Notes under the pieces: generated by a model
Databases searched by the model: none
The model's input: the letters and a program-made list of their open reading frames with translations, nothing else
Told to the model about the DNA's origin: nothing
Shown: in pieces, positions 1-64,000 of the stretch
Layout of the letters: each line of letters starts with the position of its first letter
How positions within the stretch are numbered: position 1 is the stretch's first letter
Translations under genes and position numbers: made by a program
From: Thermoleophilaceae bacterium
GTDB taxonomy: Bacteria; Actinomycetota; Thermoleophilia; Solirubrobacterales; Thermoleophilaceae
Direction of reading: 5' to 3'
DNA length: 64,000 bases
NCBI GenBank assembly: GCA_025928265.1
Contig: JAICJV010000008.1
Span: 1-64,000, forward strand

Positions 1-2
1 CC

Positions 3-704
3 AGCCGGCCGCGCAAGGCGCTGACGATCGGCGCCGTCTGCAAAATCCTGCAGAGCGAATTCGACGACGTCTCGATCTCCAAGATCCGCTATCTCGAGGA
101 CCAGAAGCTGCTCAGCCCGCGGCGCACCAGCGGCGGCTACCGGCTCTACAGCCAGTCCGACGTCGAGCGGCTGCGGACGATCCTGCGCCTGCAGCGCGAC
201 GAGTTCCTGCCGCTGCGGGTGATCCGCCAGGAGCTCGCCTCCGGCGGCGACCTCGCCTTCGCCGCCGAAGGCGATCGCAAGCCGACCCCCGGCGCGGTGC
301 GACGGGCGATCCTGGTCGACTCCTCGCGCGCCTACCTCACCCTCGAGGAGGTGGTCGAGGAGACCGGTGCCCGCGAGGAGCTGGTCTCCGAGCTCGAGAA
401 CTTCGGCATCGTGCAGCCGGAAAAACGCGACGGCAAGCCGGTCTACGACGAAACCGACCGGGAGATCATCCGCAGCGCCAACGAGCTCGCTCGCTTCGGG
501 GTGGGCGCTCGCAACCTGCGCGTGTTCCGGTCCTCCGCGGACCGCGAGGCGAACCTGCTGGAAGCGCTGCTGGGGCCCTCGCTGCGCTCACGCAATCCGG
601 AGCGCCGCAAAGAGGCGCTCGAGAGCCTGGAAAGCCTCGCAGCGACCGTCGGCCACCTCAAGCACCTGCTTCTCGTGCGCGACCTGCGCAAGATCACGAG
701 CTAG
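3..704 (+). CDS. ftsR: MerR-family transcriptional regulator, FtsR-like (5' end missing)
   Basis: The reading frame is open from the window edge, so the start codon lies outside. The first visible residues form a MerR-type winged helix (KALTIGAVCKILQ, then ISKIRYLEDQKLLSPRRTSGGYR). This matches the actinobacterial FtsR / Rv1828 group, which binds promoter DNA as a dimer and is linked to ftsZ control in corynebacteria. The segment QRDEFLPLRVIRQEL is typical of that group. The C-terminal half (about residues 100-230) is a second helical region that looks like a repeated HTH-like fold (YLTLEEVVEETGAREELVSEL). The gene ends with TAG a few bases before the likely start of apt, so the two are probably co-transcribed. 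Family assignment is strong; the regulated gene here is inferred. Confidence 0.85.
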   Translation, partial: SRPRKALTIGAVCKILQSEFDDVSISKIRYLEDQKLLSPRRTSGGYRLYSQSDVERLRTILRLQRDEFLPLRVIRQELASGGDLAFAAEGDRKPTPGAVRRAILVDSSRAYLTLEEVVEETGAREELVSELENFGIVQPEKRDGKPVYDETDREIIRSANELARFGVGARNLRVFRSSADREANLLEALLGPSLRSRNPERRKEALESLESLAATVGHLKHLLLVRDLRKITS

Positions 705-712
705 CCCCGCAC

Positions 713-1234
713 ATCGACCTGCGCGCGTACATACGCGACATCCGGGACTTCCCCAAGCCCGGCATCGTCTTCAAGGACATCACGCCGCTGTTCCTCGACC
801 CGCGGGCGCTCGACCACACGATCGACCTGCTCGCCCGTTATGCCGAGGAGCGCGAGGTGGACTACGTCGTGTCCGCCGAGGCACGCGGGTTCGTGCTCGG
901 CGGTGCGTTGGCCGCGCGCGCGGGAGCGGGCTTCATCCCGGCGCGCAAGCCCGGCAAGCTGCCGGCCGAGACGTCGTCGGTGACCTACGCGCTCGAGTAC
1001 GGCCTCGACGCGCTCCACATGCATGCCGACGCGCTCTCGGGCGGCGCGCGCGTGCTCGTGCACGACGACCTTCTCGCCACCGGCGGGACCGCGTCGGCGA
1101 TGTGCGAGCTGGTGGAGAGCTCGGGCGCCGAGGTCGTCGGGTGCGCGTTCGTCATCGAGCTGTCGTTCCTGCACGGCCGCGAGAAGCTCGCGCCGCGCGA
1201 GGTGCGCAGCCTGATCACCTACGAGGAGGAGTAG
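713..1234 (+). CDS. apt: Adenine phosphoribosyltransferase
   Basis: Adenine salvage enzyme: adenine + PRPP to AMP + pyrophosphate, cytosolic. The conserved N-terminus IDLRAYIRDIRDFPKPGIVFKDITPLF is readable from about position 713. The PRPP-binding loop follows as VLVHDDLLATGGTA (near residue 120), and the adenine-site region VSAEARGFVLGGALA lies before it. The full length of about 170 residues is normal for the family. No ATG, GTG or TTG exists in frame anywhere upstream; the first GTG (857) would remove the essential N-terminal third. Translation must therefore begin at a near-cognate codon, ATC at 713 or CTG at 719, within 15 bp of the ftsR stop, or there is a base error. Downstream the SRPBCC gene starts with no gap. 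Confidence 0.9.
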   Translation: MDLRAYIRDIRDFPKPGIVFKDITPLFLDPRALDHTIDLLARYAEEREVDYVVSAEARGFVLGGALAARAGAGFIPARKPGKLPAETSSVTYALEYGLDALHMHADALSGGARVLVHDDLLATGGTASAMCELVESSGAEVVGCAFVIELSFLHGREKLAPREVRSLITYEEE

Positions 1235-1681
1235 GTGCCGCGCGTGACGCGGGCGCTGACCATCGGCGCCGCGCAGGACGACGTGTGGCGAGTGGTGTCC
1301 GATCCCTACGCGCTGCCGCGCTGGTGGCCGCAGGTGGTTCGCGTGGAGGACGTGACCGACGATGGCTGGACCAACGTGCTGTCGACGCCGCGCGGGAAGG
1401 TGGTGCGGGCCGACTTCACCCGGACGGAGTTCGAGCCGCCGCGGCGGCTCGCGTGGCGGCAGGAGCTCGTGGAGTCGCCGTTCGAGCGGATCTTCTCGGC
1501 CGCCGAGACCGGCCTCACCCTCGCCGACGAGGGCGAGCGCTCCACCCGCGTCGAGCTGACGGCCAGTGAGCGGCTGCGCGGGCGCTTCCGGCTGGGCGGC
1601 TTCATGGTGCGGCGTGCGGCACGCAGGCGGCTCGACGAGGCGCTGGCGGGCCTGAGCGAAGCGCTGGGCGCCGGTTCTTAG
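1235..1681 (+). CDS. SRPBCC-superfamily protein (polyketide cyclase/dehydrase-like)
   Basis: A 148-residue protein with the START/SRPBCC helix-grip fold signature. It begins with a beta strand and the DVWRVVSDPYALPRWWPQV segment typical of polyketide_cyc2 and ligand-binding SRPBCC proteins, and ends in the long amphipathic helix RRRLDEALAGLSEAL that closes the hydrophobic pocket. The GTG start follows the apt TAG immediately with no spacer, so it is likely translationally coupled. The ligand is unknown. No catalytic residues can be assigned, and it could be a lipid-binding protein rather than an enzyme. Confidence 0.75.
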   Translation: MPRVTRALTIGAAQDDVWRVVSDPYALPRWWPQVVRVEDVTDDGWTNVLSTPRGKVVRADFTRTEFEPPRRLAWRQELVESPFERIFSAAETGLTLADEGERSTRVELTASERLRGRFRLGGFMVRRAARRRLDEALAGLSEALGAGS

Positions 1682-1741
1682 GAATCGTCCTAGCGGGCCT
1701 TGAAGGTCGCTTTCCGGGCGACCGCGATCTTTACGCCGCAG

Positions 1742-3052
1742 ATGGGCTATCCGGTAACAGCCGGGCGGCTGATTGTGCCGCCGTGGAGCCGCACCGCCGC
1801 CGGCAGTGTCGGGATGGCGGTGCTCATCGGCGGCGCCACGATCATCGCCCTGGACGCGGCCGCCGGCGGCTCGCACGAGGTCGACGACGGACACCTGGTG
1901 CCGCGCTCGGTCCTGGGGCCGCTCACGGGACACGGTGGCAGCTACCTGTACATCGCCCGCTTCTGGCTGCTCCTGGCGGCGATGATGGCCGGCTACGTGC
2001 TGGTGGTAGCCGCGGGGAGGCTTAGACCCGGGCCGGCGATCGCCGGCATCGTGACCGTCCACCTCATCGTCCTGGCCGGGCCGCCGCTCACGAGCGACGT
2101 GTTCAGCTATCTGGACTACGCGCGCCTGGGCGTGCTGCACGGGATCAACCCGTATGCGCACTCGCCGGCCTTCCTCACGACCGACCCGGCGTACCCCTAC
2201 GTCGGCCACCTCTGGCGCCATGTGCCCTCCGCGTACGGGCCGCTCTTCACGCTTGCTTCGTATCCCGCCGCGCTGCTCGGCCTGGCGGGCGGGGTCATGT
2301 ACCTGAAGGCGCTTACGGTCGTCTCCAGCCTGGCGGCCGCGGGCCTCACAGCGGCTTGCGCCCGGATCCGAGGTCGCGACCCGGTCCGCGCGGCGCTGAT
2401 CGTTGGCGCCAATCCGCTTCTGATCATCTACGGCGTGGCGGCCGGCCACAACGACCTGGTGATGCTCGCGGTCCTGATGCTGGGGGTGTGGCTCGCGCTG
2501 CGCGGTCGCGCGGCGGGCGGCGGGGGGATGACGGTGCTGGCGTCCGCGGTGAAGGCGTCGGCCGTGATCGTCCTGCCGTTCATGCTGATCGGGTCGCGGG
2601 AGCGGCTCCGCACGTTCGCGGGAGCCGCGGCGGGAGCCGCCGCGATGGCGGGCCTGGCGCTCGCGGTCTTCGGGGGCAGGGCGCTCGGGTTCGTGCCGGT
2701 CCTGGAGCGCCAGCAGCGCCTCGTGACCCCCAACGCCGTTCCGTCCGAGATCGCTCGGCTGTTCGGCCAGGCGCAGATCACGCCGCCCGACCGCACGCTC
2801 ATGCACGTGGTGCTCGCCGCGGCGCTCGTCTACCTGCTGGTGCGCGTGTGGCGCGGAGCCGACTGGGTCGTGGCCGCCGGCTGGGGACTGCTCGCCACCG
2901 CGGTCGCCACCACGTGGATGTTGTCGTGGTACACGCTCTGGGCGCTTCCGTTCGCGACGCTCACGCGGGACCGCCGGCTGCTCGTCGCCGTCCTCCTGAT
3001 CCAGGTGCTGTACGTGGCGCACCGCTTCGGACCACTCGTGCCGACGCTGTGA
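1742..3052 (+). CDS. Polytopic GT-C glycosyltransferase (mannosyltransferase-like)
   Basis: About 436 residues with roughly ten to twelve hydrophobic segments. An early extracytoplasmic loop carries an acidic motif, TSDVFSYLDYARLGVLHGINPY, resembling the polyprenol-phosphate-dependent mannosyltransferases (MptA/MptB and GT87 relatives). In those enzymes the Asp near the first loop is catalytic. It probably transfers a sugar from a polyprenyl phosphate carrier to an envelope glycan outside the membrane. A TTG 42 bp upstream is possible, but ATG 1742 gives a better N-terminus before the first span. The 3' end overlaps a possible small ORF (GTGA). The exact acceptor is unknown. Confidence 0.7.
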   Translation: MGYPVTAGRLIVPPWSRTAAGSVGMAVLIGGATIIALDAAAGGSHEVDDGHLVPRSVLGPLTGHGGSYLYIARFWLLLAAMMAGYVLVVAAGRLRPGPAIAGIVTVHLIVLAGPPLTSDVFSYLDYARLGVLHGINPYAHSPAFLTTDPAYPYVGHLWRHVPSAYGPLFTLASYPAALLGLAGGVMYLKALTVVSSLAAAGLTAACARIRGRDPVRAALIVGANPLLIIYGVAAGHNDLVMLAVLMLGVWLALRGRAAGGGGMTVLASAVKASAVIVLPFMLIGSRERLRTFAGAAAGAAAMAGLALAVFGGRALGFVPVLERQQRLVTPNAVPSEIARLFGQAQITPPDRTLMHVVLAAALVYLLVRVWRGADWVVAAGWGLLATAVATTWMLSWYTLWALPFATLTRDRRLLVAVLLIQVLYVAHRFGPLVPTL

Positions 3053-3288
3053 CCCGGCTGCGCAAGATCGAGACCACCGCTCTGGTGTGCATCGCCGCCC
3101 TCGTGAGCGTCGCGGTCGGCTCCGACATCCAGCGCGGAGTGGACGTCCGGCTCGACGGCGGCCCGGCGGCTACGGCGTCGTGCCGGTCCCGCTCCCTTGC
3201 GGCTGCTGTTGCTGCTGCTGGACGGGCTGAAGGTCTGCGAACGCACCACGCAGGATCGAGTTCCCGCTGTGCGCGGTGCGGTTGTTGA
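3048..3288 (+). CDS. Possible small membrane-anchored protein, perhaps a remnant
   Basis: A GTG overlapping the glycosyltransferase stop (GTGA) opens an 80-codon frame. Its first 40 codons read like a genuine N-terminus: basic residues, then one hydrophobic helix (ETTALVCIAALVSVAVGSD). The second half loses protein character and lies antisense to the 3' end of the next gene, overlapping it by about 119 bp. It could be the truncated start of a once longer single-span protein, or chance coding in high-GC DNA. Confidence 0.3.
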
Positions 3289-4273
3289 ACGGCTGGATCG
3301 AGATGTCCACGAACTTGTACTTCTGGTAGTTCGAGGGCAGCTCCTTGACGCCCTGGTAGTTGCCCTTCGCGTCCGTGAACTGGGCGCCGATCGAGAATGC
3401 GTCCTTCGGGCTGTTGTACAGCCAGACGTTGTAGGCGGCCTTGCGCTGGGTGGACGGCAGCGGCGGCAGCTTTGCCTGCACCGCGAGGACGGGCTTGCCG
3501 CCCTGGTTGAGGATGAACGCGGCCCCCGACGCGTTCGCGCCGCCCAGCGGCTTGAGCGTGATCTGGCCCACCACCTGCGCCTGGGGCGCGGTGGAGGTGG
3601 TCGGGGTGGTGTTGGTCGAAGCGCTCGCGGACGAGTTGCCACCGCCTCCGCCCGAGAAGACGCCGGCGAGGGCGAGGATGCCGACGACGATGGCGGCGAG
3701 CACGACGGCGCCGCCCGCGATCAGCCCGATCCGGCGGCGGCGCTGGAGCGCCTCCTGCGCCGCGGGCGAGAGCTTCTTCTTCTCCTTCGCCCGTTCCTTC
3801 TCCTTCTGAGCAGGCTTCTCGCGCTCGGGCTTCTCGCGCTTCTCCCGCCCGGCGCGCTCGCGCTCCCGGCGTCGCGGTCGCTCGATCGTGCCCGCTGCGC
3901 CTGCGCCGTCGCCGGCCTCCGCGTCGGGGATCGACGGACGGTCGCCGTTCGCGTACAGCTCCTCGAGCGAGTCGAGCAGCGAGAGCGCCCATGTGCGCCC
4001 GGGCTCCGAGCGCTTCAGGTGGGCACGCGTGGCGGTGGACTCGGCGCCGGACTGCTGGCCCAGCACGTAGTCGGCGATCTGCGAGCGCCATTGCGGATCG
4101 ACCCGGCCGCCGGTGACGGGCGAGAGCTCCACCAGCGCATCCAGCGCCAGCTCACGCACGCGCGTGGCCGGAACCTGGAGCACGTCCGCGAGCGCGTCGT
4201 ACGTGCGCCCGCGCGTGACCACGAGCTCGATGATCGCCCGCTGCTCGGCCGGAAGCTGGTCGAAGGTCGCCAT
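3170..4273 (-). CDS. Single-span membrane protein with sigma4-like HTH and RskA-like outer domain
   Basis: A 367-residue protein. The N-terminus (residues 1-50: PAEQRAIIELVVTRGRTYDALADVLQV) resembles sigma-70 region 4 with a helix-turn-helix. A highly charged Arg/Lys/Glu segment follows at about 125-175, then one transmembrane helix (IGLIAGGAVVLAAIVVGILAL, about 183-203) and a Gly/Ser/Thr linker. The outer domain (KAAYNVWLYNSPKDAF) has the beta-sandwich look of anti-sigma-K RskA C-terminal domains. The tail is Gln-rich. It lacks the usual zinc anti-sigma domain. A role as a membrane-tethered regulator is inferred. The start codon shares bases with the divergent thioesterase ATG (CATG). Confidence 0.7.
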   Translation of the reverse strand: MATFDQLPAEQRAIIELVVTRGRTYDALADVLQVPATRVRELALDALVELSPVTGGRVDPQWRSQIADYVLGQQSGAESTATRAHLKRSEPGRTWALSLLDSLEELYANGDRPSIPDAEAGDGAGAAGTIERPRRRERERAGREKREKPEREKPAQKEKERAKEKKKLSPAAQEALQRRRRIGLIAGGAVVLAAIVVGILALAGVFSGGGGGNSSASASTNTTPTTSTAPQAQVVGQITLKPLGGANASGAAFILNQGGKPVLAVQAKLPPLPSTQRKAAYNVWLYNSPKDAFSIGAQFTDAKGNYQGVKELPSNYQKYKFVDISIQPFNNRTAHSGNSILRGAFADLQPVQQQQQQPQGSGTGTTP

Positions 4274-4712
4274 GAGCCGGAAACGTTACATTCCGCGAGT
4301 GTCGGAAGCCCCCGCTTTCAATGTCCCGCTCGAGGAGACCCTCGACGGGACCCTCGGGTTCGAGGTACTCGAGGCCGGTGAATCCGAGGCCCGTTCGCGC
4401 GCGCCCGTGGGCAACCACCTCAAGCAGCCCTATGGCCTCGTCCACGGTGGCGTCTACGCGGCGATGGCCGAGTCGCTGGCGTCGATGGCGACCGCTATGG
4501 CGGTGCACGCCGACGGCAACATCGCCGTGGGCCTCTCGAACCACACGAGCTTCATGCGGCCGGTGCTCGAGGGCCACGTGAACGCCAGGGCGCGGCGCGT
4601 CCACCGCGGCTCCACCACCTGGGTCTGGGAGGTCGAGCTGAGCGACGACCAGGGGCGGCTCTGCGCGCTCTCGCGGGTGACGATGGCGGTGCGGCCCGCA
4701 CCGTCGCGGTAG
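4272..4712 (+). CDS. PaaI-family hotdog thioesterase
   Basis: Hydrolyses acyl- or aryl-CoA thioesters in the cytosol. The hotdog core is clear: GNHLKQPYGLVHGGVYAAMAE contains the conserved HGG with the following acidic residue. The strand region (NHTSFMRPVLEGHVNARARRVHRG) is typical of PaaI/YbgC-like enzymes. The most likely start is ATG 4272, giving 146 residues; GTG 4299 is an alternative. The ATG overlaps that of the divergent membrane regulator, so the two share a very compact promoter region. Substrate unknown. Confidence 0.8.
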   Translation: MSRKRYIPRVSEAPAFNVPLEETLDGTLGFEVLEAGESEARSRAPVGNHLKQPYGLVHGGVYAAMAESLASMATAMAVHADGNIAVGLSNHTSFMRPVLEGHVNARARRVHRGSTTWVWEVELSDDQGRLCALSRVTMAVRPAPSR

Positions 4713-4751
4713 CTGGGCGCCTGACGTTGCCTGTGCAACCATCTAGGGACC

Positions 4752-5657
4752 ATGTCCAATCCGATCACCGCAACGCTCTACTCGGACCCCGCCTGTCCCT
4801 GGGCCTATTCCGAGACACCCGCCTTCGCCGTCATCCAGTGGCGCTATCCGAGCCTTCCCTGGCGCCTCGTGACGATCGGGCTCACGGAGACCGCGGAGCA
4901 GTACGAGGAGCGCGGCTACACGCCCGCGATGATGGCCCGCGGCTACGCCCGCTTCCGTCGCTACGGCATGCCGTTCGCAACGGCGCCCCGCACCCGGGTG
5001 GCGGGCACGAGCCGCGCCTGCCGCGCCATCGTGGCCACGCGGCTGCGCCAGCCTGAGCTCACCACGTCGGTCTACCGCGCGCTCCAGTTCGGCTGGTTCA
5101 CCACCACGCTCGTGCTCGACCAGGACGCCGACATCGCGCAGGCTCTGGCGGCCGTGCCGGACCTCGACGTGGACGCGATCGTGCGCGCGATCGACGACCC
5201 GGAGGTCGTGGCCGCCTACGAGTCCGACAAGCGGGAGGCGCGCCAGGCCGCCGACGGTCCGACCGAGTTCCAGGGCAAGGCGCGCAACACGGACGGGGAT
5301 GTGCGCTACAGCGCGCCGTCGCTCGTGTTCGAGAGCGCCGACGGCACGCGTCTCGAGGCCGGCGGGTTCCAGCCGGTCGAGGCATACGACGTGCTGATCG
5401 CCAACTTCCGCGACCGCCCCGAGCGCCGCGAGCCACCCGAGCGCCCGCTCGATGCCCTGCGCTTCTTCCGCTCGCCTCTCACGACGCAGGAGGTGGCAGC
5501 GATCATGACGCACGGAAACGACGCACCCGATCGCGCCGCCGCGGAGGACGCGCTCATCGAGCTGGCCGCCGCCGGCAGCGTACGGCGCATGCCGCTCGGC
5601 GACGACGCGCTGTGGGGCCCGTCCGAGGCGGTCGCCACCGAGGCCAGGGCCGCGTGA
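4752..5657 (+). CDS. DsbA-family (FrnE-like) thioredoxin-fold oxidoreductase
   Basis: A 301-residue protein with a thioredoxin/DsbA fold. The N-terminus has the redox-site region YSDPACPWAYSETPAF, with the CPW sequence of the FrnE / 2-hydroxychromene-2-carboxylate isomerase branch. Only one Cys is in this motif, so it probably acts by thiol chemistry with a low-molecular-weight thiol rather than as a CxxC disulfide enzyme. No signal peptide is present, so it is cytosolic. The C-terminal 60 residues look like a small winged-helix or helical extension. It overlaps the next gene by GTGA, and both are thiol-linked, suggesting a shared role in quinone or electrophile handling. Confidence 0.7.
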   Translation: MSNPITATLYSDPACPWAYSETPAFAVIQWRYPSLPWRLVTIGLTETAEQYEERGYTPAMMARGYARFRRYGMPFATAPRTRVAGTSRACRAIVATRLRQPELTTSVYRALQFGWFTTTLVLDQDADIAQALAAVPDLDVDAIVRAIDDPEVVAAYESDKREARQAADGPTEFQGKARNTDGDVRYSAPSLVFESADGTRLEAGGFQPVEAYDVLIANFRDRPERREPPERPLDALRFFRSPLTTQEVAAIMTHGNDAPDRAAAEDALIELAAAGSVRRMPLGDDALWGPSEAVATEARAA

Positions 5658-6559
5658 GCGTCCAGGGCGAGTTCGTCCGCCAGCAGGCGCACTTCCGCGA
5701 CTGGGTGAGCGCCGACGGGTCGACCGGGGCCGTGGCGGAGCCGGGCCGCTACCACCTGTATGTCGCTCTTGCGTGCCCGTGGTCGCACCGCACGGCGATC
5801 GTGCGCAAGCTGAAGCGGCTCGAGGACGTCATCGGCATCTCCCATATCCACCCGTTCCGCGACGAGCGCGGCTGGGCGTTCGCGGGCGGCGAGTTCAGCG
5901 ACGACGTCAACGGCTGGGCGTTCCTGAGCGAGGCGTACGAGGCGAGCGCGCCGGGCTACGACGGCCGCGTGAGCGTGCCGGTGCTGTGGGACAAGAAGGC
6001 CGGGCGCATCGTGAACAACGAGTCGGCGGAGATCATCCGCATGTTCGGCTCGGAGTTCGACGAGTGGGGCGACGCGTCGGTGGACCTGTACCCGGAGGAC
6101 CTGCGCGCGGAGATCGACGCGCTCGAGGAATGGATCTACTCCGACCTCAACAACGGCGTCTACCGCGCCGGCTTCGCGAAGTCGCAGGAGGCGTATGAGT
6201 CCGCCTATCGCCGCGTCGCCGGGATCCTGCCGAAGCTCGAGGAGCGGCTCGCCGAGCGCCGCTATCTGACGGGCGACCGGATCACCGAGGCGGACTGGCG
6301 GTTGTTCGTCACGCTCGTCCGCTTCGACGCCGTCTACCACACCCACTTCCGCTGCAACGGCGTGAAGGTGGCCGAGCTGCCGAACCTCTGGGGCTACACG
6401 CGCGAGTTGTACCAGCAGCCCGGCGTGGCCGAGACCGTGGCCATGGACGAGATCAAGCGCCACTACTACACGACGCACGACGAGCTGAACCCGAAGCGGA
6501 TCATCCCCGCCGGCGGGCCGACGCACGACGACTTCATGGCGCCGCACGGGCGCGGCTGA
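5654..6559 (+). CDS. Glutathionyl-hydroquinone-reductase-like protein (YqjG/ECM4 family)
   Basis: A 301-residue protein of the Xi-class glutathione transferases. The hallmark ACPWSHRTAI motif with the catalytic Cys lies near residue 40, followed by the C-terminal helical domain (LTGDRITEADWRLFVTLVRFDAVYH). The family reductively removes glutathione from hydroquinone conjugates. Actinobacteria usually use mycothiol, so the actual thiol here is inferred. The GTG start overlaps the stop of the DsbA-like gene, so they are one transcription unit. Confidence 0.85.
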   Translation: MSVQGEFVRQQAHFRDWVSADGSTGAVAEPGRYHLYVALACPWSHRTAIVRKLKRLEDVIGISHIHPFRDERGWAFAGGEFSDDVNGWAFLSEAYEASAPGYDGRVSVPVLWDKKAGRIVNNESAEIIRMFGSEFDEWGDASVDLYPEDLRAEIDALEEWIYSDLNNGVYRAGFAKSQEAYESAYRRVAGILPKLEERLAERRYLTGDRITEADWRLFVTLVRFDAVYHTHFRCNGVKVAELPNLWGYTRELYQQPGVAETVAMDEIKRHYYTTHDELNPKRIIPAGGPTHDDFMAPHGRG

Positions 6560-6607
6560 GCAAACTCTCACTGCGCGCTTATCGACGCGGCAACGCCGCC
6601 GTGCAGC

Positions 6608-7609
6608 GTGGCAGGCGTGCGCAGAATCGATCCAGGGATGGCGCTGCTGCCGCTGCGGCTGTTCCTCGGCATCACGTTCGTGTACGCGGGTGTCCAGAAG
6701 CTGAGCGATCCAGGGTTCCTGCACCCGGGGGCGCCCACCTACATCGGCACCCAGCTGCACGGCTTCGCGCACGGCACCCCTGGCGGCTTCATCCTGAGGG
6801 CGTTCGCACTGCCCGACCCGAAGCTCGCGGGCATCGGCGTCGCCATCGTGGAGATCGCCGTGGGCCTGCTCGTCACGCTCGGACTGCTCACGCGCGCCGC
6901 GGCGGCCGTGGGCCTCGGGCTCAACCTCATCCTGTTCCTCACCAACAGCTGGCACGCGTACCCGTACTTCCTCGGCTCCGACATCGTGTTCGTGTTCGCA
7001 TGGCTGCCGCTCGTGCTCGCGGGCGCCGAAGGCCAGCCGGCGCTAGACAACGGGCTCGAGCGGCTCGCGCGGTCACCGCGGATGCGAATGGCGCCTTCGG
7101 GCCCGGCGCTCTCGAGGCGCGAGGTGATCACGCGGAGCGCCGGGGCCGTGGGCGCCGCGTCACTCCTGATCGCCGGCGTCGCCGCCGCCGCGAAGGGCAG
7201 CTACAGGGGCACGCGGGCCCTGGCTGCCGGCACGGGCACGCGCAAGCGAGCCGCGGCGCTCGCAGCGCCGCATGCGCAGCACGCGTCGTCACATGTTCCC
7301 GCGGGTGCGGTTCGGCTCGGGCCGTCGAAGGCGCTGCCGGCCGGGCAGGGCGCCACCTACAACGACCCCTCCGACGGGCAGCCCGACATCGCAGTGAGGC
7401 TGCCGGACGGCAAGCTGAAGGCCTACAGCGCGGTGTGCACGCACGCGGGCTGCACCGTCGGTTTCTCGGGCGGCGTTATCGCCTGCCCCTGCCACGGCGC
7501 CACCTACGACCCCAACACCGGGAGCGTCACGGGTGGTCCTGCGCCGCAGGGCCTGGCGCCGAAGCGGCTCGTGGAGTCCGACGGGCAGATCTACGCGGTG
7601 CCGACCTAG
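6608..7609 (+). CDS. DoxX-like membrane protein fused to a Rieske [2Fe-2S] domain
   Basis: A 333-residue protein. Residues 1-145 form four hydrophobic helices of the DoxX / thiosulfate:quinone oxidoreductase small-subunit type (LRLFLGITFVYAGVQKL). A basic stretch and a second hydrophobic segment resembling a Tat-type anchor follow (SRREVITRSAGAVGAASLLIAGVAAAA). A Rieske domain then carries both cluster motifs, CTHAGC and CPCHGATYD (CxH and CxxH), with the extra Cys pair that makes the disulfide of high-potential Rieske proteins. It probably passes electrons between a quinone-interacting membrane part and an outer partner. The GTG start lies 48 bp after the preceding gene. Confidence 0.8.
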   Translation: MAGVRRIDPGMALLPLRLFLGITFVYAGVQKLSDPGFLHPGAPTYIGTQLHGFAHGTPGGFILRAFALPDPKLAGIGVAIVEIAVGLLVTLGLLTRAAAAVGLGLNLILFLTNSWHAYPYFLGSDIVFVFAWLPLVLAGAEGQPALDNGLERLARSPRMRMAPSGPALSRREVITRSAGAVGAASLLIAGVAAAAKGSYRGTRALAAGTGTRKRAAALAAPHAQHASSHVPAGAVRLGPSKALPAGQGATYNDPSDGQPDIAVRLPDGKLKAYSAVCTHAGCTVGFSGGVIACPCHGATYDPNTGSVTGGPAPQGLAPKRLVESDGQIYAVPT

Positions 7610-7653
7610 CCCCGTGAAATGGAGCGGTGATCCCCGGGGGACCGGGGGCGAAA

Positions 7654-9423
7654 CTAGGAGGCCGCGGTGGCGGCGCGGACCGTGTCGCGGAAGCGGTTGG
7701 TGATCGGCAGGCGCCGGTCGCGCCCGAACGCGCGCTGCGAGATGCGGATGCCGGGGGGCGCCTGACGACGCTTGTACTCGGAGCGATCGACCAGCCCGAT
7801 CACGCGCTCGACGTCCTCCGCCGGCAGCCCCTGGCGCACCAGTTGGTCTGCGTTCAGGTCGCCCTCGATGTAGCCGAGCAGGATCGCGTCGAGGATCGGA
7901 TAGGGCGGGAGCGAGTCCTCGTCGCGCTGCTCGTAGCGCAGCTCGGCCGACGGCGGCCGCTCGGCTACCGAGCGCGGCACCAGATCGCTGCCCTCCTGCT
8001 CGTTGCGCCACTCGACGAGCCGGTAGACCCAGCCCTTGTACACATCCTTGAGGGCCGCGAAGCCGCCCGCCATGTCGCCGTACAGCGTCGCGTAACCGAC
8101 CGACAGCTCCGACTTGTTGCCGGTCGTGAGCACGAGCCAGCCGAACTTGTTCGACAGCGCCATGACGAGGTTGCCGCGCATCCGGGCCTGGAGGTTCTCC
8201 TCGGTGAGGTCGGGCTCCTCGTTCTCGAACACGTCCTCGAGCACTGCGTCGTAGGTCTTCATGAGCGGCTCGATGTCGAACTCGATGAGCTGCGTGCCGA
8301 GGTTGCGCGCGATCGTGCGCGCGTCCTCCTGCGTCTCGCCGGACGAGTAGGGCGACGGCATGACAACCGTCGTGACGCGGTCCGGCCCGAGCGCGTCGAC
8401 GGCAAGCAGCGCCACGAGCGCCGAGTCGATCCCGCCCGACAGCCCGAACACCACCCGCTTGAAGCCGTTCTTGTTCACGTAGTCGCGCACGCCGGTCACG
8501 AGCGCGGCGTACACCTCGGACTCGGGGGCCAGCGGCTCGGCAACCGGCCCCTCGACCGGCTCGCCGTCGCTCTCGACCGTGACCCGCGCGAGGATGGGAC
8601 ACGTGTCGCCGCCGCGCTCGCGGTAGCGCCGGACGGCCGCGCGGTGGCGGGCGTCGCGCAGGCGCATCGCGGAGCTGCGGCCGGGGTCGATCGTGCAGGT
8701 GATGAACGCCTCCTCGAACTGCGGCGCGCGCGCGACGATGTCGCCGGTCGGGTCGATCACCACGCTCTGGCCGTCGAAGACGAGCTCGTCCTGGCCGCCG
8801 AAGAGGTTGCAGAAGACGACGCTGACGAGGTTGTCGCGCGCCCGCTGCACGAGCATCTGCTCGCGCTCGAGCGGCTTGCCCGCGTGGTAGGGCGACGCCG
8901 ACAGGTTCACGATCACCTGCGCGCCCGACAGCGCCTCGCTGGTCGCCGGCGGGCCGGGCTCCCAGATGTCCTCGCAGACCGTGACGCCGATCGCCACGCC
9001 GTTCAACTCGATCAGCGCCGGCCCGGCGCCGGACTGGAAGTAGCGGTTCTCGTCGAAGACGCCGTAGTTCGGCAGGAACATCTTCCGGTAGACCGCCTGG
9101 ACGCGCCCGTCGGCGAGCACGGCCGCGGCGTTGTACACGTCGTCGCGCCGCTCCGGGAAGCCCACCAGCGCCACGATGTCCTCGGTGTCGCGCGCGATCT
9201 CCTCCAGCGCCGCGCCGGCGGCGTCCACGAAGTGCGTCTTCAGCAGCAGATCCTCGGGCGGATAGCCGGTGATCGCGAGCTCGGGCAGCACCACCAGTTG
9301 CGCGCCCTCGTCACGCCCGCGGTCGATGCTCTCGCGGATCTTCTTCGCGTTGCCGCCGATGTCCCCGACGATCGGGTTGATCTGCGCGAGCGCGACGCGC
9401 AGCGGCTCGGTGCGCATGGTCAT
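7654..9423 (-). CDS. nadE: Glutamine-dependent NAD+ synthetase
   Basis: Makes NAD+ from deamido-NAD+, ATP and glutamine. The N-terminal nitrilase-type glutaminase domain (about 1-260) starts RVALAQINPIVGDIGGNA and has the catalytic Glu (LPELAITGYPPEDLL), Lys (YRKMFLPNYGVFDE) and Cys (GVTVCEDIWEPG). The C-terminal synthetase domain has the ATP P-loop SGGIDSALVALLAVDALG and the conserved TTGNKSELSVGYATLYGD region. The 589-residue length is normal for the two-domain form. It is followed after 4 bp by the upstream GH5 stop on the same strand. Confidence 0.95.
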   Translation of the reverse strand: MTMRTEPLRVALAQINPIVGDIGGNAKKIRESIDRGRDEGAQLVVLPELAITGYPPEDLLLKTHFVDAAGAALEEIARDTEDIVALVGFPERRDDVYNAAAVLADGRVQAVYRKMFLPNYGVFDENRYFQSGAGPALIELNGVAIGVTVCEDIWEPGPPATSEALSGAQVIVNLSASPYHAGKPLEREQMLVQRARDNLVSVVFCNLFGGQDELVFDGQSVVIDPTGDIVARAPQFEEAFITCTIDPGRSSAMRLRDARHRAAVRRYRERGGDTCPILARVTVESDGEPVEGPVAEPLAPESEVYAALVTGVRDYVNKNGFKRVVFGLSGGIDSALVALLAVDALGPDRVTTVVMPSPYSSGETQEDARTIARNLGTQLIEFDIEPLMKTYDAVLEDVFENEEPDLTEENLQARMRGNLVMALSNKFGWLVLTTGNKSELSVGYATLYGDMAGGFAALKDVYKGWVYRLVEWRNEQEGSDLVPRSVAERPPSAELRYEQRDEDSLPPYPILDAILLGYIEGDLNADQLVRQGLPAEDVERVIGLVDRSEYKRRQAPPGIRISQRAFGRDRRLPITNRFRDTVRAATAAS

Positions 9424-9426
9424 GGC

Positions 9427-10983
9427 TCAAGTATGGCGACGGCTGTGGATCCGGTACGCGCCGCGCCTCGGATACACGTAGAGCTCGTGCCCGAATCGCT
9501 GTGCGCGCGCGTTCTCCACTGCGACCGGCACGCTGTGCGGCACGAACACGATCGTCGCATGCGCCCGATCGCCGTAGCGGACGGCGTGCTTCGCCGTAGC
9601 GCGGATGTCGAAGCTGCCCGTCGGCGGGTCGTAGCTCATCGACCGCAGCTCGCCGGCCAGGAACAGGGGATACGCGCGCGCCGCCAGGCGGATCCGCTTC
9701 GCGTTGCCGTACACGCTCCAGTTGACGGCCTGGTTCACGTCGTTGGCGTTCTCCTTCCACAGCCAGATCGCGCCGCCCACGCCGTACTGGTCCTGCAGCC
9801 GGTAGCTCGTCGTGAGCAGCGTGTCGTCGTCCTGCGGGTTGTTGCCGAACTCGCCCACCCACAGCGGCAGGCCCAGCACCTTCGCGTCGAGCGCGGCGCT
9901 GCGGTAGCCGTTCTCGCTCGGGAAGAAGCGGGTGGAGGCGACCTCCTGGTCGGCGGTGAACACGCCCGTGTAGATGTGCGGCGCGTACACGACGTTGCGA
10001 TACGAGCTGTAGGCCGACCACGGGTCCGTCGCCTCGGGCGCGTCGGTCACGTTGCGCTCCACGTTCGGCTCGACGAAGAAGAGCTGCCTGAAGCCGGGCA
10101 CAGCCGCGGTCACCGCGTTCACGACCTTGCCGTAGAACGGGAACAGCTCGCCGGCGTCGGGTGCGACCGGCGTCGCGACGAAGCCGGGGGAGGGCTCGTT
10201 GATGATCTCGTAGCCGGCCACCGCCGGGTTGCCGTGGAAGCGCTTCGCGAGCGCGATCATCACGTTCACGTAGTGGTCCTGGAGGCCGGCGCCGTCGGGC
10301 GCGGGCGCGTTCGACCAAAGCCGCTGGAAGCTCTCGGCCACGGCCGGGTCGAGCTCGCGGACGCCGTTCAGCGCGCATGCGGGCGTGAGCGGGCGGCTGG
10401 CCCACTCGGGCGCGCCGTCGTAGCCCTTCGTGGCCATCAGCGGGGCCGCGCACGTCTGGCCGGGCTTCGTGTAGACGTACTTCGACCACGCGTCCTGGTG
10501 CATGTCGAGCAGCACGTAGACGCCGGCCCTCTTCGCCCAGCGCACGACCTGCGCGATCCGGTCGAGGTACTGGCCGTCGATCTTCCCGGGCTGCGGCTCG
10601 AGCAGCGACCACGACAGGTTGAGCCGCACGATGTCCCAGCCGAGCGGCTTCCACTGCGGGAAGTCGGAGTCGCAGATCATCACGCCCTCGACGCTCGGAT
10701 CGTCGGGAGGACACGCGCCGTGCGCGTAGGCGGCGGGATCGGCCGGGTAGGGCGGCTTGAGGTCGGCGCGGTAGTAGTCGACGAGGCCGTCGGCATTTGC
10801 GCCCTTGAGCAGCACCGTGCGCCCACGACGGTCCGCGATCTGCGCCAGCCCCTGCGGGCCGCCCGCAGCGCCCACGTGCAGGTACGTGAGGGGGCGTGGC
10901 GGCGGCTGCGCGGCAAGCGCCTGCGCCGGCGCGAGCAGCGCGACGGCCAGCATCGTCCCGACGACCCCTCGCATCCGCGTCAT
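9427..10983 (-). CDS. Secreted glycoside hydrolase family 5 protein (endoglycosylceramidase-like)
   Basis: A 518-residue secreted glycosidase. An N-terminal signal peptide (VVGTMLAVALLAPAQALA) precedes a TIM barrel. Catalytic features are visible: GYEIINEPSPG holds the acid/base Glu, and LWVGEFGNN the nucleophile Glu. VYVLLDMHQDAWSKY is the family's strand-3 signature and recalls endoglycoceramidases. The start is taken at ATG 10983, which best fits the signal peptide; a further in-frame start lies 30 bp upstream. It is divergent from the Idh/MocA gene, whose start is only 12 bp away. The glycolipid substrate is inferred from family resemblance. Confidence 0.8.
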   Translation of the reverse strand: MTRMRGVVGTMLAVALLAPAQALAAQPPPRPLTYLHVGAAGGPQGLAQIADRRGRTVLLKGANADGLVDYYRADLKPPYPADPAAYAHGACPPDDPSVEGVMICDSDFPQWKPLGWDIVRLNLSWSLLEPQPGKIDGQYLDRIAQVVRWAKRAGVYVLLDMHQDAWSKYVYTKPGQTCAAPLMATKGYDGAPEWASRPLTPACALNGVRELDPAVAESFQRLWSNAPAPDGAGLQDHYVNVMIALAKRFHGNPAVAGYEIINEPSPGFVATPVAPDAGELFPFYGKVVNAVTAAVPGFRQLFFVEPNVERNVTDAPEATDPWSAYSSYRNVVYAPHIYTGVFTADQEVASTRFFPSENGYRSAALDAKVLGLPLWVGEFGNNPQDDDTLLTTSYRLQDQYGVGGAIWLWKENANDVNQAVNWSVYGNAKRIRLAARAYPLFLAGELRSMSYDPPTGSFDIRATAKHAVRYGDRAHATIVFVPHSVPVAVENARAQRFGHELYVYPRRGAYRIHSRRHT

Positions 10984-10994
10984 GATCCCGGGCG

Positions 10995-12047
10995 ATGGCG
11001 ATTCGCGCGGCACTCATCGGCTACGGGCTCGCGGGGCAGGCGTTCCACGCTCCCCTGATCGCGGCCACTCCGGGACTCGAGCTGTCCGCGGTGGTCACCC
11101 GTGATCGCGAGCGGCGGGCGGCGGCAGCGCGCGACCACCCGGGCGTCGAGATGCTCGACTCCGCCGACGAGATCTGGGAGGACGCGGGCGCATTCGACCT
11201 GGTCGTGATCGCTGCCCCCAACCGCGCGCACGTGCCGCTCGCGCGCGCGTCGATCGAGGCCGGTCTGCCGGTGGTGGTCGACAAGCCGCTGGCGGCGCAC
11301 TCCGAGGTCGCCCGCGAGCTGATTGCCGAGGCCGAGGCCGCGCACGTGATGCTCACGGTGTTCCACAACCGGCGCTGGGACGGCGACTTCCTCACGCTGC
11401 GACGGCTGCTCGACGACGGCGCCCTCGGCAGGGTGTTGCGCTTCGAGTCACGCTTCGAGCGCTGGCGGCCCCAGCTGGGCGAGGGCTGGCGTGAGCTGGG
11501 CGATCCCGAGGAGGCCGGCGGCGTGCTGTTCGACCTCGGCAGTCACCTGATCGACCAGGCGCTCCAGCTCTTCGGGCCGGTGCGCGACGTGTACGCCGAG
11601 CTCGACGTCCGCCGCCGAGGGGCGCAGGTCGACGACGACTCGTTCGTCGCGCTCGAGCACGAGAGCGGCGTGCGCTCGCACCTGTGGATGAGCGCGGTGG
11701 CTGCGGACCTGGGCCCGCGGATGCGCGTGCTGGGCGATCGCGCGGCGTACGTGAAGCACGGCCTCGATGTGCAGGAGGCAGCGCTGCGGGCCGGCAGCCG
11801 GCCCGACGAGCCGGGCTGGGGCGAGGAGCCCGAGAGCACGTGGGGCGTGCTGGGCGCGGGGGAGGAGTGGCAACCGGTGCGCACCGAGCCCGGCGCCTAC
11901 CAGGACTTCTACGCGGGCGTGGAGCGGGCGCTGCGGGAGGGCGGTCCGCCGCCGGTGGATCCGGGTGACGCGGTGGCTGCGCTCGAGGTGATCGAGGCGG
12001 CGCTCAGCTCGCGCGGTCGAACAGCGCTTCCGGGACCACCAGGGTGA
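10995..12047 (+). CDS. Gfo/Idh/MocA-family NAD(P)-dependent oxidoreductase
   Basis: A 350-residue oxidoreductase. The Rossmann dinucleotide site is at the N-terminus (ALIGYGLAGQAFHAPLI), the cofactor/substrate motif VVVDKPLAAHSEVA has the conserved EKP-type lysine (here DKP), and the C-terminal alpha/beta domain includes GGVLFDLGSHLIDQALQLFG with the catalytic-type His. The typical role is oxidation or reduction of a sugar or inositol hydroxyl. The 3' end overlaps the convergent HD-GYP gene by 44 bp. Confidence 0.85.
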   Translation: MAIRAALIGYGLAGQAFHAPLIAATPGLELSAVVTRDRERRAAAARDHPGVEMLDSADEIWEDAGAFDLVVIAAPNRAHVPLARASIEAGLPVVVDKPLAAHSEVARELIAEAEAAHVMLTVFHNRRWDGDFLTLRRLLDDGALGRVLRFESRFERWRPQLGEGWRELGDPEEAGGVLFDLGSHLIDQALQLFGPVRDVYAELDVRRRGAQVDDDSFVALEHESGVRSHLWMSAVAADLGPRMRVLGDRAAYVKHGLDVQEAALRAGSRPDEPGWGEEPESTWGVLGAGEEWQPVRTEPGAYQDFYAGVERALREGGPPPVDPGDAVAALEVIEAALSSRGRTALPGPPG

Positions 12048-13530
12048 TCTCGTCGAGCTCGGGCTCCGTCGGGCCGACCATGCCCTCGTCCTCGGCGATC
12101 AGCTCGATCAGCGCGTCCACGGCGACTGGCGAGAACTGCGTGCCGCGGTTCGTGCGCAGCTCCGACATCGCATCGTCGACCGACATCGCGCGGCGGTACG
12201 GGCGGTGCGTGGTCATCGCGTTGAACGCATCGCACACCGAGACGACGGTGGACTCGACCGGGATCTCCTCGCCCGCGAGCCCGTCCGGATAGCCGCTGCC
12301 GTCCCAGCGCTCGTGCGAGGAGCGCACGATCTGCCCGACCTCTCCGAGCACGCCGCCCACGCGATCGAGCATCCGCTGCCCCTCGATCGTGTGCGTCTCC
12401 ATCACGACCCACTCGTCCGCCGACAGCTTGCCCGGCTTGTTGAGGATCTCCTTGGGGATCGCGATCTTGCCAACGTCGTGCAGCAGCGCGCCGAACTCGA
12501 CGTTGCGCATCTGGCGCTCGTCGAGGCCGAGCCGCTCGGCTACGGCGATCGAGAGCTGCACGACGCCGCGCGAGTGGAAGGCGGTGTACTCGTCGTCGCC
12601 GTCGAGCACATCGCTGAGAAGAAGGGTGGTGCCGCGGTAGGCGCGGCCGAGCTCGCGCGAGTGCTCGATGCGGGCGTCGCGCTCGCGGCTGAAGAGGGCA
12701 AAGAGCGCCATGATCGGCAGCACGATGAGCGCGGTGAACGGCTCGTCGCGCGCGGCGATCGCGGCCATCAGGCCCACGCTCGCGAGGATGCCGTCGACGA
12801 GCCAGGTCCAGGCGACGATCGCGAGTCCGAGGTCGGCGCCGAGGCCGATCACGAACCAGTCGCGCTGTACGGAAATGACAAAGTCAAGTGCGAACTGGGC
12901 CCCCAGCGCGGCGGTGTAGATCGGCCAGGCGTGCCAGCCAGGCTCGGCGGGGGCGGCGAGCGCTATGACCGTCGCTGGCGCCAGTGCGTATGCGGCGTCG
13001 GCGAAGCTGATCACCAGCCGCTCGAAGTGCAACTCGCCTTTCACGCAGCGGTGCAGGTTCGCCGCGGCCATGGCAGCGCCGACCGCGAGCGGGACGATCG
13101 AGGCAGGCAGAAGCAGCAGCATCGGGACGAGCACGAGCTGGGTGGGCGTGGCGTAGCCGGCGCCGTCGTGGAAGCGAACGCGGTAGGCAATCGCGAAGGC
13201 GACGGACAGCGCGACCGTCAGCGCCGGGTCGACCGGGCGGGTGTGGGGCGCGAAGACCGCGAGCGCCATAGCGCCGAGAAGGGCCGCGGCTGCCAGCGAG
13301 ATCTCGGCCACGCGCTCGCGATGCGCAAGCTGCGACTGCAGCTCCTCGTGCCGGCGCTCGAGCGCCCCTTCCATAGCGGGATGGAGCTCGGTGTGGGTGC
13401 CGAGGCCGAGCTTTCCCAGCAATCTGCGGGCTTCCGTGCGCGCGCGCTTCACCGGCGTTTGATCGACAAATTGGCAGCAAACCTGAATAGACGGACGTTG
13501 GATGACCGATTTCTTACCGCCGCCTAACAT
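12004..13530 (-). CDS. Membrane-bound HD-GYP phosphodiesterase-like protein
   Basis: About 508 residues. The N-terminal half has seven to eight hydrophobic helices (sensor region, about 70-290). The C-terminal half is a complete HD-GYP domain: HDVGKIAIPKEILNKPG, then ETHTIEGQRML, HERWDGSGYPDGL (the GYP motif), and VCDAFNAMTTHRPYR. Such domains hydrolyse cyclic di-GMP or a related cyclic dinucleotide using a di-iron centre, and all metal ligands seem present. The ATG at 13530 gives an odd N-terminus; GTG 13452 (KRARTEARR...) is a plausible alternative. Convergent overlap with the Idh/MocA gene; divergent from the secreted-protein gene. Confidence 0.85.
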   Translation of the reverse strand: MLGGGKKSVIQRPSIQVCCQFVDQTPVKRARTEARRLLGKLGLGTHTELHPAMEGALERRHEELQSQLAHRERVAEISLAAAALLGAMALAVFAPHTRPVDPALTVALSVAFAIAYRVRFHDGAGYATPTQLVLVPMLLLLPASIVPLAVGAAMAAANLHRCVKGELHFERLVISFADAAYALAPATVIALAAPAEPGWHAWPIYTAALGAQFALDFVISVQRDWFVIGLGADLGLAIVAWTWLVDGILASVGLMAAIAARDEPFTALIVLPIMALFALFSRERDARIEHSRELGRAYRGTTLLLSDVLDGDDEYTAFHSRGVVQLSIAVAERLGLDERQMRNVEFGALLHDVGKIAIPKEILNKPGKLSADEWVVMETHTIEGQRMLDRVGGVLGEVGQIVRSSHERWDGSGYPDGLAGEEIPVESTVVSVCDAFNAMTTHRPYRRAMSVDDAMSELRTNRGTQFSPVAVDALIELIAEDEGMVGPTEPELDEITLVVPEALFDRAS

Positions 13531-13562
13531 TGCCGTTCGGCCCCCACGGATGGAGGACTTGC

Positions 13563-14210
13563 ATGAGGGGAATTAAGAGGGCAAGGATTGCCCTGCTGAC
13601 AGCAGTGACTGCCGGCGCGCTCCTCGCGCTGCCGGGCGCCGCCAACGCCGGCGTGCTGGTCGCCTCGGCTCCGAACTGCGACAACGGTGCGACCTCGCAG
13701 CCGTTCGCCCAGTGGAACGACGACAACCAGTACTTTCTCGCGCCGGGCGGCAACTTCGAGGGCGACCTCTCGGGCTGGGATCTGAACGGCGCTTCCGCCG
13801 TCTCAGACCAGGAGCCTTGGCGGGTTGCCGGCGACAGCGGGTCGCGCGCCCTGAACATCCCGGCAGGTCGCTCGGCGGTCTCGCCGACGATGTGTGTCGG
13901 GATCGAGCATCCGACGATGCGCTTCTTCGCCCACCGCTCCGGCGGCGGGCTGCTGGGCGCCGCGTCGACCCTGGTGGTCACGGCACGCACCGAGACGTCG
14001 CTCGGACTCGTGGTCGATGTGCCCGTCGGCACCATCACGACGCTGACGAACGGGACGCAGTGGAACCGGACGCCGACCCAGGTCGTGCTGTCCAGCCTGC
14101 TGCCGCTCCTGCCGGGTGATCACACGCCGATCCAGTTCCGCTTCACCGCGGTCGGAACGGCGAACTGGGTCATCGACGACGTCTACGTCGATCCCCGCTC
14201 GAGGGGCTAG
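13563..14210 (+). CDS. Secreted protein of unknown function
   Basis: A 215-residue protein with a clear Sec signal peptide (RARIALLTAVTAGALLALPGAANA, cleavage after ANA). The mature part starts with Cys-containing sequence (ASAPNCDNG). The rest is beta-rich, with NFEGDLSGWDLNGAS near the start and WVIDDVYVDP at the end, like carbohydrate-binding jelly-roll modules that begin 'N-G-dFE...GW' and end 'DDV'. A good ribosome site (GGAGG, 13552-13556) fixes the ATG. No catalytic residues are recognised; a surface or matrix-binding role is inferred. Confidence 0.75.
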   Translation: MRGIKRARIALLTAVTAGALLALPGAANAGVLVASAPNCDNGATSQPFAQWNDDNQYFLAPGGNFEGDLSGWDLNGASAVSDQEPWRVAGDSGSRALNIPAGRSAVSPTMCVGIEHPTMRFFAHRSGGGLLGAASTLVVTARTETSLGLVVDVPVGTITTLTNGTQWNRTPTQVVLSSLLPLLPGDHTPIQFRFTAVGTANWVIDDVYVDPRSRG

Positions 14211-14232
14211 CACCGGACGTCTGACTGGACGA

Positions 14233-14258
14233 AGAGGGCCGCCACTGTGCGGCCCTCT
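14233..14258 (+). terminator. Hairpin terminator after secreted-protein gene
   Basis: A 10-bp perfect stem (AGAGGGCCGC / GCGGCCCTCT) with a six-base loop lies 23 bp after the stop. No long T run follows, as is common in high-GC genomes. It is palindromic enough to act on both strands and is also the end of the tandem element copy A. Confidence 0.6.
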
Positions 14259-14449
14259 TGCGTCCATCAGCAAGCGACTCGGCCCGGGTTAGGCGAAAGG
14301 CCGACCGAGCCGAACCGCGTACCGCTATCGGGTTTAGCCCCGGCTGCGCGGCATGCGGACCCCCTTCGGTCGCTCCTATGCACGGACCGTTATACCGGCA
14401 ATGGGCGCATCCGCGCTACCGGTGGCGGCGCAATTTCACTCAAACTGGC
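14233..14449 (-). repeat. Tandem intergenic element, copy A
   Basis: One of two homologous blocks offset by about 250 bp. Read on the minus strand it contains, in order: an 18-bp box GCCAGTTTGAGTGAAATT (14432-14449); a GCATAGGAGCG segment; a Shine-Dalgarno-like AAGGGGG; a mini-ORF ATG...TAA encoding MPRSRG (14354-14334); paired segments (CCGCG/CGCGG, CGGCTCGG/CCGAGTCG); and the strong GC hairpin. The box is exactly 78 bp from the mini-ORF ATG. It has no similarity I recognise to a known insertion sequence. Either strand could be the transcribed one. Confidence 0.75.
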
Positions 14450-14483
14450 GATGCTGTAACACCCCGGACGCGTGCCGAACGAC

Positions 14484-14507
14484 GAGGGCCGCCAATTGGC
14501 GGCCCTC
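14484..14507. terminator. Bidirectional GC hairpin, end of element copy B
   Basis: A perfect 10-bp stem, GAGGGCCGCC / GGCGGCCCTC, with an AATT loop, homologous to the hairpin at 14233-14258. Its position fits a terminator either for rightward transcription or for a short leftward RNA starting in copy B. Confidence 0.55.
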
Positions 14508-14696
14508 TTGCGTCCATCGGCACGCGACCTCGGCTCGGGGTACAGAAGCCTGTCCGAGCCAACCGCGCGCGCCTCTCGATTTAGCCCCGGAGACGCGGCA
14601 TGCGGATCCCCCCTTTGGTCGCTCCTATGCACCTCCGTCGTAAGCGAGCTGGCGCGCCGGCGCCACGGCCGATCGCGCAAATTCACTCAAACTGGC
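14484..14696 (-). repeat. Tandem intergenic element, copy B
   Basis: Homologue of copy A with the same order of parts on the minus strand: the 18-bp box GCCAGTTTGAGTGAATTT (14679-14696), GCATAGGAGCG, an SD-like AAGGGGGG, a mini-ORF encoding MPRLRG (14601-14581), paired stems and the GC hairpin. Differences from copy A include a synonymous CGC/CGT change in the mini-ORF and changed bases on both sides of an inner stem (GGC/GCC in A, ACAG/CTGT in B), which suggests the structure rather than the sequence is kept. It lies just downstream of the MFS stop. Together A and B fill most of the 504-bp gap between the secreted protein and the transporter. Confidence 0.75.
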
Positions 14697-14714
14697 GAGG
14701 GTGTCACGCGCGCG

Positions 14715-15953
14715 TCACGCAGGCGTCTGCGCCAGCGCCGGCGCCGGGGCAGGGCCGCGCCACGGGCGCGCGACTGCCACCAGGGCCGACACGACGAACA
14801 CGCCGACGCCCGCGATGACGAACGCCGCGCGTCCGCCCGCGGCGGCCGCCACGGCGCCGCCGAGCAGATAGCCGACCCCGGGGGCGGCCGTGATGACCGC
14901 CTCGAAGAACGACATCACGCGCGTCTGGAAGTCCATGTCGACGGCCTCCTGGAGCGCGGTGAGGATCGCTGCCCCCTGCGCGCCGTTCGCGGCGCCGCCG
15001 GCAACGGCGATCGCGCACGCCACCTCGATGTTGGGCGCGGCGCCGAGCGCGATGAGCGCGGCGCCCTGGCCGAGCGTGGAGATCACGAGCGCACCCGTCA
15101 GGCTCTTGCGCGCGAGCCACGTGTAGACCACGTTGCCGGCGATCACGCCGATGCCCCAGGTGGCGATCAGCGCGCCGTACGCGCCTGGGCCACCGCCGAG
15201 CACGTCGCGCGTGTACACGACCTCGATCGGCTCGGTCATCGCGAAGAATGCGGTGGCTGCGCCCTGACCCAGCAGCAGCGCCATCACCAGACGGTGCTCG
15301 CGCATGTAGCGCAGGGCAGCGGTCAGGCGCACGCGCCAGTGCTCCGGCTCGCCCTCGTCCTCCTCGGCCTCGTAGCGCGGCAGCCCGCGCGTCGTGGCGA
15401 TCAAGATCGCGCCGAACGCGAACGTCCCGGCGTTGGCGAGCAGGGCGATGTCGCCGCCCAGCGTGGCCACGAGGCCGGCCCCGAAGATCGCGCCGAGGGC
15501 CATCGTGGGCGAGATCGCGAGGTTGAGCAGCGCGATGCCTTCGCGCAACTGCCCTTTCGGCTCGAGCACAGCGGCCAGCGCGCCGCGGCAGATGGCGCGA
15601 GTGACCACCGCGATCATGCCCTCGGCGGCAACCAGCAGCAGGAACGGCGCAAGCGCGAACGCGTGAGTGAGCGACGCGAGCGTGACGAAGATCGCCGCCT
15701 CGATCGCGTAGAGCACGCCGAGCACGCGCGCGACGGGCAGGCGGTCGAGCCGAGCGGTTATGGCCGGCGCCGCCAGCGCGGGTACGAACTCGAGTGCCGC
15801 GAACAGTCCCGTGGTGGCCCACACGCTGTGGGTCTTGTCCCACACGACGATCGCCATTGCGACCAGCGCGACCATGTCGCCCAGCCGGTTGATCGCGTAG
15901 ACGCCCAAGAGGCGGCGGAACGCTGAGATGCGTAGTGGTGCGAGTCGTCCCAT
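14715..15953 (-). CDS. MFS transporter
   Basis: A 412-residue major facilitator with about twelve hydrophobic segments. The first cytoplasmic loop is typical (FRRLLGVYAINRLGD, and the loop-2 region TARLDRLPVARVLG). The central cytoplasmic loop is charged (RYEAEEDEGEPEHWRVRL). It is most like the MFS_3 / EntS-type exporters, but the substrate is unknown. ATG 15953 is chosen because it directly precedes the first helix; ATG 15986 is an alternative. The chosen ATG lies exactly 78 bp from the 18-bp box shared with elements A and B, supporting this start. Confidence 0.8.
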   Translation of the reverse strand: MGRLAPLRISAFRRLLGVYAINRLGDMVALVAMAIVVWDKTHSVWATTGLFAALEFVPALAAPAITARLDRLPVARVLGVLYAIEAAIFVTLASLTHAFALAPFLLLVAAEGMIAVVTRAICRGALAAVLEPKGQLREGIALLNLAISPTMALGAIFGAGLVATLGGDIALLANAGTFAFGAILIATTRGLPRYEAEEDEGEPEHWRVRLTAALRYMREHRLVMALLLGQGAATAFFAMTEPIEVVYTRDVLGGGPGAYGALIATWGIGVIAGNVVYTWLARKSLTGALVISTLGQGAALIALGAAPNIEVACAIAVAGGAANGAQGAAILTALQEAVDMDFQTRVMSFFEAVITAAPGVGYLLGGAVAAAAGGRAAFVIAGVGVFVVSALVAVARPWRGPAPAPALAQTPA

Positions 15954-16048
15954 GCGGCACCCGCTCCTGCCCAGGAAGCGGTGCATCCCTTATATGCGTG
16001 CTGGCGCCGGCGCGCCATAGCTGGGTGCGGAAATTCACCCAAACTGGC
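15951..16048 (-). promoter_or_regulatory. MFS leader with the conserved 18-bp box (third copy)
   Basis: On the minus strand the box GCCAGTTTGGGTGAATTT (16031-16048) differs by one base from copy B and lies 78 bp from the MFS ATG, the same distance as in both tandem copies. A GCATATAAGG segment (15988-15997) aligns with GCATAGG of the copies and could be a -10 element. AGGAGCG and CCGC-ATG around the start are also shared. The box is too far from this -10 to be its -35 and is better read as a regulator site. Confidence 0.6.
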
Positions 16049-16158
16049 TACCGCGTTTTGACAGACCGCTCGATGGCAACCTTGAAAGCACCCGCGATTG
16101 GTCTTTACGAGCCGCTGTCGCTCGAGTCGACCCCTCGCGACCCTGGGCGACGCGGAGC

Positions 16159-16190
16159 GGGCGGGGCTACGGCCCCGCCCGTCTCATTTC
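16159..16190 (+). terminator. Terminator-like hairpin in the greA leader
   Basis: A perfect 9-bp stem GGGCGGGGC / GCCCCGCCC with a TACG loop, followed by GTCTCATTTC. It lies between a TTGACA hexamer (16058-16063) and the greA start, with no complete gene in front of it on this strand. It may attenuate a greA leader transcript or end a short RNA. Confidence 0.45.
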
Positions 16191-16221
16191 AGGACGGACC
16201 GCCGCTTGTACCGTCTACGCG

Positions 16222-16683
16222 GTGAGCGACAACTCGATGACCGCACAGGAGCTCGAGGCGCTGCGCGCCGAGCTCGAGGACCTCGAGGGCCGCGGCCGCG
16301 TGGAGATCGCCGAACAGATCAAGACCGCGCGCGGCTGGGGTGACCTCAAGGAGAACGCGGAGTACCACGCCGCCAAGGAGGCGCAGGCGCACCTCGAGAC
16401 GAAGATCCTCAAGCTGCGCGACCGCGTGCTCACCGCGAAGGTGGTGGAGGTGTCCTCGGGCGACGTCGTCGACTACGGCTCGAAGGTCGAGGTCGAGGAC
16501 GAGCAGACCGGCACGCGCCACACCTACACGCTCGTGTCCTCGCGCGAGTCGGTCCCGTCCGAGGGCAAGCTGTCGATCGAGTCACCCGTCGCGACCGCGC
16601 TGCGCGGGCTGCGCGCCGGCGAGGTCGCGGTGGTGAGCACACCGCGCGGCGAGCGCCGCTTCAAGGTCACGTCGGTCGGCTAG
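16222..16683 (+). CDS. greA: Transcription elongation factor GreA
   Basis: Rescues backtracked RNA polymerase by stimulating transcript cleavage. The N-terminal coiled coil (about 8-75) contains the acidic tip GDLKENAEYHAAKE, with the Asp/Glu pair that enters the polymerase channel. The C-terminal FKBP-like domain contains VVDYGSKVEVEDE and SPVATALRGLRAGEVAVV. The 153-residue length is normal. GTG 16222 is the likely start; an in-frame ATG at 16237 is an alternative. Confidence 0.93.
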   Translation: MSDNSMTAQELEALRAELEDLEGRGRVEIAEQIKTARGWGDLKENAEYHAAKEAQAHLETKILKLRDRVLTAKVVEVSSGDVVDYGSKVEVEDEQTGTRHTYTLVSSRESVPSEGKLSIESPVATALRGLRAGEVAVVSTPRGERRFKVTSVG

Positions 16684-16813
16684 GCCCGTCCGCTGCTAGC
16701 CTGATCCGCACAGGCGGCACGGAGCCGCCTGCGAGGTTCTTGTCTCTGAGGGCGCTCCGAACGCGCGATCCGGGCCAGCCGAATCTCCCCCGATCGCTTT
16801 AGGAGTCCCCCGT
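16684..16813 (+). other. Leader region of the DEAD-box helicase gene
   Basis: 130 bp without an ORF. It contains a short hairpin (GGCGGC-ACGGA-GCCGCC, about 16713-16729), a pyrimidine-rich stretch, and a ribosome site (GGAG, about 16801) ahead of ATG 16814. Long structured leaders are common for cold-inducible RNA helicases, but nothing here identifies a known RNA family. Confidence 0.4.
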
Positions 16814-18022
16814 ATGTCTTCGCAGTCCTTCGCCGATCTCGGCGTATCCGCCGCTGTCGCGCACGCGCTTTCTGAGCGCGGCATCGACAGCGCGTTCCCA
16901 ATCCAGCAGGCAGTGATCCCGGACGTGCTCGCGCGCCGCGACGTACTCGCCAAGTCCCCGACCGGGTCCGGCAAGACGCTCGCCTTCGGCGTGCCGATGA
17001 TGGACCTGATCGAGGCCACCGACGGCCGTCCGTCGGCCCTCGTGCTTGCGCCCACGCGCGAGCTGGCCTCGCAGATCGTCGACGAGCTGCGCCGCGTTGC
17101 GCACGCGCGCGCCCTCTCGATCGCAGCCGTCTACGGCGGCGCCGGCATCCAGGCGCAGGCCAAGGCGGCCCGCAAGGCGCACATCCTCGTCGCCTGCCCG
17201 GGCCGGCTCGAAGATCTGATGCAGCGCGGCGCCGTCCGGCTCGACCGCGTCAGGCTGCTCGTGCTCGACGAGGCGGACCGGATGCTCGACATGGGCTTCC
17301 GCCCGGCCGTCGACCGCATCGTTCGAGCCACGCCCGCGAAGCGCCAGACGCTCTTCTTCTCCGCCACGCTCGACGGCGTGGTGGGACAGGTCGCGCAGGA
17401 GTACACGCGCGACGCCCGCCGTCACTCGATCGCGCCGAAGCCCGAGCGCGCGGCCGACATCGAGCACCGCTTCGTGCGGGTCAAGCATGAGGCCAAGCTC
17501 GACGCACTCGTCTCCGAGCTGCGCAGCGACGGCCGCGGCCTGGCACTGGTGTTCGTGCGCACCAAGCGCGGCGCCGACCGGCTCGTCAAGCGCCTCGATC
17601 GCCACAACGTGAAGGCCGTCGCCATGCACGGCGACAAGTCGCAGTCCCAGCGCGAGAAGGCGCTCGCGCGCTTCGAGCGCGGCCACGTGGACACGCTCGT
17701 GGCCACCGACGTGGCGGCGCGCGGCATCGACGTCGAGGGCATCACGCATGTGATCCAGTTCGACGCCCCCGAGGACCGCGACGCCTACACGCACCGCGTC
17801 GGCCGTACCGGCCGCGCCGGGCGCACCGGCCTCGGCATCACCTTCGTGATGGCCGACCAGGCCACCGACATGGGCAAGATCGCCGGCGAGCTGAAGCTCC
17901 ATGAGGAGTTCGCCCTCACCGGATTCGCGTCGCACAAGGCCCGCGGCGAGCACAGCCGCCCGTCGCGGCCGCAGGGGCGGTCCGGCGGCAGCCGCCGGCG
18001 GCGCCCGCCGCGCCGCCGCTAA
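16814..18022 (+). CDS. DEAD-box RNA helicase (RhlE-like)
   Basis: An ATP-dependent RNA helicase of 402 residues. All motifs are in order: Q motif (SFADLGVSAAVAHAL...PIQQAVIP), Walker A SPTGSGKTLAF, PTRELASQ, DEAD (VLDEADRMLDMGF), SAT (FFSATLDG), and HRVGRTGRAGR at the end of domain 2. The tail is short, basic and Arg/Gly/Ser-rich (about 375-402), typical of RhlE-type proteins that bind structured RNA. It overlaps the convergent secreted-protein gene by 4 bp at the stops (CTAA). Confidence 0.93.
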   Translation: MSSQSFADLGVSAAVAHALSERGIDSAFPIQQAVIPDVLARRDVLAKSPTGSGKTLAFGVPMMDLIEATDGRPSALVLAPTRELASQIVDELRRVAHARALSIAAVYGGAGIQAQAKAARKAHILVACPGRLEDLMQRGAVRLDRVRLLVLDEADRMLDMGFRPAVDRIVRATPAKRQTLFFSATLDGVVGQVAQEYTRDARRHSIAPKPERAADIEHRFVRVKHEAKLDALVSELRSDGRGLALVFVRTKRGADRLVKRLDRHNVKAVAMHGDKSQSQREKALARFERGHVDTLVATDVAARGIDVEGITHVIQFDAPEDRDAYTHRVGRTGRAGRTGLGITFVMADQATDMGKIAGELKLHEEFALTGFASHKARGEHSRPSRPQGRSGGSRRRRPPRRR

Positions 18023-18765
18023 CCCTGGTCCTGGACGCCGGGCGGCAGTGGCATGACACGAACGTCGAAGATCACCGCCGGCCGGCCCTTCCCCACGCCC
18101 GGGGCCGTGCATACGTAGGTGTAAACGGCGTCCACACCGGGTCGGCCCCGCTGCGCGCACGTCCAGCGGCGTCCCGCGGCGTCGAAGCTGCATGTGCTGC
18201 CGTGCTCGCCCGGGTCGCAGGCGCGATCCCACGCCCTGGCCACCGGGGTGGCGAGCTTGCAGGGGGCGTCGTAGTAGCCCGCGAGGAAGCGGATCGTGGC
18301 GTCGGTGCCCTCCGGGTGGGAGCACGGATGCACTGCCTTCGCCTGGTGGAAGTTCACCGCCGGGCGCCCCTTCGAGGTCTCCTTGCCGCCGCACTTCAGG
18401 TACACGTTGGAGCGGTAGCGCGCGGCGATGTTGTGGCTGTAGGCCACGATGGTGGCGCGGCAGCTCCAGCGCCGGCCCCCGCCCTCGACCCGGCAGCTGC
18501 CCGAATACGGCTCACAGTGCCTGTCCCAGTTGCGCGCGACCGCACGGGCGGTCGCGCAGGACGTGGCATATCCGGCGTGCAGGTCGCGAGTCGGGGCGCG
18601 TGTGCCCTTCGGCGACGCGCACCTCTTGACGCTGGCGGCGGACGCGGCGTCTGCAGCGAGAAGCACGAGCAGGGCGGCGACGGCCAGCAGTAGCGGCAAT
18701 CTGGGCACGGCGCTCGGCGCCCCGTCGCGGTGCCCGTTCCTGTCCATCCCGGTCCGCTGTTGCAT
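18019..18765 (-). CDS. Secreted Cys-rich protein with two tandem homologous modules
   Basis: 248 residues. A signal peptide (PLLLAVAALLVLLAADAASA) is followed by two copies of a module of about 90 residues. Each contains 'C..A..VARxWDRxCxP..GS-C....GRRW-C' and ends with GRPAV-F (first VARNWDRHCEP...GRRWSCRA; second VARAWDRACDP...GRRWTCAQ). Six or more conserved Cys suggest disulfide bonds outside the cell. I do not recognise a named family. Internal duplication is directly visible. ATG 18747 is an alternative start. Confidence 0.7.
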   Translation of the reverse strand: MQQRTGMDRNGHRDGAPSAVPRLPLLLAVAALLVLLAADAASAASVKRCASPKGTRAPTRDLHAGYATSCATARAVARNWDRHCEPYSGSCRVEGGGRRWSCRATIVAYSHNIAARYRSNVYLKCGGKETSKGRPAVNFHQAKAVHPCSHPEGTDATIRFLAGYYDAPCKLATPVARAWDRACDPGEHGSTCSFDAAGRRWTCAQRGRPGVDAVYTYVCTAPGVGKGRPAVIFDVRVMPLPPGVQDQG

Positions 18766-18790
18766 GACGCGACCCTAAGCTGGTGCGGCT

Positions 18791-19174
18791 GTGAACGTCA
18801 ATTGGGTAACCCAGGCGGGCGCGATCGAGCTCGCGTTCGGCGCGCTCTCTGGCTGGGTCATGACGGTCATGGTCGAGCGCCCGGACCTGCTCCGTCGCGC
18901 CGGCGTGAAGGCGATGGCGCGCGTCCGTCAGGCCCACCTCGACTACATCATCATGGGCGTGATCCTGATCGCGCTCGGCCTTGCGGCGCCGGGTCTGCCG
19001 CGCGTGTGGCAGGTGCTGCTCGTGGTCGGAGCCTGGGTCAACCCGACGCTGTTCGTGCCGCTCGCGTTCAACCCCGACACCCAGCGCGCGCTCCCGTACC
19101 GCGCCGTCACGGTGGCGTCGTTTGTCTGCATGAGCGCCGGCACGGTCGCCGCGGCGGTGTACCTGCTCGTGTGA
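18791..19174 (+). CDS. Small four-helix membrane protein
   Basis: 127 residues with four hydrophobic segments. The sequence RVRQAHLDYIIMGVILIALG, with a conserved-looking His-Leu-Asp at the start of a helix, recalls small bacterial membrane proteins of the hydroxylaminobenzene-mutase-like (HabA) type. This resemblance is weak and from memory only. The GTG start lies 25 bp from the divergent secreted-protein gene. It overlaps the next glycosyltransferase by GTGA, implying co-expression. Confidence 0.6.
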   Translation: MNVNWVTQAGAIELAFGALSGWVMTVMVERPDLLRRAGVKAMARVRQAHLDYIIMGVILIALGLAAPGLPRVWQVLLVVGAWVNPTLFVPLAFNPDTQRALPYRAVTVASFVCMSAGTVAAAVYLLV

Positions 19175-20640
19175 GACCGCGGGCCGCCATCGGAGCGCTC
19201 GCGGCTCTCGCGATCGCCGAAGTCGTGCTGCTGGTGGCGTTCGCGGGCGGCTACGGCTACCACCGCGACGAGCTCTACTTCATCCAGGCGGGCGACCATC
19301 CGGCGTTCGGCTACGACGACCAGCCACCGCTCACGCCGCTCATCGGCCGGGCGTCCGCCGTGTTGTTCGGCCAGACGCCGACGGGGCTGCGGGTGGCGTC
19401 GGCGCTCGCGCTCGGCATCTGCGTGCTGCTTGCCGGGCTGACCGCGCGCGAGCTCGGCGGTGGGCGCCGAGCGCAGGTGGTGGCCGCCGCCGCGTTCGCC
19501 GCGAGCTCGGCGATGTTCATCGGGCACCTGCTCTCCACCACGACGTTCGACCTGCTCGCGTGGACCGTGACGCTGTACCTCGTGGTGCGCCTGCTGCGCG
19601 GCGACGACGAGCGTCTCTGGCTCGCCGTCGGGCTGGTCGTGGGGCTCGGGCTCGAGAACAAATGGCTGATCGCGTTCCTGGTGGCGTGCCTCGCGATCGG
19701 ATTCCTTGTCGCCCGGCGCTTCGAAGTGCTGCGCTCGCCCTGGCTATGGGCAGGCGTGGTCCTTGCGCTCGCGCTGTGGGCCCCCAACCTCGTGTGGCAG
19801 GCGCAGCACGGCTGGCCGCAGCGAACGCTCTCGGGGCAGATCTCGGGGGACGATCCGGTCGGCACGCGCATCGGCTTCCTCCCGTTCCAGCTCCTCATGG
19901 TGAGTCCCGTGCTGGCGCCGATCTGGATCGCCGGGCTCGTGTGGCTCCTGCGCGGCCGGCACGCGCGGCCGTTCCGCCCGGTCGCGTACGGCTATCTCGC
20001 GTTCCTCGCGATCGGCCTGGTCGGCGGCGCGAAGGGCTATTACGCGGCCGGCTGGTATCCGGCGCTCTTGGGCGCGGGCGGCGTTCGGCTCGAGGGATGG
20101 CTCGGCAGCCGGCGCGCGCAGGGCATCACCGGCGTGGCCGTCGTGGCGGCGGCCTGTGTCTCGATCGTGCTCGCGCTGCCGATCGTGCCCGAGCGCTCAC
20201 TCGCCGGCACGCCGATCGGCAGCATCAACCCCGACGTCCTCGAGACCGTTCGCTGGCCCCGCTTCGTGGACAGCGTCGGCGCCGTCTGGCGCTCGCTGCC
20301 GCCGGCGCAGCAGCGCCGCGCCGTCATCTTCACGCAGAACTACGGCGAGGCGGGCGCGCTGCGACGCTACGGCCCCATGGACGGGTTGCCGCAGACCTAC
20401 TCGGGCCACAACTCGTTCTGGTCGTTCGGACGCCCGCGCGACGGTGCGGCCCCGGTGATCGTGGTGGGCATGGACGGCTCGTATCTCGACGCGCGCTTCC
20501 GCGGCTGCCGGATCGTGACCCGCTACGACAACGGGGTCGGGATCGACCAGGAGGAGCAGGGCGCGCCGATCGGGATCTGCGCCGGGCCGCGCGAGGCGTG
20601 GTCGCGCGAGTGGCCGCGGCTGCATCACCTCGACGCGTAG
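19171..20640 (+). CDS. ArnT/PMT-like glycosyltransferase (GT39/GT83 type)
   Basis: 489 residues with many transmembrane helices. The first periplasmic loop has the GT-C signature GGYGYHRDELYFIQAGDHPAFGYDDQPPLTPLI, where the early Asp/Glu pair is catalytic in ArnT-type enzymes and the DQPPLTP segment follows. Members transfer a sugar from polyprenyl phosphate to lipids or proteins outside the membrane. The soluble C-terminal domain (about 370-489) contains VIFTQNYGEAGALRRYG and ends with LHHLDA. GTG 19171 overlaps the stop of the small membrane protein. Confidence 0.8.
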   Translation: MRPRAAIGALAALAIAEVVLLVAFAGGYGYHRDELYFIQAGDHPAFGYDDQPPLTPLIGRASAVLFGQTPTGLRVASALALGICVLLAGLTARELGGGRRAQVVAAAAFAASSAMFIGHLLSTTTFDLLAWTVTLYLVVRLLRGDDERLWLAVGLVVGLGLENKWLIAFLVACLAIGFLVARRFEVLRSPWLWAGVVLALALWAPNLVWQAQHGWPQRTLSGQISGDDPVGTRIGFLPFQLLMVSPVLAPIWIAGLVWLLRGRHARPFRPVAYGYLAFLAIGLVGGAKGYYAAGWYPALLGAGGVRLEGWLGSRRAQGITGVAVVAAACVSIVLALPIVPERSLAGTPIGSINPDVLETVRWPRFVDSVGAVWRSLPPAQQRRAVIFTQNYGEAGALRRYGPMDGLPQTYSGHNSFWSFGRPRDGAAPVIVVGMDGSYLDARFRGCRIVTRYDNGVGIDQEEQGAPIGICAGPREAWSREWPRLHHLDA

Positions 20641-21258
20641 CTATAGCCAGCCGAGCACGACGCCGAAGACGAGCGCCATCGTCACGTCGATCGCCGCGAG
20701 GCCACCCACGCGCGTCCAGCGCTTGCGGGCGGTCGGCGCGTCGTAGACCCACGCCGCGAACAGGTAGAACCAGAGGTAGCCGAAGACGACGATGACCGGG
20801 AACGACGCCACGTTCCACCACCAGTACTCCCAGTGGAACGTCCCGCTTGCGTGCAGGAACAGCTCGACCGCGACGCTCACGATCGACAGGCCGAGCGCGA
20901 TCACGAGCCGCCCACCGCGCGGCGGCAGCAGCTTCGCGTAGACGATGCCCGCCAGCGCGAACATGAAGGAGATCTCCACGTTGAGCCCGACCAGGAACTG
21001 GTACGCCGTCGGGCCGGTCGTGGCCCAGAGCGGCGCCCGGTCGGTCGCCTGGAGAACGAGCGCGTTGATGATCTCGTTGAACCAGTCCGCGAACCAGATC
21101 GCCAGCCCGGCGGCCATGATGTCGAAGCGCCGCCGCTCGTACTCGTTCGCGTACGCGTAGATCACGAACGCAAGCAGCGCGACGGCGTACCACTTGAACA
21201 GCGCCGGGTCGCGGACGAGCCGCTCGGCCTCGAGGGTGAAGTCCGTGCGGGCGGCCAT
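20641..21258 (-). CDS. Polytopic membrane protein of unknown function
   Basis: 205 residues with about six hydrophobic helices. Distinctive segments are LAIWFADWFNEIINALV and HASGTFHWEYWWWN, rich in Trp, His and acidic residues that could form a buried site in the membrane. No family is recognised. It lies 20 bp after the end of fabI on the same strand and may be the last gene of that operon; a link to lipid metabolism is only positional. It is convergent and abutting with the ArnT-like gene. Confidence 0.6.
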   Translation of the reverse strand: MAARTDFTLEAERLVRDPALFKWYAVALLAFVIYAYANEYERRRFDIMAAGLAIWFADWFNEIINALVLQATDRAPLWATTGPTAYQFLVGLNVEISFMFALAGIVYAKLLPPRGGRLVIALGLSIVSVAVELFLHASGTFHWEYWWWNVASFPVIVVFGYLWFYLFAAWVYDAPTARKRWTRVGGLAAIDVTMALVFGVVLGWL

Positions 21259-21278
21259 GCGCGCCAGCGTAATCCCGC

Positions 21279-22049
21279 TCAGGCGTGGGCGCCCACCGCG
21301 TGGTAGCCGCCGTCCACGTGCACGATCTCGCCTGTGATGCCGTCGGACCAGTCGGAGAGCAGGAAGCAGATCGTGCGCGCGACGGGTGTCGGGTCGTCGG
21401 GGTCCCAGCCGAGCGGCGCGCGGTCACCCCAGCCGGCGGCGAGCTGGCGGAAGCCGTCGATGCCGCTGGCCGCTGTTGTGCGCAACGGTCCGGCCGAGAC
21501 GAGGTTCACGCGCGCGCCGCGCGGTCCGAGGTCGCGCGCGAGGTAGCGGGAAACGGCCTCGAGCGCGGCCTTCGACACGCCCATCCAGTCATAGGACGGC
21601 CACGCGACCGAGGCGTCGAAATCCAGCCCCACGATGCTGGCGCGGTCCGCGAGCAGCGGCGCAAGGCCGGCGGCCAGCGCCTTCAGCGAGTACGCGCTTG
21701 TCTGGAACGCGGTGAGCGCGCTCTCCGGCGGCGTGTCGAGGAAGCGTCCGCCGATCGCGTCCTCGGGCGCGAAGGCGATCGCGTGCAGCACGCCGTCGAT
21801 GCCGTCCCAGCGCCGGGCGAGCTCGTCGCGCAACTCGTCGAGATGCTCGGGGCGATTGACGTCGAGCTCCAGCACGTCGGGCGGGTCGGGCAGACGCTGC
21901 GCCGCCCGCTCGGTCAGCCGGCGGGCGCGGCCGAAGCTCGTGAGCACGATCTGCGCGCCGGCGTTCTGCGCCTCCTCCGCAACCGCGTAGGCGATCGAGT
22001 CGCGCGTGATCACGCCGGTGATCACGAGGCGGCGGCCGCTCAGGTTCAC
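21279..22049 (-). CDS. fabI: Enoyl-[acyl-carrier-protein] reductase, InhA/FabI type
   Basis: Last reductive step of each fatty-acid elongation cycle, NADH-dependent. Features are close to mycobacterial InhA: cofactor site VITGVITRDSIAYAVAEEAQNAGA, DVNRPEHL, the segment IVGLDFDASVAWPSYDWMGVSKAALE holding the Tyr and Lys of the active site, AGPLRTTAASGI, and LLSDWSDGITGEIVHVDGG. GTG 22049 is chosen because it overlaps the maoC stop (GTGA) and gives a start just before the cofactor strand, for 256 residues. It is the final gene of the visible core fab operon. Confidence 0.9.
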   Translation of the reverse strand: MNLSGRRLVITGVITRDSIAYAVAEEAQNAGAQIVLTSFGRARRLTERAAQRLPDPPDVLELDVNRPEHLDELRDELARRWDGIDGVLHAIAFAPEDAIGGRFLDTPPESALTAFQTSAYSLKALAAGLAPLLADRASIVGLDFDASVAWPSYDWMGVSKAALEAVSRYLARDLGPRGARVNLVSAGPLRTTAASGIDGFRQLAAGWGDRAPLGWDPDDPTPVARTICFLLSDWSDGITGEIVHVDGGYHAVGAHA

Positions 22050-22534
22050 AGCGGGATGCCGACCAGGTCCAGCGTCCCGTTGCTCGCTGCCGGCGGACCG
22101 TCGCCACGGCGCCACAGCGCGTCGAGCGCCACCCGGGCGGCCACGCGCCCGCGCTGGTTCACCACCTCCACGCGGATCCCCACGAGCCCGGTTCCGGGGT
22201 CGATCGGATCGAGCGACTCGACGCGTCCCTCACCGTGGATCGTGTCGCCGATCAACACCGGCCGCTTGAACGTGGCCTGGCGGATCCGCCGCAGCGCCAC
22301 CACTCGCTCGGGGTCGAACTGGAGCAGCCCGAGCGTGTAGGAGACCACGAGCATCCCGTGCGCGATCCGTGCGCCGAACGGTCCCTTCGCCGACCAGACG
22401 GCGTCCGTGTGCTGCGGGTGCATGTCGCCGGTGAGCGAGGCGAACGCGGCCACATCGGCCTCCGTGATCGTCCGGCCGCGTGTGGTGAAGCGATCGCCGG
22501 GGGTCAGGTCGTCGAAGTCGCGCGCGAGCGTCAT
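22046..22534 (-). CDS. MaoC-like (R)-3-hydroxyacyl dehydratase
   Basis: 162 residues with the hotdog fold. The hydratase-2 motif is present as FASLTGDMHPQHTDAVWSA...ARIAHGMLVVS, with the catalytic Asp and His. The later strand region KRPVLIGDTIHGEGRVE is typical of MaoC. Its position between the carboxyltransferase and fabI suggests it is the dehydratase of this FAS-II operon, taking the place of FabZ, as HadB does in mycobacteria. It starts 13 bp after the carboxyltransferase stop and overlaps fabI by 4 bp. Confidence 0.85.
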   Translation of the reverse strand: MTLARDFDDLTPGDRFTTRGRTITEADVAAFASLTGDMHPQHTDAVWSAKGPFGARIAHGMLVVSYTLGLLQFDPERVVALRRIRQATFKRPVLIGDTIHGEGRVESLDPIDPGTGLVGIRVEVVNQRGRVAARVALDALWRRGDGPPAASNGTLDLVGIPL

Positions 22535-22547
22535 CGCCCGGCCGCCG

Positions 22548-23984
22548 TCAGAGTGGGATGTTTCCCGCATGGCTCCTCCGCCGTTCGCCGTTGCCGAGTG
22601 TCTCGAGCCCCCACGCCAGCCGCGCGCGTGTCTCCGCAGGGGCGACCACCTCGTCGATGAAGCCGTCGCGTGCCGCGACCGCCGCGCCCAGGTGCTCGCC
22701 CGAGTACACATCCGCCAGCCGTGCGCGCTCGCTCACGGGGTCGGGTGCGCTCTCGAGCTCGCGCCGGTGCACGATGCCCACCGCCTGGGGCGCCGCCATC
22801 ACGCCCAGTTCCGCCTGCGGCCACGCGAACGTGAGGTGCGCGCCGAGGTCCTTCGAGTTCATCGTGATGTAGGCGCCCCCGTACGCCTTGCGCAGCACCA
22901 CCGTCAGCCGTGGCACGGTGGCCTCCGCGAACGCATGCAGCAGCTTGGCGCCGTGGCGGATCACTCCCGCCGCCTCCTGCCGCCTGCCGGGCATGAATCC
23001 GGGGGTGTCGACCAGCACCACCAGCGGCAGGCCGAACGCGTTGCAGGTGCGCACGAAGCGCGCGGCCTTCTGCGCGGCGTCGGCGTCGATCACACCGCCG
23101 AGGTGGCGCGGCTGGTTGGCCACGACGCCGACGGGGCGCCCGTCGATCCGGCAGAACGCGGTGAGCATGTTGCGTGCCCAGCGCGGCGAGAGCTCGAGCA
23201 GCTCGGCGCCGTCGGCGAGCGCCCGGATCACGCCGCGCATGTCGTAGGCGCGCCGCGCCTCGGCCGGCACGGTGGGAGGCGGGCCGGCCGGCCGGGGCTC
23301 GGCGCGCGGCGGCTCGTGCCGCGAGCTCTGAGGGAGGTAGGAGAGGAGGTCGCGCGCGAGCAGCGCGGCGTCGAAGTCGCTGGGGGCGACGAGGTGGCAG
23401 ACGCCGTTGCGCTCGTGCACGCGCGTGCCGCCGAGCTCTGCCGCGGTCACGTCCTCGCCGATCGCCTCGCGCACGACGCCGGGACCGGTGAGGAACATGC
23501 TCGCGCCCTCGACCATGATCACGAAGTCGGTGAGCGCGGGCGAGTAGGAGCCGCCGCCGGCGGAGGTGCCGGTGAGGATCGAGAGCTGCGGCACCCGGCC
23601 CGACAGCGCCACGTTCTCCTGGAAGATCCGCCCGAAGCCGCCGAGCGCCGCCAGTCCCTCCTGCATGCGCGCGCCGGCGGACTCGACGAAGCCGATGACC
23701 GGCGCGCCCGCCGCGCCCGCGAGGCGCATCACGCGCAGGACGGTCTCGGCGTGTTGGGCGCCCAGCGAGCCTCCCGCGAAGCTCGAGTCCTGCGCGAAGC
23801 AGAACACCGGCCGCCCATTCACCCGGCCGGCCGCGCCCACGACGCCGTCGCCGGGCCGCGCGCGGTCGCCCATCCGGGCCGACGCCACGGACGACCGGAT
23901 CGCCTGCACGCTGCCCGCGTCGCACAGGAACTCGAGCCGCTCGAGGGGAGTGAGCCTGCTCTGCTCGGTGGCGAGGACCGTCAT
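22548..23984 (-). CDS. Acyl-CoA carboxylase carboxyltransferase (beta) subunit
   Basis: 478 residues. Transfers CO2 from carboxybiotin to acetyl-/propionyl-CoA to make malonyl- or methylmalonyl-CoA. The two crotonase-type halves are clear. The N-half has GFVESAGARMQEGLAALGGFGRIF and the GTSAGGGSYSPALTDF oxyanion region. The C-half has VVANQPRHLGGVID, LVDTPGFMPGRRQE, and RKAYGGAYITMNSKDLG. The length is shorter than most PccB proteins (about 520). Acetyl-CoA is the likely substrate given the fab neighbours, but no biotin subunit is nearby. It overlaps fabF by ATGA. Confidence 0.88.
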   Translation of the reverse strand: MTVLATEQSRLTPLERLEFLCDAGSVQAIRSSVASARMGDRARPGDGVVGAAGRVNGRPVFCFAQDSSFAGGSLGAQHAETVLRVMRLAGAAGAPVIGFVESAGARMQEGLAALGGFGRIFQENVALSGRVPQLSILTGTSAGGGSYSPALTDFVIMVEGASMFLTGPGVVREAIGEDVTAAELGGTRVHERNGVCHLVAPSDFDAALLARDLLSYLPQSSRHEPPRAEPRPAGPPPTVPAEARRAYDMRGVIRALADGAELLELSPRWARNMLTAFCRIDGRPVGVVANQPRHLGGVIDADAAQKAARFVRTCNAFGLPLVVLVDTPGFMPGRRQEAAGVIRHGAKLLHAFAEATVPRLTVVLRKAYGGAYITMNSKDLGAHLTFAWPQAELGVMAAPQAVGIVHRRELESAPDPVSERARLADVYSGEHLGAAVAARDGFIDEVVAPAETRARLAWGLETLGNGERRRSHAGNIPL

Positions 23985-25180
23985 GCGGCCAGCACCAGCA
24001 CGGCGTTGTGGCCGCCGAAGCCGAACGAGTTGGACATGCCGATGGCGCGCCCGTTCGCAGTCGTGATCGGCCGCGCCTTCTGCGGCACGTAGTCGAGGTC
24101 GAGACCCTCCTCGCGCTCCTCGAACCCGAGCGTCGGCGGGGCGAGCCGCTCGCGCAGCGCGTACAGGGTGGCGATCGCCTCCACGGCGCCGGCCGCTCCG
24201 AGCAGGTGGCCGATCGTCGACTTCGCGCTCGAGACCGGCACGTCCCGCGCGCTGTCGCCCAGGGCGTGGTGCAACGCCACCGTCTCGGCGCGGTCGTTGA
24301 GCGGGGTGGAGGTGCCGTGCGCGTTCACGTAGTCGAGCTCGTGCGGCTCGACGCCCGCGTCGTGGAGCGCGTCGCGGATCGCACGCACCGCGCCCGCGGC
24401 GTCGGGGTCGGGCGCGGTCAGGTGGTACGCGTCGCTGCTGGCGCCGTAGCCGAGCACCTCGCCCAGCACGCGTGCACCCCGATCTTCGGCAAGCGCGGCG
24501 TCCTCGAGCACGAGTACGCCGGCGCCCTCGCCCATCACGAAGCCGTCGCGGCGTGCGTCGAACGGGCGCGAGATGCCGGACTCGCTGGTGGCGCCCATCG
24601 CGGCGAACCCGGCGCGCGCGAGGCTCGTGAGCGGCGCCTCCGCGCCGCCGGCCACGACGGCGTCGGCGTCGCCCGCCTGGATCATCCGCGCGGCCGCGCC
24701 GATCGCGTGGGCGCCGGCCGCGCACGCGGACGCCACGCTGTAGCTCTGGCCGCGCAGGCCGTGGCGCATGGCCACCACGCCGGAGCCGGCGTTGGCCATC
24801 AAGAGCGGCACCGCGAGCGGTGACACGCGATTCGCGCCGCGGTCGCGAAGGATGTCCTGCTGCGCCTCGATCGTGCCGATGCCGCCGATCCCGGTGCCGA
24901 TCACGCAGCCGACGCGCGCCGACTCGTACGGCGGCTCGCCGCCATCCCAGCCCGCGTGCGCGATCGCCTCGTCCGACGCCGCCAGTGCGAACTGCGCGAA
25001 GCGGTCGGTGCGGCGCGCGAGCTTGGTGCCGAGCGCATCGGTGGGGTCGAACTCCGCGCACGCCGCCTCGCCGCCTGCGATGCCCAGCTCGCCCGCGCAC
25101 CAGCGCTCGAACAGCGTCCGCGCGCCGCTGCCGAGCGGCGTGACGGCGCCGGCGCCCGTTATCAGCACGCGGCGTGGCAT
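23981..25180 (-). CDS. fabF: 3-oxoacyl-[acyl-carrier-protein] synthase II
   Basis: The elongating condensing enzyme of type II fatty-acid synthesis, 399 residues. The Cys-His-His triad context is intact: SVASACAAGAHAIGAAA (Cys), YVNAHGTSTPLNDRAE (His), and the lysine-His motif SAKSTIGHLLGAAG. The C-terminal glycine-rich loop SNSFGFGGHNAVLVL is present. It starts one base into the acpP stop (TGATG) and ends overlapping the carboxyltransferase, so it is translationally coupled on both sides. Confidence 0.93.
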   Translation of the reverse strand: MPRRVLITGAGAVTPLGSGARTLFERWCAGELGIAGGEAACAEFDPTDALGTKLARRTDRFAQFALAASDEAIAHAGWDGGEPPYESARVGCVIGTGIGGIGTIEAQQDILRDRGANRVSPLAVPLLMANAGSGVVAMRHGLRGQSYSVASACAAGAHAIGAAARMIQAGDADAVVAGGAEAPLTSLARAGFAAMGATSESGISRPFDARRDGFVMGEGAGVLVLEDAALAEDRGARVLGEVLGYGASSDAYHLTAPDPDAAGAVRAIRDALHDAGVEPHELDYVNAHGTSTPLNDRAETVALHHALGDSARDVPVSSAKSTIGHLLGAAGAVEAIATLYALRERLAPPTLGFEEREEGLDLDYVPQKARPITTANGRAIGMSNSFGFGGHNAVLVLAA

Positions 25181-25425
25181 CAGGCTCGGCTCACCACCAG
25201 GTCGATCGCCTGGCCGACCGTCTTTATGTCCTTCACGTCGTCGCCCTTGAGCACGACGCCGAACTCCTCCTCGATCACCTGCGCGAGCTCCACGATGTCG
25301 AGCGAGTCGATGTCGAGCTGGTCGAAGGTGGCGTCGCGCTTGATTTCGGCGCGGTCGGGGCCGAACGTGGCGAGCGTCTCCACGACCTTCTCCTCGACCG
25401 CCTCGGGGGTGACTGCTACGGGCAT
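25180..25425 (-). CDS. acpP: Acyl carrier protein
   Basis: 81 residues, acidic, with the phosphopantetheine attachment motif DIDSLDIVELAQVIEEEFGV (Ser in DSL). Of two near ATGs, 25425 is preferred because the GAGAGGAG ribosome site lies about eight bases upstream. The other (25431) would be directly against it. Its start lies inside the 3' end of fabH (10-bp overlap). It carries the growing chain for the surrounding Fab enzymes. Confidence 0.93.
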   Translation of the reverse strand: MPVAVTPEAVEEKVVETLATFGPDRAEIKRDATFDQLDIDSLDIVELAQVIEEEFGVVLKGDDVKDIKTVGQAIDLVVSRA

Positions 25426-26420
25426 GTCCATCTCCTCTCGTTTGTCAGGGTCATCGCGCCCCATGTGAAGCCCGCGCCGAATGCCGCGAGCAGGAGGGTG
25501 GATCCGGGCGCGGGGTCCGCCGCGGCGAGCGCCAGCGGCAATGACGCTGCGGAGGTGTTGCCCAGCGTGCCGATCGCGTTCACGACGCGGGTCGGATCGA
25601 GTCCGAGCCGATCGGCGACGGCGCTCAGGATGCGCGCGTTGGCCTGGTGATAGACGAACAGGTCCACGTCCGCGAGCTCGAGGCCGGCGGCGTCCACCGC
25701 GTCCCGTGTGACCTCCGTCAGGCGCACGACCGCGGCGCGGAACGTCTCGTGGCCGTCCATGCGGATCAGGCGCTCGTCGTGGCTCGCGCGGATGTGCGCC
25801 GCGCCGGCGCCGTCCGAGCGCAGGATGGCCGGGCCGATGAGGCCGGGCGCGGGGGAGGGGCCGACCACGACGGCGCCGGCTCCGTCGCCGAAGAGCGCGG
25901 CGGTGCGCCGATCGTCGTGGTCCGTGGCGCGAGTGACGATGTCGGCGCCGATCACGAGCGCGTGGCGGGCGCGGCTCGCCTCGACGTATGCAGTGGCCAT
26001 GCTGAGCGCGGCGAGGAAGCCGGTGCACGCTGCACCGACGTCGAACGCGCCGGCGTGGGTCGCGCCGAGGGCGTGCGCGACGACCGGCGCCGCGTTGGGT
26101 AGCAGGTCGTCCTGCGTGAAGGTGGCCACCACGACCAGGTCGAGGTCGGCCGCAGCGAGACCGGCATTCTTCAGCGCGTGGCGGCCGGCCGCGGTCGCGA
26201 GCCGGGTGAGCGACTCGCCGTCGCCTGCCATGCGCCGCTCGTGGATGCCGGTGCGCGACTCGATCCAGCCGTCGGCCACACCGATCCGCGCGGCTATGGG
26301 TGCGTTCGGCACCACCCGTGCGGGCAGCGCAGTTCCGAGCGCGGCGATCGAGGCGCCGCGCAGCTGCGGGCTGCCACTCTGCGGGCTGCCATTCCGCGGG
26401 CTGACGAGTCCAACGGCCAC
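25416..26420 (-). CDS. fabH: 3-oxoacyl-[acyl-carrier-protein] synthase III
   Basis: Primes fatty-acid synthesis by condensing an acyl-CoA with malonyl-ACP. The 334-residue protein has the catalytic Cys (FDVGAACTGFLAALSMA), His (YHQANARIL) and Asn (GTLGNTSAASLP), and the substrate loop WIESRTGIHERRMA. The first 22 residues (RNGSPQSGSPQL) are encoded by a small direct-repeat DNA stretch and precede the usual start of the fold, so translation could begin later than GTG 26420. It is the first gene of the operon and is divergent from the PucR-type regulator. Confidence 0.92.
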   Translation of the reverse strand: MAVGLVSPRNGSPQSGSPQLRGASIAALGTALPARVVPNAPIAARIGVADGWIESRTGIHERRMAGDGESLTRLATAAGRHALKNAGLAAADLDLVVVATFTQDDLLPNAAPVVAHALGATHAGAFDVGAACTGFLAALSMATAYVEASRARHALVIGADIVTRATDHDDRRTAALFGDGAGAVVVGPSPAPGLIGPAILRSDGAGAAHIRASHDERLIRMDGHETFRAAVVRLTEVTRDAVDAAGLELADVDLFVYHQANARILSAVADRLGLDPTRVVNAIGTLGNTSAASLPLALAAADPAPGSTLLLAAFGAGFTWGAMTLTNERRWTCP

Positions 26421-26440
26421 TCTTCGGAATGCAACCGCCG

Positions 26441-26502
26441 GCGCGATTCACGTTCTGCGTCGATTCGCAACAACGCGGGCGCGAATGCTCGTCGATTCGC
26501 AA
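26441..26502. promoter_or_regulatory. Direct-repeat operator candidate between fabH and the PucR-type regulator
   Basis: The 166-bp divergent intergenic region contains GTCGATTCGCAA twice (26459-26470 and 26491-26502), exactly 32 bp apart or three helical turns. A weaker CGATTCA copy lies at 26444-26450. The position between fabH and a FasR-like gene suggests binding sites for that regulator, but the known FasR site is not assumed here. Confidence 0.5.
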
Positions 26503-26586
26503 AGACCTGCGCGTGTGGCGTAACGGTCCGCCTCCGGTGAGGTAGAACGTGCAGGTCCCCTACGCCCCGAGGAAGGTCGTACTCGC

Positions 26587-27804
26587 ATGACCCTGGCCGT
26601 GCAAGCGAGACAGCCCGGGCTGAACGGCATGACGCCGTGGCCCGACGGGCCCGCCATCGCGGCGGCGCTCCGCCCCGCGGTGCCACGTCTGATCGGCGCG
26701 ATGATCGACGCCATCCGCGCCGAGATCCCGGAGTACGACCGCCCGCTGCGGGGACGCTTCGGCGAGAACGTGCGGGTGGGGACGTCGGCCTCGATAGAGC
26801 GCTTCCTCGCCTCGATCGCGGGGGAGGAGGCACCGGCGGTCTCGCGTGGCGAGCTCTACATCGAGCTCGGCCGCAACGAGGCGCGGCGCGGCCGGCCGAT
26901 CGATACGCTGCTCTCGGCCTACCGCATCGGCGCGCGGATGATGTGGCGCGGAATGGCCGCCGAGGGGCAGGCCGCGGGGATCGAGCCGGACACCATGTAC
27001 CGGCTCGCCGAGGCCGTGTTCGCCTACGTCGACGAGCTCTCGCACGAGTCCGCGACCGGGTACGCCGAGGAGCAGGCGCTGATGGACGGCGCCCGCGAGC
27101 GCGAGCGGGAGCGGATGCTCGAGGTGCTGATGCGGCGCCCGCCCGCCGACGCGGTCCTGACGCACGCTCAGGCCACTCGCGCGGAGTGGACCGTTCCCGA
27201 CCGGTTCGCGCCGGTGGCGCTGCCCTCGGCGCGCGTATCGGCGCGGGCGCTCGAGCACCGGCTGCCCGGCGGCTCGATGGCGGCCACGCTCGACGGCATG
27301 ACCGTCGCGCTCGTGCCCGACATCGACGGGCCCGGCCGAGATGTGGAGCTCGAGCGTGCCCTGCGCGGTGAGCCGGCCGCCCGCGGCGCCGAGGGCGGGT
27401 GGCAGGATGCGGCCGAGGCGATCGCGCGCGCGGTTCTGGCGGCCGAGCTCCAGGAGGCGGGCGTGCTCGCGGCCGACTGCATCGTGTGCGCCGACGACCA
27501 CCTCGTGGACCTGATCGTCCACCGCGATCCCGAGCGCGCGAAGGCGCTGGCAAACAGCGCGCTCGAGCCGCTCGACGCGCTCACGCCGTCATCGCGCGAA
27601 CGCCTGACCGAGACGCTCGAGGCCTGGCTCGCCAACGCCTGCAACACCACGGAGACTGCGCGGGCGCTGCACCTCCACCCGCAGACGCTTCGCTACAGGC
27701 TGCGCCAGCTCGACGAGGTGCTGGGCGCCGACCGGATGGCCGACGCCGAATCCCGGCTCGCGCTCCAGCTCGCGCTCAAGGTGCGGCGCGGGCGCCGCGG
27801 CTAG
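26587..27804 (+). CDS. PucR-family regulator, FasR-like
   Basis: 405 residues. The C-terminal 60 residues are the PucR-type helix-turn-helix (LEAWLANACNTTETARALHLHPQTLRYRLRQLDEVLGAD). The N-terminal about 170 residues are an all-helical region (RLIGAMIDAIRAEIPEYD...) seen in actinobacterial PucR/CdaR-like regulators. A central GGDEF-like alpha/beta part lies between. In Streptomyces the FasR regulator of this kind sits beside and activates fabD-fabH-acpP-fabF. The divergent placement next to fabH-acpP-fabF supports the same role here, as inference. The stop overlaps the convergent next gene (CTAG). Confidence 0.8.
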   Translation: MTLAVQARQPGLNGMTPWPDGPAIAAALRPAVPRLIGAMIDAIRAEIPEYDRPLRGRFGENVRVGTSASIERFLASIAGEEAPAVSRGELYIELGRNEARRGRPIDTLLSAYRIGARMMWRGMAAEGQAAGIEPDTMYRLAEAVFAYVDELSHESATGYAEEQALMDGARERERERMLEVLMRRPPADAVLTHAQATRAEWTVPDRFAPVALPSARVSARALEHRLPGGSMAATLDGMTVALVPDIDGPGRDVELERALRGEPAARGAEGGWQDAAEAIARAVLAAELQEAGVLAADCIVCADDHLVDLIVHRDPERAKALANSALEPLDALTPSSRERLTETLEAWLANACNTTETARALHLHPQTLRYRLRQLDEVLGADRMADAESRLALQLALKVRRGRRG

Positions 27805-28085
27805 GCGACCGCCTGCCCCTCGACGACCGCGGCATGCACAGGTAACGCCTCAAGATGCTCGGGCGCGGGCATCCCGTGGCGCTCACGCAGCTCGGTGAGC
27901 GCCCCGGCCAGAAACGCCTCGGCCGCCTCGCGCGTCGGGCAGGTGTCGACGAGCACGATCCCGTCGGGAGCGCGCATGCAGAGGTGCAGGCGCATGGCGG
28001 TCGGGGACGCCTCGGCGAGCATCGCGTCGTAGCGGCGCAGCAGGTCGTCCGGGTCGCCGGAGAACTTCAGGATGGATGCGTGCAT
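27801..28085 (-). CDS. Small ferredoxin-like-fold protein (ABM-like)
   Basis: 94 residues. A strand-helix-strand order (ASILKFSGDPDDLLRRYDAML... LHLCMRAPDGIVLVDTCPTREAAEAFLAG) resembles antibiotic-biosynthesis-monooxygenase or stress-responsive dimeric alpha/beta barrel proteins. No catalytic residues are identifiable. It begins 1 bp after the acetyltransferase gene stop, so the two form one unit. Confidence 0.6.
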   Translation of the reverse strand: MHASILKFSGDPDDLLRRYDAMLAEASPTAMRLHLCMRAPDGIVLVDTCPTREAAEAFLAGALTELRERHGMPAPEHLEALPVHAAVVEGQAVA

Positions 28086-28086
28086 G

Positions 28087-28890
28087 TCAGTTCACCGTCC
28101 AGTGGGTTCGGGTGTAGGGAATGTGGAAGCCGAGCCGGGCGAAGTAGTCGTATGCCGGCGTGTCGCGATCCGGCGACGGCGCCTCTATGTCGGCGATGAA
28201 GCTGCGCACGCCCTCCTTCAGCCCCTCGGCCACGATCTGCGCGCAGAGCGCGGCGTCGGCCCCGTAGTCGTCTGTCATCACGCCGGGGACCGGCCCGTCG
28301 ATGCCGAGCCAGGCGACGCCGCCCGAGCCCACGTACATTCCCCGCGCGCCCACGATGCGACCGGCCCGGCGCGCGACGTACTGGTGCCACCCCGGCCGGT
28401 CGACGAGCTGCTGGAGCCACATTCCCGTGTCGAGCCGGTAGACGCGCTGGATGAACTCTGCCCACTCGTCGGCGTGCTCGCGGTCGACGCGCTCGACGGT
28501 GAACCGGCCGTTCGCGGGCGGAGTGAGGGGCTCACCACCGCGGACGACGCGGTCCTGTGCGTCGAACGGCTCGAGCCCGCGCTCGCCCAGCCATGTCTCG
28601 TAGTCGCGGGGAAGGCACTCCGGTTGCGACTGGAGCAGGAACATCGAGATCCCGGCCTCACGCCAGCCGCCGAGGATCTCGTCGACGTGGGCGGGCGTGG
28701 CGGGCTGGACGACCCCGAGCCCGATCGCGCGGCTGAAGTAGCGCCGCCCGGTGGCCGCCCACTCGATCACGAGCGCTCCCGCCACGCGCCGGGCCGACAG
28801 GCCCGCAGACTCCGCGAACTGCGCCGGGGCGGCGCGGAACATGTCATCCCACGCCTCGACCTCGGCAGCCTCGATCGTCGCTGCGTTCAC
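28087..28890 (-). CDS. GNAT-family N-acetyltransferase
   Basis: 267 residues. The C-terminal half carries a GNAT core: YVARRAGRIVGARGMYVGSGGVAWLGIDGPVPG strands and a final helix-strand YDYFARLGFHIPYTRTHWTVN typical of the GNAT C-terminus. The N-terminal half is a second, degenerate GNAT-like module. The acceptor is unknown. Its promoter region holds two palindromic operators shared with the divergent TetR gene, so it is probably repressed by that protein. Confidence 0.65.
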   Translation of the reverse strand: MNAATIEAAEVEAWDDMFRAAPAQFAESAGLSARRVAGALVIEWAATGRRYFSRAIGLGVVQPATPAHVDEILGGWREAGISMFLLQSQPECLPRDYETWLGERGLEPFDAQDRVVRGGEPLTPPANGRFTVERVDREHADEWAEFIQRVYRLDTGMWLQQLVDRPGWHQYVARRAGRIVGARGMYVGSGGVAWLGIDGPVPGVMTDDYGADAALCAQIVAEGLKEGVRSFIADIEAPSPDRDTPAYDYFARLGFHIPYTRTHWTVN

Positions 28891-28923
28891 AGCGGCCTCC
28901 TTCCTCGGCTAGACGGCGAATCT

Positions 28924-28936
28924 AGACAGCGTGTCT
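28924..28936. promoter_or_regulatory. Palindromic operator 1 for TetR regulator
   Basis: AGACA-GCG-TGTCT, a perfect inverted repeat with a 3-bp centre. It lies between the divergent GNAT and TetR genes. The second copy has the same arms and centre length, 31 bp away, matching three helical turns. It probably controls both genes. Confidence 0.7.
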
Positions 28937-28953
28937 GGAACCCTACGCTCTTG

Positions 28954-28968
28954 TAGACAACGTGTCTA
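28954..28968. promoter_or_regulatory. Palindromic operator 2 for TetR regulator
   Basis: TAGACA-ACG-TGTCTA, the longer and better palindrome of the pair. It is placed only 10 bp before the TetR start, so bound repressor would block initiation or early elongation. Confidence 0.7.
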
Positions 28969-28978
28969 GACTGTGCGT

Positions 28979-29596
28979 GTGCCAGCTGTTCGCGCATATC
29001 GCGCTCGCGGCCGCCAGCAGCGGTCGGAGGACACGCGGCGGCGGATCATGGAGGCGGTCCGGGACCTGCTCGCCGAGGGGCGCTTCCACGAGTCGAGCGT
29101 CGAGCAGGTGGCCGAGCGCGCGGGCATCTCGCGCGCGACGCTGTACCAGCACTTCCGGTCGAGGATCGAGCTCGTCGACGAGATGTGCGACGCCTTCGAC
29201 GCGAATCCGGCCCTGCTCGCCCTCCGCGACACGGTCGTTCTGGACGACCCGCACGCCGCACTCGACGAGACGATCGCGAACACGGTCGCATTCTGGTCGT
29301 CGGAGGACGCGGTGCTCGAGCAGCTCTACGGCGTGGCCGCCGTCGACCAGGCGGCGCGGGACCTGGTGGACCGCCAGCGCGCCGACCGGCGCGGCGAGAT
29401 GAAGCGCCTGGCGCGCCGGCTGAAGCTGGCGGGCGTTCTGCGAAGCGGCGTCGGGCAGACGAGCGCGCTCACGCTGCTGATGCTGTTGACGAGCTACGAG
29501 AGCTATCGCGAGCTGCGCGAGGCGGGGCTGGGGGAGCGCGAGGTCACGAAGACCCTGCGTGAGACTGCTCATAGGCAGCTTCTGGACCAGCGCTGA
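28979..29596 (+). CDS. TetR-family transcriptional regulator
   Basis: 205 residues. The N-terminal TetR HTH is clear (TRRRIMEAVRDLLAEGRFHESSVEQVAERAGISRATLYQHFRSRIEL). The C-terminal ligand-binding helices have no recognised subclass. The start is GTG 28979 (GTG 28973 is also in frame). Two identical-arm palindromes directly upstream indicate autoregulation and control of the divergent acetyltransferase gene. Ligand unknown. Confidence 0.88.
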   Translation: MPAVRAYRARGRQQRSEDTRRRIMEAVRDLLAEGRFHESSVEQVAERAGISRATLYQHFRSRIELVDEMCDAFDANPALLALRDTVVLDDPHAALDETIANTVAFWSSEDAVLEQLYGVAAVDQAARDLVDRQRADRRGEMKRLARRLKLAGVLRSGVGQTSALTLLMLLTSYESYRELREAGLGEREVTKTLRETAHRQLLDQR

Positions 29597-29640
29597 AGCG
29601 GCGCGGACCGCTCGACGCGCCGGTAGCATGCGGTCGCGCG

Positions 29641-31392
29641 ATGAGGTTCTGGCGGGGACGCAGCCGGCGTATGCGCGCCTTCACGGTGCTCGGGGGCCTG
29701 CTGCTGCTCGCGGTCGTGACGAGCGTCGCCTTCGCCCAGGGCAACCCGCTCAACGACCTCTTCGCCATCGGCCAGGGCAGCGGCGACTCGCCCACTGCGG
29801 CAACCATCCAGAAGCCGCCGGACCCGTCGTACGCCCCGACGCCGCCGCCGTCGAGCTGTGTGCCCGGATCGAGGCCCGAGCCCGGCGTCGACGGCCGCGT
29901 CCCGGCGGATTCGATCGGCAAGGGGCTGAACTGCAACATCGGCCTCGTCGGCCACCAGGGCACCGAGGGCGGATTCAAGACGTTCCGCTACGTCGACCCC
30001 GCCGGCCACGTGTGCGCCTTCTACGACACCACGCTGCTGTTCCCCACCAACTTCGCCAACCCGGGTGGAGGCTCGCACGGCATCGCGGTGCTCGACATGA
30101 CCGACCCCGCGCATCCCAAGCAGACGGCCACGCTCGACACGGTCGCCATGGAGTCGCCGCACGAGTCGCTCAACCTGAACGAGCGGCGCGGCCTGCTCGC
30201 CGCCGTGAACGGCAACCCGGCCACCTACCCGGGCTTCGTATCGATCTACGACGTGAGCCAGGACTGCCGCCACCCGGTCCTCGACGCCGACGGCCCGTAC
30301 GCGCGCTTCGGGCACGAGAGCGGCTTCTCGTCCGACGGCAAGACCTTCTACGCGACCAGCACGGCGCTTCAGGCGATCACCGCGATCGACGTGACCGACC
30401 CGAAGGACCCGCACGCCATCTGGCAGGGCAACGTCTACTCGCACGGCATGTCGCTGTCAGACGACGGCAACCGCGCGTACATCGCGGATCCGAAGGGCAA
30501 CATGCTGATCCTCGACACGTCGCAGATCCAGGCGCGCAAGCCTCATCCGACGGTGCGAGAGGTCAGCCGCATCACGTGGGACAAGGCGTCGATCCCGCAG
30601 AACGCGATCCCGTTCACCGAGAACGGTCACCCGTATGTGCTCGAGTTCGACGAGTACACCCAGCAGACGCTGAACCCGTCCGGCGATCCCGACCAGGTGG
30701 GCGCCGCGCGGATCATCGACATCGCGGACGAGACGCATCCGGTCGTGATCTCGAACATCCGCCTTGCGATCGACAACCCGGCCGAGCACAAGGCCGCAAA
30801 GGGCGATCCGGGCACCACCGATCCCGCGCAGGGCTACGCCGCGCACTACTGCAACATCCCCACGCGCGTGAACCCGAAGGTGGTCGCATGCTCGTTCATC
30901 GCCTCCGGCCTGCGCGTCTTCGACATCAGCGACCTCCTGCATCCGAAGGAGATCGCGTATTACGTCGCGGCATCGAAGAAGGACACGCAGAATGGCTACG
31001 ACGGCAGCAACTTCGCGATGTCGATGCCGGCGTTCGCCCCCGGGCGGCAGATCTGGTACACGGACGGCCCGAGCGGCTTCTACGTGCTTCAGGTGGACAA
31101 GAGCGTGTGGCCGACGGGCGCCACGCCCAAGAAGGCCTGTACGGCGAAGTCGCGCGCCCGGCACCTCCGGGTGCGGAAGCACAAGGTCAAGCGCGTGCGC
31201 GTGACACTTACGAAGAGCGGCAGGCGCGTACGTGGCGCAGTGGTCCGTGTTCGCGGCGCGGGCCTGAAGCGCAAGGCGAAGACCAACCGCCGCGGCCAGG
31301 TCGTGTTCAGGCTGAAGGCGCGCCGCAGCGGCCGCGTGACCGTCAGCTCGCCGGGATGCGGTCGGAAGCTGCGCGTGAGGACGCTGCACTAA
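29641..31392 (+). CDS. Secreted LVIVD-repeat beta-propeller protein
   Basis: 583 residues. A signal/anchor segment (AFTVLGGLLLLAVVTSVAFA) is followed by repeats of the LVIVD type, each with a GIAVLDMTDPAHPKQ, VSIYDVSQD, ITAIDVTDPKDPH, MLILDTSQ or LRVFDISDLLHPKEI unit. These build a beta-propeller on the cell surface. The C-terminal about 85 residues are very basic (RARHLRVRKHKVKRVRVTL) and end as an Ig-like or carboxypeptidase-regulatory beta module (RRGQVVFRLKARRSGRVTVS), possibly binding acidic envelope polymers. Specific function unknown. Confidence 0.78.
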   Translation: MRFWRGRSRRMRAFTVLGGLLLLAVVTSVAFAQGNPLNDLFAIGQGSGDSPTAATIQKPPDPSYAPTPPPSSCVPGSRPEPGVDGRVPADSIGKGLNCNIGLVGHQGTEGGFKTFRYVDPAGHVCAFYDTTLLFPTNFANPGGGSHGIAVLDMTDPAHPKQTATLDTVAMESPHESLNLNERRGLLAAVNGNPATYPGFVSIYDVSQDCRHPVLDADGPYARFGHESGFSSDGKTFYATSTALQAITAIDVTDPKDPHAIWQGNVYSHGMSLSDDGNRAYIADPKGNMLILDTSQIQARKPHPTVREVSRITWDKASIPQNAIPFTENGHPYVLEFDEYTQQTLNPSGDPDQVGAARIIDIADETHPVVISNIRLAIDNPAEHKAAKGDPGTTDPAQGYAAHYCNIPTRVNPKVVACSFIASGLRVFDISDLLHPKEIAYYVAASKKDTQNGYDGSNFAMSMPAFAPGRQIWYTDGPSGFYVLQVDKSVWPTGATPKKACTAKSRARHLRVRKHKVKRVRVTLTKSGRRVRGAVVRVRGAGLKRKAKTNRRGQVVFRLKARRSGRVTVSSPGCGRKLRVRTLH

Positions 31393-31414
31393 ACCGCGTG
31401 GCAGTCTTCGCCGC

Positions 31415-31795
31415 GTGACCGCGGACGAGCTGCGCGCCTGGTGCCTGGATCAGAACGGAGCGATGGAGGACTTCCCGTTCGGCCCGCACACATCGGTCTT
31501 CAAGGTGGCGGGCAAGATGTTCGCGCTGAGCGCGCTGGACGGCGACCCGCTGCAGGTGAGCGTGAAGTGCGAGCCCGAGCTGGCCGTGGAGCTGCGCCGC
31601 ACCTACGACCCGATCGGGCCGGGGTATCACCTCAACAAGCGTCACTGGAACACGATCGTTGTCGACGGCACGCTGCCGGATCAGTTCCTGCGCGACCTCG
31701 TGGAGGACTCGTACGACCTGGTGGTGAGCGCGCTGCCGAGGCGGACGCAGACGGAGCTGGGTTGGCCGCCGGCGCTGGAGGAGGCGAAGTCATGA
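31415..31795 (+). CDS. MmcQ/YjbR-family protein
   Basis: 126 residues with the CyaY-like/YjbR fold. Diagnostic segments are MEDFPFGPHTSVFKVAGKMFAL, PLQVSVKCEPELAVELRRTYDPIGPGYHLNKRHWNTI and a final helix EDSYDLVVSALPRR. Members are often annotated as DNA-binding, although the biochemical role is not settled. GTG start 22 bp after the preceding gene. It overlaps the next gene by ATGA. Confidence 0.85.
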   Translation: MTADELRAWCLDQNGAMEDFPFGPHTSVFKVAGKMFALSALDGDPLQVSVKCEPELAVELRRTYDPIGPGYHLNKRHWNTIVVDGTLPDQFLRDLVEDSYDLVVSALPRRTQTELGWPPALEEAKS

Positions 31796-32169
31796 CCGAA
31801 GCGAGCGTGCGTGCGCCGTCGTTGCAGGCGTTCCTCGACGCTTTCAACGCGCACGACGTAGACGCGGTGATGTCGTTCTTCAGCGACGACTGTGTCTTCG
31901 ACATGCCGCGCGGGCCCGAGCCGGGGGGCCGCCGGCTGATCGGGAGGGAGCAGGTGCGCGCGGGCATCCAGTCGAGGTTCGAGGGGATCCCCGACATCAG
32001 GTACGGCGACGACCGTCACTGGACGTGCGGCGACCGCGGCGTATCGGAGTGGACGATCCGCGGCACCACGTCATCCGGCGAGCACATCGAGGTGCGCGGC
32101 TGCGATCTGTTCGAGTTCGCGGACGGCAAGATCAGCCGCAAGGACTCGTTCTGGAAGATCGTGGAGTGA
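31792..32169 (+). CDS. SnoaL/NTF2-like protein
   Basis: 125 residues with the NTF2-like cone fold: N-terminal helix LQAFLDAFNAHDVDAVMSFFSDDCVFDMP, conserved GREQVRAGI, and the strand pair DLFEFADGKISRKDSFWKIVE ending the fold. It may be a small ketosteroid-isomerase-like enzyme or a ligand-binding protein. The start ATG overlaps the MmcQ-like stop. A strong GC hairpin lies 9 bp after its stop. Confidence 0.8.
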   Translation: MTEASVRAPSLQAFLDAFNAHDVDAVMSFFSDDCVFDMPRGPEPGGRRLIGREQVRAGIQSRFEGIPDIRYGDDRHWTCGDRGVSEWTIRGTTSSGEHIEVRGCDLFEFADGKISRKDSFWKIVE

Positions 32170-32177
32170 GGGGTGTT

Positions 32178-32198
32178 GGCGGGGCGCGAGGCCCCGCC
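32178..32198 (+). terminator. Hairpin terminator
   Basis: An 8-bp perfect GC stem GGCGGGGC / GCCCCGCC with a GCGAG loop lies 9 bp after the SnoaL-like stop and ends the 31.4 kb unit. There is no T run. Confidence 0.6.
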
Positions 32199-32291
32199 GT
32201 CCCGAGGGACGCCGCGTCGACGCTCCCCGCTTCAGCTGCTGTGTTCCGCGGAACCCTCCGCTCCCAGCTTCCGTCCGAGCCGCCTCTATCC

Positions 32292-32309
32292 TACGAACAT
32301 ATGTTCGTA
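32292..32309. promoter_or_regulatory. LexA (SOS) box
   Basis: TACGAACATATGTTCGTA is a perfect 18-bp palindrome containing the actinobacterial/Bacillus SOS core GAAC-N4-GTTC (32295-32306). It lies 21 bp before the start of the DUF222/HNH gene. Homologous 13E12-repeat genes in mycobacteria are known to carry LexA boxes. Confidence 0.85.
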
Positions 32310-32329
32310 TCAAGGGCAAGGAGGCGCGC

Positions 32330-33682
32330 ATGGACGCGAACGCTGTCGCGGAGATCGACACGGAGCTACCAGGACTGGACGCCGGGCTAGAAGCGCTCGA
32401 AACAGAGCGGCTCGAGGCGGAGATCACCACGTTGGCGGGGCATATCGCCGCCGCGACCTGTCGCTGGCTGCTGCTCGTGGCCGAGTTCGACCGGCGCGAG
32501 GCGTGGGCGGGCTGGGGCTGCAAGTCGTGCGCGCACTGGCTCGCGTGGCAGTGCGCGATGGGGCTGCGAGCGGCGCGTGAGCACGTCCGCGTGGCGCGTG
32601 CGCTCCCTGAGCTGCCGGCGATCCGGGCCGCCTTTGCCGCGGGCGAGCTGAGCTATTCCCAGGCCCGGGCCCTGACCCGTGTCGCACGTCCCGATGTCGA
32701 GGAGGAGTTGCTCGTCATGGCGCGGCACGCGACCGCTGCCCAGCTCGAGCAGCTCGTTGCTGGTTACGTGAAAGCCACCACACTGCGTGAGCAGGCGCGC
32801 GGCGCCTACGAGAACCGCCAGGTGGTCTGGTGGCGCGACGACGACGGCAGCCTTGTCATGCACGCGCGGCTCCCCGCGGACGACGGCGCGCTCGTCCTGG
32901 AGGCGCTCCGGGCGACGGCTGACCGGCTGCGCGATGCGGCGCGAGCGACCGGCGGCGCCGCGGAGCACGGTTCCGCGGAACCGATTTCGCCGCCCCGCGC
33001 GCTGCTTGCCGACGCCCTCGTCGAGCTCACGCGTGACGCGCCCGATGGCAGCGAGGGCGCGACGGCCGCAGGCTTCGAGGTCACGGTCAATGTCGACCTC
33101 GAGTCACTCGCGGCCGACGGTCCGGGGACCTGCCGACTGTCGTGCGGGACCGTGCTGGCGCCCGAGACGGCTCGACGGCTCACGTGCGACCAGCCGATCG
33201 TGCCGCTTCACGAGAGGGACGGAGAGTCACGTCGCAGTGGGCGCAGAACACGGTTCGCCTCGCCGCAGCTGAACCGCGTGCTCGACCGCCGCGACGAGGG
33301 CTGTCGCTTCCCTGGCTGCACGCACGACCGCTATCTCCACACCCACCACATCGTGCACTGGGCGCATGGCGGCGCGACCAGGCCCGACAACCTCGTGCGG
33401 CTTTGCTCGCACCACCACCGACTCGTGCACGAGGGCGGTTACGCCATCAGCGGTGACCCTGACGGCGAGCTCGTCTTCAGCCGGCCGGATGGCCGCAGGG
33501 TGACGCACCACCCGCGGCTACGCGGCGGCCGGACGAGCGCGCTGCGCGAGCTCAACCGACGCAACGGCGCCGACCCGCAGGCGGGAACGATCACGCCGAC
33601 GTGGTACGGCGACCGGCTCAACAGGGATTGGGCCGTCACAGCCCTGGCGAACTCGCCGTTGGCCGCCGCCAGCGGGCTATAG
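32330..33682 (+). CDS. DUF222 / HNH endonuclease (13E12-repeat type), SOS-controlled
   Basis: 450 residues. The N-terminal DUF222 region (about 20-290) has CRWLLLVAEFDRREAWAGWGCKSCAHWLAWQ. The C-terminal HNH nuclease has CRFPGCTHDRYLHTHHIVHWAHGG..RPDNLVRLCSHHHRLVHEGGY, with the Cys pairs and His residues of the metal site. The family is widespread and multicopy in actinobacteria, and its biological role is not settled. An AAGGAGG ribosome site (32318-32324) fixes the ATG. A LexA box upstream indicates DNA-damage induction. It ends overlapping the convergent fusion gene by 6 bp. Confidence 0.9.
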   Translation: MDANAVAEIDTELPGLDAGLEALETERLEAEITTLAGHIAAATCRWLLLVAEFDRREAWAGWGCKSCAHWLAWQCAMGLRAAREHVRVARALPELPAIRAAFAAGELSYSQARALTRVARPDVEEELLVMARHATAAQLEQLVAGYVKATTLREQARGAYENRQVVWWRDDDGSLVMHARLPADDGALVLEALRATADRLRDAARATGGAAEHGSAEPISPPRALLADALVELTRDAPDGSEGATAAGFEVTVNVDLESLAADGPGTCRLSCGTVLAPETARRLTCDQPIVPLHERDGESRRSGRRTRFASPQLNRVLDRRDEGCRFPGCTHDRYLHTHHIVHWAHGGATRPDNLVRLCSHHHRLVHEGGYAISGDPDGELVFSRPDGRRVTHHPRLRGGRTSALRELNRRNGADPQAGTITPTWYGDRLNRDWAVTALANSPLAAASGL

Positions 33683-35764
33683 GAGCTCGGCGATCAATGC
33701 CGCCGCGCGCTCCGCACCGCGCGGATCGACCGGCGCGTAGCTCACCTCGCGCCCGATCTCCTCGGCGATCGCGCACGCGATCTCCGCCGGCCCGTCGGTC
33801 TCGAAGTCCATGCAGCGTCCGGCGCCGTATCGCTCCAGTCGGTGTCGCACGTGGAAGTTCTGCTCGAAGTGATGGCGCAGCGGGAAGTAGAGGAACGGCC
33901 GGCGATTCGCCGTCAGCTCCATCGCGGTTGTCAGGCCGCCCTGGACCACGGCGAGATCACAAGCAGCGAGGTGCTTGTACAGGTCACGTACGTACGCGCG
34001 CACCTCGAGGCCGTCGCGAGCGGGCAGCGAGGCCGGGTCGATGCGCGGGCCGGCCACCACGATCATGCGCAGGTCGGGGACCATCGCGCGCGCGGCCGGG
34101 AACGCCTCGATCACGCGGCGCAGCAGGTGCTCGCCGACGCCTGAGCCGCCCACGGTCACGATGCAGACGGGCTCGCGGTCTCCGTAGCCGAGCTCGCGGC
34201 GCAGCCGTTCGCGGTCGGCCATCTCAGCGGGGTCGAAGCCGGTGACGTATCCCGCGAAGTCGTAGTGCTGCTCGGTCCAGTCGCGGATCTCCGGCAGGTC
34301 GGGGCCGAAGCGCTCATCGATCACGTCCGCGGCGTCGCCGACGAACACGGCGCGATCCCGCAGCCGCGGGTAGCGCGCGATCTGCTCGATCATCTCGGCG
34401 TTGTAGTCGGCGGTGAGGAACGCCTCGTGCTCGCCGCCGTCGGGCATCGGCAGCCAGCCCACGAAATCGGTGAGCCAGACGTATGCGGACGTCTTCAGCT
34501 CGGGGTTCTCGTGCAGGTAGTAGTCGAGCTCCCACGCCTCGTCGCCGATCCACAGGTCGTACGGGTCGTCGCGCACCAGGTCGTGGAAGACCATGAAGTT
34601 CGACAACAGGATCTCGTCCATCCGCCGCCACGCACCGAACACGTGGAGGTCGTGCTCGGCCGACTCGCACTCGATGTGGCTCGACTCGTTGGCCAGCTCG
34701 GCGCTGAGCGGGTGGATCTGCTCGCCGCGCTCCTCCAGGACCGCGGTGACGGGGTGCTGCGCGAGCCATTCGATCTGCAAGTCGGGATGGAGCTTGCGCA
34801 GCTCGTCAGCGATGGCGACGTCGCGCTGCGCGTGGCCCAAGCCGATGGGGGACGACACGTACAGGGCGCGCCGGCGCTTGCGTCCCCGCCCACGCACCCA
34901 GCGCGACGGCGGGCGCGGCGCCAGGCCGGCGAAGTCGCGCATCAGCAGGTTCACGCGGACCGGGTCGCGGACGCTCGGGAGGTGGCCCGAGCCCTCGATC
35001 GTCACGAGCTCGCCGCCCGTGGCCTCGGCGAGGGCAGCGCCCTGCGCGAGCGGGCGAATCGCGTCCTCGTCGCCGTGGATAACGAGCGTCGGACAGCGCA
35101 CCTGCTCGCACTTCTGGCGGAAAACCGATGTGCGGCACAGGCCGATCCCGCGCGCGGTGTCGGTCAGCACCTCGGGCGTCGTCTCGAGGCCCCACGAAAC
35201 GGCGTCCTCGATCGGCTTGGTCGAGTGCGGCTCGGTGAAGCACTGGGCGAAGAAGAACTCGAGGAACTCGCGGTACTCGCGGGCCCAGAAATGGCGGTTG
35301 TACTTGGCCCAGCCCGCGTCGGTGTCGAGCTCGTCCTCGAAGGAATAGGCGACACGGTCGAAGTGCGACGGCGCGAGACCGACGGCGGGACCGATGTAGA
35401 CGACGCCGTCGACGCGGTCGGGATGATCCGCGGCGAGCAGCGTCGACCAGATCGCGCCGCACGAGACGCCGGCCACGGTGGCGCGTTCGACGCCGGCAGC
35501 GTCCATAATGGCGACCGCGTCTGCGACGAACTCCGACTCGACGTAGTGCTTCACGCCGAGCGGCTTGTCGGAGCGCCCGTTGCCGCGCCCGTCGAAGGTG
35601 ACCACGCGCGCGTGCCGGGCGAGGTACGGGATCTGCATCTTCCAGTGGCGCGAGTGCACGATCGACCAGGTGGGCATCAGCAGGACGGTGCGGTCGCCCT
35701 GGCCGTAGCTCTCCCAGTACACGCGCACGCCGTCGCGCTCGACGTAGCCCGTCTCGTCGGGCAT
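33677..35764 (-). CDS. Alpha/beta hydrolase - GT-B glycosyltransferase fusion
   Basis: 695 residues with two domains in one frame. Residues about 1-275 are an alpha/beta hydrolase with nucleophile Ser101 in GVSCG, the acid in LVIHGDEDAIRPL and the His in IEGSGHLPSVRDP. After a basic linker (RWVRGRGRKRRR), residues about 295-695 are a GT-B transferase. It starts ALYVSSPIGLGHAQRDVAIADEL, like MurG/UGT-type glycosyltransferases, and has a C-terminal donor region (VTVGGSGVG, LAACDLAVVQGGLTTAMEL, FLYFPLRHHFEQNFHVRHRL). The predicted substrate is unknown; a glycolipid or secondary metabolite is possible. It lies 59 bp downstream of the methyltransferase on the same strand. Confidence 0.8.
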   Translation of the reverse strand: MPDETGYVERDGVRVYWESYGQGDRTVLLMPTWSIVHSRHWKMQIPYLARHARVVTFDGRGNGRSDKPLGVKHYVESEFVADAVAIMDAAGVERATVAGVSCGAIWSTLLAADHPDRVDGVVYIGPAVGLAPSHFDRVAYSFEDELDTDAGWAKYNRHFWAREYREFLEFFFAQCFTEPHSTKPIEDAVSWGLETTPEVLTDTARGIGLCRTSVFRQKCEQVRCPTLVIHGDEDAIRPLAQGAALAEATGGELVTIEGSGHLPSVRDPVRVNLLMRDFAGLAPRPPSRWVRGRGRKRRRALYVSSPIGLGHAQRDVAIADELRKLHPDLQIEWLAQHPVTAVLEERGEQIHPLSAELANESSHIECESAEHDLHVFGAWRRMDEILLSNFMVFHDLVRDDPYDLWIGDEAWELDYYLHENPELKTSAYVWLTDFVGWLPMPDGGEHEAFLTADYNAEMIEQIARYPRLRDRAVFVGDAADVIDERFGPDLPEIRDWTEQHYDFAGYVTGFDPAEMADRERLRRELGYGDREPVCIVTVGGSGVGEHLLRRVIEAFPAARAMVPDLRMIVVAGPRIDPASLPARDGLEVRAYVRDLYKHLAACDLAVVQGGLTTAMELTANRRPFLYFPLRHHFEQNFHVRHRLERYGAGRCMDFETDGPAEIACAIAEEIGREVSYAPVDPRGAERAAALIAELL

Positions 35765-35823
35765 GCGGGCGCGCGACGGATCGCGCGCCCGCTGAGCTTC
35801 CGCTTCGACGCCCGTCGCCACGG

Positions 35824-36903
35824 CTAAGGACGCGCCTCGTACACGATGTTGAACGGGGTCTCGGCCACACGGCGGAAGCTCGAGAACCCTGCGCTCTCCA
35901 CCACGCCGCGGATCCGCGCCTCGCCCGCCTGGGCGCCGAGCGCGAGCCCGACCTCCTGCGACAGCGACGCAGGCGTGCAGAGCAGCGTCGAGAAGCCGTA
36001 GTACGCGCGACCGACCGGGTTGAGGTTGTCCTCCACGCGGTCGCCGGCGGCCGGCTCCACGATCATCCACGTGCCGTCGGGCGCGAGCGACTGGCGCACG
36101 TGGCGCGCGGCGCCGACCGGATCGCCCATGTCGTGCAGGCAGTCGAACATCGTGACGAGGTCGAAGTTCGCCCCGGCATACGACGCCGCGGGCGCGGTCT
36201 CGAACCTCACGCGGTCCGCGACACCTGCCTCGATGGCGCGCTGCTTCGCGGTCGCGATCGAGCCGTCGTGATAGTCGGAGCCGACGAACGCGGAGGCCGG
36301 GAAGGCCTTGGCCATGACGATCGTGGAGGCGCCGTGGCCGCAGCCGACGTCCGCGACCTTGCCGCCGCGCTCGAGCTTGTCGACCACACCGTCGAGCGCC
36401 GGCAGCCAGGCCGACACCAGGTTCGCGTTGTAGCCCGGGCGGAAGAAGCGCTCGCAGCCCTCGTGCACGTCGTGCGCGTGGTCGTGCCAGCCGACGCCCT
36501 GACCGCTGCGGGCGGCCTGCGCGATTCGCGGCGAGTCGTGAACCGAGCCGAGCGCGATCTGGAAGAAGCCCGGAAGGTACGCGGGTGAGCTCTCGTCCGT
36601 CATCGCCATCGCCTGTTCCGGCGGGAGCGTGTAGCGGCCGGTGTCGGGGTCGTACTCCACATAGCCGCCCGCGGCCTGCGCGTTCAGCCACTCGCGCACG
36701 TAGCGCTCGGCGGTGTCGGTGCGCTCGGCGAGCTCGGCGGGCGTCAGCGGCCCGGCGCCGGCCAGCGCGCGGTAGAGGCCGAGCTTGTCGCCCATCACCA
36801 CGAGCGCCGCGTTGAGTGTCGCGCCCACTTCCTCGACGGCGCGGAACACGAAGGCGTGGAGCTTCTCCTCATCCAGCGGTCGCTGCGTCTCAGCGGTGGC
36901 CAT
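35824..36903 (-). CDS. Class I SAM-dependent methyltransferase with N-terminal winged helix
   Basis: 359 residues. The N-terminal helical/winged-helix dimerisation domain (about 15-105: TLNAALVVMGDKLGLYRALAGAGPLTPAELAERT) resembles O-methyltransferases. The Rossmann methyltransferase core follows with SAM motif I VADVGCGHGAST (near residue 185), acidic loop GSDYHDGS and FDLVTMFDCLHDMGDPV. Substrate unknown. It is probably co-transcribed with the hydrolase-glycosyltransferase fusion, suggesting a small modification pathway. Divergent from the LuxR-type regulator. Confidence 0.82.
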   Translation of the reverse strand: MATAETQRPLDEEKLHAFVFRAVEEVGATLNAALVVMGDKLGLYRALAGAGPLTPAELAERTDTAERYVREWLNAQAAGGYVEYDPDTGRYTLPPEQAMAMTDESSPAYLPGFFQIALGSVHDSPRIAQAARSGQGVGWHDHAHDVHEGCERFFRPGYNANLVSAWLPALDGVVDKLERGGKVADVGCGHGASTIVMAKAFPASAFVGSDYHDGSIATAKQRAIEAGVADRVRFETAPAASYAGANFDLVTMFDCLHDMGDPVGAARHVRQSLAPDGTWMIVEPAAGDRVEDNLNPVGRAYYGFSTLLCTPASLSQEVGLALGAQAGEARIRGVVESAGFSSFRRVAETPFNIVYEARP

Positions 36904-37014
36904 ATCTACCTCCAGTCGACGTTATCGGCGCGAACGTACGGAGGGAAGGGCGGCTTCGCTTCAGGGACCCACCTAGTCTTTCGCGCGCCCACCTGGCGCA
37001 CTTAGACTGGCTCC

Positions 37015-39753
37015 ATGTTGCTCGGCCGCGCACCGGAGTGCCAGGCGGTCGAAGACCTCCTGGCCGCCGCACGGGAGGGACGCAGCGGCTCGCTGGCGGT
37101 TGTCGGCGAGGTCGGAATCGGCAAGACCGCGCTGCTGGACTGGGCCGCGGACCGCGCCGGCGGGATGAGGGTGCTCCGCGCCCGCGGCATCGAATCGGAG
37201 GCACACGTGCCATTCGCCGGGCTGTTCGAGCTGCTGCGCCCGGCGCTCGACTGGATCGACCGCATCCCGGCGCCGCAGGCCGAGCCGCTGGCGGGAGCGC
37301 TGGCGCTGCGGCCGGCGCGCGGCGGCGAGCGCTTCGCCATCGGCGCGGCCACGCTCAGCCTTCTGGCGGCATACGCGGAGGACGAGCCGGTCGCGGTGTT
37401 TGTCGACGACGCGCACTGGCTCGACGGCTCGAGCGCCGACGCGCTGCTGTTCGCCGTTCGCAGGCTCGTGGCCGACCCGATCGCGATCGTGATGGGCGTG
37501 CGCGACGGGCTGCCGTCGCTGCTCGACTCGTCCGACATCCCGCGGCTGCGGCTCGAGGGACTGGACGCGGCGTCCACGGCCGAGCTTCTGGCGCGCGAGG
37601 CCGGTGAGTCGCTGCGCGACGGCGTCGCGGCGCGTGCGCACCGATCCACGGGGGGCAACCCGCTCGCGCTCGTGGAGCTGGCCCACGACCCGTCGGCGCT
37701 CGACGACACCCCACTCGACTCCCCGCTCCCCGTGGGCGTCCGGATCGCACGCGAGTTCCTGCGGCGTTACGGCGCCCTGCCCGAGGACACCCGCACCTGT
37801 CTGCTCGTGGCGGCGGCCAGCGATCGCGGTGACATGCCCACGATCGCCCGCGCGGCGGCGTCGCTCGGGGTGGAGGTGAGCGCGCTCGAGCCGGCAGAGG
37901 CCGCGGGCCTCGTGCGGCTGGGGGCGGGGACGGTCGACTTCACCCATCCGCTGGTGCGCGCGGCGATCTACGGCCACGCGCAGCCCGACAAGCGGCGCGC
38001 CACGCATCGGGCGCTCGCGAGCGCGCTGCCGGACATGGACCTCGATCGCCGCGCGTGGCACCTCGACCTGGGCTCTGTGGGGCCCGACCAGGCCACGTCG
38101 TCGGCGCTCGAGCAGGCCGGCATCCGCGCGCGCGACCGGAGCGCCTACGCCGTCGCCGTCTCCGCGTTCGAGCGCGCCGCGCGCCTGACCGTGGACGACG
38201 GGCGCAGAGCGCAGCTCCTGTTCGAGGCGGCCGACGCCGCGTGGGTGGCTGCGCTCGCGCAGCGGACGGTGGAGCTGCTGGACGAGGCGAGCGACCTGGC
38301 GCCCGACGACGCGCTCCGCGCGCGGATCGACAACCTTCGGGGAGACGTCGCCGTCCGGCGAGGGCGCGTGATGGAGGGCCACGCGATCCTGCTGCGCGCC
38401 GCGGAACGCGCGAGCGACGATCCCGAGCGCGCAGTGATCATGCTTGCCGAGGCCGCCGAGGCCTGCTTCTTCGCCGGCGACGCGCGGGAGATGGTGAAGA
38501 CCGCCGAGCGTGCGCTCGCACGCGTGCCGCCCGATGCGCAGATGCGGACGCGGTTCTTCGCGGCCCTCGCGCACGGGGAGGCCCTGATCTTCTCGGGCGA
38601 GGACGCCGAGCGGGGTGCGGCTCTGATCCGCGACGCGGTCCACGGGATGTCGTGGTCGGACGACTGGATCGACGAGCCGCGCCTGCTCGCATGGGCAGCG
38701 ATGGCGCCCGCCTGGCTGCGCGAGGGTGACGTGGGACACCGGCTGGTCGATCGCGCGGTGGCGAGCGCACGCGACCGCGCGACCATCGGCGCGCTGCCGC
38801 TGCTCCTGGCTCACGTGGCGATCGGGTACGTGGCCGCCGACGACTGGTCCGCAGGGCGTGCGACGTACGACGAGGCGATGCGCCTCGCGCGCGAGGCCGG
38901 CCAGCGAACGGAGCTGGCCGGCTGCCTCGCCCGGCGCGCCTGGCTCGAGGCGCGGCAGGGGAAGGAGGACGAGGCGCGGGCTCACGTTGCCGAAGCGCGC
39001 GCGCTGGCGGCGGAGCTCAACCTCGGGCTCGTCGAGCTGTGGGCGCTCCAGGCGCTCGGCGACCTCGAGCTGGGCCTGGGCCGGCCGGCGGCAGCGGTCG
39101 AGCACTTCGAGGAGCTCGAGCGGCATCTCGAAGCGCACGGGATCGGGGACGTGGACGTGTCGCCCGCCCCCGAGCTGGTGGACGCCTACCTGCGCCTCGG
39201 CCGGCGCGACGACGCAGTGGCCGCGGCCACCTCGCTCACGGAGCGAGCGCGGGCGAAGGGCCAGCCGTGGGCCCTGGCGCGGGCGGCCCGTGCCAACGGC
39301 CTCGTGGCGGACGACCCGATCTTCGTCGAGCCGTTCGAGGAGGCGCTGCGGCTGCACGAGCAGACTCCGGACCTGTTCGAGACGGGCCGGACGCGCCTGG
39401 CCTACGGCTCGCGCCTTCGCCGTGCCCGCCAGCGCGTAAGAGCTCGCGCTGAGCTGCGCGCGGCGATCGAGGCGTTCGACCGGCTGGGCGCGACGCCGTG
39501 GCTCGACCTCGCGGCCGCCGAGCTGGCGGCCACTGGGGAGACGGCCCGTCGGCGCGACCCCTCGACGCGCGACGAGCTCACTCCCCAGGAGCTGCAGATC
39601 TGCCTGCTGCTGGCTGAGGGCAAGACCACGCGCGAAGCGGCCGCCGCGCTCTTCCTCAGCCCGAAGACGATCGAGTACCACCTGCGCAACGCGTACCGGA
39701 AGCTCGGCATCAGCTCGCGCGAGGAGCTGGCCGTGGCGGTTGGGCGGTCTTAG
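37015..39753 (+). CDS. Large ATP-binding LuxR-family regulator (LAL/MalT type)
   Basis: 912 residues. The N-terminal STAND/AAA-type ATPase has Walker A VVGEVGIGKTALLDWA, Walker B-like VAVFVDDAHWLDG and sensor region GNPLALVELA. The middle (about 330-830) is helical TPR-like repeats (LLFEAADAAWVAALAQRTVELLDEA). The C-terminal LuxR HTH is ELTPQELQICLLLAEGKTTREAAAALFLSPKTIEYHLRNAYRKLGI. Such regulators sense a small molecule through the TPR region and activate transcription upon ATP binding. The inducer and targets are unknown; the divergent methyltransferase-glycosyltransferase pair is a candidate target. Confidence 0.9.
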   Translation: MLLGRAPECQAVEDLLAAAREGRSGSLAVVGEVGIGKTALLDWAADRAGGMRVLRARGIESEAHVPFAGLFELLRPALDWIDRIPAPQAEPLAGALALRPARGGERFAIGAATLSLLAAYAEDEPVAVFVDDAHWLDGSSADALLFAVRRLVADPIAIVMGVRDGLPSLLDSSDIPRLRLEGLDAASTAELLAREAGESLRDGVAARAHRSTGGNPLALVELAHDPSALDDTPLDSPLPVGVRIAREFLRRYGALPEDTRTCLLVAAASDRGDMPTIARAAASLGVEVSALEPAEAAGLVRLGAGTVDFTHPLVRAAIYGHAQPDKRRATHRALASALPDMDLDRRAWHLDLGSVGPDQATSSALEQAGIRARDRSAYAVAVSAFERAARLTVDDGRRAQLLFEAADAAWVAALAQRTVELLDEASDLAPDDALRARIDNLRGDVAVRRGRVMEGHAILLRAAERASDDPERAVIMLAEAAEACFFAGDAREMVKTAERALARVPPDAQMRTRFFAALAHGEALIFSGEDAERGAALIRDAVHGMSWSDDWIDEPRLLAWAAMAPAWLREGDVGHRLVDRAVASARDRATIGALPLLLAHVAIGYVAADDWSAGRATYDEAMRLAREAGQRTELAGCLARRAWLEARQGKEDEARAHVAEARALAAELNLGLVELWALQALGDLELGLGRPAAAVEHFEELERHLEAHGIGDVDVSPAPELVDAYLRLGRRDDAVAAATSLTERARAKGQPWALARAARANGLVADDPIFVEPFEEALRLHEQTPDLFETGRTRLAYGSRLRRARQRVRARAELRAAIEAFDRLGATPWLDLAAAELAATGETARRRDPSTRDELTPQELQICLLLAEGKTTREAAAALFLSPKTIEYHLRNAYRKLGISSREELAVAVGRS

Positions 39754-39811
39754 CGCTTCGTCCAGAGCGCATATCGCCCGGTTCCCCAGGCCGCGCGCGC
39801 GTGACCCGCGG

Positions 39812-40549
39812 TCAGAGCCGCGCGACCACGAGACCTACGGCGAGCAGCACCAGCGCCAGCGCACACGCACGCAACGCGCCCTCCAGCGGCGCCGCGATCC
39901 GCGCGGCGTCGAGTTCCACCGCGCTGCCGTCCGCCAGGCGCTGCTCGCCGGTCACCGACACGGTCCGCCGCCGCAGCTCGCGGACCGGCGTGCTCAGCCG
40001 GCGCTGGGCGACGCTGAGCAGGAAGCACGCCGCCGTCACCGCGATGCCCTCGACGCGGAACTCCAGCGCGTTGATCCAGTAGCCGGTGAGCGCCGGGAAC
40101 GCGCCCCACGCCGCGGCGAACCAGAAGTCCGAGTGGAAGCGGCCGCCGAACAGCTCGAGGTTGTACGCGATCACGATGAACGCGCCGACGGCGATGAACG
40201 GGAGCAGCCACGCCGAGACAGTGACGACGCCGATGACGCCGATGGCGACGGCGCCCGCGAGCGAGACGGCGGTCAGCGCGACGAGCACCCGCCCGCTCAG
40301 CCGCGTGCCGAGCGGCCGGCCGTTCAGCTCGTCGAGCGCGTGCGCCGCGATCCCGACGGCGAGGAAGAACGCGCCCAGCGTGGCCGCCAGACGGTCCCCG
40401 TGCAGCACCGGAGCGACCGATGCCCCGATCGCAACGTAGCTCAGGTGCCAGGCGGTGTACGGCGGATGCAGCAGCGTGAGCAGGTCGCGCCAGCCGCCCG
40501 GCCGCAACGCGTAGAACGCGGGCCGCTCAACCGGCTTGGGCGTCGCCAC
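39812..40549 (-). CDS. UbiA-like polytopic membrane protein
   Basis: 245 residues with about seven hydrophobic helices. The segment LLTLLHPPYTAWHLSYVAIGAS, followed by HALDELNGRPLGT with its acidic-Asn motif, recalls the first Asp-rich loop of UbiA-type prenyltransferases. The second aspartate motif is not clearly present. It overlaps the preceding UbiE-like gene by 23 bp. With that methyltransferase it may act in quinone or isoprenoid-lipid formation, but this is inference. Confidence 0.5.
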   Translation of the reverse strand: MATPKPVERPAFYALRPGGWRDLLTLLHPPYTAWHLSYVAIGASVAPVLHGDRLAATLGAFFLAVGIAAHALDELNGRPLGTRLSGRVLVALTAVSLAGAVAIGVIGVVTVSAWLLPFIAVGAFIVIAYNLELFGGRFHSDFWFAAAWGAFPALTGYWINALEFRVEGIAVTAACFLLSVAQRRLSTPVRELRRRTVSVTGEQRLADGSAVELDAARIAAPLEGALRACALALVLLAVGLVVARL

Positions 40550-41279
40550 CGTCCCGCGTCCCCCAGATCACGACCCCGCCGCCCAGGCTCATCCGCCGGG
40601 CCGTCACCCCGCCGATGCCGGCGTCCGCCCACATTCGCACCACGTCCTCGAGCGGATGGCGCTCGTAGAACTCCGGGATGCTGCGGGCGAGGAAGCTGCC
40701 GGTGTCGCGCCACTCGCGCGAGACCAGGCGGCCGAGCGCGGGCAGGCCCACGCGCACGTACACCCGCCACAGCGTGCGCCAGAAAGGCGACGGTGGGACG
40801 GCGAATTCGAGCGAAGCGATCCGCCCGCCGGGCCGAACGACGCGCGCCAGCTCGCGCATCGTGGCGGCGGGATCGTCGACGTAGCGCAGCAGGTAGGTGA
40901 ACGTGAGGTGGTCGAACTCGCCGTCGCCGAACGGCAGGTGCTCGGCCTCGCCGCGGACGAGCGACACGCGCGCAGCGAGCGAGGAATCGCGCTCGAGCCG
41001 CGCGCGGGCGCCATCCAGCATCGCCTCGCTCTGGTCGAGTCCGACGACCGTGCAGCCGTAGCGCCGCACCAGCGCCTGCGCAACCATCCCGGTGCCGGTG
41101 GCCACGTCGAGCACGCGGTCGTCCGCGTCCGCGCCGACCGCGGCGACCATCGCGCGCCGCCAGCGCGGGTCCTGACCGAAGCTGAATGCAGCGGCGACGC
41201 GGTCGTAGTGGCGCGGCAGCCCGGCGAAGAGCGCCAGCGCGTGACGCTTGCGCTCGCTCTCAGGTGCGATCTCGTGCAT
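40527..41279 (-). CDS. UbiE/MenG-like methyltransferase
   Basis: 250 residues. The SAM motif VLDVATGTGMVAQALVRRYG, the motif-II acidic end VVGLDQSEAML, GEAEHLPFGDGEFDHLTFTYLLRYVDDP and MRELARVVRPGGRIASLEF are all typical of the menaquinone/ubiquinone methyltransferase family. The start GLPRHYDRVAAAFSFGQDPRWRR also matches. It is likely the C-methyltransferase of menaquinone or a related quinone. The end overlaps the UbiA-like gene, so they are translationally coupled. Confidence 0.8.
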   Translation of the reverse strand: MHEIAPESERKRHALALFAGLPRHYDRVAAAFSFGQDPRWRRAMVAAVGADADDRVLDVATGTGMVAQALVRRYGCTVVGLDQSEAMLDGARARLERDSSLAARVSLVRGEAEHLPFGDGEFDHLTFTYLLRYVDDPAATMRELARVVRPGGRIASLEFAVPPSPFWRTLWRVYVRVGLPALGRLVSREWRDTGSFLARSIPEFYERHPLEDVVRMWADAGIGGVTARRMSLGGGVVIWGTRDGGDAQAG

Positions 41280-41328
41280 TTCCGGGGTGGGTGGTTTGTC
41301 CGTCCGGGTCCAAGTTCACATTCCACGC

Positions 41329-41562
41329 ATGTCCGGCGTGTTCGTGTTCGCTGCGGCGTGGGTGGGAGGTCTCTGCGTAGTCGTGCCGCTCTCGATCGCG
41401 CTTGCCCGCGTGGGATCGACGGTGCGTCGCCACGAGGACGGTGTGCGCCATCGCGCGGCGACCTACCGCTTCCGTGTCAGCCCGGCCGGCGTTCGTTCGC
41501 GACCTCGAGGTCCTGGACGCGCAGGCGCCCCACTTCGAGCTCCTCGATCACCAGGCGCCTGA
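41329..41562 (+). CDS. Possible small single-span membrane protein
   Basis: ATG 41329 opens a 77-codon frame with a convincing N-terminal helix (VFVFAAAWVGGLCVVVPLSIALARV) followed by a basic tail. The 3' end overlaps the convergent pentapeptide-repeat gene by about 86 bp, and no ribosome site is obvious. The first half looks real; the tail may be chance. Confidence 0.3.
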   Translation: MSGVFVFAAAWVGGLCVVVPLSIALARVGSTVRRHEDGVRHRAATYRFRVSPAGVRSRPRGPGRAGAPLRAPRSPGA

Positions 41563-41734
41563 TCGAGGCGCGGCCGATCGCGAGCCGCCCGATCGCGAGC
41601 GCGCCGATCGCAGTCGCGCCCACCGCCAGCGCGCCCATCGCCGTCGGCCCGCGCAGCCCCGGTCCGCGCGCGTCGATCCCGGTGGCCCGAACGGGCCGCA
41701 GGTCGAGCCAGCCGGATCTCCCTCGCCGCGACAT
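41477..41734 (-). CDS. Small pentapeptide-repeat-like protein
   Basis: 85 residues. From about residue 34 the protein is built of nine exact 5-residue units, each ending in Ile or Val (GALAV, GATAI, GALAI, GRLAI, GRASI, RRLVI, EELEV, GRLRV, QDLEV). This pattern is expected to coil into a small beta-helix. At DNA level the repeats are near 15-bp units. The N-terminal third is basic and non-repetitive. I know no function for such a short version. It faces away from glnB. Confidence 0.55.
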   Translation of the reverse strand: MSRRGRSGWLDLRPVRATGIDARGPGLRGPTAMGALAVGATAIGALAIGRLAIGRASIRRLVIEELEVGRLRVQDLEVANERRPG

Positions 41735-41878
41735 GACGCAACGCCGACTCTAACGGCCGGGGCGCTCGGACTGTCCGCAGGGAGAAACACCCGCGCGGAA
41801 TCTTCTCCAGGCGTCTAAAGACCTGGCACCGCGAAGCGGGCAAATTGCCGACGACCCCGACGCAGGAGGCAGGGCGCC

Positions 41879-42232
41879 TTGAAGCTCGTCATCGGCATCA
41901 CCCGGCCGGAGAAGGCCAACGACGTCCTCGAATCGCTGTTCCGCGCCGAGGTTCGCGGCCTCTCGATCAGCCGCGTGCAGGGGCACGGCGGGGAGCTCGA
42001 GCGCGTCGAGACCTATCGCGGGACCACGGTGAAGATGGAGCTGTCGGAGAAGGCGCGCTTCGAGATCGCGGTTTCCGACGAGTTCGTCGAGCCGACGATC
42101 GAGGCGCTCTGCGAGGGAGCCCGGACCGGGGAGGTCGGCGACGGCAAGATCTTCGTCGTGCCGCTCGACCAGGTCGTGCGGATCCGGACCGGCGAGACCG
42201 ACCACGGCGCCGTGACGCCGGTGCACGCCTGA
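41879..42232 (+). CDS. glnB: P-II nitrogen regulatory protein with altered T-loop
   Basis: 117 residues. The protein senses ATP/ADP and 2-oxoglutarate and controls the ammonium channel. The family frame is clear: KLVIGITRPEKANDVLESLF, T-loop around residues 35-55 (QGHGGELERVETYRGTTVKMEL), GEVGDGKIFVVPLDQVVRIRTGE at the end with the B-loop and C-loop. The residue aligned with the modifiable Tyr51 is Val, so uridylylation or adenylylation there is not possible. The TTG start is supported by AGGAGG at 41864-41869. The stop overlaps the amtB ATG (TGATG). Confidence 0.9.
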   Translation: MKLVIGITRPEKANDVLESLFRAEVRGLSISRVQGHGGELERVETYRGTTVKMELSEKARFEIAVSDEFVEPTIEALCEGARTGEVGDGKIFVVPLDQVVRIRTGETDHGAVTPVHA

Positions 42233-43548
42233 TGGTCGCGGCGGCAACACCGCCCGGGATCAACCCGGGCGACACCGCGTGGATGCTCATTGCCACGGCG
42301 CTCGTGCTCATGATGACGCCCGCGCTCGGGCTGTTCTACGCCGGCCTCGTGCGCGCGAAGAACGTGCTGAACACGTTCATGATGAGCATCGGCGCGCTCG
42401 GCGTGGTGGCCGTCACCTGGGCGGTCGTCGGCTACTCGATCGCGTTCGGCGGCCACGGTCCGCTCATCGGCGGCTTCAAGAACGCCTTCCTGAGCGGCGT
42501 CGGGTTCGGGCCGCGCGCCGGCACGGCCATACCGCACCTGCTCTTCTTCGCGTTCGAGGCGACCTTCTGCATCATCACCGCCGCGCTGATCTCGGGCGCC
42601 GTGGTCGAGCGGATGCGCTACGGCACGTTCCTGATCTTCATGGTGGTGTGGTCGATCGTCGTCTATGCGGTGCTCGCGCACTGGGTCTGGGGCGGCGGCT
42701 GGCTCGCGCAGCACGGCACGCTCGACTTCGCCGGCGGCGTGCCGGTGGAGATGGCGTCCGGCTTCTCGGCGCTGGCGGCGGCTCTGGCGGTCGGGCCGCG
42801 GAAGGACTACGGCAGACAGGCGCTGCTGCCCCACAACGCGGTCTACGTGCTGCTCGGCGCCGGGCTGCTGTGGTTCGGCTGGTTCGGCTTCAACGGCGGC
42901 AGTGGGTACACGATCGGCAACCCCGGCGTGCTCGCGTTCACCAACACGCTGCTGGCGCCCGCCTGCACGCTCGTGGTCTGGTTCCTGCTCGACCTGCGCC
43001 GCGGCGGCCACGTGACGGCGGTCGGCGCCGCCACGGCGATCGTCGTGGGCTGCGTGGGGATCACGCCGGCGTGCGGCTACATCAGCCCGATCTGGGCGAT
43101 GGTGCTCGGCGGCCTCGCCGCGCTGCCGAGCTACGCGATCGTGGTGTGGCGTACGCGGACGCGCGTCGACGAGACGCTCGACGTGCTCGCCGCGCACGGC
43201 CTTGCCGGTCTCACGGGCATCCTGTTCATCGGGTTCGCCGCGCAGAAGTCGTGGAACGGCGTTTCCGACGGGTTGCTCTACGGGAACCTGCACCAGCTCG
43301 GCTGGCAGGCGATGGCCGCCCTGGTGGTGCCGGCCTATGCGTTCGGTGCGACCTTCGGACTGCTCAAGCTCATGGGCCTCTTCCTGCCGCTGCGCGTGAG
43401 CGAGCGGGTGGAGTCGCTCGGGCTCGACACGCAGCAGCACGGCGAGGAGGCCTACGCCAGCGCCGAGGGCGCGATCCTCGTCACGACCGAGAGCCTGGGC
43501 GCGGAGCAGGAGGCGCGGCTGCCGGTTGCCGTACCGGTTCAGCCATAG
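42232..43548 (+). CDS. amtB: Ammonium transporter with Glu at the first twin-His position
   Basis: 438 residues and eleven hydrophobic helices in the Amt/Rh fold. Conserved signatures are DTAWMLIATALVLMMTPALGLFYAGLVR, FEATFCIITAALISGAVVERM, LDFAGG and FGFNGGSG. The first twin-His (E. coli His168, eight residues after Asp in LDFAGG) is replaced by Glu173. The second (His322 in AAHGLAGLTGILF) is kept. The same H-to-E change is known in some fungal Mep proteins. It is coupled to glnB, the usual arrangement for PII control of the channel. Two hairpins end the unit. Confidence 0.92.
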   Translation: MVAAATPPGINPGDTAWMLIATALVLMMTPALGLFYAGLVRAKNVLNTFMMSIGALGVVAVTWAVVGYSIAFGGHGPLIGGFKNAFLSGVGFGPRAGTAIPHLLFFAFEATFCIITAALISGAVVERMRYGTFLIFMVVWSIVVYAVLAHWVWGGGWLAQHGTLDFAGGVPVEMASGFSALAAALAVGPRKDYGRQALLPHNAVYVLLGAGLLWFGWFGFNGGSGYTIGNPGVLAFTNTLLAPACTLVVWFLLDLRRGGHVTAVGAATAIVVGCVGITPACGYISPIWAMVLGGLAALPSYAIVVWRTRTRVDETLDVLAAHGLAGLTGILFIGFAAQKSWNGVSDGLLYGNLHQLGWQAMAALVVPAYAFGATFGLLKLMGLFLPLRVSERVESLGLDTQQHGEEAYASAEGAILVTTESLGAEQEARLPVAVPVQP

Positions 43549-43554
43549 AAAAGT

Positions 43555-43611
43555 GGGGCGCCGGCCTTGCGGGGAGGCGGCCGGCGCCCCAAGGCCAGGA
43601 TAGCCCTGGCC
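43555..43611 (+). terminator. Double hairpin terminator after amtB
   Basis: A perfect 12-bp stem GGGGCGCCGGCC / GGCCGGCGCCCC (43555-43566 and 43579-43590) is followed by a second stem GGCCAGG / CCTGGCC at 43593-43611. They separate convergent amtB and ybaK and may act for both. Confidence 0.7.
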
Positions 43612-43630
43612 AGCTTCGAAGGCTTCGGTT

Positions 43631-44110
43631 CTACGCGCGGGCGTGCTCGCGGCGGTCCGCCACGCGGGCGACGCGAGCATGTATAGCGTCGGCGAGCGTT
43701 CCCGGCGCCACCTCGAACAGGGTGTTGCCGTCGCCGCCCGCCACGTAGATGCGGTCGTACTGGAGCAGGTCCTCGTCGAACGCGATCGGGATCGTGCAGC
43801 CGAGAGGAGAGACACCGCCCACCGGGTAGCCCGTGGCCACACGCACCTCGTCCGGCGTGGCCTGCCGGATCTCGGCGACGTCGAAGATCTCGCAGAGCGC
43901 CTCGGTGTCCACGCGGTGTGCGCCGGACGCCACCACCAGCACGGGGTCGCCGTCGGCCACGAACACCAGCGTCTTGGCGATCTGGGCCTCGGAGCAGCCC
44001 ACGGCCCGCGCCGCCTCGCCGACCGTGCGGGTCGGCTGGTCGAGCGTCTTCACGTCCACCTTCAGGCCCAGCTCACGGGCTGCCTTGACGACTTTGTCCT
44101 TCATCTGCAC
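43631..44110 (-). CDS. YbaK/EbsC-type aminoacyl-tRNA deacylase
   Basis: 159 residues of the YbaK/ProX editing family, which hydrolyses mischarged tRNA (often Cys-tRNA-Pro). Diagnostic parts are GEAARAVGCSEAQIAKTLVFV with the conserved Lys, VLVVASGAHRVDTEAL, and TGYPVGGVSPLGCTIPIAFDEDLL (the GGVSPxG loop). The length is normal. Start ATG 44110 or the next ATG 44104. Confidence 0.88.
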   Translation of the reverse strand: MQMKDKVVKAARELGLKVDVKTLDQPTRTVGEAARAVGCSEAQIAKTLVFVADGDPVLVVASGAHRVDTEALCEIFDVAEIRQATPDEVRVATGYPVGGVSPLGCTIPIAFDEDLLQYDRIYVAGGDGNTLFEVAPGTLADAIHARVARVADRREHARA

Positions 44111-44119
44111 GACAGTACT

Positions 44120-45655
44120 TCACTCGCCGCCGGTCTGACCATCCTCCGATCGTCCGACCGAAACGGTGTCACCTGTGCCGATCCGGCGCGCCGATTCGTG
44201 TCCATTGCCACGAGCGCGCTCCGGCCGCTTGCGGCGCACGCGGCGTGAGAGCTTCACGCCCGCCGCTGCGGCAAGCTCCGCAAGCGCTGCGTAAAAGTCC
44301 TCGGCCAGGTCGTCGAGGTCGTACAGGACGTCGTAGTCGCCGACGAGGCCGAAGCAGATGTGGCCGTTGTAGCTCATGATCGCAATGCCCAGGCCCTGGT
44401 TCTGGGCGAGCGGCACCATCGGGATCAGGTCGTCCATCTCGCGGCCCATCAGGTAGAGCGGGAACTGCGGGCCGGGCACGTTCGTGACGACCACGTTGAA
44501 CCAGCGCTGCCGCGCGACCAGTCGCGACGCCTGGCTCATGATGTTCGGCGGCGCGAAGCCGGTGAGGTTGGTGAGCGCCTGGGCTCCCACGGCCTGGCCC
44601 GAGCGCTTGATCTGGTCCATCGCCTGGTGGATCAGCTCGTAGCGCACGTGCGGCTCGTCGCAGCCCACGGGCAGCGGCGCCATCATCGCCGCCACCTGGT
44701 TGCCGAGCGCGCCGCGCGCCTCGTCCGCGCGCACGCTCACCGGCACCATCGCCTTGAGCTCGACCCCTGACACGTCCTCGCCGCGGCGCTTCAGGTGCTG
44801 GCCCAGCGCGCCCGCGACGATGGCGAGCACGACGTCGTTCACGGTGCCGCCGAGCGCATCCTTGATCGCCTTCACGTCCTTCAGCTCCATCCGCACCCAG
44901 GTGAAACGCCGGTGCGGGCCGATGCGCGCGTTGTAGGGAGTGGGCGGCGCGGGGCTCAGGCCGGTCCAGGCGAGTGCGCCCAGCCCGGCGAGGTTGTGGA
45001 CCGCGCCGCGCGCGATCCGCCTCGGCGCGCGCAGGAGCGCCCGCGCGCCGCGCGCGATCTCGGCCGGCACCGTTGCGCGCTCCACGAGCGCCTCGCCCAG
45101 GAGCTGCGCACGCGAGGGCGCGGGCTGCGGGAGCCAGCGCTTCGCGGTCGCGACCCGACCCCGCCCGCCCGCCGCCGGGGCGGGCTTCGTGTCGAACAGG
45201 ACGCTGACGATGTCGATGCCGGAGATACCGTCGACGAGGGCATGGTGGGTCTTGGAGAGCAGCGCGAAGCGGTCGCCGCCGTCGAGACCGTCGACCAGCC
45301 AGATCTCCCACAGCGGCTTGTCGCGGTCGAGCGGCTGCGAGAACACGCGGCCGGCCAGGCGCTTGAGCTCGTTCTCGCCGGCGGGCTGCGGCAGCGCCGT
45401 CATCCGGACGTGGTAGCGGAGGTTGAAGTGAGGGTCGTCGATCCAGCGCGGGCGGCCCTGCGAGAGGGGGACGAACGCGAGCTTCTGCCGGTAGCGCGGG
45501 ACCAGGTGCAGGCGCGCGTCGATCGCGGCCACGAAGTCGTCGTACTCCGGGGGCCGGCCGTCGAACGTCATGACGGCCGCCACGTGCATGTGGTGGCGAT
45601 CGTCCTCGAGGTGGAGGAACGATGCATCGAGGCCCGTCAGACGGTCGTTCGCCAT
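44120..45655 (-). CDS. Wax ester synthase / diacylglycerol acyltransferase (WS/DGAT)
   Basis: 511 residues. Makes triacylglycerol or wax esters from acyl-CoA at the membrane. The N-terminus LTGLDASFLHLEDDRHHMHVAAVMTFDG is typical. The catalytic motif is HHALVDGISGIDIVSVLF (HHxxxDG). The second half has the NDVVLAIVAGALGQHLKRRG and NVVVTNVPGPQFPLYLMG family signatures. Storage-lipid synthesis of this type is common in high-GC actinobacteria. It lies next to ybaK with a 9-bp gap and is divergent from the amidohydrolase gene. Confidence 0.92.
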   Translation of the reverse strand: MANDRLTGLDASFLHLEDDRHHMHVAAVMTFDGRPPEYDDFVAAIDARLHLVPRYRQKLAFVPLSQGRPRWIDDPHFNLRYHVRMTALPQPAGENELKRLAGRVFSQPLDRDKPLWEIWLVDGLDGGDRFALLSKTHHALVDGISGIDIVSVLFDTKPAPAAGGRGRVATAKRWLPQPAPSRAQLLGEALVERATVPAEIARGARALLRAPRRIARGAVHNLAGLGALAWTGLSPAPPTPYNARIGPHRRFTWVRMELKDVKAIKDALGGTVNDVVLAIVAGALGQHLKRRGEDVSGVELKAMVPVSVRADEARGALGNQVAAMMAPLPVGCDEPHVRYELIHQAMDQIKRSGQAVGAQALTNLTGFAPPNIMSQASRLVARQRWFNVVVTNVPGPQFPLYLMGREMDDLIPMVPLAQNQGLGIAIMSYNGHICFGLVGDYDVLYDLDDLAEDFYAALAELAAAAGVKLSRRVRRKRPERARGNGHESARRIGTGDTVSVGRSEDGQTGGE

Positions 45656-45701
45656 GTGTCTTCCCTCTTCGCGGGTGGCCAGGCCCTACATTACGCCGCT
45701 C

Positions 45702-46877
45702 GTGTACGCCGACGAATATCTCCGTCCGTGGTTCGAGGCCGTCCAGGCACTCGTTCCCGAGTACACGCCGTTCGACGCGCACACGCACATCGGCGCGAAC
45801 GACCCCGACGGCTTCAGGTCGAGTACCGCGGAGCTGACCGAGGCGCTCGAGCAGATCGGCTCGCGTGCGGCCGTGTTCCCGATGCACGAGCCGGACGGCT
45901 ACCCCCCGGCGAACGACCACGTGATCGCGGAGGCGGCCTCCTCGGACGGGCGCCTCGTCCCGTTCTGCCGGCTCGACCCGCACGCCGCCAACCCCGCCGG
46001 TGAGGCCGAGCGCTGCCTCGACGCCGGCGCGCGAGGCATCAAGCTGCACCCGCGCGCCGAGCAGTTCCGGCTCGAGGAGCCCGAGACGGTGCCGATCTTC
46101 GCGGTGGCGCACGAGCGCGGCGTGCCCGTGCTTGTCCATGCCGGCCGCGGCATCCCGGCGCTCGGGCGGGATGCGGTCGACCTGGCCGAGCGGTTCCCGA
46201 ACGCCAGGATCATCCTCGCGCACGCGGCGGTTTGCGACCTCGCGTGGATCTGGCGCGCCGCGCAGTCGCAGCCGAACCTCTTCTTCGACACGGCGTGGTG
46301 GAACGCGATGGACCTGCTCACGCTGTTCGCGCTCGTGCCGCCGGGTCAGATCGTGTGGGGCAGCGACGCTCCCTACGGCACGCCGCTCCAGTCGACTCTG
46401 ATCGCGTTTCGCTGCGCTCTGCAGGCCGGCGTGTCGCCGGATGCGCTGGCGGTCGTGGGCGGCGAGCAGATGCGGCGCCTCTGCGCGGGTGAGGAGCCGC
46501 TCGACCTGGGCCCCGCGCCCGGCCGTGGCTCGGTGCAGACGGATCTTCTCCTCGAGCGCGTCACGTCGTACCTCCAGACGGCGATCGGGCGGATGCTGCT
46601 GGGCGACAACGGCGATGAGAACCGCGCGCTCGCGCGGCTCGCGTGCGAGGTGGGGGACAGCGCGGAAGAGGCGTCCGTCTGCCGCTCGGTGCTGGCGCTG
46701 CTCGACCGCTTCGAGCACTACTTCGCCCACCAGCCCGACGTGCTCTCGCGCGAGGGCCCGCGCCGCTTCCCGGGCCTGCATCTGATCGTGACGGCGGCCA
46801 CGGTGGCGGTCACGCCGGACGTGGCGCTGCCGCCCGACCCGGATCCGGTGGACGTGGGGGAGCGGCAGCAGGCTTAG
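45702..46877 (+). CDS. Amidohydrolase family 2 metal-dependent hydrolase
   Basis: 391 residues with a TIM-barrel amidohydrolase core. It has the first metal motif FDAHTHIGAN, ARGIKLHPRAEQFRL, VLVHAGRG, IILAHAAVCD and IVWGSDAPYG with the catalytic Asp. The C-terminal about 100 residues (VTSYLQTAIGRMLLGDNGDENRAL) are an extra helical part. GTG 45702 is preferred because the family begins shortly before DAHTHIG. Substrate unknown. Confidence 0.8.
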   Translation: MYADEYLRPWFEAVQALVPEYTPFDAHTHIGANDPDGFRSSTAELTEALEQIGSRAAVFPMHEPDGYPPANDHVIAEAASSDGRLVPFCRLDPHAANPAGEAERCLDAGARGIKLHPRAEQFRLEEPETVPIFAVAHERGVPVLVHAGRGIPALGRDAVDLAERFPNARIILAHAAVCDLAWIWRAAQSQPNLFFDTAWWNAMDLLTLFALVPPGQIVWGSDAPYGTPLQSTLIAFRCALQAGVSPDALAVVGGEQMRRLCAGEEPLDLGPAPGRGSVQTDLLLERVTSYLQTAIGRMLLGDNGDENRALARLACEVGDSAEEASVCRSVLALLDRFEHYFAHQPDVLSREGPRRFPGLHLIVTAATVAVTPDVALPPDPDPVDVGERQQA

Positions 46878-46890
46878 GAAATCGGAGCGG

Positions 46891-48486
46891 TCAGCGCGCC
46901 GGGATCTGCTCGGTGAACCGGGCCATCTGCCACTTGGAGTCGACCGGGTTCAGGAAGTACGGCGGGTTCTGGTTCTTGAAGCGGTCGTCGTAGTTGTAGT
47001 TCTTGATGTATCCGGTCGAGATCGTCGTTCCGCTGCCGGTGCCGACAGGACCGCGGTACTTCTGCGCGATCGCCCCGTTCACGGTGAGCGTCCCGTTCGG
47101 CGCGCCGCAGTCGTAGTTGTCGACGATGAAGGAGTCGTTGAGCGACAGGATGGCCGCGTCGACCTGGGGGTTGTTGAGCGGGCCGGTCGAGGGCCCTGTC
47201 GAGTTGCTCGCCGTTCCGGTCCCGGAGCAGTTGCCGCGGTTCACCGGATGCCAGAGCCGCACGAACTTGGTTGCGATCAGGCCGAGCATCCCGTTGCCGG
47301 TCCTCGTGGTGTTGCCGTTCACGATCACGTCGTTGTCCGAGCTGATCGTGAGCCCCTGCGAGTAGCTGCCGTTGACGTAGACGTCCGCGCAGCCGGCCCC
47401 GTTCGAGTACGTCTGCTGGATGTCGTACTGGCAGTTGTTGTTGGTCCTGTTCGGGTCGGTCTTCACGTAGATGACGCCGTTGGCCGGCCAGGCGAGGTTC
47501 TTCACGTTCACGGTCCCGGCGTAGTCGTCCGAGACCCTGATCGTGTTGCCCATCAGCTTGATGAACGTCTTGCCCTTGAACGTGTACTGCGGGTCGGCGA
47601 TGTTCGCCAGGTTGCCGTTCGACGGCGGCACCTCGAGCAGCGTGGCCGCGGAGTTCAGCGTGCCCTTCACGTTGGGTGCGTTCGCGCAGCCGCCGTTGGC
47701 GACGAAGGCCGGTGAGCCGCCGGTCTCGACCTTGTCGTTCGCATCGCGGCCGAAGGTGGGCGAGCCGCAGATGAGCGCGTTGTCGTTCGTGTGGAACGGG
47801 CCGTTGACGACGTCCTGGTTGGCGAACTGGATGGTCGCGCAGCCCGCGGGACGTGACGGGTTCGCCCAGCGGTAGACGTCGCACGCGCCCGGCGTCTTCA
47901 GCCCGATGTAGTTCGGGTTGCTGATCGTGAACACAGTCGGGTCGGTGGTCTCGAACTTCGTGAAGTAGAGGAAGTCGAGGAAGCCCTTGCGGCGGAAGGT
48001 GGCGACGACCGTGCGCTTGACGCCCTGCGACTGCCCCGTGGACCTGATCTGGAGCGTGCCGGTGGTCTTGTCGATCATCGACGTGTCGCTGCCGGGCACG
48101 CACTGAGTCGCGCCGTTCTGCGGCACGAGCTCGACCACGTAGCTCGCCTGCGAGCCGGGGATCTTGCGGAATGGCCGCGTCGAGGTGCCGTTCCACGGCT
48201 GGATCAGCGGGGTGGACGAGGTGTAGCCCGGCGGCTTGTCGCAGTAGGTCCAGTACTGGTTGTCCTGGTTGAGGTTGTAGAGGTACCAGTTGAGGCCGCT
48301 CTCGGCAGCGTCCATCGCCTGCTTGCGGTTGTAGTCCTTCTGCGTCTGCGGGATGTCGCTGTTGGCGGACGTCCACGCGGCCACGCCGAACAGCGAGCCG
48401 ACGAGCAGGAGCAGCATGACGGCGACGATCGAGTAGCCGGACTCGGCCGCGAGGCGGCGGCGGATTCGGGTGAGGGTCATACGCAT
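46891..48486 (-). CDS. PilX-like minor pilin / pilus assembly protein
   Basis: 531 residues. The N-terminal hydrophobic helix follows a basic start (RRRLAAESGYSIVAVMLLLLVGSLFGVAAW), and the next part includes DYNRKQAMDAAESGLNWYLYNLNQ, as in PilX-type minor pilins. The large C-terminal domain is beta-rich with many Asn/Thr/Gly and Cys residues (right-handed repeat-like VIYVKTDPNRT, VYVNGSYSQGLTISSDNDVIVNGN), suggesting an adhesive or capping tip. It overlaps the preceding minor pilin by 10 bp (or 4 bp if the second ATG is used). Confidence 0.75.
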   Translation of the reverse strand: MRMTLTRIRRRLAAESGYSIVAVMLLLLVGSLFGVAAWTSANSDIPQTQKDYNRKQAMDAAESGLNWYLYNLNQDNQYWTYCDKPPGYTSSTPLIQPWNGTSTRPFRKIPGSQASYVVELVPQNGATQCVPGSDTSMIDKTTGTLQIRSTGQSQGVKRTVVATFRRKGFLDFLYFTKFETTDPTVFTISNPNYIGLKTPGACDVYRWANPSRPAGCATIQFANQDVVNGPFHTNDNALICGSPTFGRDANDKVETGGSPAFVANGGCANAPNVKGTLNSAATLLEVPPSNGNLANIADPQYTFKGKTFIKLMGNTIRVSDDYAGTVNVKNLAWPANGVIYVKTDPNRTNNNCQYDIQQTYSNGAGCADVYVNGSYSQGLTISSDNDVIVNGNTTRTGNGMLGLIATKFVRLWHPVNRGNCSGTGTASNSTGPSTGPLNNPQVDAAILSLNDSFIVDNYDCGAPNGTLTVNGAIAQKYRGPVGTGSGTTISTGYIKNYNYDDRFKNQNPPYFLNPVDSKWQMARFTEQIPAR

Positions 48487-49184
48487 AGCGGTGCCTGCGG
48501 TCCCTTCGGATCGTTGGGATCGGCCGTGCGGACGAAGACCTGGTCGCTGAACGTCTGCGCCTGGGGGTCCTTCGACGAAGCCGATACAGGCGTTGCGGTC
48601 GTGTCCGGTTGCGCGTAGAAGCTCACCCCGATCATCGCGACCGAGGCAGCCTGTGCCGGCGAGAGTGCGGTACCGACGGGCAGCGAGATCTTCTGGAGCG
48701 ACGTGCCGTTGTACGCCCAGTACGTGAACACCGGGACGTTCGTGCCCGGCGGCGGGAGGACCTTGGTGAGGAGCGTTCGCTTGGTGGTCGGGTTGTTGGA
48801 CGAGTTGTAGGCCGTGTCGGTGATCGAGTTGGTGTTGGTGTCCCACGCGATCACGTGACGGACCGGGGTGAACGCGCCGGCGCCCGTGAACATCCAGAAG
48901 TCGACGCTGTACTGGTCGCTGGCCGTCTGCCCCGTCACGCCGCTGCCGACAATCGCCGGCGTCGTGGAGTTGGGGCAGACCTGCGAGCCCAGTGAGCGCG
49001 TGATCTGGTACATCGCGAGGCGGCCGCGCTGCGTCGCATCCACGCGCTTCTGCGTCTTGCCGGTGAGCACGACGGAGCTGTCGAGCATGCTGAAGGTGGC
49101 CAGCATCACGACGCTGCCGATCGAGATCGCCACCATCAGCTCGATGAGGGTGAAGCCCTGCTGGCTGCGAAGGCGCGAGATCAT
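48477..49184 (-). CDS. Type IV pilus minor pilin (PilW-like)
   Basis: 235 residues. A class III signal SQQGFTLIELMVAISIGSVVMLATFSMLDSS gives a prepilin-peptidase site after Gly, with the Phe-Thr-Leu-Ile-Glu start and Glu5. The remainder is a small beta-rich pilin head with a Cys pair. It overlaps its neighbours by 4 and 10 bp, so the three minor pilins are made together. Confidence 0.85.
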   Translation of the reverse strand: MISRLRSQQGFTLIELMVAISIGSVVMLATFSMLDSSVVLTGKTQKRVDATQRGRLAMYQITRSLGSQVCPNSTTPAIVGSGVTGQTASDQYSVDFWMFTGAGAFTPVRHVIAWDTNTNSITDTAYNSSNNPTTKRTLLTKVLPPPGTNVPVFTYWAYNGTSLQKISLPVGTALSPAQAASVAMIGVSFYAQPDTTATPVSASSKDPQAQTFSDQVFVRTADPNDPKGPQAPLCV

Positions 49185-50506
49185 GACGGGCACGACCCCG
49201 AGGCGACCGGCGTCGTCTGCAGTCCGCTCCCGTCGTTGGCGGTGGCGAGCATGTTGCCGCTGCTGTCGGTCGTCACACCGAGCTGAGCCGTGGTGCCGCC
49301 CGCCGCGAGGTTCGAGATCGTGAACGGGTTCTGCGTGCGGTTCGACATCAGATCGGCGCACACGCTGTACTTGGCCCGGGGCAGGCGGATGCTCCAGACG
49401 TACTGGCCGCCCGAGGTGGTCGGAGCGGGCACCGTGTAGGTGTCGGTGCACGCCGGATCTGCAGGCTTCACGACGATGCGCGGGGCGCTGGGCAGGCTGG
49501 CCGAGGGCACCTGGAGCTTCAGGATCGGCAGGATGACGCTGGCGCTCGTGGAGCCGCCGGGCGTGACCGGCGCGCTGGTGCTGTACCCGGCGCCAGGGTC
49601 GGAGCAGCCGCCCGCCCACGCGGCGTAGCTGCCGCTGGTGGTCGGATAGAGCGTGAAGCCGGTGTTGAGCGACGACACCGGCGTGCCGCTGTTCAGCACC
49701 ATCGGGGAGACGAGTGCGCCGCCGCCCACGCTCGCGCGCGTCCAGTTGACCGTCGCTCCGCCGCTGTCGACGAAGTTCACCTGCACCTTCGCGGCCTTCG
49801 CGTACGAGTGCTGGAGCTGCACGGTCTGACCGGCGCTCACGGCGGCCTGCATCGACACGTTCGAGACGTTGAGGTTGTCGACGTAGCCGTTCGAGCTCAG
49901 CTGGGCCGTGTAGTTGCCCGAGAGAACGCTCGTGAAGACGGCGCAGCCCTGCGAGTCGGTCGACTTGGTGGCGTTCGTGCGCCCGTTGATCGTCACCGGG
50001 ATGCCCGCGACCGGCGCGCCCGCCTGATCGGTGAGCGTCACGACGATGTTGCCGGTGCCGCTCGAGCTGGAGCTCACAGGCGGTGCCATGAGGCTCCTGA
50101 CCACCGTCGGGTTGCCCGCGCCGCCGCCGTTCCAGCTGACGGTGGACGTCAGCTTCAGGTAGTCGCCCTGGTTGTTCGGGACGACGCAGGCGTTGACCGC
50201 GTCGGAGTCGTCGACCCAGTCGGTTCGGGACGTGACGGTGTAGTTGACGCCGTCGACCTGCCTGGAGTAGGTCTGCGAGTAGTTCTGGAGGTCGGTGAAG
50301 CGCATCCCGCGCATCGTCTCCTGGTCGACCTGGGCCAGGTTGGCGGCGGCCGCGCGCGCCTTGGCCAGGCCCGAGACCTTCGTCGGCCCGTCGATCCCGG
50401 CGTAGACGCCGGCGGTGACGACCGCGAGCAGCGCGGCGCTTACCACGACCTCGATCAGCGTGAAGCCGCTCTCCTCACGCAGGCGGCGCGCGAACCGCGC
50501 GCGCAT
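49181..50506 (-). CDS. Type IV pilus minor pilin (PilV-like) with Ig-like repeats
   Basis: 441 residues. The prepilin cleavage signal ESGFTLIEVVVSAALLAVVTAGVYAGI is close to the N-terminus. A carboxypeptidase-regulatory-like Ig module (GNIVVTLTDQAGAPVAGIPVTINGRTNATKST...GCAVFTSVLSGNYTAQLS) is fused behind the pilin core, followed by a second beta domain. This suggests a surface-exposed adhesive pilin. ATG 50506 is chosen because it precedes the charged leader; an upstream TTG is possible. It is the first of the three pilin genes. Confidence 0.82.
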   Translation of the reverse strand: MRARFARRLREESGFTLIEVVVSAALLAVVTAGVYAGIDGPTKVSGLAKARAAAANLAQVDQETMRGMRFTDLQNYSQTYSRQVDGVNYTVTSRTDWVDDSDAVNACVVPNNQGDYLKLTSTVSWNGGGAGNPTVVRSLMAPPVSSSSSGTGNIVVTLTDQAGAPVAGIPVTINGRTNATKSTDSQGCAVFTSVLSGNYTAQLSSNGYVDNLNVSNVSMQAAVSAGQTVQLQHSYAKAAKVQVNFVDSGGATVNWTRASVGGGALVSPMVLNSGTPVSSLNTGFTLYPTTSGSYAAWAGGCSDPGAGYSTSAPVTPGGSTSASVILPILKLQVPSASLPSAPRIVVKPADPACTDTYTVPAPTTSGGQYVWSIRLPRAKYSVCADLMSNRTQNPFTISNLAAGGTTAQLGVTTDSSGNMLATANDGSGLQTTPVASGSCPS

Positions 50507-50680
50507 GCGCGCGATGAAGCTGTGCAAGTCGGACCGGTCCACCGCAGCGGTTATCGGCACGGAAAGCGCTGCGTATGAGCCGTGCAGGGGATCGAAGGAA
50601 TGTCTCAGCCGGCCTGGGCAGAGTGTGACGCAAATCACGTTCATCCCCCGGATGGGGGGTACGGTACGAACAGTTGTTCG

Positions 50681-50870
50681 AACGGCTCACGCCGAACCGG
50701 CGCTTTCTCTTTCGCGCCGGACGGGGGACCCACACGCCGCGCAACGTCCTGATCGAGGCGTGGCAGGGGCGAATCAGCCGGTGATCCGGCCGTAGCGCGC
50801 GCTCTCGGAAGAGCTTCGCGCGAGCCCGTCAGCTAACCCCGCAGGCAAGAGCCGAGAAGGGATGCTCGGA
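50681..50870 (+). promoter_or_regulatory. Cyclic di-AMP riboswitch (ydaO/yuaA class)
   Basis: Conserved blocks of the ydaO motif appear in order: GCCGAACC near the 5' side, GGGGGACCCA (50724-50733), GGGGCGAATC (50767-50776) and CCGTCAGCTAACCCCGCAGGC (50826-50846). The closing stem P1 is CGGCTC (50684-50689) with GAGCCG (50849-50854). A competing hairpin CCGAG (50852-50856) / CTCGG (50865-50869) has the AAGGG ribosome site in its loop, so the expression platform probably acts on translation. The downstream RlpA-like gene fits the usual cell-wall targets of this class in actinobacteria. Confidence 0.88.
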
Positions 50871-50871
50871 A

Positions 50872-51531
50872 GTGAACTTGACCCCGCAAGGGGCCGCCGG
50901 TCGGCTGCGAAAGCCGGCGTATGCGGCCCTGACAATTGCTGCCACGGCGGCAACGCCCGCCGCGGCCCAGGCGCCTGCCTCCGCCTCCGCGGACGCCGCT
51001 GCGCCGGCTCCGATGAAGGCCACGATGACGCATCACGCGCTTGTCGGCTCGAAGCTGAGGGTGAAGGGCGCGGCCTACGCGCCCGCCGGCTCACGGATCA
51101 CCGTCCAGCGCGTCGTCCGCCATCGCTGGCGGACCGTCGCGCACACCAGGACCGGCGCCCGCGGCCGTTTCGCCACTGCGTTCCGCGCGCGCTCGCTTGG
51201 GCGCATGAGGGTGCGCGTCCTCGGCCCGAATGGCGCCGTCCGCAAGATGAAGGCCACGATCTACCGCAAGGCCGGCGCGTCCTGGTACGGCCCCGGCTTC
51301 TACGGGCACCGCACCGCCTGCGGTGGCACGCTCAGCGCCGGCAAGATCGGCGTTGCGAACAAGACGCTGCCGTGCGGGACGAAGGTGCGCCTGCGCTACC
51401 GCGGCCACACGGTCACCGCGCCGGTGATCGACCGTGGCCCGTACGTCGGTGGCCGCGACTACGACCTGACGCCGGCGACGAAGAACCGGCTGCACTTCGG
51501 CAGCACGGGAACGGTCTGGTCGTCCAAGTAG
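50872..51531 (+). CDS. Secreted RlpA-like double-psi beta-barrel protein
   Basis: 219 residues. The N-terminus holds an Ala-rich export segment (YAALTIAATAATPAAAQA), followed by a small beta domain (about 50-130, GSKLRVKGAAYAPAGSRITVQRV). The C-terminus is the RlpA/3D barrel: ASWYGPGFYGHRTACGGTLSAGKIGVANKTLPCGTKVRLRYRG...VIDRGPYVGGRDYDLT, with the catalytic-type Asp and the Cys pair. The family acts on or binds peptidoglycan. The GTG start is preceded at 11 bp by AAGGG inside the riboswitch platform, so expression is under c-di-AMP control. Confidence 0.85.
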   Translation: MNLTPQGAAGRLRKPAYAALTIAATAATPAAAQAPASASADAAAPAPMKATMTHHALVGSKLRVKGAAYAPAGSRITVQRVVRHRWRTVAHTRTGARGRFATAFRARSLGRMRVRVLGPNGAVRKMKATIYRKAGASWYGPGFYGHRTACGGTLSAGKIGVANKTLPCGTKVRLRYRGHTVTAPVIDRGPYVGGRDYDLTPATKNRLHFGSTGTVWSSK

Positions 51532-51550
51532 GAGTGCAGGGGGCAGAGGG

Positions 51551-51600
51551 CAGCCCGCGGAGTGCAGCCCGCAGAATGCCTCTGCCGGCTGCGGGCTGCG
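51551..51600. terminator. Palindromic region between convergent genes, with CAGCCCGC repeats
   Basis: CAGCCCGCGGAGTG and CAGCCCGCAGAATG stand in tandem (51551-51578), followed by an inverted CTGCGGGCTGC. A perfect 11-bp stem (51564-51574 with 51589-51599) can form. It probably terminates both the RlpA-like gene and dinB. The same unit occurs near the fabH start. Confidence 0.5.
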
Positions 51601-51602
51601 GG

Positions 51603-52655
51603 CTAGACGGACAGTTCGAGCTGTCGGCGGGCCTCGAACTCTTCATCCAGGCCCGCAACACGCACGCCTAGGAGCCTGACCGGGCGCTGCGGGTCGAATG
51701 CCCGCAGCAGCTCCGTGGCCACCGCGCGCACCACGTCCACGTCGTTCGTCGGCTCGGGGCGGGTGCGCGCGCGTGTGTGCGTGGAGAAGTCGTCGAGTCG
51801 CACCTTGATGCCGATCGTGCGGCCGCGGCTGTTCTGCTTCACGAGTGTCGCGCACAGTTCGCCGGCAAGCCGGTCGAGGATCGGCTCGAGCGCGGCCACG
51901 CCCTCGATGTCTGCGTCGAACGTGGTCTCGCGCGACTCGGACTTCGCGCGCCGATCGAGCTCGAGCGGCCGCTCGTCCTCGAAGCATGCGAGTCGCCGCA
52001 GATGCGGGCCGAGGCGCGAGCCGAACAGCTCGGCCAGCCGCTCGTCGCTCGTCGCCGCCAGGGCGCCGAGCGTGGTGATGCCCTCGAGTTCGAGACGCAC
52101 GACCGTCTTCGGCCCGATGCCGGGGATCAGACCGGGCGACGCGCCGGCGAAACGCTCGCAGGCCATCTCGCGCGAGAGAACTGTGAAGCCGTCGGGCTTG
52201 TCCGCGTCCGAGGCCACCTTCGCCACGAGTTTGTTCGGCCCGATGCCGATCGAGCAGGTGAGACCGGTGCGCTCGCGCACCGCGTGCTTGATGCGACGCG
52301 CCGCCGGCTTCGGCCGCTCGAACGGGGTGAGGTCGAGATACGCCTCGTCGAGCCCCACGACCTGCACGTGCTCGACGTGATCGTGCAGCACCGCCATCAC
52401 CTCGCGCGAGCGGGCGCGGTAGTGGTCGAAGTCCGGCGGGAGGAATATGGCCTGCGGGCACAGCCGCCGCGCTCGTGACGCCGGCGTGGCGGAGAAGACG
52501 CCGAACTGCCGTGCCTCATAGCTCGCGGTGGTGACCACGGCGCGTGGCCCCGTGCCGGCCACGACGACCGGCAGGCCGCGCAGTTCCGGCCGCCGCTCGA
52601 GCTCGGCGCTCACGTAGAAGGCGTCCATGTCGACGTGCGCGATCACCCGGCGCAT
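51603..52655 (-). CDS. dinB: DNA polymerase IV (Y-family)
   Basis: 350 residues. Error-prone translesion polymerase. Palm motifs are HVDMDAFYVSAELERRPELRG (metal Asp), VVTTASYEARQFGVFSATP, and VVGLDEAYLDLT with the catalytic Asp-Glu. The thumb helix-hairpin-helix is LIPGIGPKTVVRLE. The little finger domain ends in RRQLELSV, which fits a beta-clamp-binding QLxL motif. No LexA box is seen at its start in the visible upstream bases. Confidence 0.93.
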   Translation of the reverse strand: MRRVIAHVDMDAFYVSAELERRPELRGLPVVVAGTGPRAVVTTASYEARQFGVFSATPASRARRLCPQAIFLPPDFDHYRARSREVMAVLHDHVEHVQVVGLDEAYLDLTPFERPKPAARRIKHAVRERTGLTCSIGIGPNKLVAKVASDADKPDGFTVLSREMACERFAGASPGLIPGIGPKTVVRLELEGITTLGALAATSDERLAELFGSRLGPHLRRLACFEDERPLELDRRAKSESRETTFDADIEGVAALEPILDRLAGELCATLVKQNSRGRTIGIKVRLDDFSTHTRARTRPEPTNDVDVVRAVATELLRAFDPQRPVRLLGVRVAGLDEEFEARRQLELSV

Positions 52656-52724
52656 GGCGCAAGTGTGCCGAGCCGGCCGGAGAGACCGCCGACGCTAAAG
52701 ACTTTTCGATCTATCCTCGGGACG

Positions 52725-54488
52725 ATGTCGGGGATCGCCCTGGGGGCGCTTTTTGCGCTGGTCGTCGCGCTCGCTGTCCTCGTTCTGCGCGTACGTGCGA
52801 GCGAGGCGCGCGCCCGCCGCCGTGGCGAGGCCCTCGAGGCCGCCGAGCGCGTGGCACGGCTCGGCAGCTTCCGGCTCGACTTCGCGAAGCGCGAGACCTC
52901 GTGGTCCGACGAGCTGTACCGGCTCCAGGGATTCGAACCGGGCGACGGCGCCCCGAGTTACGAGCGCTTTCTGGAGGGCGTGCATCCCGAGGACCGCGAC
53001 GAGCTGGACCGGATCGTCCGCGCGAGCGTCGGCCGCGGCGAGCCGTTCGACCTCGACTGCAGGCTGCTGGTGCCGGGCCGCGGCGAGCGGATCGTCCACT
53101 GCCGCGGCGAGACCGTCTACGCCGGGAGCCGGGCTCCGCGCCCGGTGGCCGTCGTCGGGACGGTCCACGACGTGACGGAGGCGCGGCGCAGCGCCGCCGA
53201 GCTGGAGCATCGCGTGCGTCACGACGCCGTCACCGACCTCGCCAACCGCCGTGCCGTCGAGGAGGTGGTCGCGACAGCGATACGCGAAAACCGGCCGGTT
53301 GGCGCTCTCGTGGTCAACGTGCGCGGCTTCACGGGCATCACGCGCGCGCTGGGTCACGAGACCGGCGACCGGCTGCTGCGCGCGATCGCCGACAGGCTGA
53401 TGGGGGTCGGCGGCGCGTCGGCGGCCGGGCGCCTCGGTGGCGACCGCTTCGTGCTGGTGGTCGAACCCGCCGGCGACCTGCATTCGGTCGTCGCGGTGGC
53501 CGAAGGCGTGCGGCTGGCGCTCGAGCCGCCGGTGGACATCGACGGGCTCACGCTGCTCGTCGAGGCGAGCGTGGGAATCGCCGTGGCGCCGGGCGACGCG
53601 CAGGATGCGCCGGAGCTGCTTCGCGCGGCGCAGGCGGCCACCGAGCGCGCGGCCGAGCGCCAGCAGAAGTACGCGGTGTTCACCCCCGACGCCGATGCGC
53701 CCGAGCATGGACAGCACGCGCTGCTGGCTGCCGTGCGGCACGCGATCGGCGCCGGCGAGCTCGAGGTTCACTACCAGCCGAAGCTCGCGGTCGATGGGCG
53801 CCGCATCGTCGCCGCCGAGGCGCTCGTACGCTGGCGACGCGGCCGCGAGCTCGTCGCACCTGGGGAGTTCCTCCCGCACGTCGAGCGCAGCGGCCTGATC
53901 CGCGACCTCACGTTGCACGTGCTCGAGATCGCGGTACGCGACTGTGCCCGCTGGCGGGCGAACGGCCTCGAGCTGGGGATGGCCGTGAACCTCTCGGCGG
54001 CGAACCTGCTCGATCTCGAGATCGCCGACGACATCGCCCGGGTGCTCGCCGGCGAGGGGTTGCCGCCGGACGCGCTCGAGCTCGAGGTCACCGAAAGCGC
54101 GTTCATGGTCGACCCGCGCGGTGCGTCCGGCGTGCTGGCCGGGCTGCGAGCACTGGGCGCTTCGCTCGCGATCGACGACTTCGGCACCGGCTACTCGTCG
54201 CTCGGGCTGCTGCGCCAGATGCCGATCGACACGCTCAAGATCGACCGCTCGTTCGTGGGCGGGATGATGTCGAGCCGTGGCGACGAGGCGATCGTCCGCT
54301 CGCTGGTCCGCCTCTCACGAGAGCTGGGGCTGAACGTGGTGGCCGAGGGTGTCGAGCGCGAGGCGGAGCTGGAGGCGCTCACGGAGTTCGGCTGCGACCT
54401 GGCACAGGGTTTTCTGATCGCGCGCCCGGTGCCGGCGGACGATCTGCCGGCGGCCGTGCACGCGTGGGAGGCGCGGGCGCACGCGTAG
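52725..54488 (+). CDS. Membrane-anchored PAS - degenerate GGDEF - EAL protein
   Basis: 587 residues. One N-terminal helix (IALGALFALVVALAVLVL), a PAS fold (about 40-150: LGSFRLDFAKRETSWSDELYRLQGF), a GGDEF domain whose signature is changed to GGDRF (near 242), and an EAL domain with intact motifs (AAEALVRW, LELEVTESA, IDDFGTGYSSLGLL, KIDRSFVGG, VAEGVE). The EAL part likely hydrolyses cyclic di-GMP, and the degenerate GGDEF may sense GTP. It resembles typical composite c-di-GMP phosphodiesterases. ATG 52725 is the first codon before the helix. Confidence 0.88.
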   Translation: MSGIALGALFALVVALAVLVLRVRASEARARRRGEALEAAERVARLGSFRLDFAKRETSWSDELYRLQGFEPGDGAPSYERFLEGVHPEDRDELDRIVRASVGRGEPFDLDCRLLVPGRGERIVHCRGETVYAGSRAPRPVAVVGTVHDVTEARRSAAELEHRVRHDAVTDLANRRAVEEVVATAIRENRPVGALVVNVRGFTGITRALGHETGDRLLRAIADRLMGVGGASAAGRLGGDRFVLVVEPAGDLHSVVAVAEGVRLALEPPVDIDGLTLLVEASVGIAVAPGDAQDAPELLRAAQAATERAAERQQKYAVFTPDADAPEHGQHALLAAVRHAIGAGELEVHYQPKLAVDGRRIVAAEALVRWRRGRELVAPGEFLPHVERSGLIRDLTLHVLEIAVRDCARWRANGLELGMAVNLSAANLLDLEIADDIARVLAGEGLPPDALELEVTESAFMVDPRGASGVLAGLRALGASLAIDDFGTGYSSLGLLRQMPIDTLKIDRSFVGGMMSSRGDEAIVRSLVRLSRELGLNVVAEGVEREAELEALTEFGCDLAQGFLIARPVPADDLPAAVHAWEARAHA

Positions 54489-54494
54489 GGCGTG

Positions 54495-55190
54495 CTACGA
54501 GGCCTGCGAGGTCGGCCGCACCAGGATCTCGGTCACGTCCACGTGCTCCGGCTGGCCGAGCACGAACATCACCACGCGCGCGATGTCGTCGGGCTCGAGC
54601 GCGTCCGACGGGCGGTTGTCGAAGAACGGCGTGTCGACCATCCCCGGCTCGACGACGGTCACGCGTACGGGCGCCTCGGCGGCACGCATCTCCTGGCGCA
54701 GCGACTCGCCCATGCCCGTCACCGCCCACTTCGTCGACGAGTAGAACGACCCGGGAAGCGCCCGCCGCCCGGCGACCGAGCTCGTGAGCACGTAGTGGCC
54801 CGTGCCCCGCTCGCGGATGTGCGGGAGCGTGGCCCGGATCGTGTACGCGACGCCGAGCACGTTGGTCAGGACCATCTCGCGCCAGAACTCGGGCGTCTCC
54901 TCGAGGAAGCCGCGCTTGGCCCCGAAGCCTGCGTTCGCGAACACGGCGTCGATCTGCCCGAAGCGCTCGAGGGCCTGCGACACGAGGCGCTCCTGGTCGG
55001 AGAACTCGGTCACGTCGCAGCGCGCCGCGAGCGCGTTCGGCTCGCCGACCTCCTGCACGAGCGACTCCAGCCTGTCCTCCGAGCGCGCGGCAAGAACCAC
55101 GCGCCAGCCGTCGCGCACCGCATGACGCGCGGTGGCCGCGCCGATGCCGGTGCTGGCACCGGTGATGAGCAGGACTCCGGGCATGGGCAT
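54495..55190 (-). CDS. Short-chain dehydrogenase/reductase
   Basis: 231 residues of the classical SDR family. Cofactor site LLITGASTGIGAATA, NAG motif VFANAGFGAKRG, catalytic Ser in YVLTSSVAGRRALPG and the YxxxK motif FYSSTKWAVTGMGESLRQE. Substrate unknown. Convergent with the EAL-protein gene. Confidence 0.88.
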   Translation of the reverse strand: MPMPGVLLITGASTGIGAATARHAVRDGWRVVLAARSEDRLESLVQEVGEPNALAARCDVTEFSDQERLVSQALERFGQIDAVFANAGFGAKRGFLEETPEFWREMVLTNVLGVAYTIRATLPHIRERGTGHYVLTSSVAGRRALPGSFYSSTKWAVTGMGESLRQEMRAAEAPVRVTVVEPGMVDTPFFDNRPSDALEPDDIARVVMFVLGQPEHVDVTEILVRPTSQAS

Positions 55191-55216
55191 CCGTATACCC
55201 GTTAGGGTCCGCGTCG

Positions 55217-56176
55217 ATGCCCGAGGCCGTGTTCCCGCACGTCGAAGCGAAGCGCGGGCATTACGAGAGCTTCTACCTCCGTGCGTGCCACCCGTCCGAG
55301 CCGCTCGGCGTGTGGATCCGTCACACCGTCCACAAGCGTCCCGGGCAGCAGCCGCGCGCGTCGGTCTGGTTCACGCTGTGGGACCCGCGTCCGCACGCGT
55401 CGAAGGTGACGCTCGACGATCTGAGCGTGCCCGCGGGCGGATGGATACGGATCGCCGACAGCACGTTCGGCCCGGGCCGCGCCACCGGCTCGGCGCGCAG
55501 CGAGCAATGCGACGCGAGCTGGGACCTGACGTACGAGCCCGCCGCGCCGCCGTTCCGGCACCTGCCGATCGAGCGCATGTACACGGCGCCGATCCCGCGG
55601 ACCAAGACCGAGAGCCCGGTGCCGTCCGCGTCGTTCAGCGGCAGCGTGACGGTGGACGGCCGGACGATCGAGCTCAGCCGCTGGCCGGGCATGGTGGGGC
55701 ACAACTGGGGCGCCGAGCACGCGGAGCGCTGGGTCTGGCTGCACGGCATAGCGTTCGACGGCGCGGGCGCGGACTGGATCGACGCCGCCATCGGCAAGGT
55801 CAAGCTCGGCCCGGTCACCACGCCGTGGATCGGAAACGGCTGCCTGCACGCCGGCGGCCGCTCACACCGGCTCGGCGGCCGCGCGCGGACGCTGCGCGAG
55901 TCGCCCGAGCGCTGCGAGTTCCAGCTGCGGGGCAAAGGTGTCGTCGTGACCGGGGAGGTGAGCGCGCCGCGCGACCGGCTGGTCGGCTGGGTCTATGCCG
56001 ATCCCGCGGGCGGCGAGCACAACACGATCAACTGCTCGATCGCCTCGATGGAGCTGCGCGTGGAACGCGACGGCGAGCCCCCGCTCGAGCTGCGTACCGA
56101 CTCGCACGGCGTCTATGAGCTGGGCGTCCGCGAGCGTGACCACGGTGTCCCGCTCCAGCCGTTCGATGACGGCTAG
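55217..56176 (+). CDS. Lipocalin-like / AttH-type protein of unknown function
   Basis: 319 residues, with no signal peptide. The repeated tryptophan-rich segment SRWPGMVGHNWGAEHAERWVWLHG and a two-half beta-rich layout suggest the tandem-lipocalin fold of AttH/CrtC (hydroxyneurosporene synthase-like) proteins. The catalytic role is not assignable. It starts 26 bp from the divergent SDR. The assignment is by pattern only. Confidence 0.6.
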   Translation: MPEAVFPHVEAKRGHYESFYLRACHPSEPLGVWIRHTVHKRPGQQPRASVWFTLWDPRPHASKVTLDDLSVPAGGWIRIADSTFGPGRATGSARSEQCDASWDLTYEPAAPPFRHLPIERMYTAPIPRTKTESPVPSASFSGSVTVDGRTIELSRWPGMVGHNWGAEHAERWVWLHGIAFDGAGADWIDAAIGKVKLGPVTTPWIGNGCLHAGGRSHRLGGRARTLRESPERCEFQLRGKGVVVTGEVSAPRDRLVGWVYADPAGGEHNTINCSIASMELRVERDGEPPLELRTDSHGVYELGVRERDHGVPLQPFDDG

Positions 56177-56234
56177 CTGACCTGCCCGGTTGGAAAGAGT
56201 GATCCAGCGGGTATCTGCGCCGCGTACGGATCTG

Positions 56235-56603
56235 ATGGCGATGCGAGAGGGCACAGCAGAACGGCGCGACGAGCTCTTCCGGGAGGCGATGGATCTCATC
56301 GCGCGCGATTACGCGAGCGATCTCAACCTGGACGGGGTCGCACGAACGCTGGCCACCTCGCGCCGCCAGCTCCAGCGCGCGTTCGCCGAGGTGGGCGACA
56401 CGAGCTTTCGCGACGAGCTGGCGCGGGTGCGGATGGGCCATGCGCGTGCGCTGCTCGCGACGGAGTCGCTGGCCGTCCGCCAGGTGGCCGCCCGGGTGGG
56501 CTATCACCAGCCCGCTCAGTTCGCGAAGAGCTTTCGCCGCTACCACGGCATGCCGCCGTCGGCGTACAGGCGTGACGCACGCAACGGCGCGCGGCCCGTC
56601 TGA
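56235..56603 (+). CDS. AraC-family HTH protein (DNA-binding domain only)
   Basis: 122 residues, almost entirely the two HTH motifs of an AraC/XylS domain (LNLDGVARTLATSRRQLQRAFAEVGDTSFRDELARVRMGHARALLATESLAVRQVAARVGYHQPAQFAKSFRRYHGMPPSAYR). No sensory domain. ATG 56235 is one of several in-frame starts (GTG 56199, TTG 56190). Stand-alone domains of this type act as small activators. The gene ends three bases before the 11-bp repeats that precede the redox operon and could help regulate it. Confidence 0.82.
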   Translation: MAMREGTAERRDELFREAMDLIARDYASDLNLDGVARTLATSRRQLQRAFAEVGDTSFRDELARVRMGHARALLATESLAVRQVAARVGYHQPAQFAKSFRRYHGMPPSAYRRDARNGARPV

Positions 56604-56605
56604 GG

Positions 56606-56627
56606 CTTTGAGAAAGCTTTGAAATAG
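56606..56627. promoter_or_regulatory. Tandem 11-bp direct repeats, OmpR-type binding site candidate
   Basis: CTTTGAGAAAG (56606-56616) is followed directly by CTTTGAAATAG (56617-56627), with CTTGG continuing in phase. An 11-bp period of direct repeats is the usual site of OmpR/PhoB-family regulators. It is an AT-rich patch, 64 bp before the first gene of an operon that encodes such a regulator. A GGCCGC/GCGGCC hairpin (56635-56652) follows in the leader. Confidence 0.6.
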
Positions 56628-56690
56628 CTTGGCCGGCCGCTGGCAGGCGGCCGCCGATCATCGACCTCGTACCCGAGAGGAGCGAGTTCG

Positions 56691-57113
56691 ATGAACGGAA
56701 TCAAGACGAAGGTCGGCGCAGGCGCGACCGTCGCCGCGCTCGGCGGCCTCGCCGCCTACGCGCTCGCGTCGGGCGATCAGCCGGCCGCGGCGCCGACCGC
56801 GAAGGCGCAGGCCGTGGAGGTCCGGACCCAGACGATCCGTCAGACCGTCCACGTCGTGAGGCACGAGAAGCCGCGGCGCCCGCGCCGGGCGCCACAGGCC
56901 GCCTCGGCGCCGTCGACCCCGTCCGTTGCGCGCGCGGTCGCGCCCGCACCCGCGCCGGCACCCGCGTCGCGCCCGATCGTGGCTGCCGCGCCACCCGCGC
57001 CGGCACCGGCGCGCCACGTCGCCACCCGCACCAGCGGGTCGAGCGGCAGCGGCGACGGCGAGCACGAGCGCGAGCACGAACATGAGGTCGAGCACGAGGG
57101 TGGCGATGACTGA
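56691..57113 (+). CDS. Small membrane-anchored Pro/Ala-rich protein with acidic-His tail
   Basis: 140 residues. An N-terminal helix (VGAGATVAALGGLAAYALASG) is followed by a basic segment, a long Pro/Ala-rich linker (APAPAPAPAS, PPAPAPAR), and the motif TRTSGSSGSG. The tail of 16 residues is nearly all Glu, His and Asp (GEHEREHEHEVEHEGGDD). The His/Asp tail could bind a metal. It starts the operon with an AGAGGAG ribosome site. There is no known family. As a possible target of the downstream ApbE it is discussed in the findings. Confidence 0.7.
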   Translation: MNGIKTKVGAGATVAALGGLAAYALASGDQPAAAPTAKAQAVEVRTQTIRQTVHVVRHEKPRRPRRAPQAASAPSTPSVARAVAPAPAPAPASRPIVAAAPPAPAPARHVATRTSGSSGSGDGEHEREHEHEVEHEGGDD

Positions 57114-57375
57114 GGCGCGTCGTCGTCGCCGTCCGGGGCCGCTGCCGGTCATCCTGGGCACGATCGCGACGTTTCTCGTCGTGCTCACGCTGATGGCCGT
57201 CCAGCTTCAGTCCGGGCACGACCCGGCGCTGGGCTCGGGCGCGCAGGTCGCGCAGCTGGGCAAGGGCCGGGCCGTCGTGACGCGCACCAGCGGCGCGGTG
57301 GCGGTGAAGCACCCGACCGCCGGCCATCCCGTGACCACGCGCACGAGCGGCGGAGGTGGTGGGGACGATGAGTAG
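57106..57375 (+). CDS. Small single-span protein with QLxxGHDP motif
   Basis: 89 residues. A basic N-terminus (RRRRRPGPLP) is followed by one membrane helix (VILGTIATFLVVLTLMAV) and the segment QLQSGHDPALG at the outer face, then two TRTSG motifs separated by about 20 residues (VVTRTSGAV and VTTRTSGGG), ending GGGGGDDE. It is a paralogue of the next protein over the N-terminal 40 residues. It overlaps both neighbours by 8 bp. Confidence 0.7.
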   Translation: MTEARRRRRPGPLPVILGTIATFLVVLTLMAVQLQSGHDPALGSGAQVAQLGKGRAVVTRTSGAVAVKHPTAGHPVTTRTSGGGGGDDE

Positions 57376-57739
57376 ACGCCCGGGAGCCCTGCCTGTCGTA
57401 CTCGGCTCCAGCGCCGCGTTCGCCGCCGTCTTCGCCGGGCTCTCGCTGCAGCTGCGAGCGGGCCACGACCCGTCCCTCGGCGACGCCGCCACGAAGAAGG
57501 CGAAGGTCGAGGCGCGACGCGTGGTCGTCCGGCGCGTGATCAAGCGGCGGGTGGTCGTCCACGTGATCCCGGCGCCGCAGGCGGTCGCCGGCTCCTCGCC
57601 CGCGGCCGCTCCGGTGACGCAGCCGGCTGCGTCGTCAGCGCCCGCACCCGTGGCTGCCCCCGCACCGGCTCCAGCCCCTGCCGCGGCTCCGGCCCCGGCT
57701 CCGGCGCCGGCGCCCGCCCCCGTCACGAGGTCCTCGTGA
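57368..57739 (+). CDS. Small single-span protein with QLxxGHDP motif and PAPAP tail
   Basis: 123 residues. The start RRPGALPVVLGSSAAFAAVFAGLSLQLRAGHDPSLG parallels the preceding protein, so they arose by duplication. A basic stretch (EARRVVVRRVIKRRVVVH) and a long Pro/Ala-rich tail (APAPAPAPA repeats) ending VTRSS follow. It probably spans the cell wall. It overlaps apbE at its stop. Confidence 0.7.
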   Translation: MSRRPGALPVVLGSSAAFAAVFAGLSLQLRAGHDPSLGDAATKKAKVEARRVVVRRVIKRRVVVHVIPAPQAVAGSSPAAAPVTQPAASSAPAPVAAPAPAPAPAAAPAPAPAPAPAPVTRSS

Positions 57740-58644
57740 TGCACGACACCACGTTCTCCTCGATGGGCAGCGACGTCCGCCTGCTGTTCGACGGGCCCGC
57801 CGAGATAGCGGACCGCGAGCGCCTGTTCGTCGAGGACTTCGCCGCACGACTCAGCCGCTTCATTCCCGGCAGCGAGCTGTGCGCTCTGAATGCGGACCCG
57901 CGCGACGAGGTGCCGGCATCACGGCTCCTGCGCGCCGCCGTGGGCGCCGGCCTCTGGGCGGCGGAGCGCTCGGGCGGCCTCGTCGATCCCACGATGCTCG
58001 ACGCCGTCGAGCGGGCCGGCTACCGCGATTCGCTGAAGGGCGTGACGGCGACACCGCTGGCCGACGCGCTGAAGCACGCGCCCGCCCGCCATCCGGCTTC
58101 CTCCAACCCTGCCGCCACGTGGAAGGCCGTCTTCGTCGACGACGCCGCGGCCACGATCCGGCGACCGCCGGGTGTCCGCATCGACACCGGCGGAACCGGC
58201 AAGGGCCTCTGCGCCGACGCGGTGGCGCACCGCCTCGGCGGGTTTCGACGCGTGGTTGTGGACTGCGGCGGCGACATCGCAGTACGCGGGACGTGGGAGA
58301 TCGAGGTGGAGCATCCGCTCACCGGCGAGCACGTGCACACGTTGCGGGTGAGCGGCGGTGGCGTCGCGACGTCCGGCCTCAACGTGCGCGTCTGGAGGCG
58401 CGCGGACGGCAGCTATGCCCACCACCTGCTCGACCCTGGGACCGGCGAGCCGGCGTGGACGGGCCTCGTGGGTGCGACCGCGATCGGCGCAAGCGCGCTC
58501 GAGGCGGAGACGCTGTCGAAGCTGGCGCTCCTGTCCGGTCCCGGCGCCGCGCGGCGCGTGCTCGCGCCGCTCGGCGGCGTGCTCGTGCACGACGACGGCG
58601 ACGTCGAGATCGTGGCGCCGCCACGCCTGAAGGTGGCCGCGTGA
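57739..58644 (+). CDS. apbE: ApbE-family FAD:protein FMN transferase
   Basis: 301 residues. Transfers FMN from FAD to a Thr/Ser in a target protein. The family's FAD/Mg site is visible as RIDTGGTGKGLCADAVAHRLGG, VVDCGGDIAVRG and HHLLDPGTGEPAWTGLVGATAIG. The N-terminal SSMGSDVRLLF and ALNADP also match. There is no signal peptide or lipobox, so the active site is presumably cytosolic unless exported by another route. No classic FMN-binding domain target is encoded in the window; the neighbouring small proteins are candidates. Confidence 0.9.
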   Translation: MHDTTFSSMGSDVRLLFDGPAEIADRERLFVEDFAARLSRFIPGSELCALNADPRDEVPASRLLRAAVGAGLWAAERSGGLVDPTMLDAVERAGYRDSLKGVTATPLADALKHAPARHPASSNPAATWKAVFVDDAAATIRRPPGVRIDTGGTGKGLCADAVAHRLGGFRRVVVDCGGDIAVRGTWEIEVEHPLTGEHVHTLRVSGGGVATSGLNVRVWRRADGSYAHHLLDPGTGEPAWTGLVGATAIGASALEAETLSKLALLSGPGAARRVLAPLGGVLVHDDGDVEIVAPPRLKVAA

Positions 58645-59192
58645 ACCCCGCCGACTACTCCTGGTGGCTCGCGAGCCGCGCGTCGGGCGTCGTCGCCCTG
58701 ATCCTCGTGACGATCTCCGTCGGCCTCGGGCTGACGATGGCGTCGAAGATCGTGCGCAAACGCGGCATGGGGCCGATGCTGGCCCGCATCCACGAGCAGA
58801 CCGCACTCGCGGGCCTCGTGGCGATCGCCGTGCACGGCATCACGCTGCTGGGCGACCCGTGGCTCCACCCCGGCGTGAAGGGCATCGCCGTCCCGTTCGC
58901 GATGGCGTACCGGCCGCTGTTCACGGGCCTCGGGATCATCGCCGGCTACCTCGCTGCGCTGCTCGGCCTGACCTTCTACCTGCGGCGCCGCATCGGCACG
59001 ATGCTGTGGCGCAAGATGCACAGGGCCACGGTCCTCGTCTGGCTGCTCGGGCTGGTGCACACCCTCGGCGCGGGCACCGACGGCGGCTCGGTGTGGCTGC
59101 GCGAGTTCATGGCCGTCACCGCAGTCCCGATCGTCGTGCTGTTCGCCGTCAGGATGCTGCGCAGGCCCGCGCCGCGGAGGGCGGTGGCATGA
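58641..59192 (+). CDS. Ferric-reductase-like transmembrane haem protein
   Basis: 183 residues with about five to six membrane helices. Paired histidines on separate helices (RIHEQTALAGLVAIAVHGITLLG and MHRATVLVWLLGLVHTLGAG) fit two b-type haem sites across the membrane, as in the FRD / YedZ-MsrQ group. It would pass electrons from an inner-side reductase to an outer acceptor. GTG 58641 overlaps the apbE stop, and the 3' end overlaps the reductase, so the three are made together. Confidence 0.8.
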   Translation: MNPADYSWWLASRASGVVALILVTISVGLGLTMASKIVRKRGMGPMLARIHEQTALAGLVAIAVHGITLLGDPWLHPGVKGIAVPFAMAYRPLFTGLGIIAGYLAALLGLTFYLRRRIGTMLWRKMHRATVLVWLLGLVHTLGAGTDGGSVWLREFMAVTAVPIVVLFAVRMLRRPAPRRAVA

Positions 59193-60370
59193 GCGACGGC
59201 ATCGTGATCGCCGGCGGTGGCCTGGCGGCGCAGCGCTGTACCGAGACGCTGCGCAGCCAGGGCTACGACGGCCCGATCCGGATCGTGTGCGCCGAGGCGC
59301 ACGCGCCGTACGACCGGCCGCCGCTCTCGAAGGAGCTGCTCGCCGGTGAGATGCCGGCGGCCGCCGTGGCGCTGCGGCCGCGGCCCTGGTACGACGAGCG
59401 CCAGATCGACCTGCTGCTCGGCACCCGCGCCGAGCGACTCGACCTCGCCGGGCGGCGGCTCGAGCTGTCGTCGGGCGCGCGGTTGCGCTTCGACTCGCTG
59501 CTGGTGGCGACGGGCTCGCGTGCCCGCACGCTCCCGCTGCTCGACGGTTACTCCAACGCCGGCGTTCTGCGCACCCTCGACGACGCTCTCGCGCTCCGCC
59601 ACGCGCTCGGTCCCGGCAGGCGCGTGGTGATCGTGGGCGCAGGGTTCATCGGCCTCGAGGCGGCGGCCACGGCGAGCAGGCTCGGCGCCTGGGTGACGAT
59701 CATCGAGGCGCTCGACGCGCCGCTCATGGGGATCCTCGGTGCGTCGCTGGGGAGCTGGTTCGCCGAGCTCCACCGCGCCGAGGGCGCCGACGTGCTGCTT
59801 GGCGCGCGCATCACCGGGGTGCGCGGCCGCCGGAAGGTGCGCGCGCTGGAGCTTGCCGACGGCGTCGTGGTGGAGTGCGATCACGTGCTCGTGGGCGTCG
59901 GCGTGGACCCCGACACGCGCTGGCTGGACGGCACGGGGCTCGGGGCGAACGGCGTGCGCGTGGATGCGCGCGGCTGCACTTGCGCGCCGGGGATCTACGC
60001 CGCCGGGGACGCCGCGCGGCCCTACGACACCGCGCTTGCGCGCCACGTGCGAACCGAGCACTGGGAGGCCGCGGCCCGCCAGGGTGCCGACGCCGCGCGC
60101 GCGATGCTCGGGCTCGAGCCGGTGCGGACTCCGCTGCCGAGCTTCTGGAGCGACCAGCACGGCGTGCGCGTCCAGTACGTCGGTCGCGCGGAGGAGGCCG
60201 ATCGGATCGCCATCGACGGCGATCCCGGCGGTCGTGATTTCGAGGCCCTCTTCACGAAGGCCGGCGTTCCCGTCGCGGCGCTCCTGGTGGGGCGGCCGCG
60301 GGCGCTGTCGCGGGCGCGCCGGCGCGTGCAGGAGGGCCTCGAATCCCTGACACCTGAAACGAGGAGATGA
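59189..60370 (+). CDS. FAD-dependent NAD(P)H:ferredoxin reductase-like protein
   Basis: 393 residues of the class of ferredoxin reductases paired with dioxygenase or P450 systems. FAD site GIVIAGGGLAAQRC, PYDRPPLSKELL, second nucleotide site VVIVGAGFIGLEAAATASRLGAWVTIIE, APGIYAAGDAA and the C-terminal reductase domain (FWSDQHGVRVQYVG). It likely oxidises NAD(P)H and reduces the ferredoxin encoded next. It overlaps both neighbours by ATGA. Confidence 0.9.
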   Translation: MSDGIVIAGGGLAAQRCTETLRSQGYDGPIRIVCAEAHAPYDRPPLSKELLAGEMPAAAVALRPRPWYDERQIDLLLGTRAERLDLAGRRLELSSGARLRFDSLLVATGSRARTLPLLDGYSNAGVLRTLDDALALRHALGPGRRVVIVGAGFIGLEAAATASRLGAWVTIIEALDAPLMGILGASLGSWFAELHRAEGADVLLGARITGVRGRRKVRALELADGVVVECDHVLVGVGVDPDTRWLDGTGLGANGVRVDARGCTCAPGIYAAGDAARPYDTALARHVRTEHWEAAARQGADAARAMLGLEPVRTPLPSFWSDQHGVRVQYVGRAEEADRIAIDGDPGGRDFEALFTKAGVPVAALLVGRPRALSRARRRVQEGLESLTPETRR

Positions 60371-60579
60371 CGATGAGATGCATTGCGAAGGTTGACGAGC
60401 TGGAGTGCAGCGCCCACGGCGACTGCGCGCTGGTAGCGCCGAGCGTGTTCGCGGTCGACGATGTCGCGCGGGTCGTGGGTGACGGTCCGCGGGAGCTGTT
60501 GATCGAGGCCGCGGAGTCGTGTCCTTCCGCAGCGATATCAGTATTCGACGCGGATTCCGGCGCGCAGCTCTACCCCTAG
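60367..60579 (+). CDS. Ferredoxin with CxxHxxC...CP motif
   Basis: 70 residues. The cluster ligands are Cys14, Cys20 and Cys52 (followed by Pro) with His17 in the place of the second Cys, the arrangement of actinobacterial 3Fe-4S-type ferredoxins. The sequence APSVFAVDD and the CP-ended second site are conserved. It probably accepts electrons from the upstream reductase. It overlaps the reductase stop by 4 bp. Confidence 0.88.
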   Translation: MTMRCIAKVDELECSAHGDCALVAPSVFAVDDVARVVGDGPRELLIEAAESCPSAAISVFDADSGAQLYP

Positions 60580-60591
60580 AGTGGCCCTTGA

Positions 60592-61296
60592 ATGGCCACC
60601 CGGATCCTCTTCGTGGAGGACGAGCCGTCGATCTCGGACCCGTTCTCGAAGGCCCTCGTGCGCGAGGGTTTCGAGCCGGTCGTCGCGCGGACGGGTCACG
60701 AGGCGCTGGCGCTCGCCGAGCGGGTCGAGCCGGACCTGGTACTGCTCGATCTGAACCTGCCGGACACGGACGGGCGCGACGTGGCGCGCGAGCTGCGACG
60801 ACGTGGCGACACGCCGATCGTGATGCTCACCGCGCGCGGCACCGAGATGGACAAGATCGTCGGCCTCGAGATCGGCGCCGACGACTACGTGGTGAAGCCA
60901 TTCAGCGGCGGCGAGGTGATCGCGCGGATACGCGCGGTGCTGCGCCGCACGCGGCAGTCGGACGCCGGCGCCCCGTCGGAACCGCTGGCGATCGGCGACC
61001 TCATGGTGGACTTCGGCGCACGCCGCGCGACCCTCGCGGCGCGGCCGCTCGAACTGTCGCGCAAGGAGTTCGACCTGCTCGCGGAGCTCGTCCGCAACGC
61101 GGGCAACGTCGTCTCCCGCGAGGACCTCATGGATCGCGTATGGGACGAAAACTGGTTCGGGTCGACGAAGACCCTCGACACGCACGTGGGCTGGCTACGC
61201 CGCAAGCTCGGTGACGACACCACGGCCCCGCGTTACCTCCACACCGTGCGCGGCGTCGGGTTCCGCTTCAGCTCGCCCGAGGAGCTCGCGCCGTAA
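60592..61296 (+). CDS. OmpR-family response regulator
   Basis: 234 residues. Receiver domain (acidic pocket FVEDEPS, phospho-Asp53 in LVLLDLNLPDTDG, switch Thr in MLTARG, Lys in YVVKPF). OmpR-type winged helix at the C-terminus (ELSRKEFDLLAELVRNAGNVVSREDLMDRVW ... TLDTHVGWLRRKLG). It lies 12 bp after the ferredoxin gene. The 11-bp repeats at 56606 are its likely binding site, giving feedback control of the operon. Confidence 0.93.
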   Translation: MATRILFVEDEPSISDPFSKALVREGFEPVVARTGHEALALAERVEPDLVLLDLNLPDTDGRDVARELRRRGDTPIVMLTARGTEMDKIVGLEIGADDYVVKPFSGGEVIARIRAVLRRTRQSDAGAPSEPLAIGDLMVDFGARRATLAARPLELSRKEFDLLAELVRNAGNVVSREDLMDRVWDENWFGSTKTLDTHVGWLRRKLGDDTTAPRYLHTVRGVGFRFSSPEELAP

Positions 61297-61298
61297 GC

Positions 61299-62684
61299 CT
61301 GCGCGGCCGCCTGCTGCTGGCGCTGGCGTACGTCCTGCTGCTGGCAATAATCGCCTTCGCCGTGCCGCTCGGCTTCTCGCTGTCGGCACGACAGGGGGAG
61401 GAGGTGCGGCTGCAGTCGCGCGGCCAGGCCGACGTGGTGGCCGCCACCGCCGCGGACCTGCTCGTTCACCGCAGCCGGTCCGACCTGCGGGCGCTGGTCG
61501 CGACGGCGGGCGACTCGGTGCGCGGCCGCGTGGTGGTGGTCGATGCGAACGGCACCCTGATCGCCGACAGCGCGGGTGCCGGGGAGATCGGCACGAGCTA
61601 CGCGGCGCGGCCGGAAATCGCCGCGGCGCTGCACGCGCGCCGCTTCCAGCAGACGCGCCACAGCCAGACGCTCGGCGAGGACCTGCTCGCCACCGCCACG
61701 CCGATCCTGAGCGGCAGAAAGGTGATCGGCGCGGTGCGTGTGACGCAGAGCGTGAACGCCGTGAGCCGCGCGACCCGCCGCTCCATTCTCGGGCTCGTGC
61801 TGATAGCCGCCGTCGTGCTGCTGCTGGGCCTGGTCGCCGGGTCGCTGATCGCGCGGCAGCTCGCGCGCCCGCTGCGGCGCCTCGAGGCCACGGCCGGCGA
61901 GATCGCGCACGGAGACCTCGACCGGCGGGCACCCGTGGAGGGGACCAGCGAGCAGCGTTCGCTTGCCCGCTCGTTCAACGAGATGACCGATCGCCTGTCG
62001 CGTGCGCTGCGTGCCCAGCGCGAGTTCGTGGCCGACGCGTCGCATCAGCTGCGCACGCCGCTCACGGGTCTGCGGCTGCGGCTGGAGGAGGCCGACGCGG
62101 TCGCGCACGGCGACCCGTCCGTACGCGAGGAGCTCGACGCGGCGCTCGGCGAGGTCGACCGGATGTCGCAGATGGTCGACGAGCTGCTGCTGCTCTCTTC
62201 CGCCGGCGGCCGCGATGCGCCGGCGGAGCCGGTGGACGTGGCGGAGGCGGCGCGTGCGGCGGTGGCTCGGTGGACGCAGAGCGCGGCCGACCGGGGCATC
62301 GAGTTGTCGTGCGCGTCCGGCGACGGCAGCGGCCGCGTGACCGCCGCGCGCGCGGACCTCGACCGTGCGCTCGACGTGTTCGTCGAGAACGCGTTGCGCT
62401 ATTCGCCGAGCGGCAGCGGCGTGCGGGTCCTAGCCGCGCCCGGGCGACTCGATGTGATCGACGGCGGACCCGGTCTGGCGCCGGGCGAGGAGGAGACGGT
62501 GTTCGAGCGCTTCCATCGCGGCCGCGCCGGGCGCTCGGGGCCGGCGGGAACAGGGCTGGGACTCCCTATCGCGCGCGAGCTGATGGGCCGCTGGGGCGCG
62601 CGGACGTCGATCGGCAATCGGCCGGAGGGCGGCGCGCGGGCCTCGATCACGTTCGACTCCGTAGCCTCGGGGGACGAGGTATGA
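61299..62684 (+). CDS. Sensor histidine kinase
   Basis: About 461 residues. First membrane helix (LLLALAYVLLLAIIAFAVPLGFSL), an extracytoplasmic sensor part (about 30-170), second helix (ILGLVLIAAVVLLLGLVAGSLIA), HAMP, DHp with phospho-His249 in ASHQLRTPLTG, and ATPase with N box VFVENALRYSPSG and G boxes (DGGPGLAPGEEE, GTGLGLPIA). The first helix begins at CTG 61299, two bases after the response-regulator stop, and no ATG/GTG/TTG exists before GTG 61362, which lies inside that helix. Initiation at CTG is therefore likely. Confidence 0.9.
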   Translation: MRGRLLLALAYVLLLAIIAFAVPLGFSLSARQGEEVRLQSRGQADVVAATAADLLVHRSRSDLRALVATAGDSVRGRVVVVDANGTLIADSAGAGEIGTSYAARPEIAAALHARRFQQTRHSQTLGEDLLATATPILSGRKVIGAVRVTQSVNAVSRATRRSILGLVLIAAVVLLLGLVAGSLIARQLARPLRRLEATAGEIAHGDLDRRAPVEGTSEQRSLARSFNEMTDRLSRALRAQREFVADASHQLRTPLTGLRLRLEEADAVAHGDPSVREELDAALGEVDRMSQMVDELLLLSSAGGRDAPAEPVDVAEAARAAVARWTQSAADRGIELSCASGDGSGRVTAARADLDRALDVFVENALRYSPSGSGVRVLAAPGRLDVIDGGPGLAPGEEETVFERFHRGRAGRSGPAGTGLGLPIARELMGRWGARTSIGNRPEGGARASITFDSVASGDEV

Positions 62685-63079
62685 GGCTCAAGCTCAAGCG
62701 CACAACCTGGATGTGGACGGCGCTCGCTGTCGCGGGCCTGGTCATCGCGGTAGGCGTCTCCTACGCGGCCGGCCAGCTCGCGAAGCCGAGTGTGGGGCTC
62801 ACGAACGAGCCGGTCTCTGCAGGCGCACGGCTGACGCCCGCGGCCACGCCGGCCGGGAAGGCGAAGCCGGCGGCGAAGCCGAAGCGGCGGCGCCCGCGGC
62901 CCCAACAGCAACCCACCGTCGCGGCGCCGCCACCGGTCACTCCCACAGCTCCCGCCCCGGCACCGGCCCCGGCACCGGCGCCCTCCGCGCCGACCCAAAC
63001 CCAGACGGCGCCGCACCACCACGACGACTCCTCTGGGAGCGACGACTCGAGTCACCACGGCTCCGAGCACGATGACTGA
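62681..63079 (+). CDS. Small membrane-anchored Pro-rich protein with His/Asp tail
   Basis: 132 residues. Basic start (RLKLKRTTWMW), one membrane helix (TALAVAGLVIAVGVSYAAG), a short conserved-looking QLAKPSVGL, then a basic and Pro/Ala-rich stretch (RRRPRPQQQP; PAPAPAPAPAP) and a tail rich in His, Asp and Ser (HHHDDSSGSDDSSHHGSEHDD, split by Gly/Ser). It is similar in design to the proteins at the operon start. It overlaps the kinase stop (ATGA). Confidence 0.7.
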   Translation: MRLKLKRTTWMWTALAVAGLVIAVGVSYAAGQLAKPSVGLTNEPVSAGARLTPAATPAGKAKPAAKPKRRRPRPQQQPTVAAPPPVTPTAPAPAPAPAPAPSAPTQTQTAPHHHDDSSGSDDSSHHGSEHDD

Positions 63080-63944
63080 GCGCCGCCCCCTCCTCGTAGT
63101 CGACGCGCCGTCGCTGCTCTACCGCGCGTTCTTCGCGCTGCCCACCACGATCACCGACGCGTCCGGGCGCCCGGTGAACGCGCTCCTCGGCGCGCTCAAC
63201 ATGATCATGCGCGTGGTGGCGGACCGCGGCCCGCGCGCGGTGGTGCTCGCCTCGGGACCCGACGCGGCGGACTACCGCGCCGAGGCGTATCCGCCGTACC
63301 ACGGCGAGCGGCCGCCGGTCCCGGACGACCTGGCGCCGCAGTTCGACGCCGCGCCGGAGTTCTTCGAGTCGCTCGGCTGGTTCTGGGCGTACACGCCGGA
63401 CCTCGAGGCCGACGACCTGCTGCACTCCTACGCGGTCGCCGAGGAGGCCGACGGCGGCAGCGCGCTCCTGCTGACCGGCGACCGCGACCTGTTCCAGTGC
63501 GCGAGCGATCGCACGACGGTGCTGTACGTGAAGACCGGGACGAAGGGCGTCGAGGACGTCGACCCGGCGGAGGTTCGCCGGCGCTACGGCGTGCCGCCCG
63601 AGCTGGTGCCCGATTTCATCGCGCTGCGCGGCGACCCGTCCGACGGCCTGCCGGGCGGGAAGGGGATCGGCGAGAAGACGGCCGCCGATCTTCTGAAGCG
63701 CCACGAGTCGCTCGAGGCGGCGCTGGCGGCGTGGTCGCGCGAGCGGCCGGCGCGCGTGGCAGGTGCGCTGCGCGACCAGGCGGACGAGCTGCGGACGTTC
63801 AAGGACATCGCCACCCTGCGGACGATCGAGGTTGAGTTGCCGCCCGACACGGATACGGATTTCGAGAGTGGCGCCCGCGCCGCGCGCGAGCGCGGCATGG
63901 AGCAGCTCGCCGGCCGTCTGGAGCGCTCGGGCGGCCCTGCTTGA
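63072..63944 (+). CDS. 5'-3' exonuclease (PolA N-terminal / Xni-like)
   Basis: 290 residues. PIN-like nuclease core and helix-hairpin-helix: LLVVDAPSLLYRAFFALP (metal Asp), DLEADDLLHSYAVAEEA, LLTGDRDLFQC, and LVPDFIALRGDPSDGLPGGKGIGEKTAADLL (helical-arch HhH). It corresponds to the 5' nuclease domain of DNA polymerase I without the polymerase. It overlaps the preceding gene by 8 bp, so it is co-transcribed with the redox operon, possibly by chance of order. Confidence 0.88.
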   Translation: MTERRPLLVVDAPSLLYRAFFALPTTITDASGRPVNALLGALNMIMRVVADRGPRAVVLASGPDAADYRAEAYPPYHGERPPVPDDLAPQFDAAPEFFESLGWFWAYTPDLEADDLLHSYAVAEEADGGSALLLTGDRDLFQCASDRTTVLYVKTGTKGVEDVDPAEVRRRYGVPPELVPDFIALRGDPSDGLPGGKGIGEKTAADLLKRHESLEAALAAWSRERPARVAGALRDQADELRTFKDIATLRTIEVELPPDTDTDFESGARAARERGMEQLAGRLERSGGPA

Positions 63945-63984
63945 ATTCGGTGGAGAGAAATAGAGCGACAGAGGAGAAGCCGAG

Positions 63985-64000
63985 ATGAGCAAGACACCGC
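63985..64000 (+). CDS. Start of a gene cut by the window edge
   Basis: An ATG at 63985 with a ribosome site (GAGGAG, about 63971-63976) opens the frame MSKTP, then the window ends. Too short to identify. Confidence 0.4.

Follow-up and report, generated by a model that had tools for sequence, protein, structure and literature searches.

A probably self-regulated MsrQ-like flavinylation system without an FMN-binding domain, and its candidate tail-tagged ApbE substrates, in a Thermoleophilaceae bacterium

The window analyzed here – a 64,000-nucleotide stretch of the genome of a Thermoleophilaceae bacterium – encodes a flavinylation system of the MsrQ-like (ferric-reductase-type) class that lacks an FMN-binding domain. 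We consider it probable that this is a regulated system for MsrQ-like electron export, in which the carrier of FMN would be no folded FMN-binding domain but a short linear motif close to or at the C-terminal end of disordered tethers with a single membrane helix. What is new is the probable substrate of ApbE, namely domainless, tail-tagged tethers. Gene order, tail motif, predicted topology and putative operator are well supported by sequence comparison.

Extent and layout of the gene run

Eleven tightly packed, co-directional (+) genes are present by ORF and domain reading (Table 1), as the initial annotation had described, and Pfam confirms the domains named in the table. The overlaps that had been reported, mostly of 4–8 bp, hold at eight junctions (4 or 8 bp), with gaps of 12 bp before the regulator and 2 bp before the kinase being the departures. 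The unit had been taken to start at 56606: this position lies outside any gene, inside a conserved putative regulator-binding site. Relatives, in which a search for the same gene order had been proposed, conserve that order, and ten of the eleven genes form one conserved system. The exonuclease, formerly counted in the operon, is a bystander: none of the other 45 loci has a homologue nearby. An AraC-type regulator and a protein encoded at 55217–56176 were rejected as parts of the system, neither having a homologue near the other loci.

Table 1. Features of the gene run (coordinates refer to the window)
Feature	Position	Strand	Description
Operator	56603..56642	+	11-bp-step direct repeats AGGCTTTGAGA AAGCTTTGAAA TAGCTTGGCCG GCCGCTG; putative binding site of own regulator
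S1	56691..57113	+	one membrane helix, linker, internal acceptor-like HVATRTSG, acidic/His tail ending DD
S1 TRTS motif	57024..57035	+	candidate FMN acceptor Ser
S2	57106..57375	+	S3 paralogue; one membrane helix, motif twice (VVTRTSG, VTTRTSG), short acidic end
S2 TRTS motif, copy 1	57280..57291	+	
S2 TRTS motif, copy 2	57337..57348	+	
S3	57368..57739	+	predicted N-in/C-out membrane helix, basic segment, (PA)n linker, C-terminal tag PVTRSS-COOH
S3 C-terminal TRSS	57725..57736	+	candidate FMN acceptor, last Ser
ApbE FMN transferase	57736..58644	+	E..K subclass, no signal peptide; ApbE (1.4e-37)
ApbE E258 and K262 codons	58507..58521	+	positions of canonical metal-site D and T
MsrQ/ferric-reductase-like membrane protein (FRD)	58641..59192	+	four invariant His, two putative haem sites
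Putidaredoxin-reductase-type FAD protein	59189..60370	+	NAD(P)H to ferredoxin; Pyr_redox_2 + Reductase_C
Single-cluster ferredoxin	60367..60579	+	CxxHGDC; Fer4_13
OmpR/PhoB-type response regulator	60592..61296	+	Response_reg + Trans_reg_C
Sensor histidine kinase	about 61299..62684	+	Cache-like sensor; HAMP/HisKA/HATPase_c; probable CTG start
S4	62681..63079	+	one membrane helix, conserved VGLTNEPVSAGxxLTP segment, linker, His/Asp tail ending DD
5'-3' exonuclease	63072..63944	+	exonuclease; 8-bp overlap with S4; outside conserved unit

Tail-tagged tethers and their ApbE

Tail proteins were taken by position – the ORF directly before apbE – at the 41 loci with readable flanks. At every one of these this ORF combines a single membrane helix with a linker rich in Pro, Ala and Ser and an [S/T]-x-x-S tail; the motif stands exactly at the C-terminus in 37 of the 41 and at most four residues from the end in all, compared with a mean of 2.4 and a maximum of 10 for [ST]xxS ends in a shuffled control over the 41 loci. 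The tail peptide of S3 in the window is PAPAPAPVTRSS, and S1–S3 together hold four copies of TR[ST]S (three TRTS, one TRSS), a number that none of 100,000 shuffles reached. The S1 family is conserved upstream of S3 in relatives, with the motif in most, not all, of its members. The small proteins of the window gave no significant Pfam match, and none matches FMN_bind.

The spacing from T/S to Ser in the tails equals that in the canonical acceptor motif [S/T]-G-A-[S/T] (PMC8238504, PMC12052999): in window-type TR[ST]S, position −3 is still S/T and position 0 still Ser, without Gly at −2 or Asp at −6. A motif of seven residues is enough to serve as a flavin tag, and it performs best at a terminus; replacement of the initial Asp by Ala has only a minor effect, and Ser is accepted (PMC12052999). 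On the acceptor-like motif, S3, S2 and S1 are likely candidates for ApbE substrates, and the proposal that the small proteins are flavin carriers is kept for these three and given up for S4. Ser is a poorer ApbE acceptor than Thr. Around the tether helix Lys/Arg average 4.8 before versus 1.3 after, the N-terminal side being the richer (within 15 residues) in 38 of 41 loci; this supports a predicted N-in/C-out orientation, with the tails outside the membrane.

The predicted structure of the window ApbE (pLDDT 93.9) has the fold of solved ApbE/Ftp/FmnB structures (TM-score 0.7–0.8), and its catalytic His, the invariant H229, falls in the alignment on the HhlDP stretch of ApbEs with solved structures. 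Positions 258 and 262, which we take from ApbE structures to be those of the metal-site Asp and Thr, are occupied by Glu and Lys instead. Metal-site residues vary with tail type: E..K is found in 42 of 46 ApbEs beside [ST]xxS tails, N..T in 16 of 16 beside SGGS-type tails, and D..T in 12 of 14 beside FMN_bind. As a strict marker of tail-tagged systems E..K was rejected, one locus pairing D..T with a TSRSS tail. Because Lys replaces the metal-site Thr, the chemistry of the window-type subclass may differ; because the enzyme is without a signal peptide, the tail would be modified before or during export. The FMN_bind-linked ApbEs of the same order are, as far as seen, likewise apparently cytosolic.

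The initial annotation had pointed to ApbE without a classic FMN-binding domain, and PF04205 (FMN_bind) is indeed absent from the operon. It has 0 matches in the genome, where DUF2271 and NqrB/RnfD domains were likewise not found – weak absences, because the genome is 73% complete – and all three were rejected as alternative substrates there. A second locus in this genome encodes a tail protein ending PVTGTGGS, an ApbE, a Ferric_reduct protein, a NuoF-like protein and a ferredoxin; at 15 related loci the ending is SGGS, SGAS or SQGS, near-canonical motifs at the same position. Another flavinylated protein that takes the ApbE product, a possibility raised at the outset, did not appear by known domains, and the second ApbE has a tail protein of its own. 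Among 232 genomes of the order, ApbE occurs in 157 and FMN_bind in 30, and about 80% of the ApbE-bearing genomes have no FMN_bind match. The same architecture is clear by eye at 17 of 24 loci from other actinobacterial classes and orders (5 of 24 are without the tail), with the tails TTGGS, RSGGS, TSRSS and TVTRTS, and VTHTGAS in one S1-like protein. Like this bacterium, most ApbE-bearing relatives encode tiny membrane-anchored proteins, which probably hold flavin at the end of a floppy tail and export electrons.

Proposed electron path and control

The FRD protein had been read as a bis-haem-like membrane protein, which agrees with its paired His residues H51/H65 and H127/H140, all four unchanged across 29 aligned sequences, and with a fold search that matched STEAP1, SpNOX, STEAP2 and cyt b561 (probability 0.99–1.00, E only 0.04–0.2). 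Its match to PF01794 (Ferric_reduct; 3.8e-5, 24.2 bits) is below the cut-off of 28; a paralogue scores 30.3. The FAD reductase and the ferredoxin, whose cluster motif contains His as noted before (CSAHGDC), are present in the window but constitute a variable donor module, found at 17 and 19 of 46 loci, respectively. At loci without them, the genes downstream of FRD gave no consistent partner.

A model of the putative operator, with four repeats of 11 bp, was derived de novo from the regulator/S1 intergenic regions of 23 relatives; the window was not used. Over the 64 kb it scored best (22.7 bits) at 56603, just upstream of S1, then 19.5 bits one repeat on, with the next independent site at 7.2. 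This conserved putative operator supports self-regulation of the operon, as had been suggested. The exact repeat of the window was not found in relatives, where the de novo motif search found the conserved operator; in the 3.0-Mb assembly it has one mismatch-free occurrence plus one 3-mismatch match, beyond which a genome-wide regulon search returned nothing and gave no clue to the electron acceptor. S4, which carries no acceptor motif, belongs with the regulator and the kinase.

For flavin attachment, haem binding, the electron path, its acceptor and the sensed signal, we infer the following scheme. Cytosolic ApbE would move FMN from FAD onto the Ser of [T/S]-x-x-S in S3, and also in S2 and S1, whose tails would reach out of the membrane (N-in/C-out). 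Electrons would pass from NAD(P)H through the putidaredoxin-reductase-like FAD protein and the CxxHxxC ferredoxin to the two haems of the MsrQ-like protein; these would reduce the swinging FMN tails, which in turn would deliver to an outside acceptor (metal, quinone or small molecule). Kinase, regulator and S4 would switch the operon via the 4×11-bp operator upstream of S1.

Alternative readings and known systems

That the run is a chance string, its small Pro-rich proteins unrelated to a neighboring redox operon, has next to no probability: Pro/Ala-rich reading frames abound in GC-rich genomes, but operator, tail motif and gene order are all kept across genera and families, which already refutes it. 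Very improbable, too, is a flavinylated MsrQ-like protein (as in NqrB/RnfD) with purely structural tethers. An S-R-A-S-G in its first helix fits [ST]xxS, yet among 29 aligned sequences, all of which have the four His, 14 carry Ala in place of the second Ser; with its candidate Ser not conserved, the protein was rejected as FMN acceptor.

The remaining alternatives concern the tails themselves. These could signal glycosylation, phosphorylation, anchoring or docking, the true substrate of ApbE being an unrecognized protein elsewhere; window-type tails do deviate from DxxSGAT, and the genome is incomplete. We nevertheless judge this unlikely, given a tail gene that immediately precedes apbE across the order and also outside it, tail variants that converge on SGGS, SGAS and TGAS, an ApbE metal-site subclass that tracks tail type, and a search of the genome for known substrate domains that found none. 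Also unlikely is a cytosolic position of the FMN tails, beside reductase, ferredoxin and haem protein, with the haem protein alone sending electrons across. The missing signal peptide of ApbE and a conserved basic stretch after the S3 helix (RRVVVRRVIKRR in the window) would fit such a position; against it stand the Lys/Arg bias described above, long linkers rich in Pro together with acidic tails in S1 and S4, which suit the outside, and the FMN_bind-linked ApbEs of the order, which look equally cytosolic.

Returning to flavinylated tails outside the membrane, we are inclined to see in them an undescribed class of flavoprotein: FMN held by the final Ser of a disordered tail that is tethered to the membrane, without a flavin-binding fold, acting as a swinging carrier. 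In this order of Thermoleophilia such tails would serve ApbE as its chief substrate; they would also occur widely among Actinomycetota, and ApbE subclasses would correspond to the type of tail. Should ApbE indeed act on the tails, a short peptide by itself would be a flavin carrier found in nature, electrons could travel by a flavin 'on a rope', and a large set of Pro-rich proteins without annotation would gain a function. Electron carriers of this type would be new and would account for the targets of many 'orphan' flavin-attaching enzymes; in one survey 17% of genomes with extracytosolic flavinylation components had apbE and no FMN-binding protein (PMC8238504). No report of a C-terminal or disordered ApbE substrate was found in the literature searched, in which subscription journals and preprints were thinly covered; novelty is not proven.

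The combination of genes was at first not placed in any named system; it fits among the MsrQ-like systems described for Actinobacteria (Meheust et al. 2021, PMC8238504), of which it represents a variant. As in these, apbE adjoins a PF01794-type membrane protein with two putative haem sites. MsrQ-like systems typically, not universally, include an FMN_bind protein, whereas the window cluster has several domainless tail-tagged tethers instead, and adds a dedicated two-component system. Their NAD(P)H donor module is a fused NAD domain or a NuoF-like protein (PMC8238504), the latter as at the second locus of this genome; the module in the window is a different one, the FAD reductase and ferredoxin. 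This pair comes from the same FAD reductase and single-cluster ferredoxin families as P450-type chains (putidaredoxin reductase and CxxHxxC ferredoxin), but here it goes with ApbE and a membrane haem protein, with no P450 among the eleven genes.

Like the tethers, the orphan-ApbE substrates DUF2271 and DUF3570 were found beside orphan apbE via a conserved motif (PMC8238504); these, however, are folded domains with an internal [S/T]GA[S/T]. Flavinylated FMN_red likewise bears its motif on a flexible C-terminal tail, but there the unstructured extension folds back to a flavin-binding domain (PMC11334425), which the tethers do not have. To the acceptor motif DxxSGAT or [S/T]GA[S/T] the paralogous TGGS, SGGS and SGAS are close; TR[ST]S has neither its Gly nor its Asp. 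The nearest likeness in substrate form is to the Flavin-tag (Tong et al. 2021), in which, going by the account in PMC12052999, a short terminal peptide is the ApbE substrate and no folded domain is needed: that tag, as presented there, is engineered and reads DxxSGAT, whereas in the present system it apparently occurs in nature, the C-terminus reading TxxS or SGGS.

Gene run and conserved core

The eleven co-directional genes described in the initial annotation were all found, and the structure and conservation of the run are well supported. Relatives of the MsrQ-like membrane protein occur in 144 of the 232 genomes of the order; the named relatives encoding it are all Actinobacteria, five of six being named as Thermoleophilia groups (including Svornostia abyssi). 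Gene order was compared across 46 fetched loci in which the MsrQ-like gene lies directly 3' of apbE. The regulator is linked in 32 loci (identity at least 55%), in 24 of them with divergent transcription; 17 loci have the reductase and 19 the ferredoxin, whose CxxHGDC is kept in nearly all copies. The gene order of the proposed operon is kept in relatives; its exonuclease is found in the window only. Because linkage of the other genes varies over these loci, the conserved core, judged by gene content, is the tail protein (whose C terminus carries the candidate FMN acceptor), apbE and the MsrQ-like protein. To this are added two modules, one of electron donors (reductase and ferredoxin) and one for regulation (regulator, kinase and S4).

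Acidic-tailed S1-like proteins ending in DD lie upstream in many loci, and S4-like proteins, for the most part DD-ended, follow the kinase in relatives. The acidic, His-rich ends of S1, S4 and their relatives, with DD as last residues, are conserved; they could hold metal or protons close to the flavin, or have a role with the sensor kinase. Several relatives (L040, L061, L071 and L072) keep the acidic end in S1 and have no clear acceptor motif there.

Features of the putative flavinylation loci and their coordinates
Feature	Location	Positions	Strand
Candidate operator	window	56603-56642	
S1	window	56691-57113	
S3	window	57368-57739	
ApbE, Glu..Lys in place of Asp..Thr (large subclass)	window	58507-58521	
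S4	window	62681-63079	
L094, second paralogous system of the source genome	G000:C73:6000-22500	6017-9426	minus

C-terminal tails and ApbE

Tails were surveyed in 41 loci where the ORF preceding apbE is uncut by a contig end. All 41 ORFs encode a single helix, a variable Pro/Ala/Ser-rich linker and an [ST]xxS terminus (PVTRSS in S3; PVTTSAS, PVTRTS, PVVTSSS, PLTTSQS and PVQTATS in relatives), and many share an RRVxxRxxxxxVxP-like stretch. Ser is the final residue in 37, always with Thr or Ser at -3; the remaining four extend 1-4 residues beyond the motif. Shuffling the last 14 residues gave a mean of 2.4 exact matches (maximum 10 in 20,000 trials) compared to the 37 real ones, a figure that is not a true probability since the tails are related. 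The adjacent linker varies freely but the motif does not, and S4 relatives from the same loci, which do not adjoin apbE and served as control, end in DD without [ST]xxS. Across S1, S2 and S3 the window motif copies read TRTS, TRTS, TRTS and TRSS.

The FMN that ApbE transfers is bound to the final residue of DxxSGA[S/T]; seven residues suffice as a flavin tag, the terminus is the best place and loss of the Asp is tolerated (PMC12052999). In the window tails both the acceptor Ser and the S/T three residues before it are retained. ApbE is present in 157 and FMN_bind in 30 of the 232 genomes of the order (79 and 15 of the 112 high-quality genomes). FMN_bind, DUF2271 and NqrB/RnfD gave no match in the source genome, a 3.0-Mb assembly of 144 contigs with an estimated completeness of 73%, in which the window covers bases 1-64,000 of the 67,928-base contig C5. 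Flavinylation of the tails is a strong prediction.

The ApbEs were compared at two positions that we take to be the metal-site Asp and Thr of canonical structures. The pair is Glu and Lys in 42 of 46 window-type ApbEs, Asn and Thr in 16/16 of the L094 type and Asp and Thr in 12 of 14 adjoining FMN_bind. The pair thus appears to track tail type, though not absolutely: L179, an apbE locus, combines D..T with a TSRSS tail. The Lys could alter the metal requirement or replace the metal. The window ApbE is complete in its fold and has no signal peptide, its start overlapping the S3 stop; FMN_bind-linked ApbEs of the order likewise show no evident signal peptide at their start. Since ApbE lacks a signal peptide, the tail is likely modified in the cytosol and then exported.

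Proposed regulation, topology and electron path

Direct repeats at 11-bp steps are common targets of OmpR/PhoB-type regulators. A de novo search of regulator/S1 intergenic regions from 23 relatives, the window being held out, returned such repeats (AGGcTTTgCCga..CTTTACC...tTGGCCg...CTTg; 38.2 bits compared to 14-16 in shuffled sets). On both strands of the 64-kb window this model scores highest (22.7 bits) approximately 50 bp upstream of S1, with 19.5 bits one repeat further on and 7.2 bits at the next independent site; the window's version has a single zero-mismatch occurrence in the assembly. Because a relatives-only model peaks at this predicted operator, the self-regulation initially proposed is supported, despite the shift of the regulator gene to the downstream end.

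Lys and Arg number 4.8 per 15 residues before the S3 helix versus 1.3 after it, a bias found in 38/41 loci, so that the tail should face outside. Beyond the helix, S3 carries an alternating basic/hydrophobic stretch, RRVVVRRVIKRRVVVHVIP, conserved in most relatives and perhaps a docking site for the haem protein, ApbE or the membrane surface. The MsrQ-like model (pLDDT 92.5) matches STEAP1, bacterial NADPH oxidase, STEAP2 and cytochrome b561 (probability 0.99-1.00, E 0.04-0.2); the four His of the protein do not vary among 29 sequences. The reductase belongs to the putidaredoxin-reductase family, whereas the ferredoxin is similar to 4id8. On the basis of these protein families, electrons would pass from NAD(P)H through reductase, ferredoxin and haems to the FMN tails and an outside acceptor. 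The whole explanation is probable, less so than tail flavinylation itself because it adds the full path and outward topology.

Related systems

Among 24 loci outside the order, drawn from a sample of 397 genomes of the phylum, tails counted by eye were clear in 17 (TTGGS, TRSGGS, TSRSS, TVTRTS; THTGAS in an S1-like protein), weak in two and absent in five. In a third group, L113, L115, L117, L128, L171 and L180, apbE is preceded by a protein of ~200 residues with a folded-looking part and tails such as DAHTGSGGSGY, SDSGQS and DDSSDAS; these proteins are possible further substrates for flavinylation.

L094 encodes a helix-plus-linker protein ending PVTGTGGS, an N..T-type ApbE, a Ferric_reduct protein, a NuoF-like protein and a CxxHGxC ferredoxin; an OmpR-type regulator and a kinase lie nearby. 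Loci of this type terminate in SGGS, TGGS, SGAS or SQGS (16/16), ends that are the same as, or one step away from, the canonical ApbE motif, placed at the extreme C terminus.
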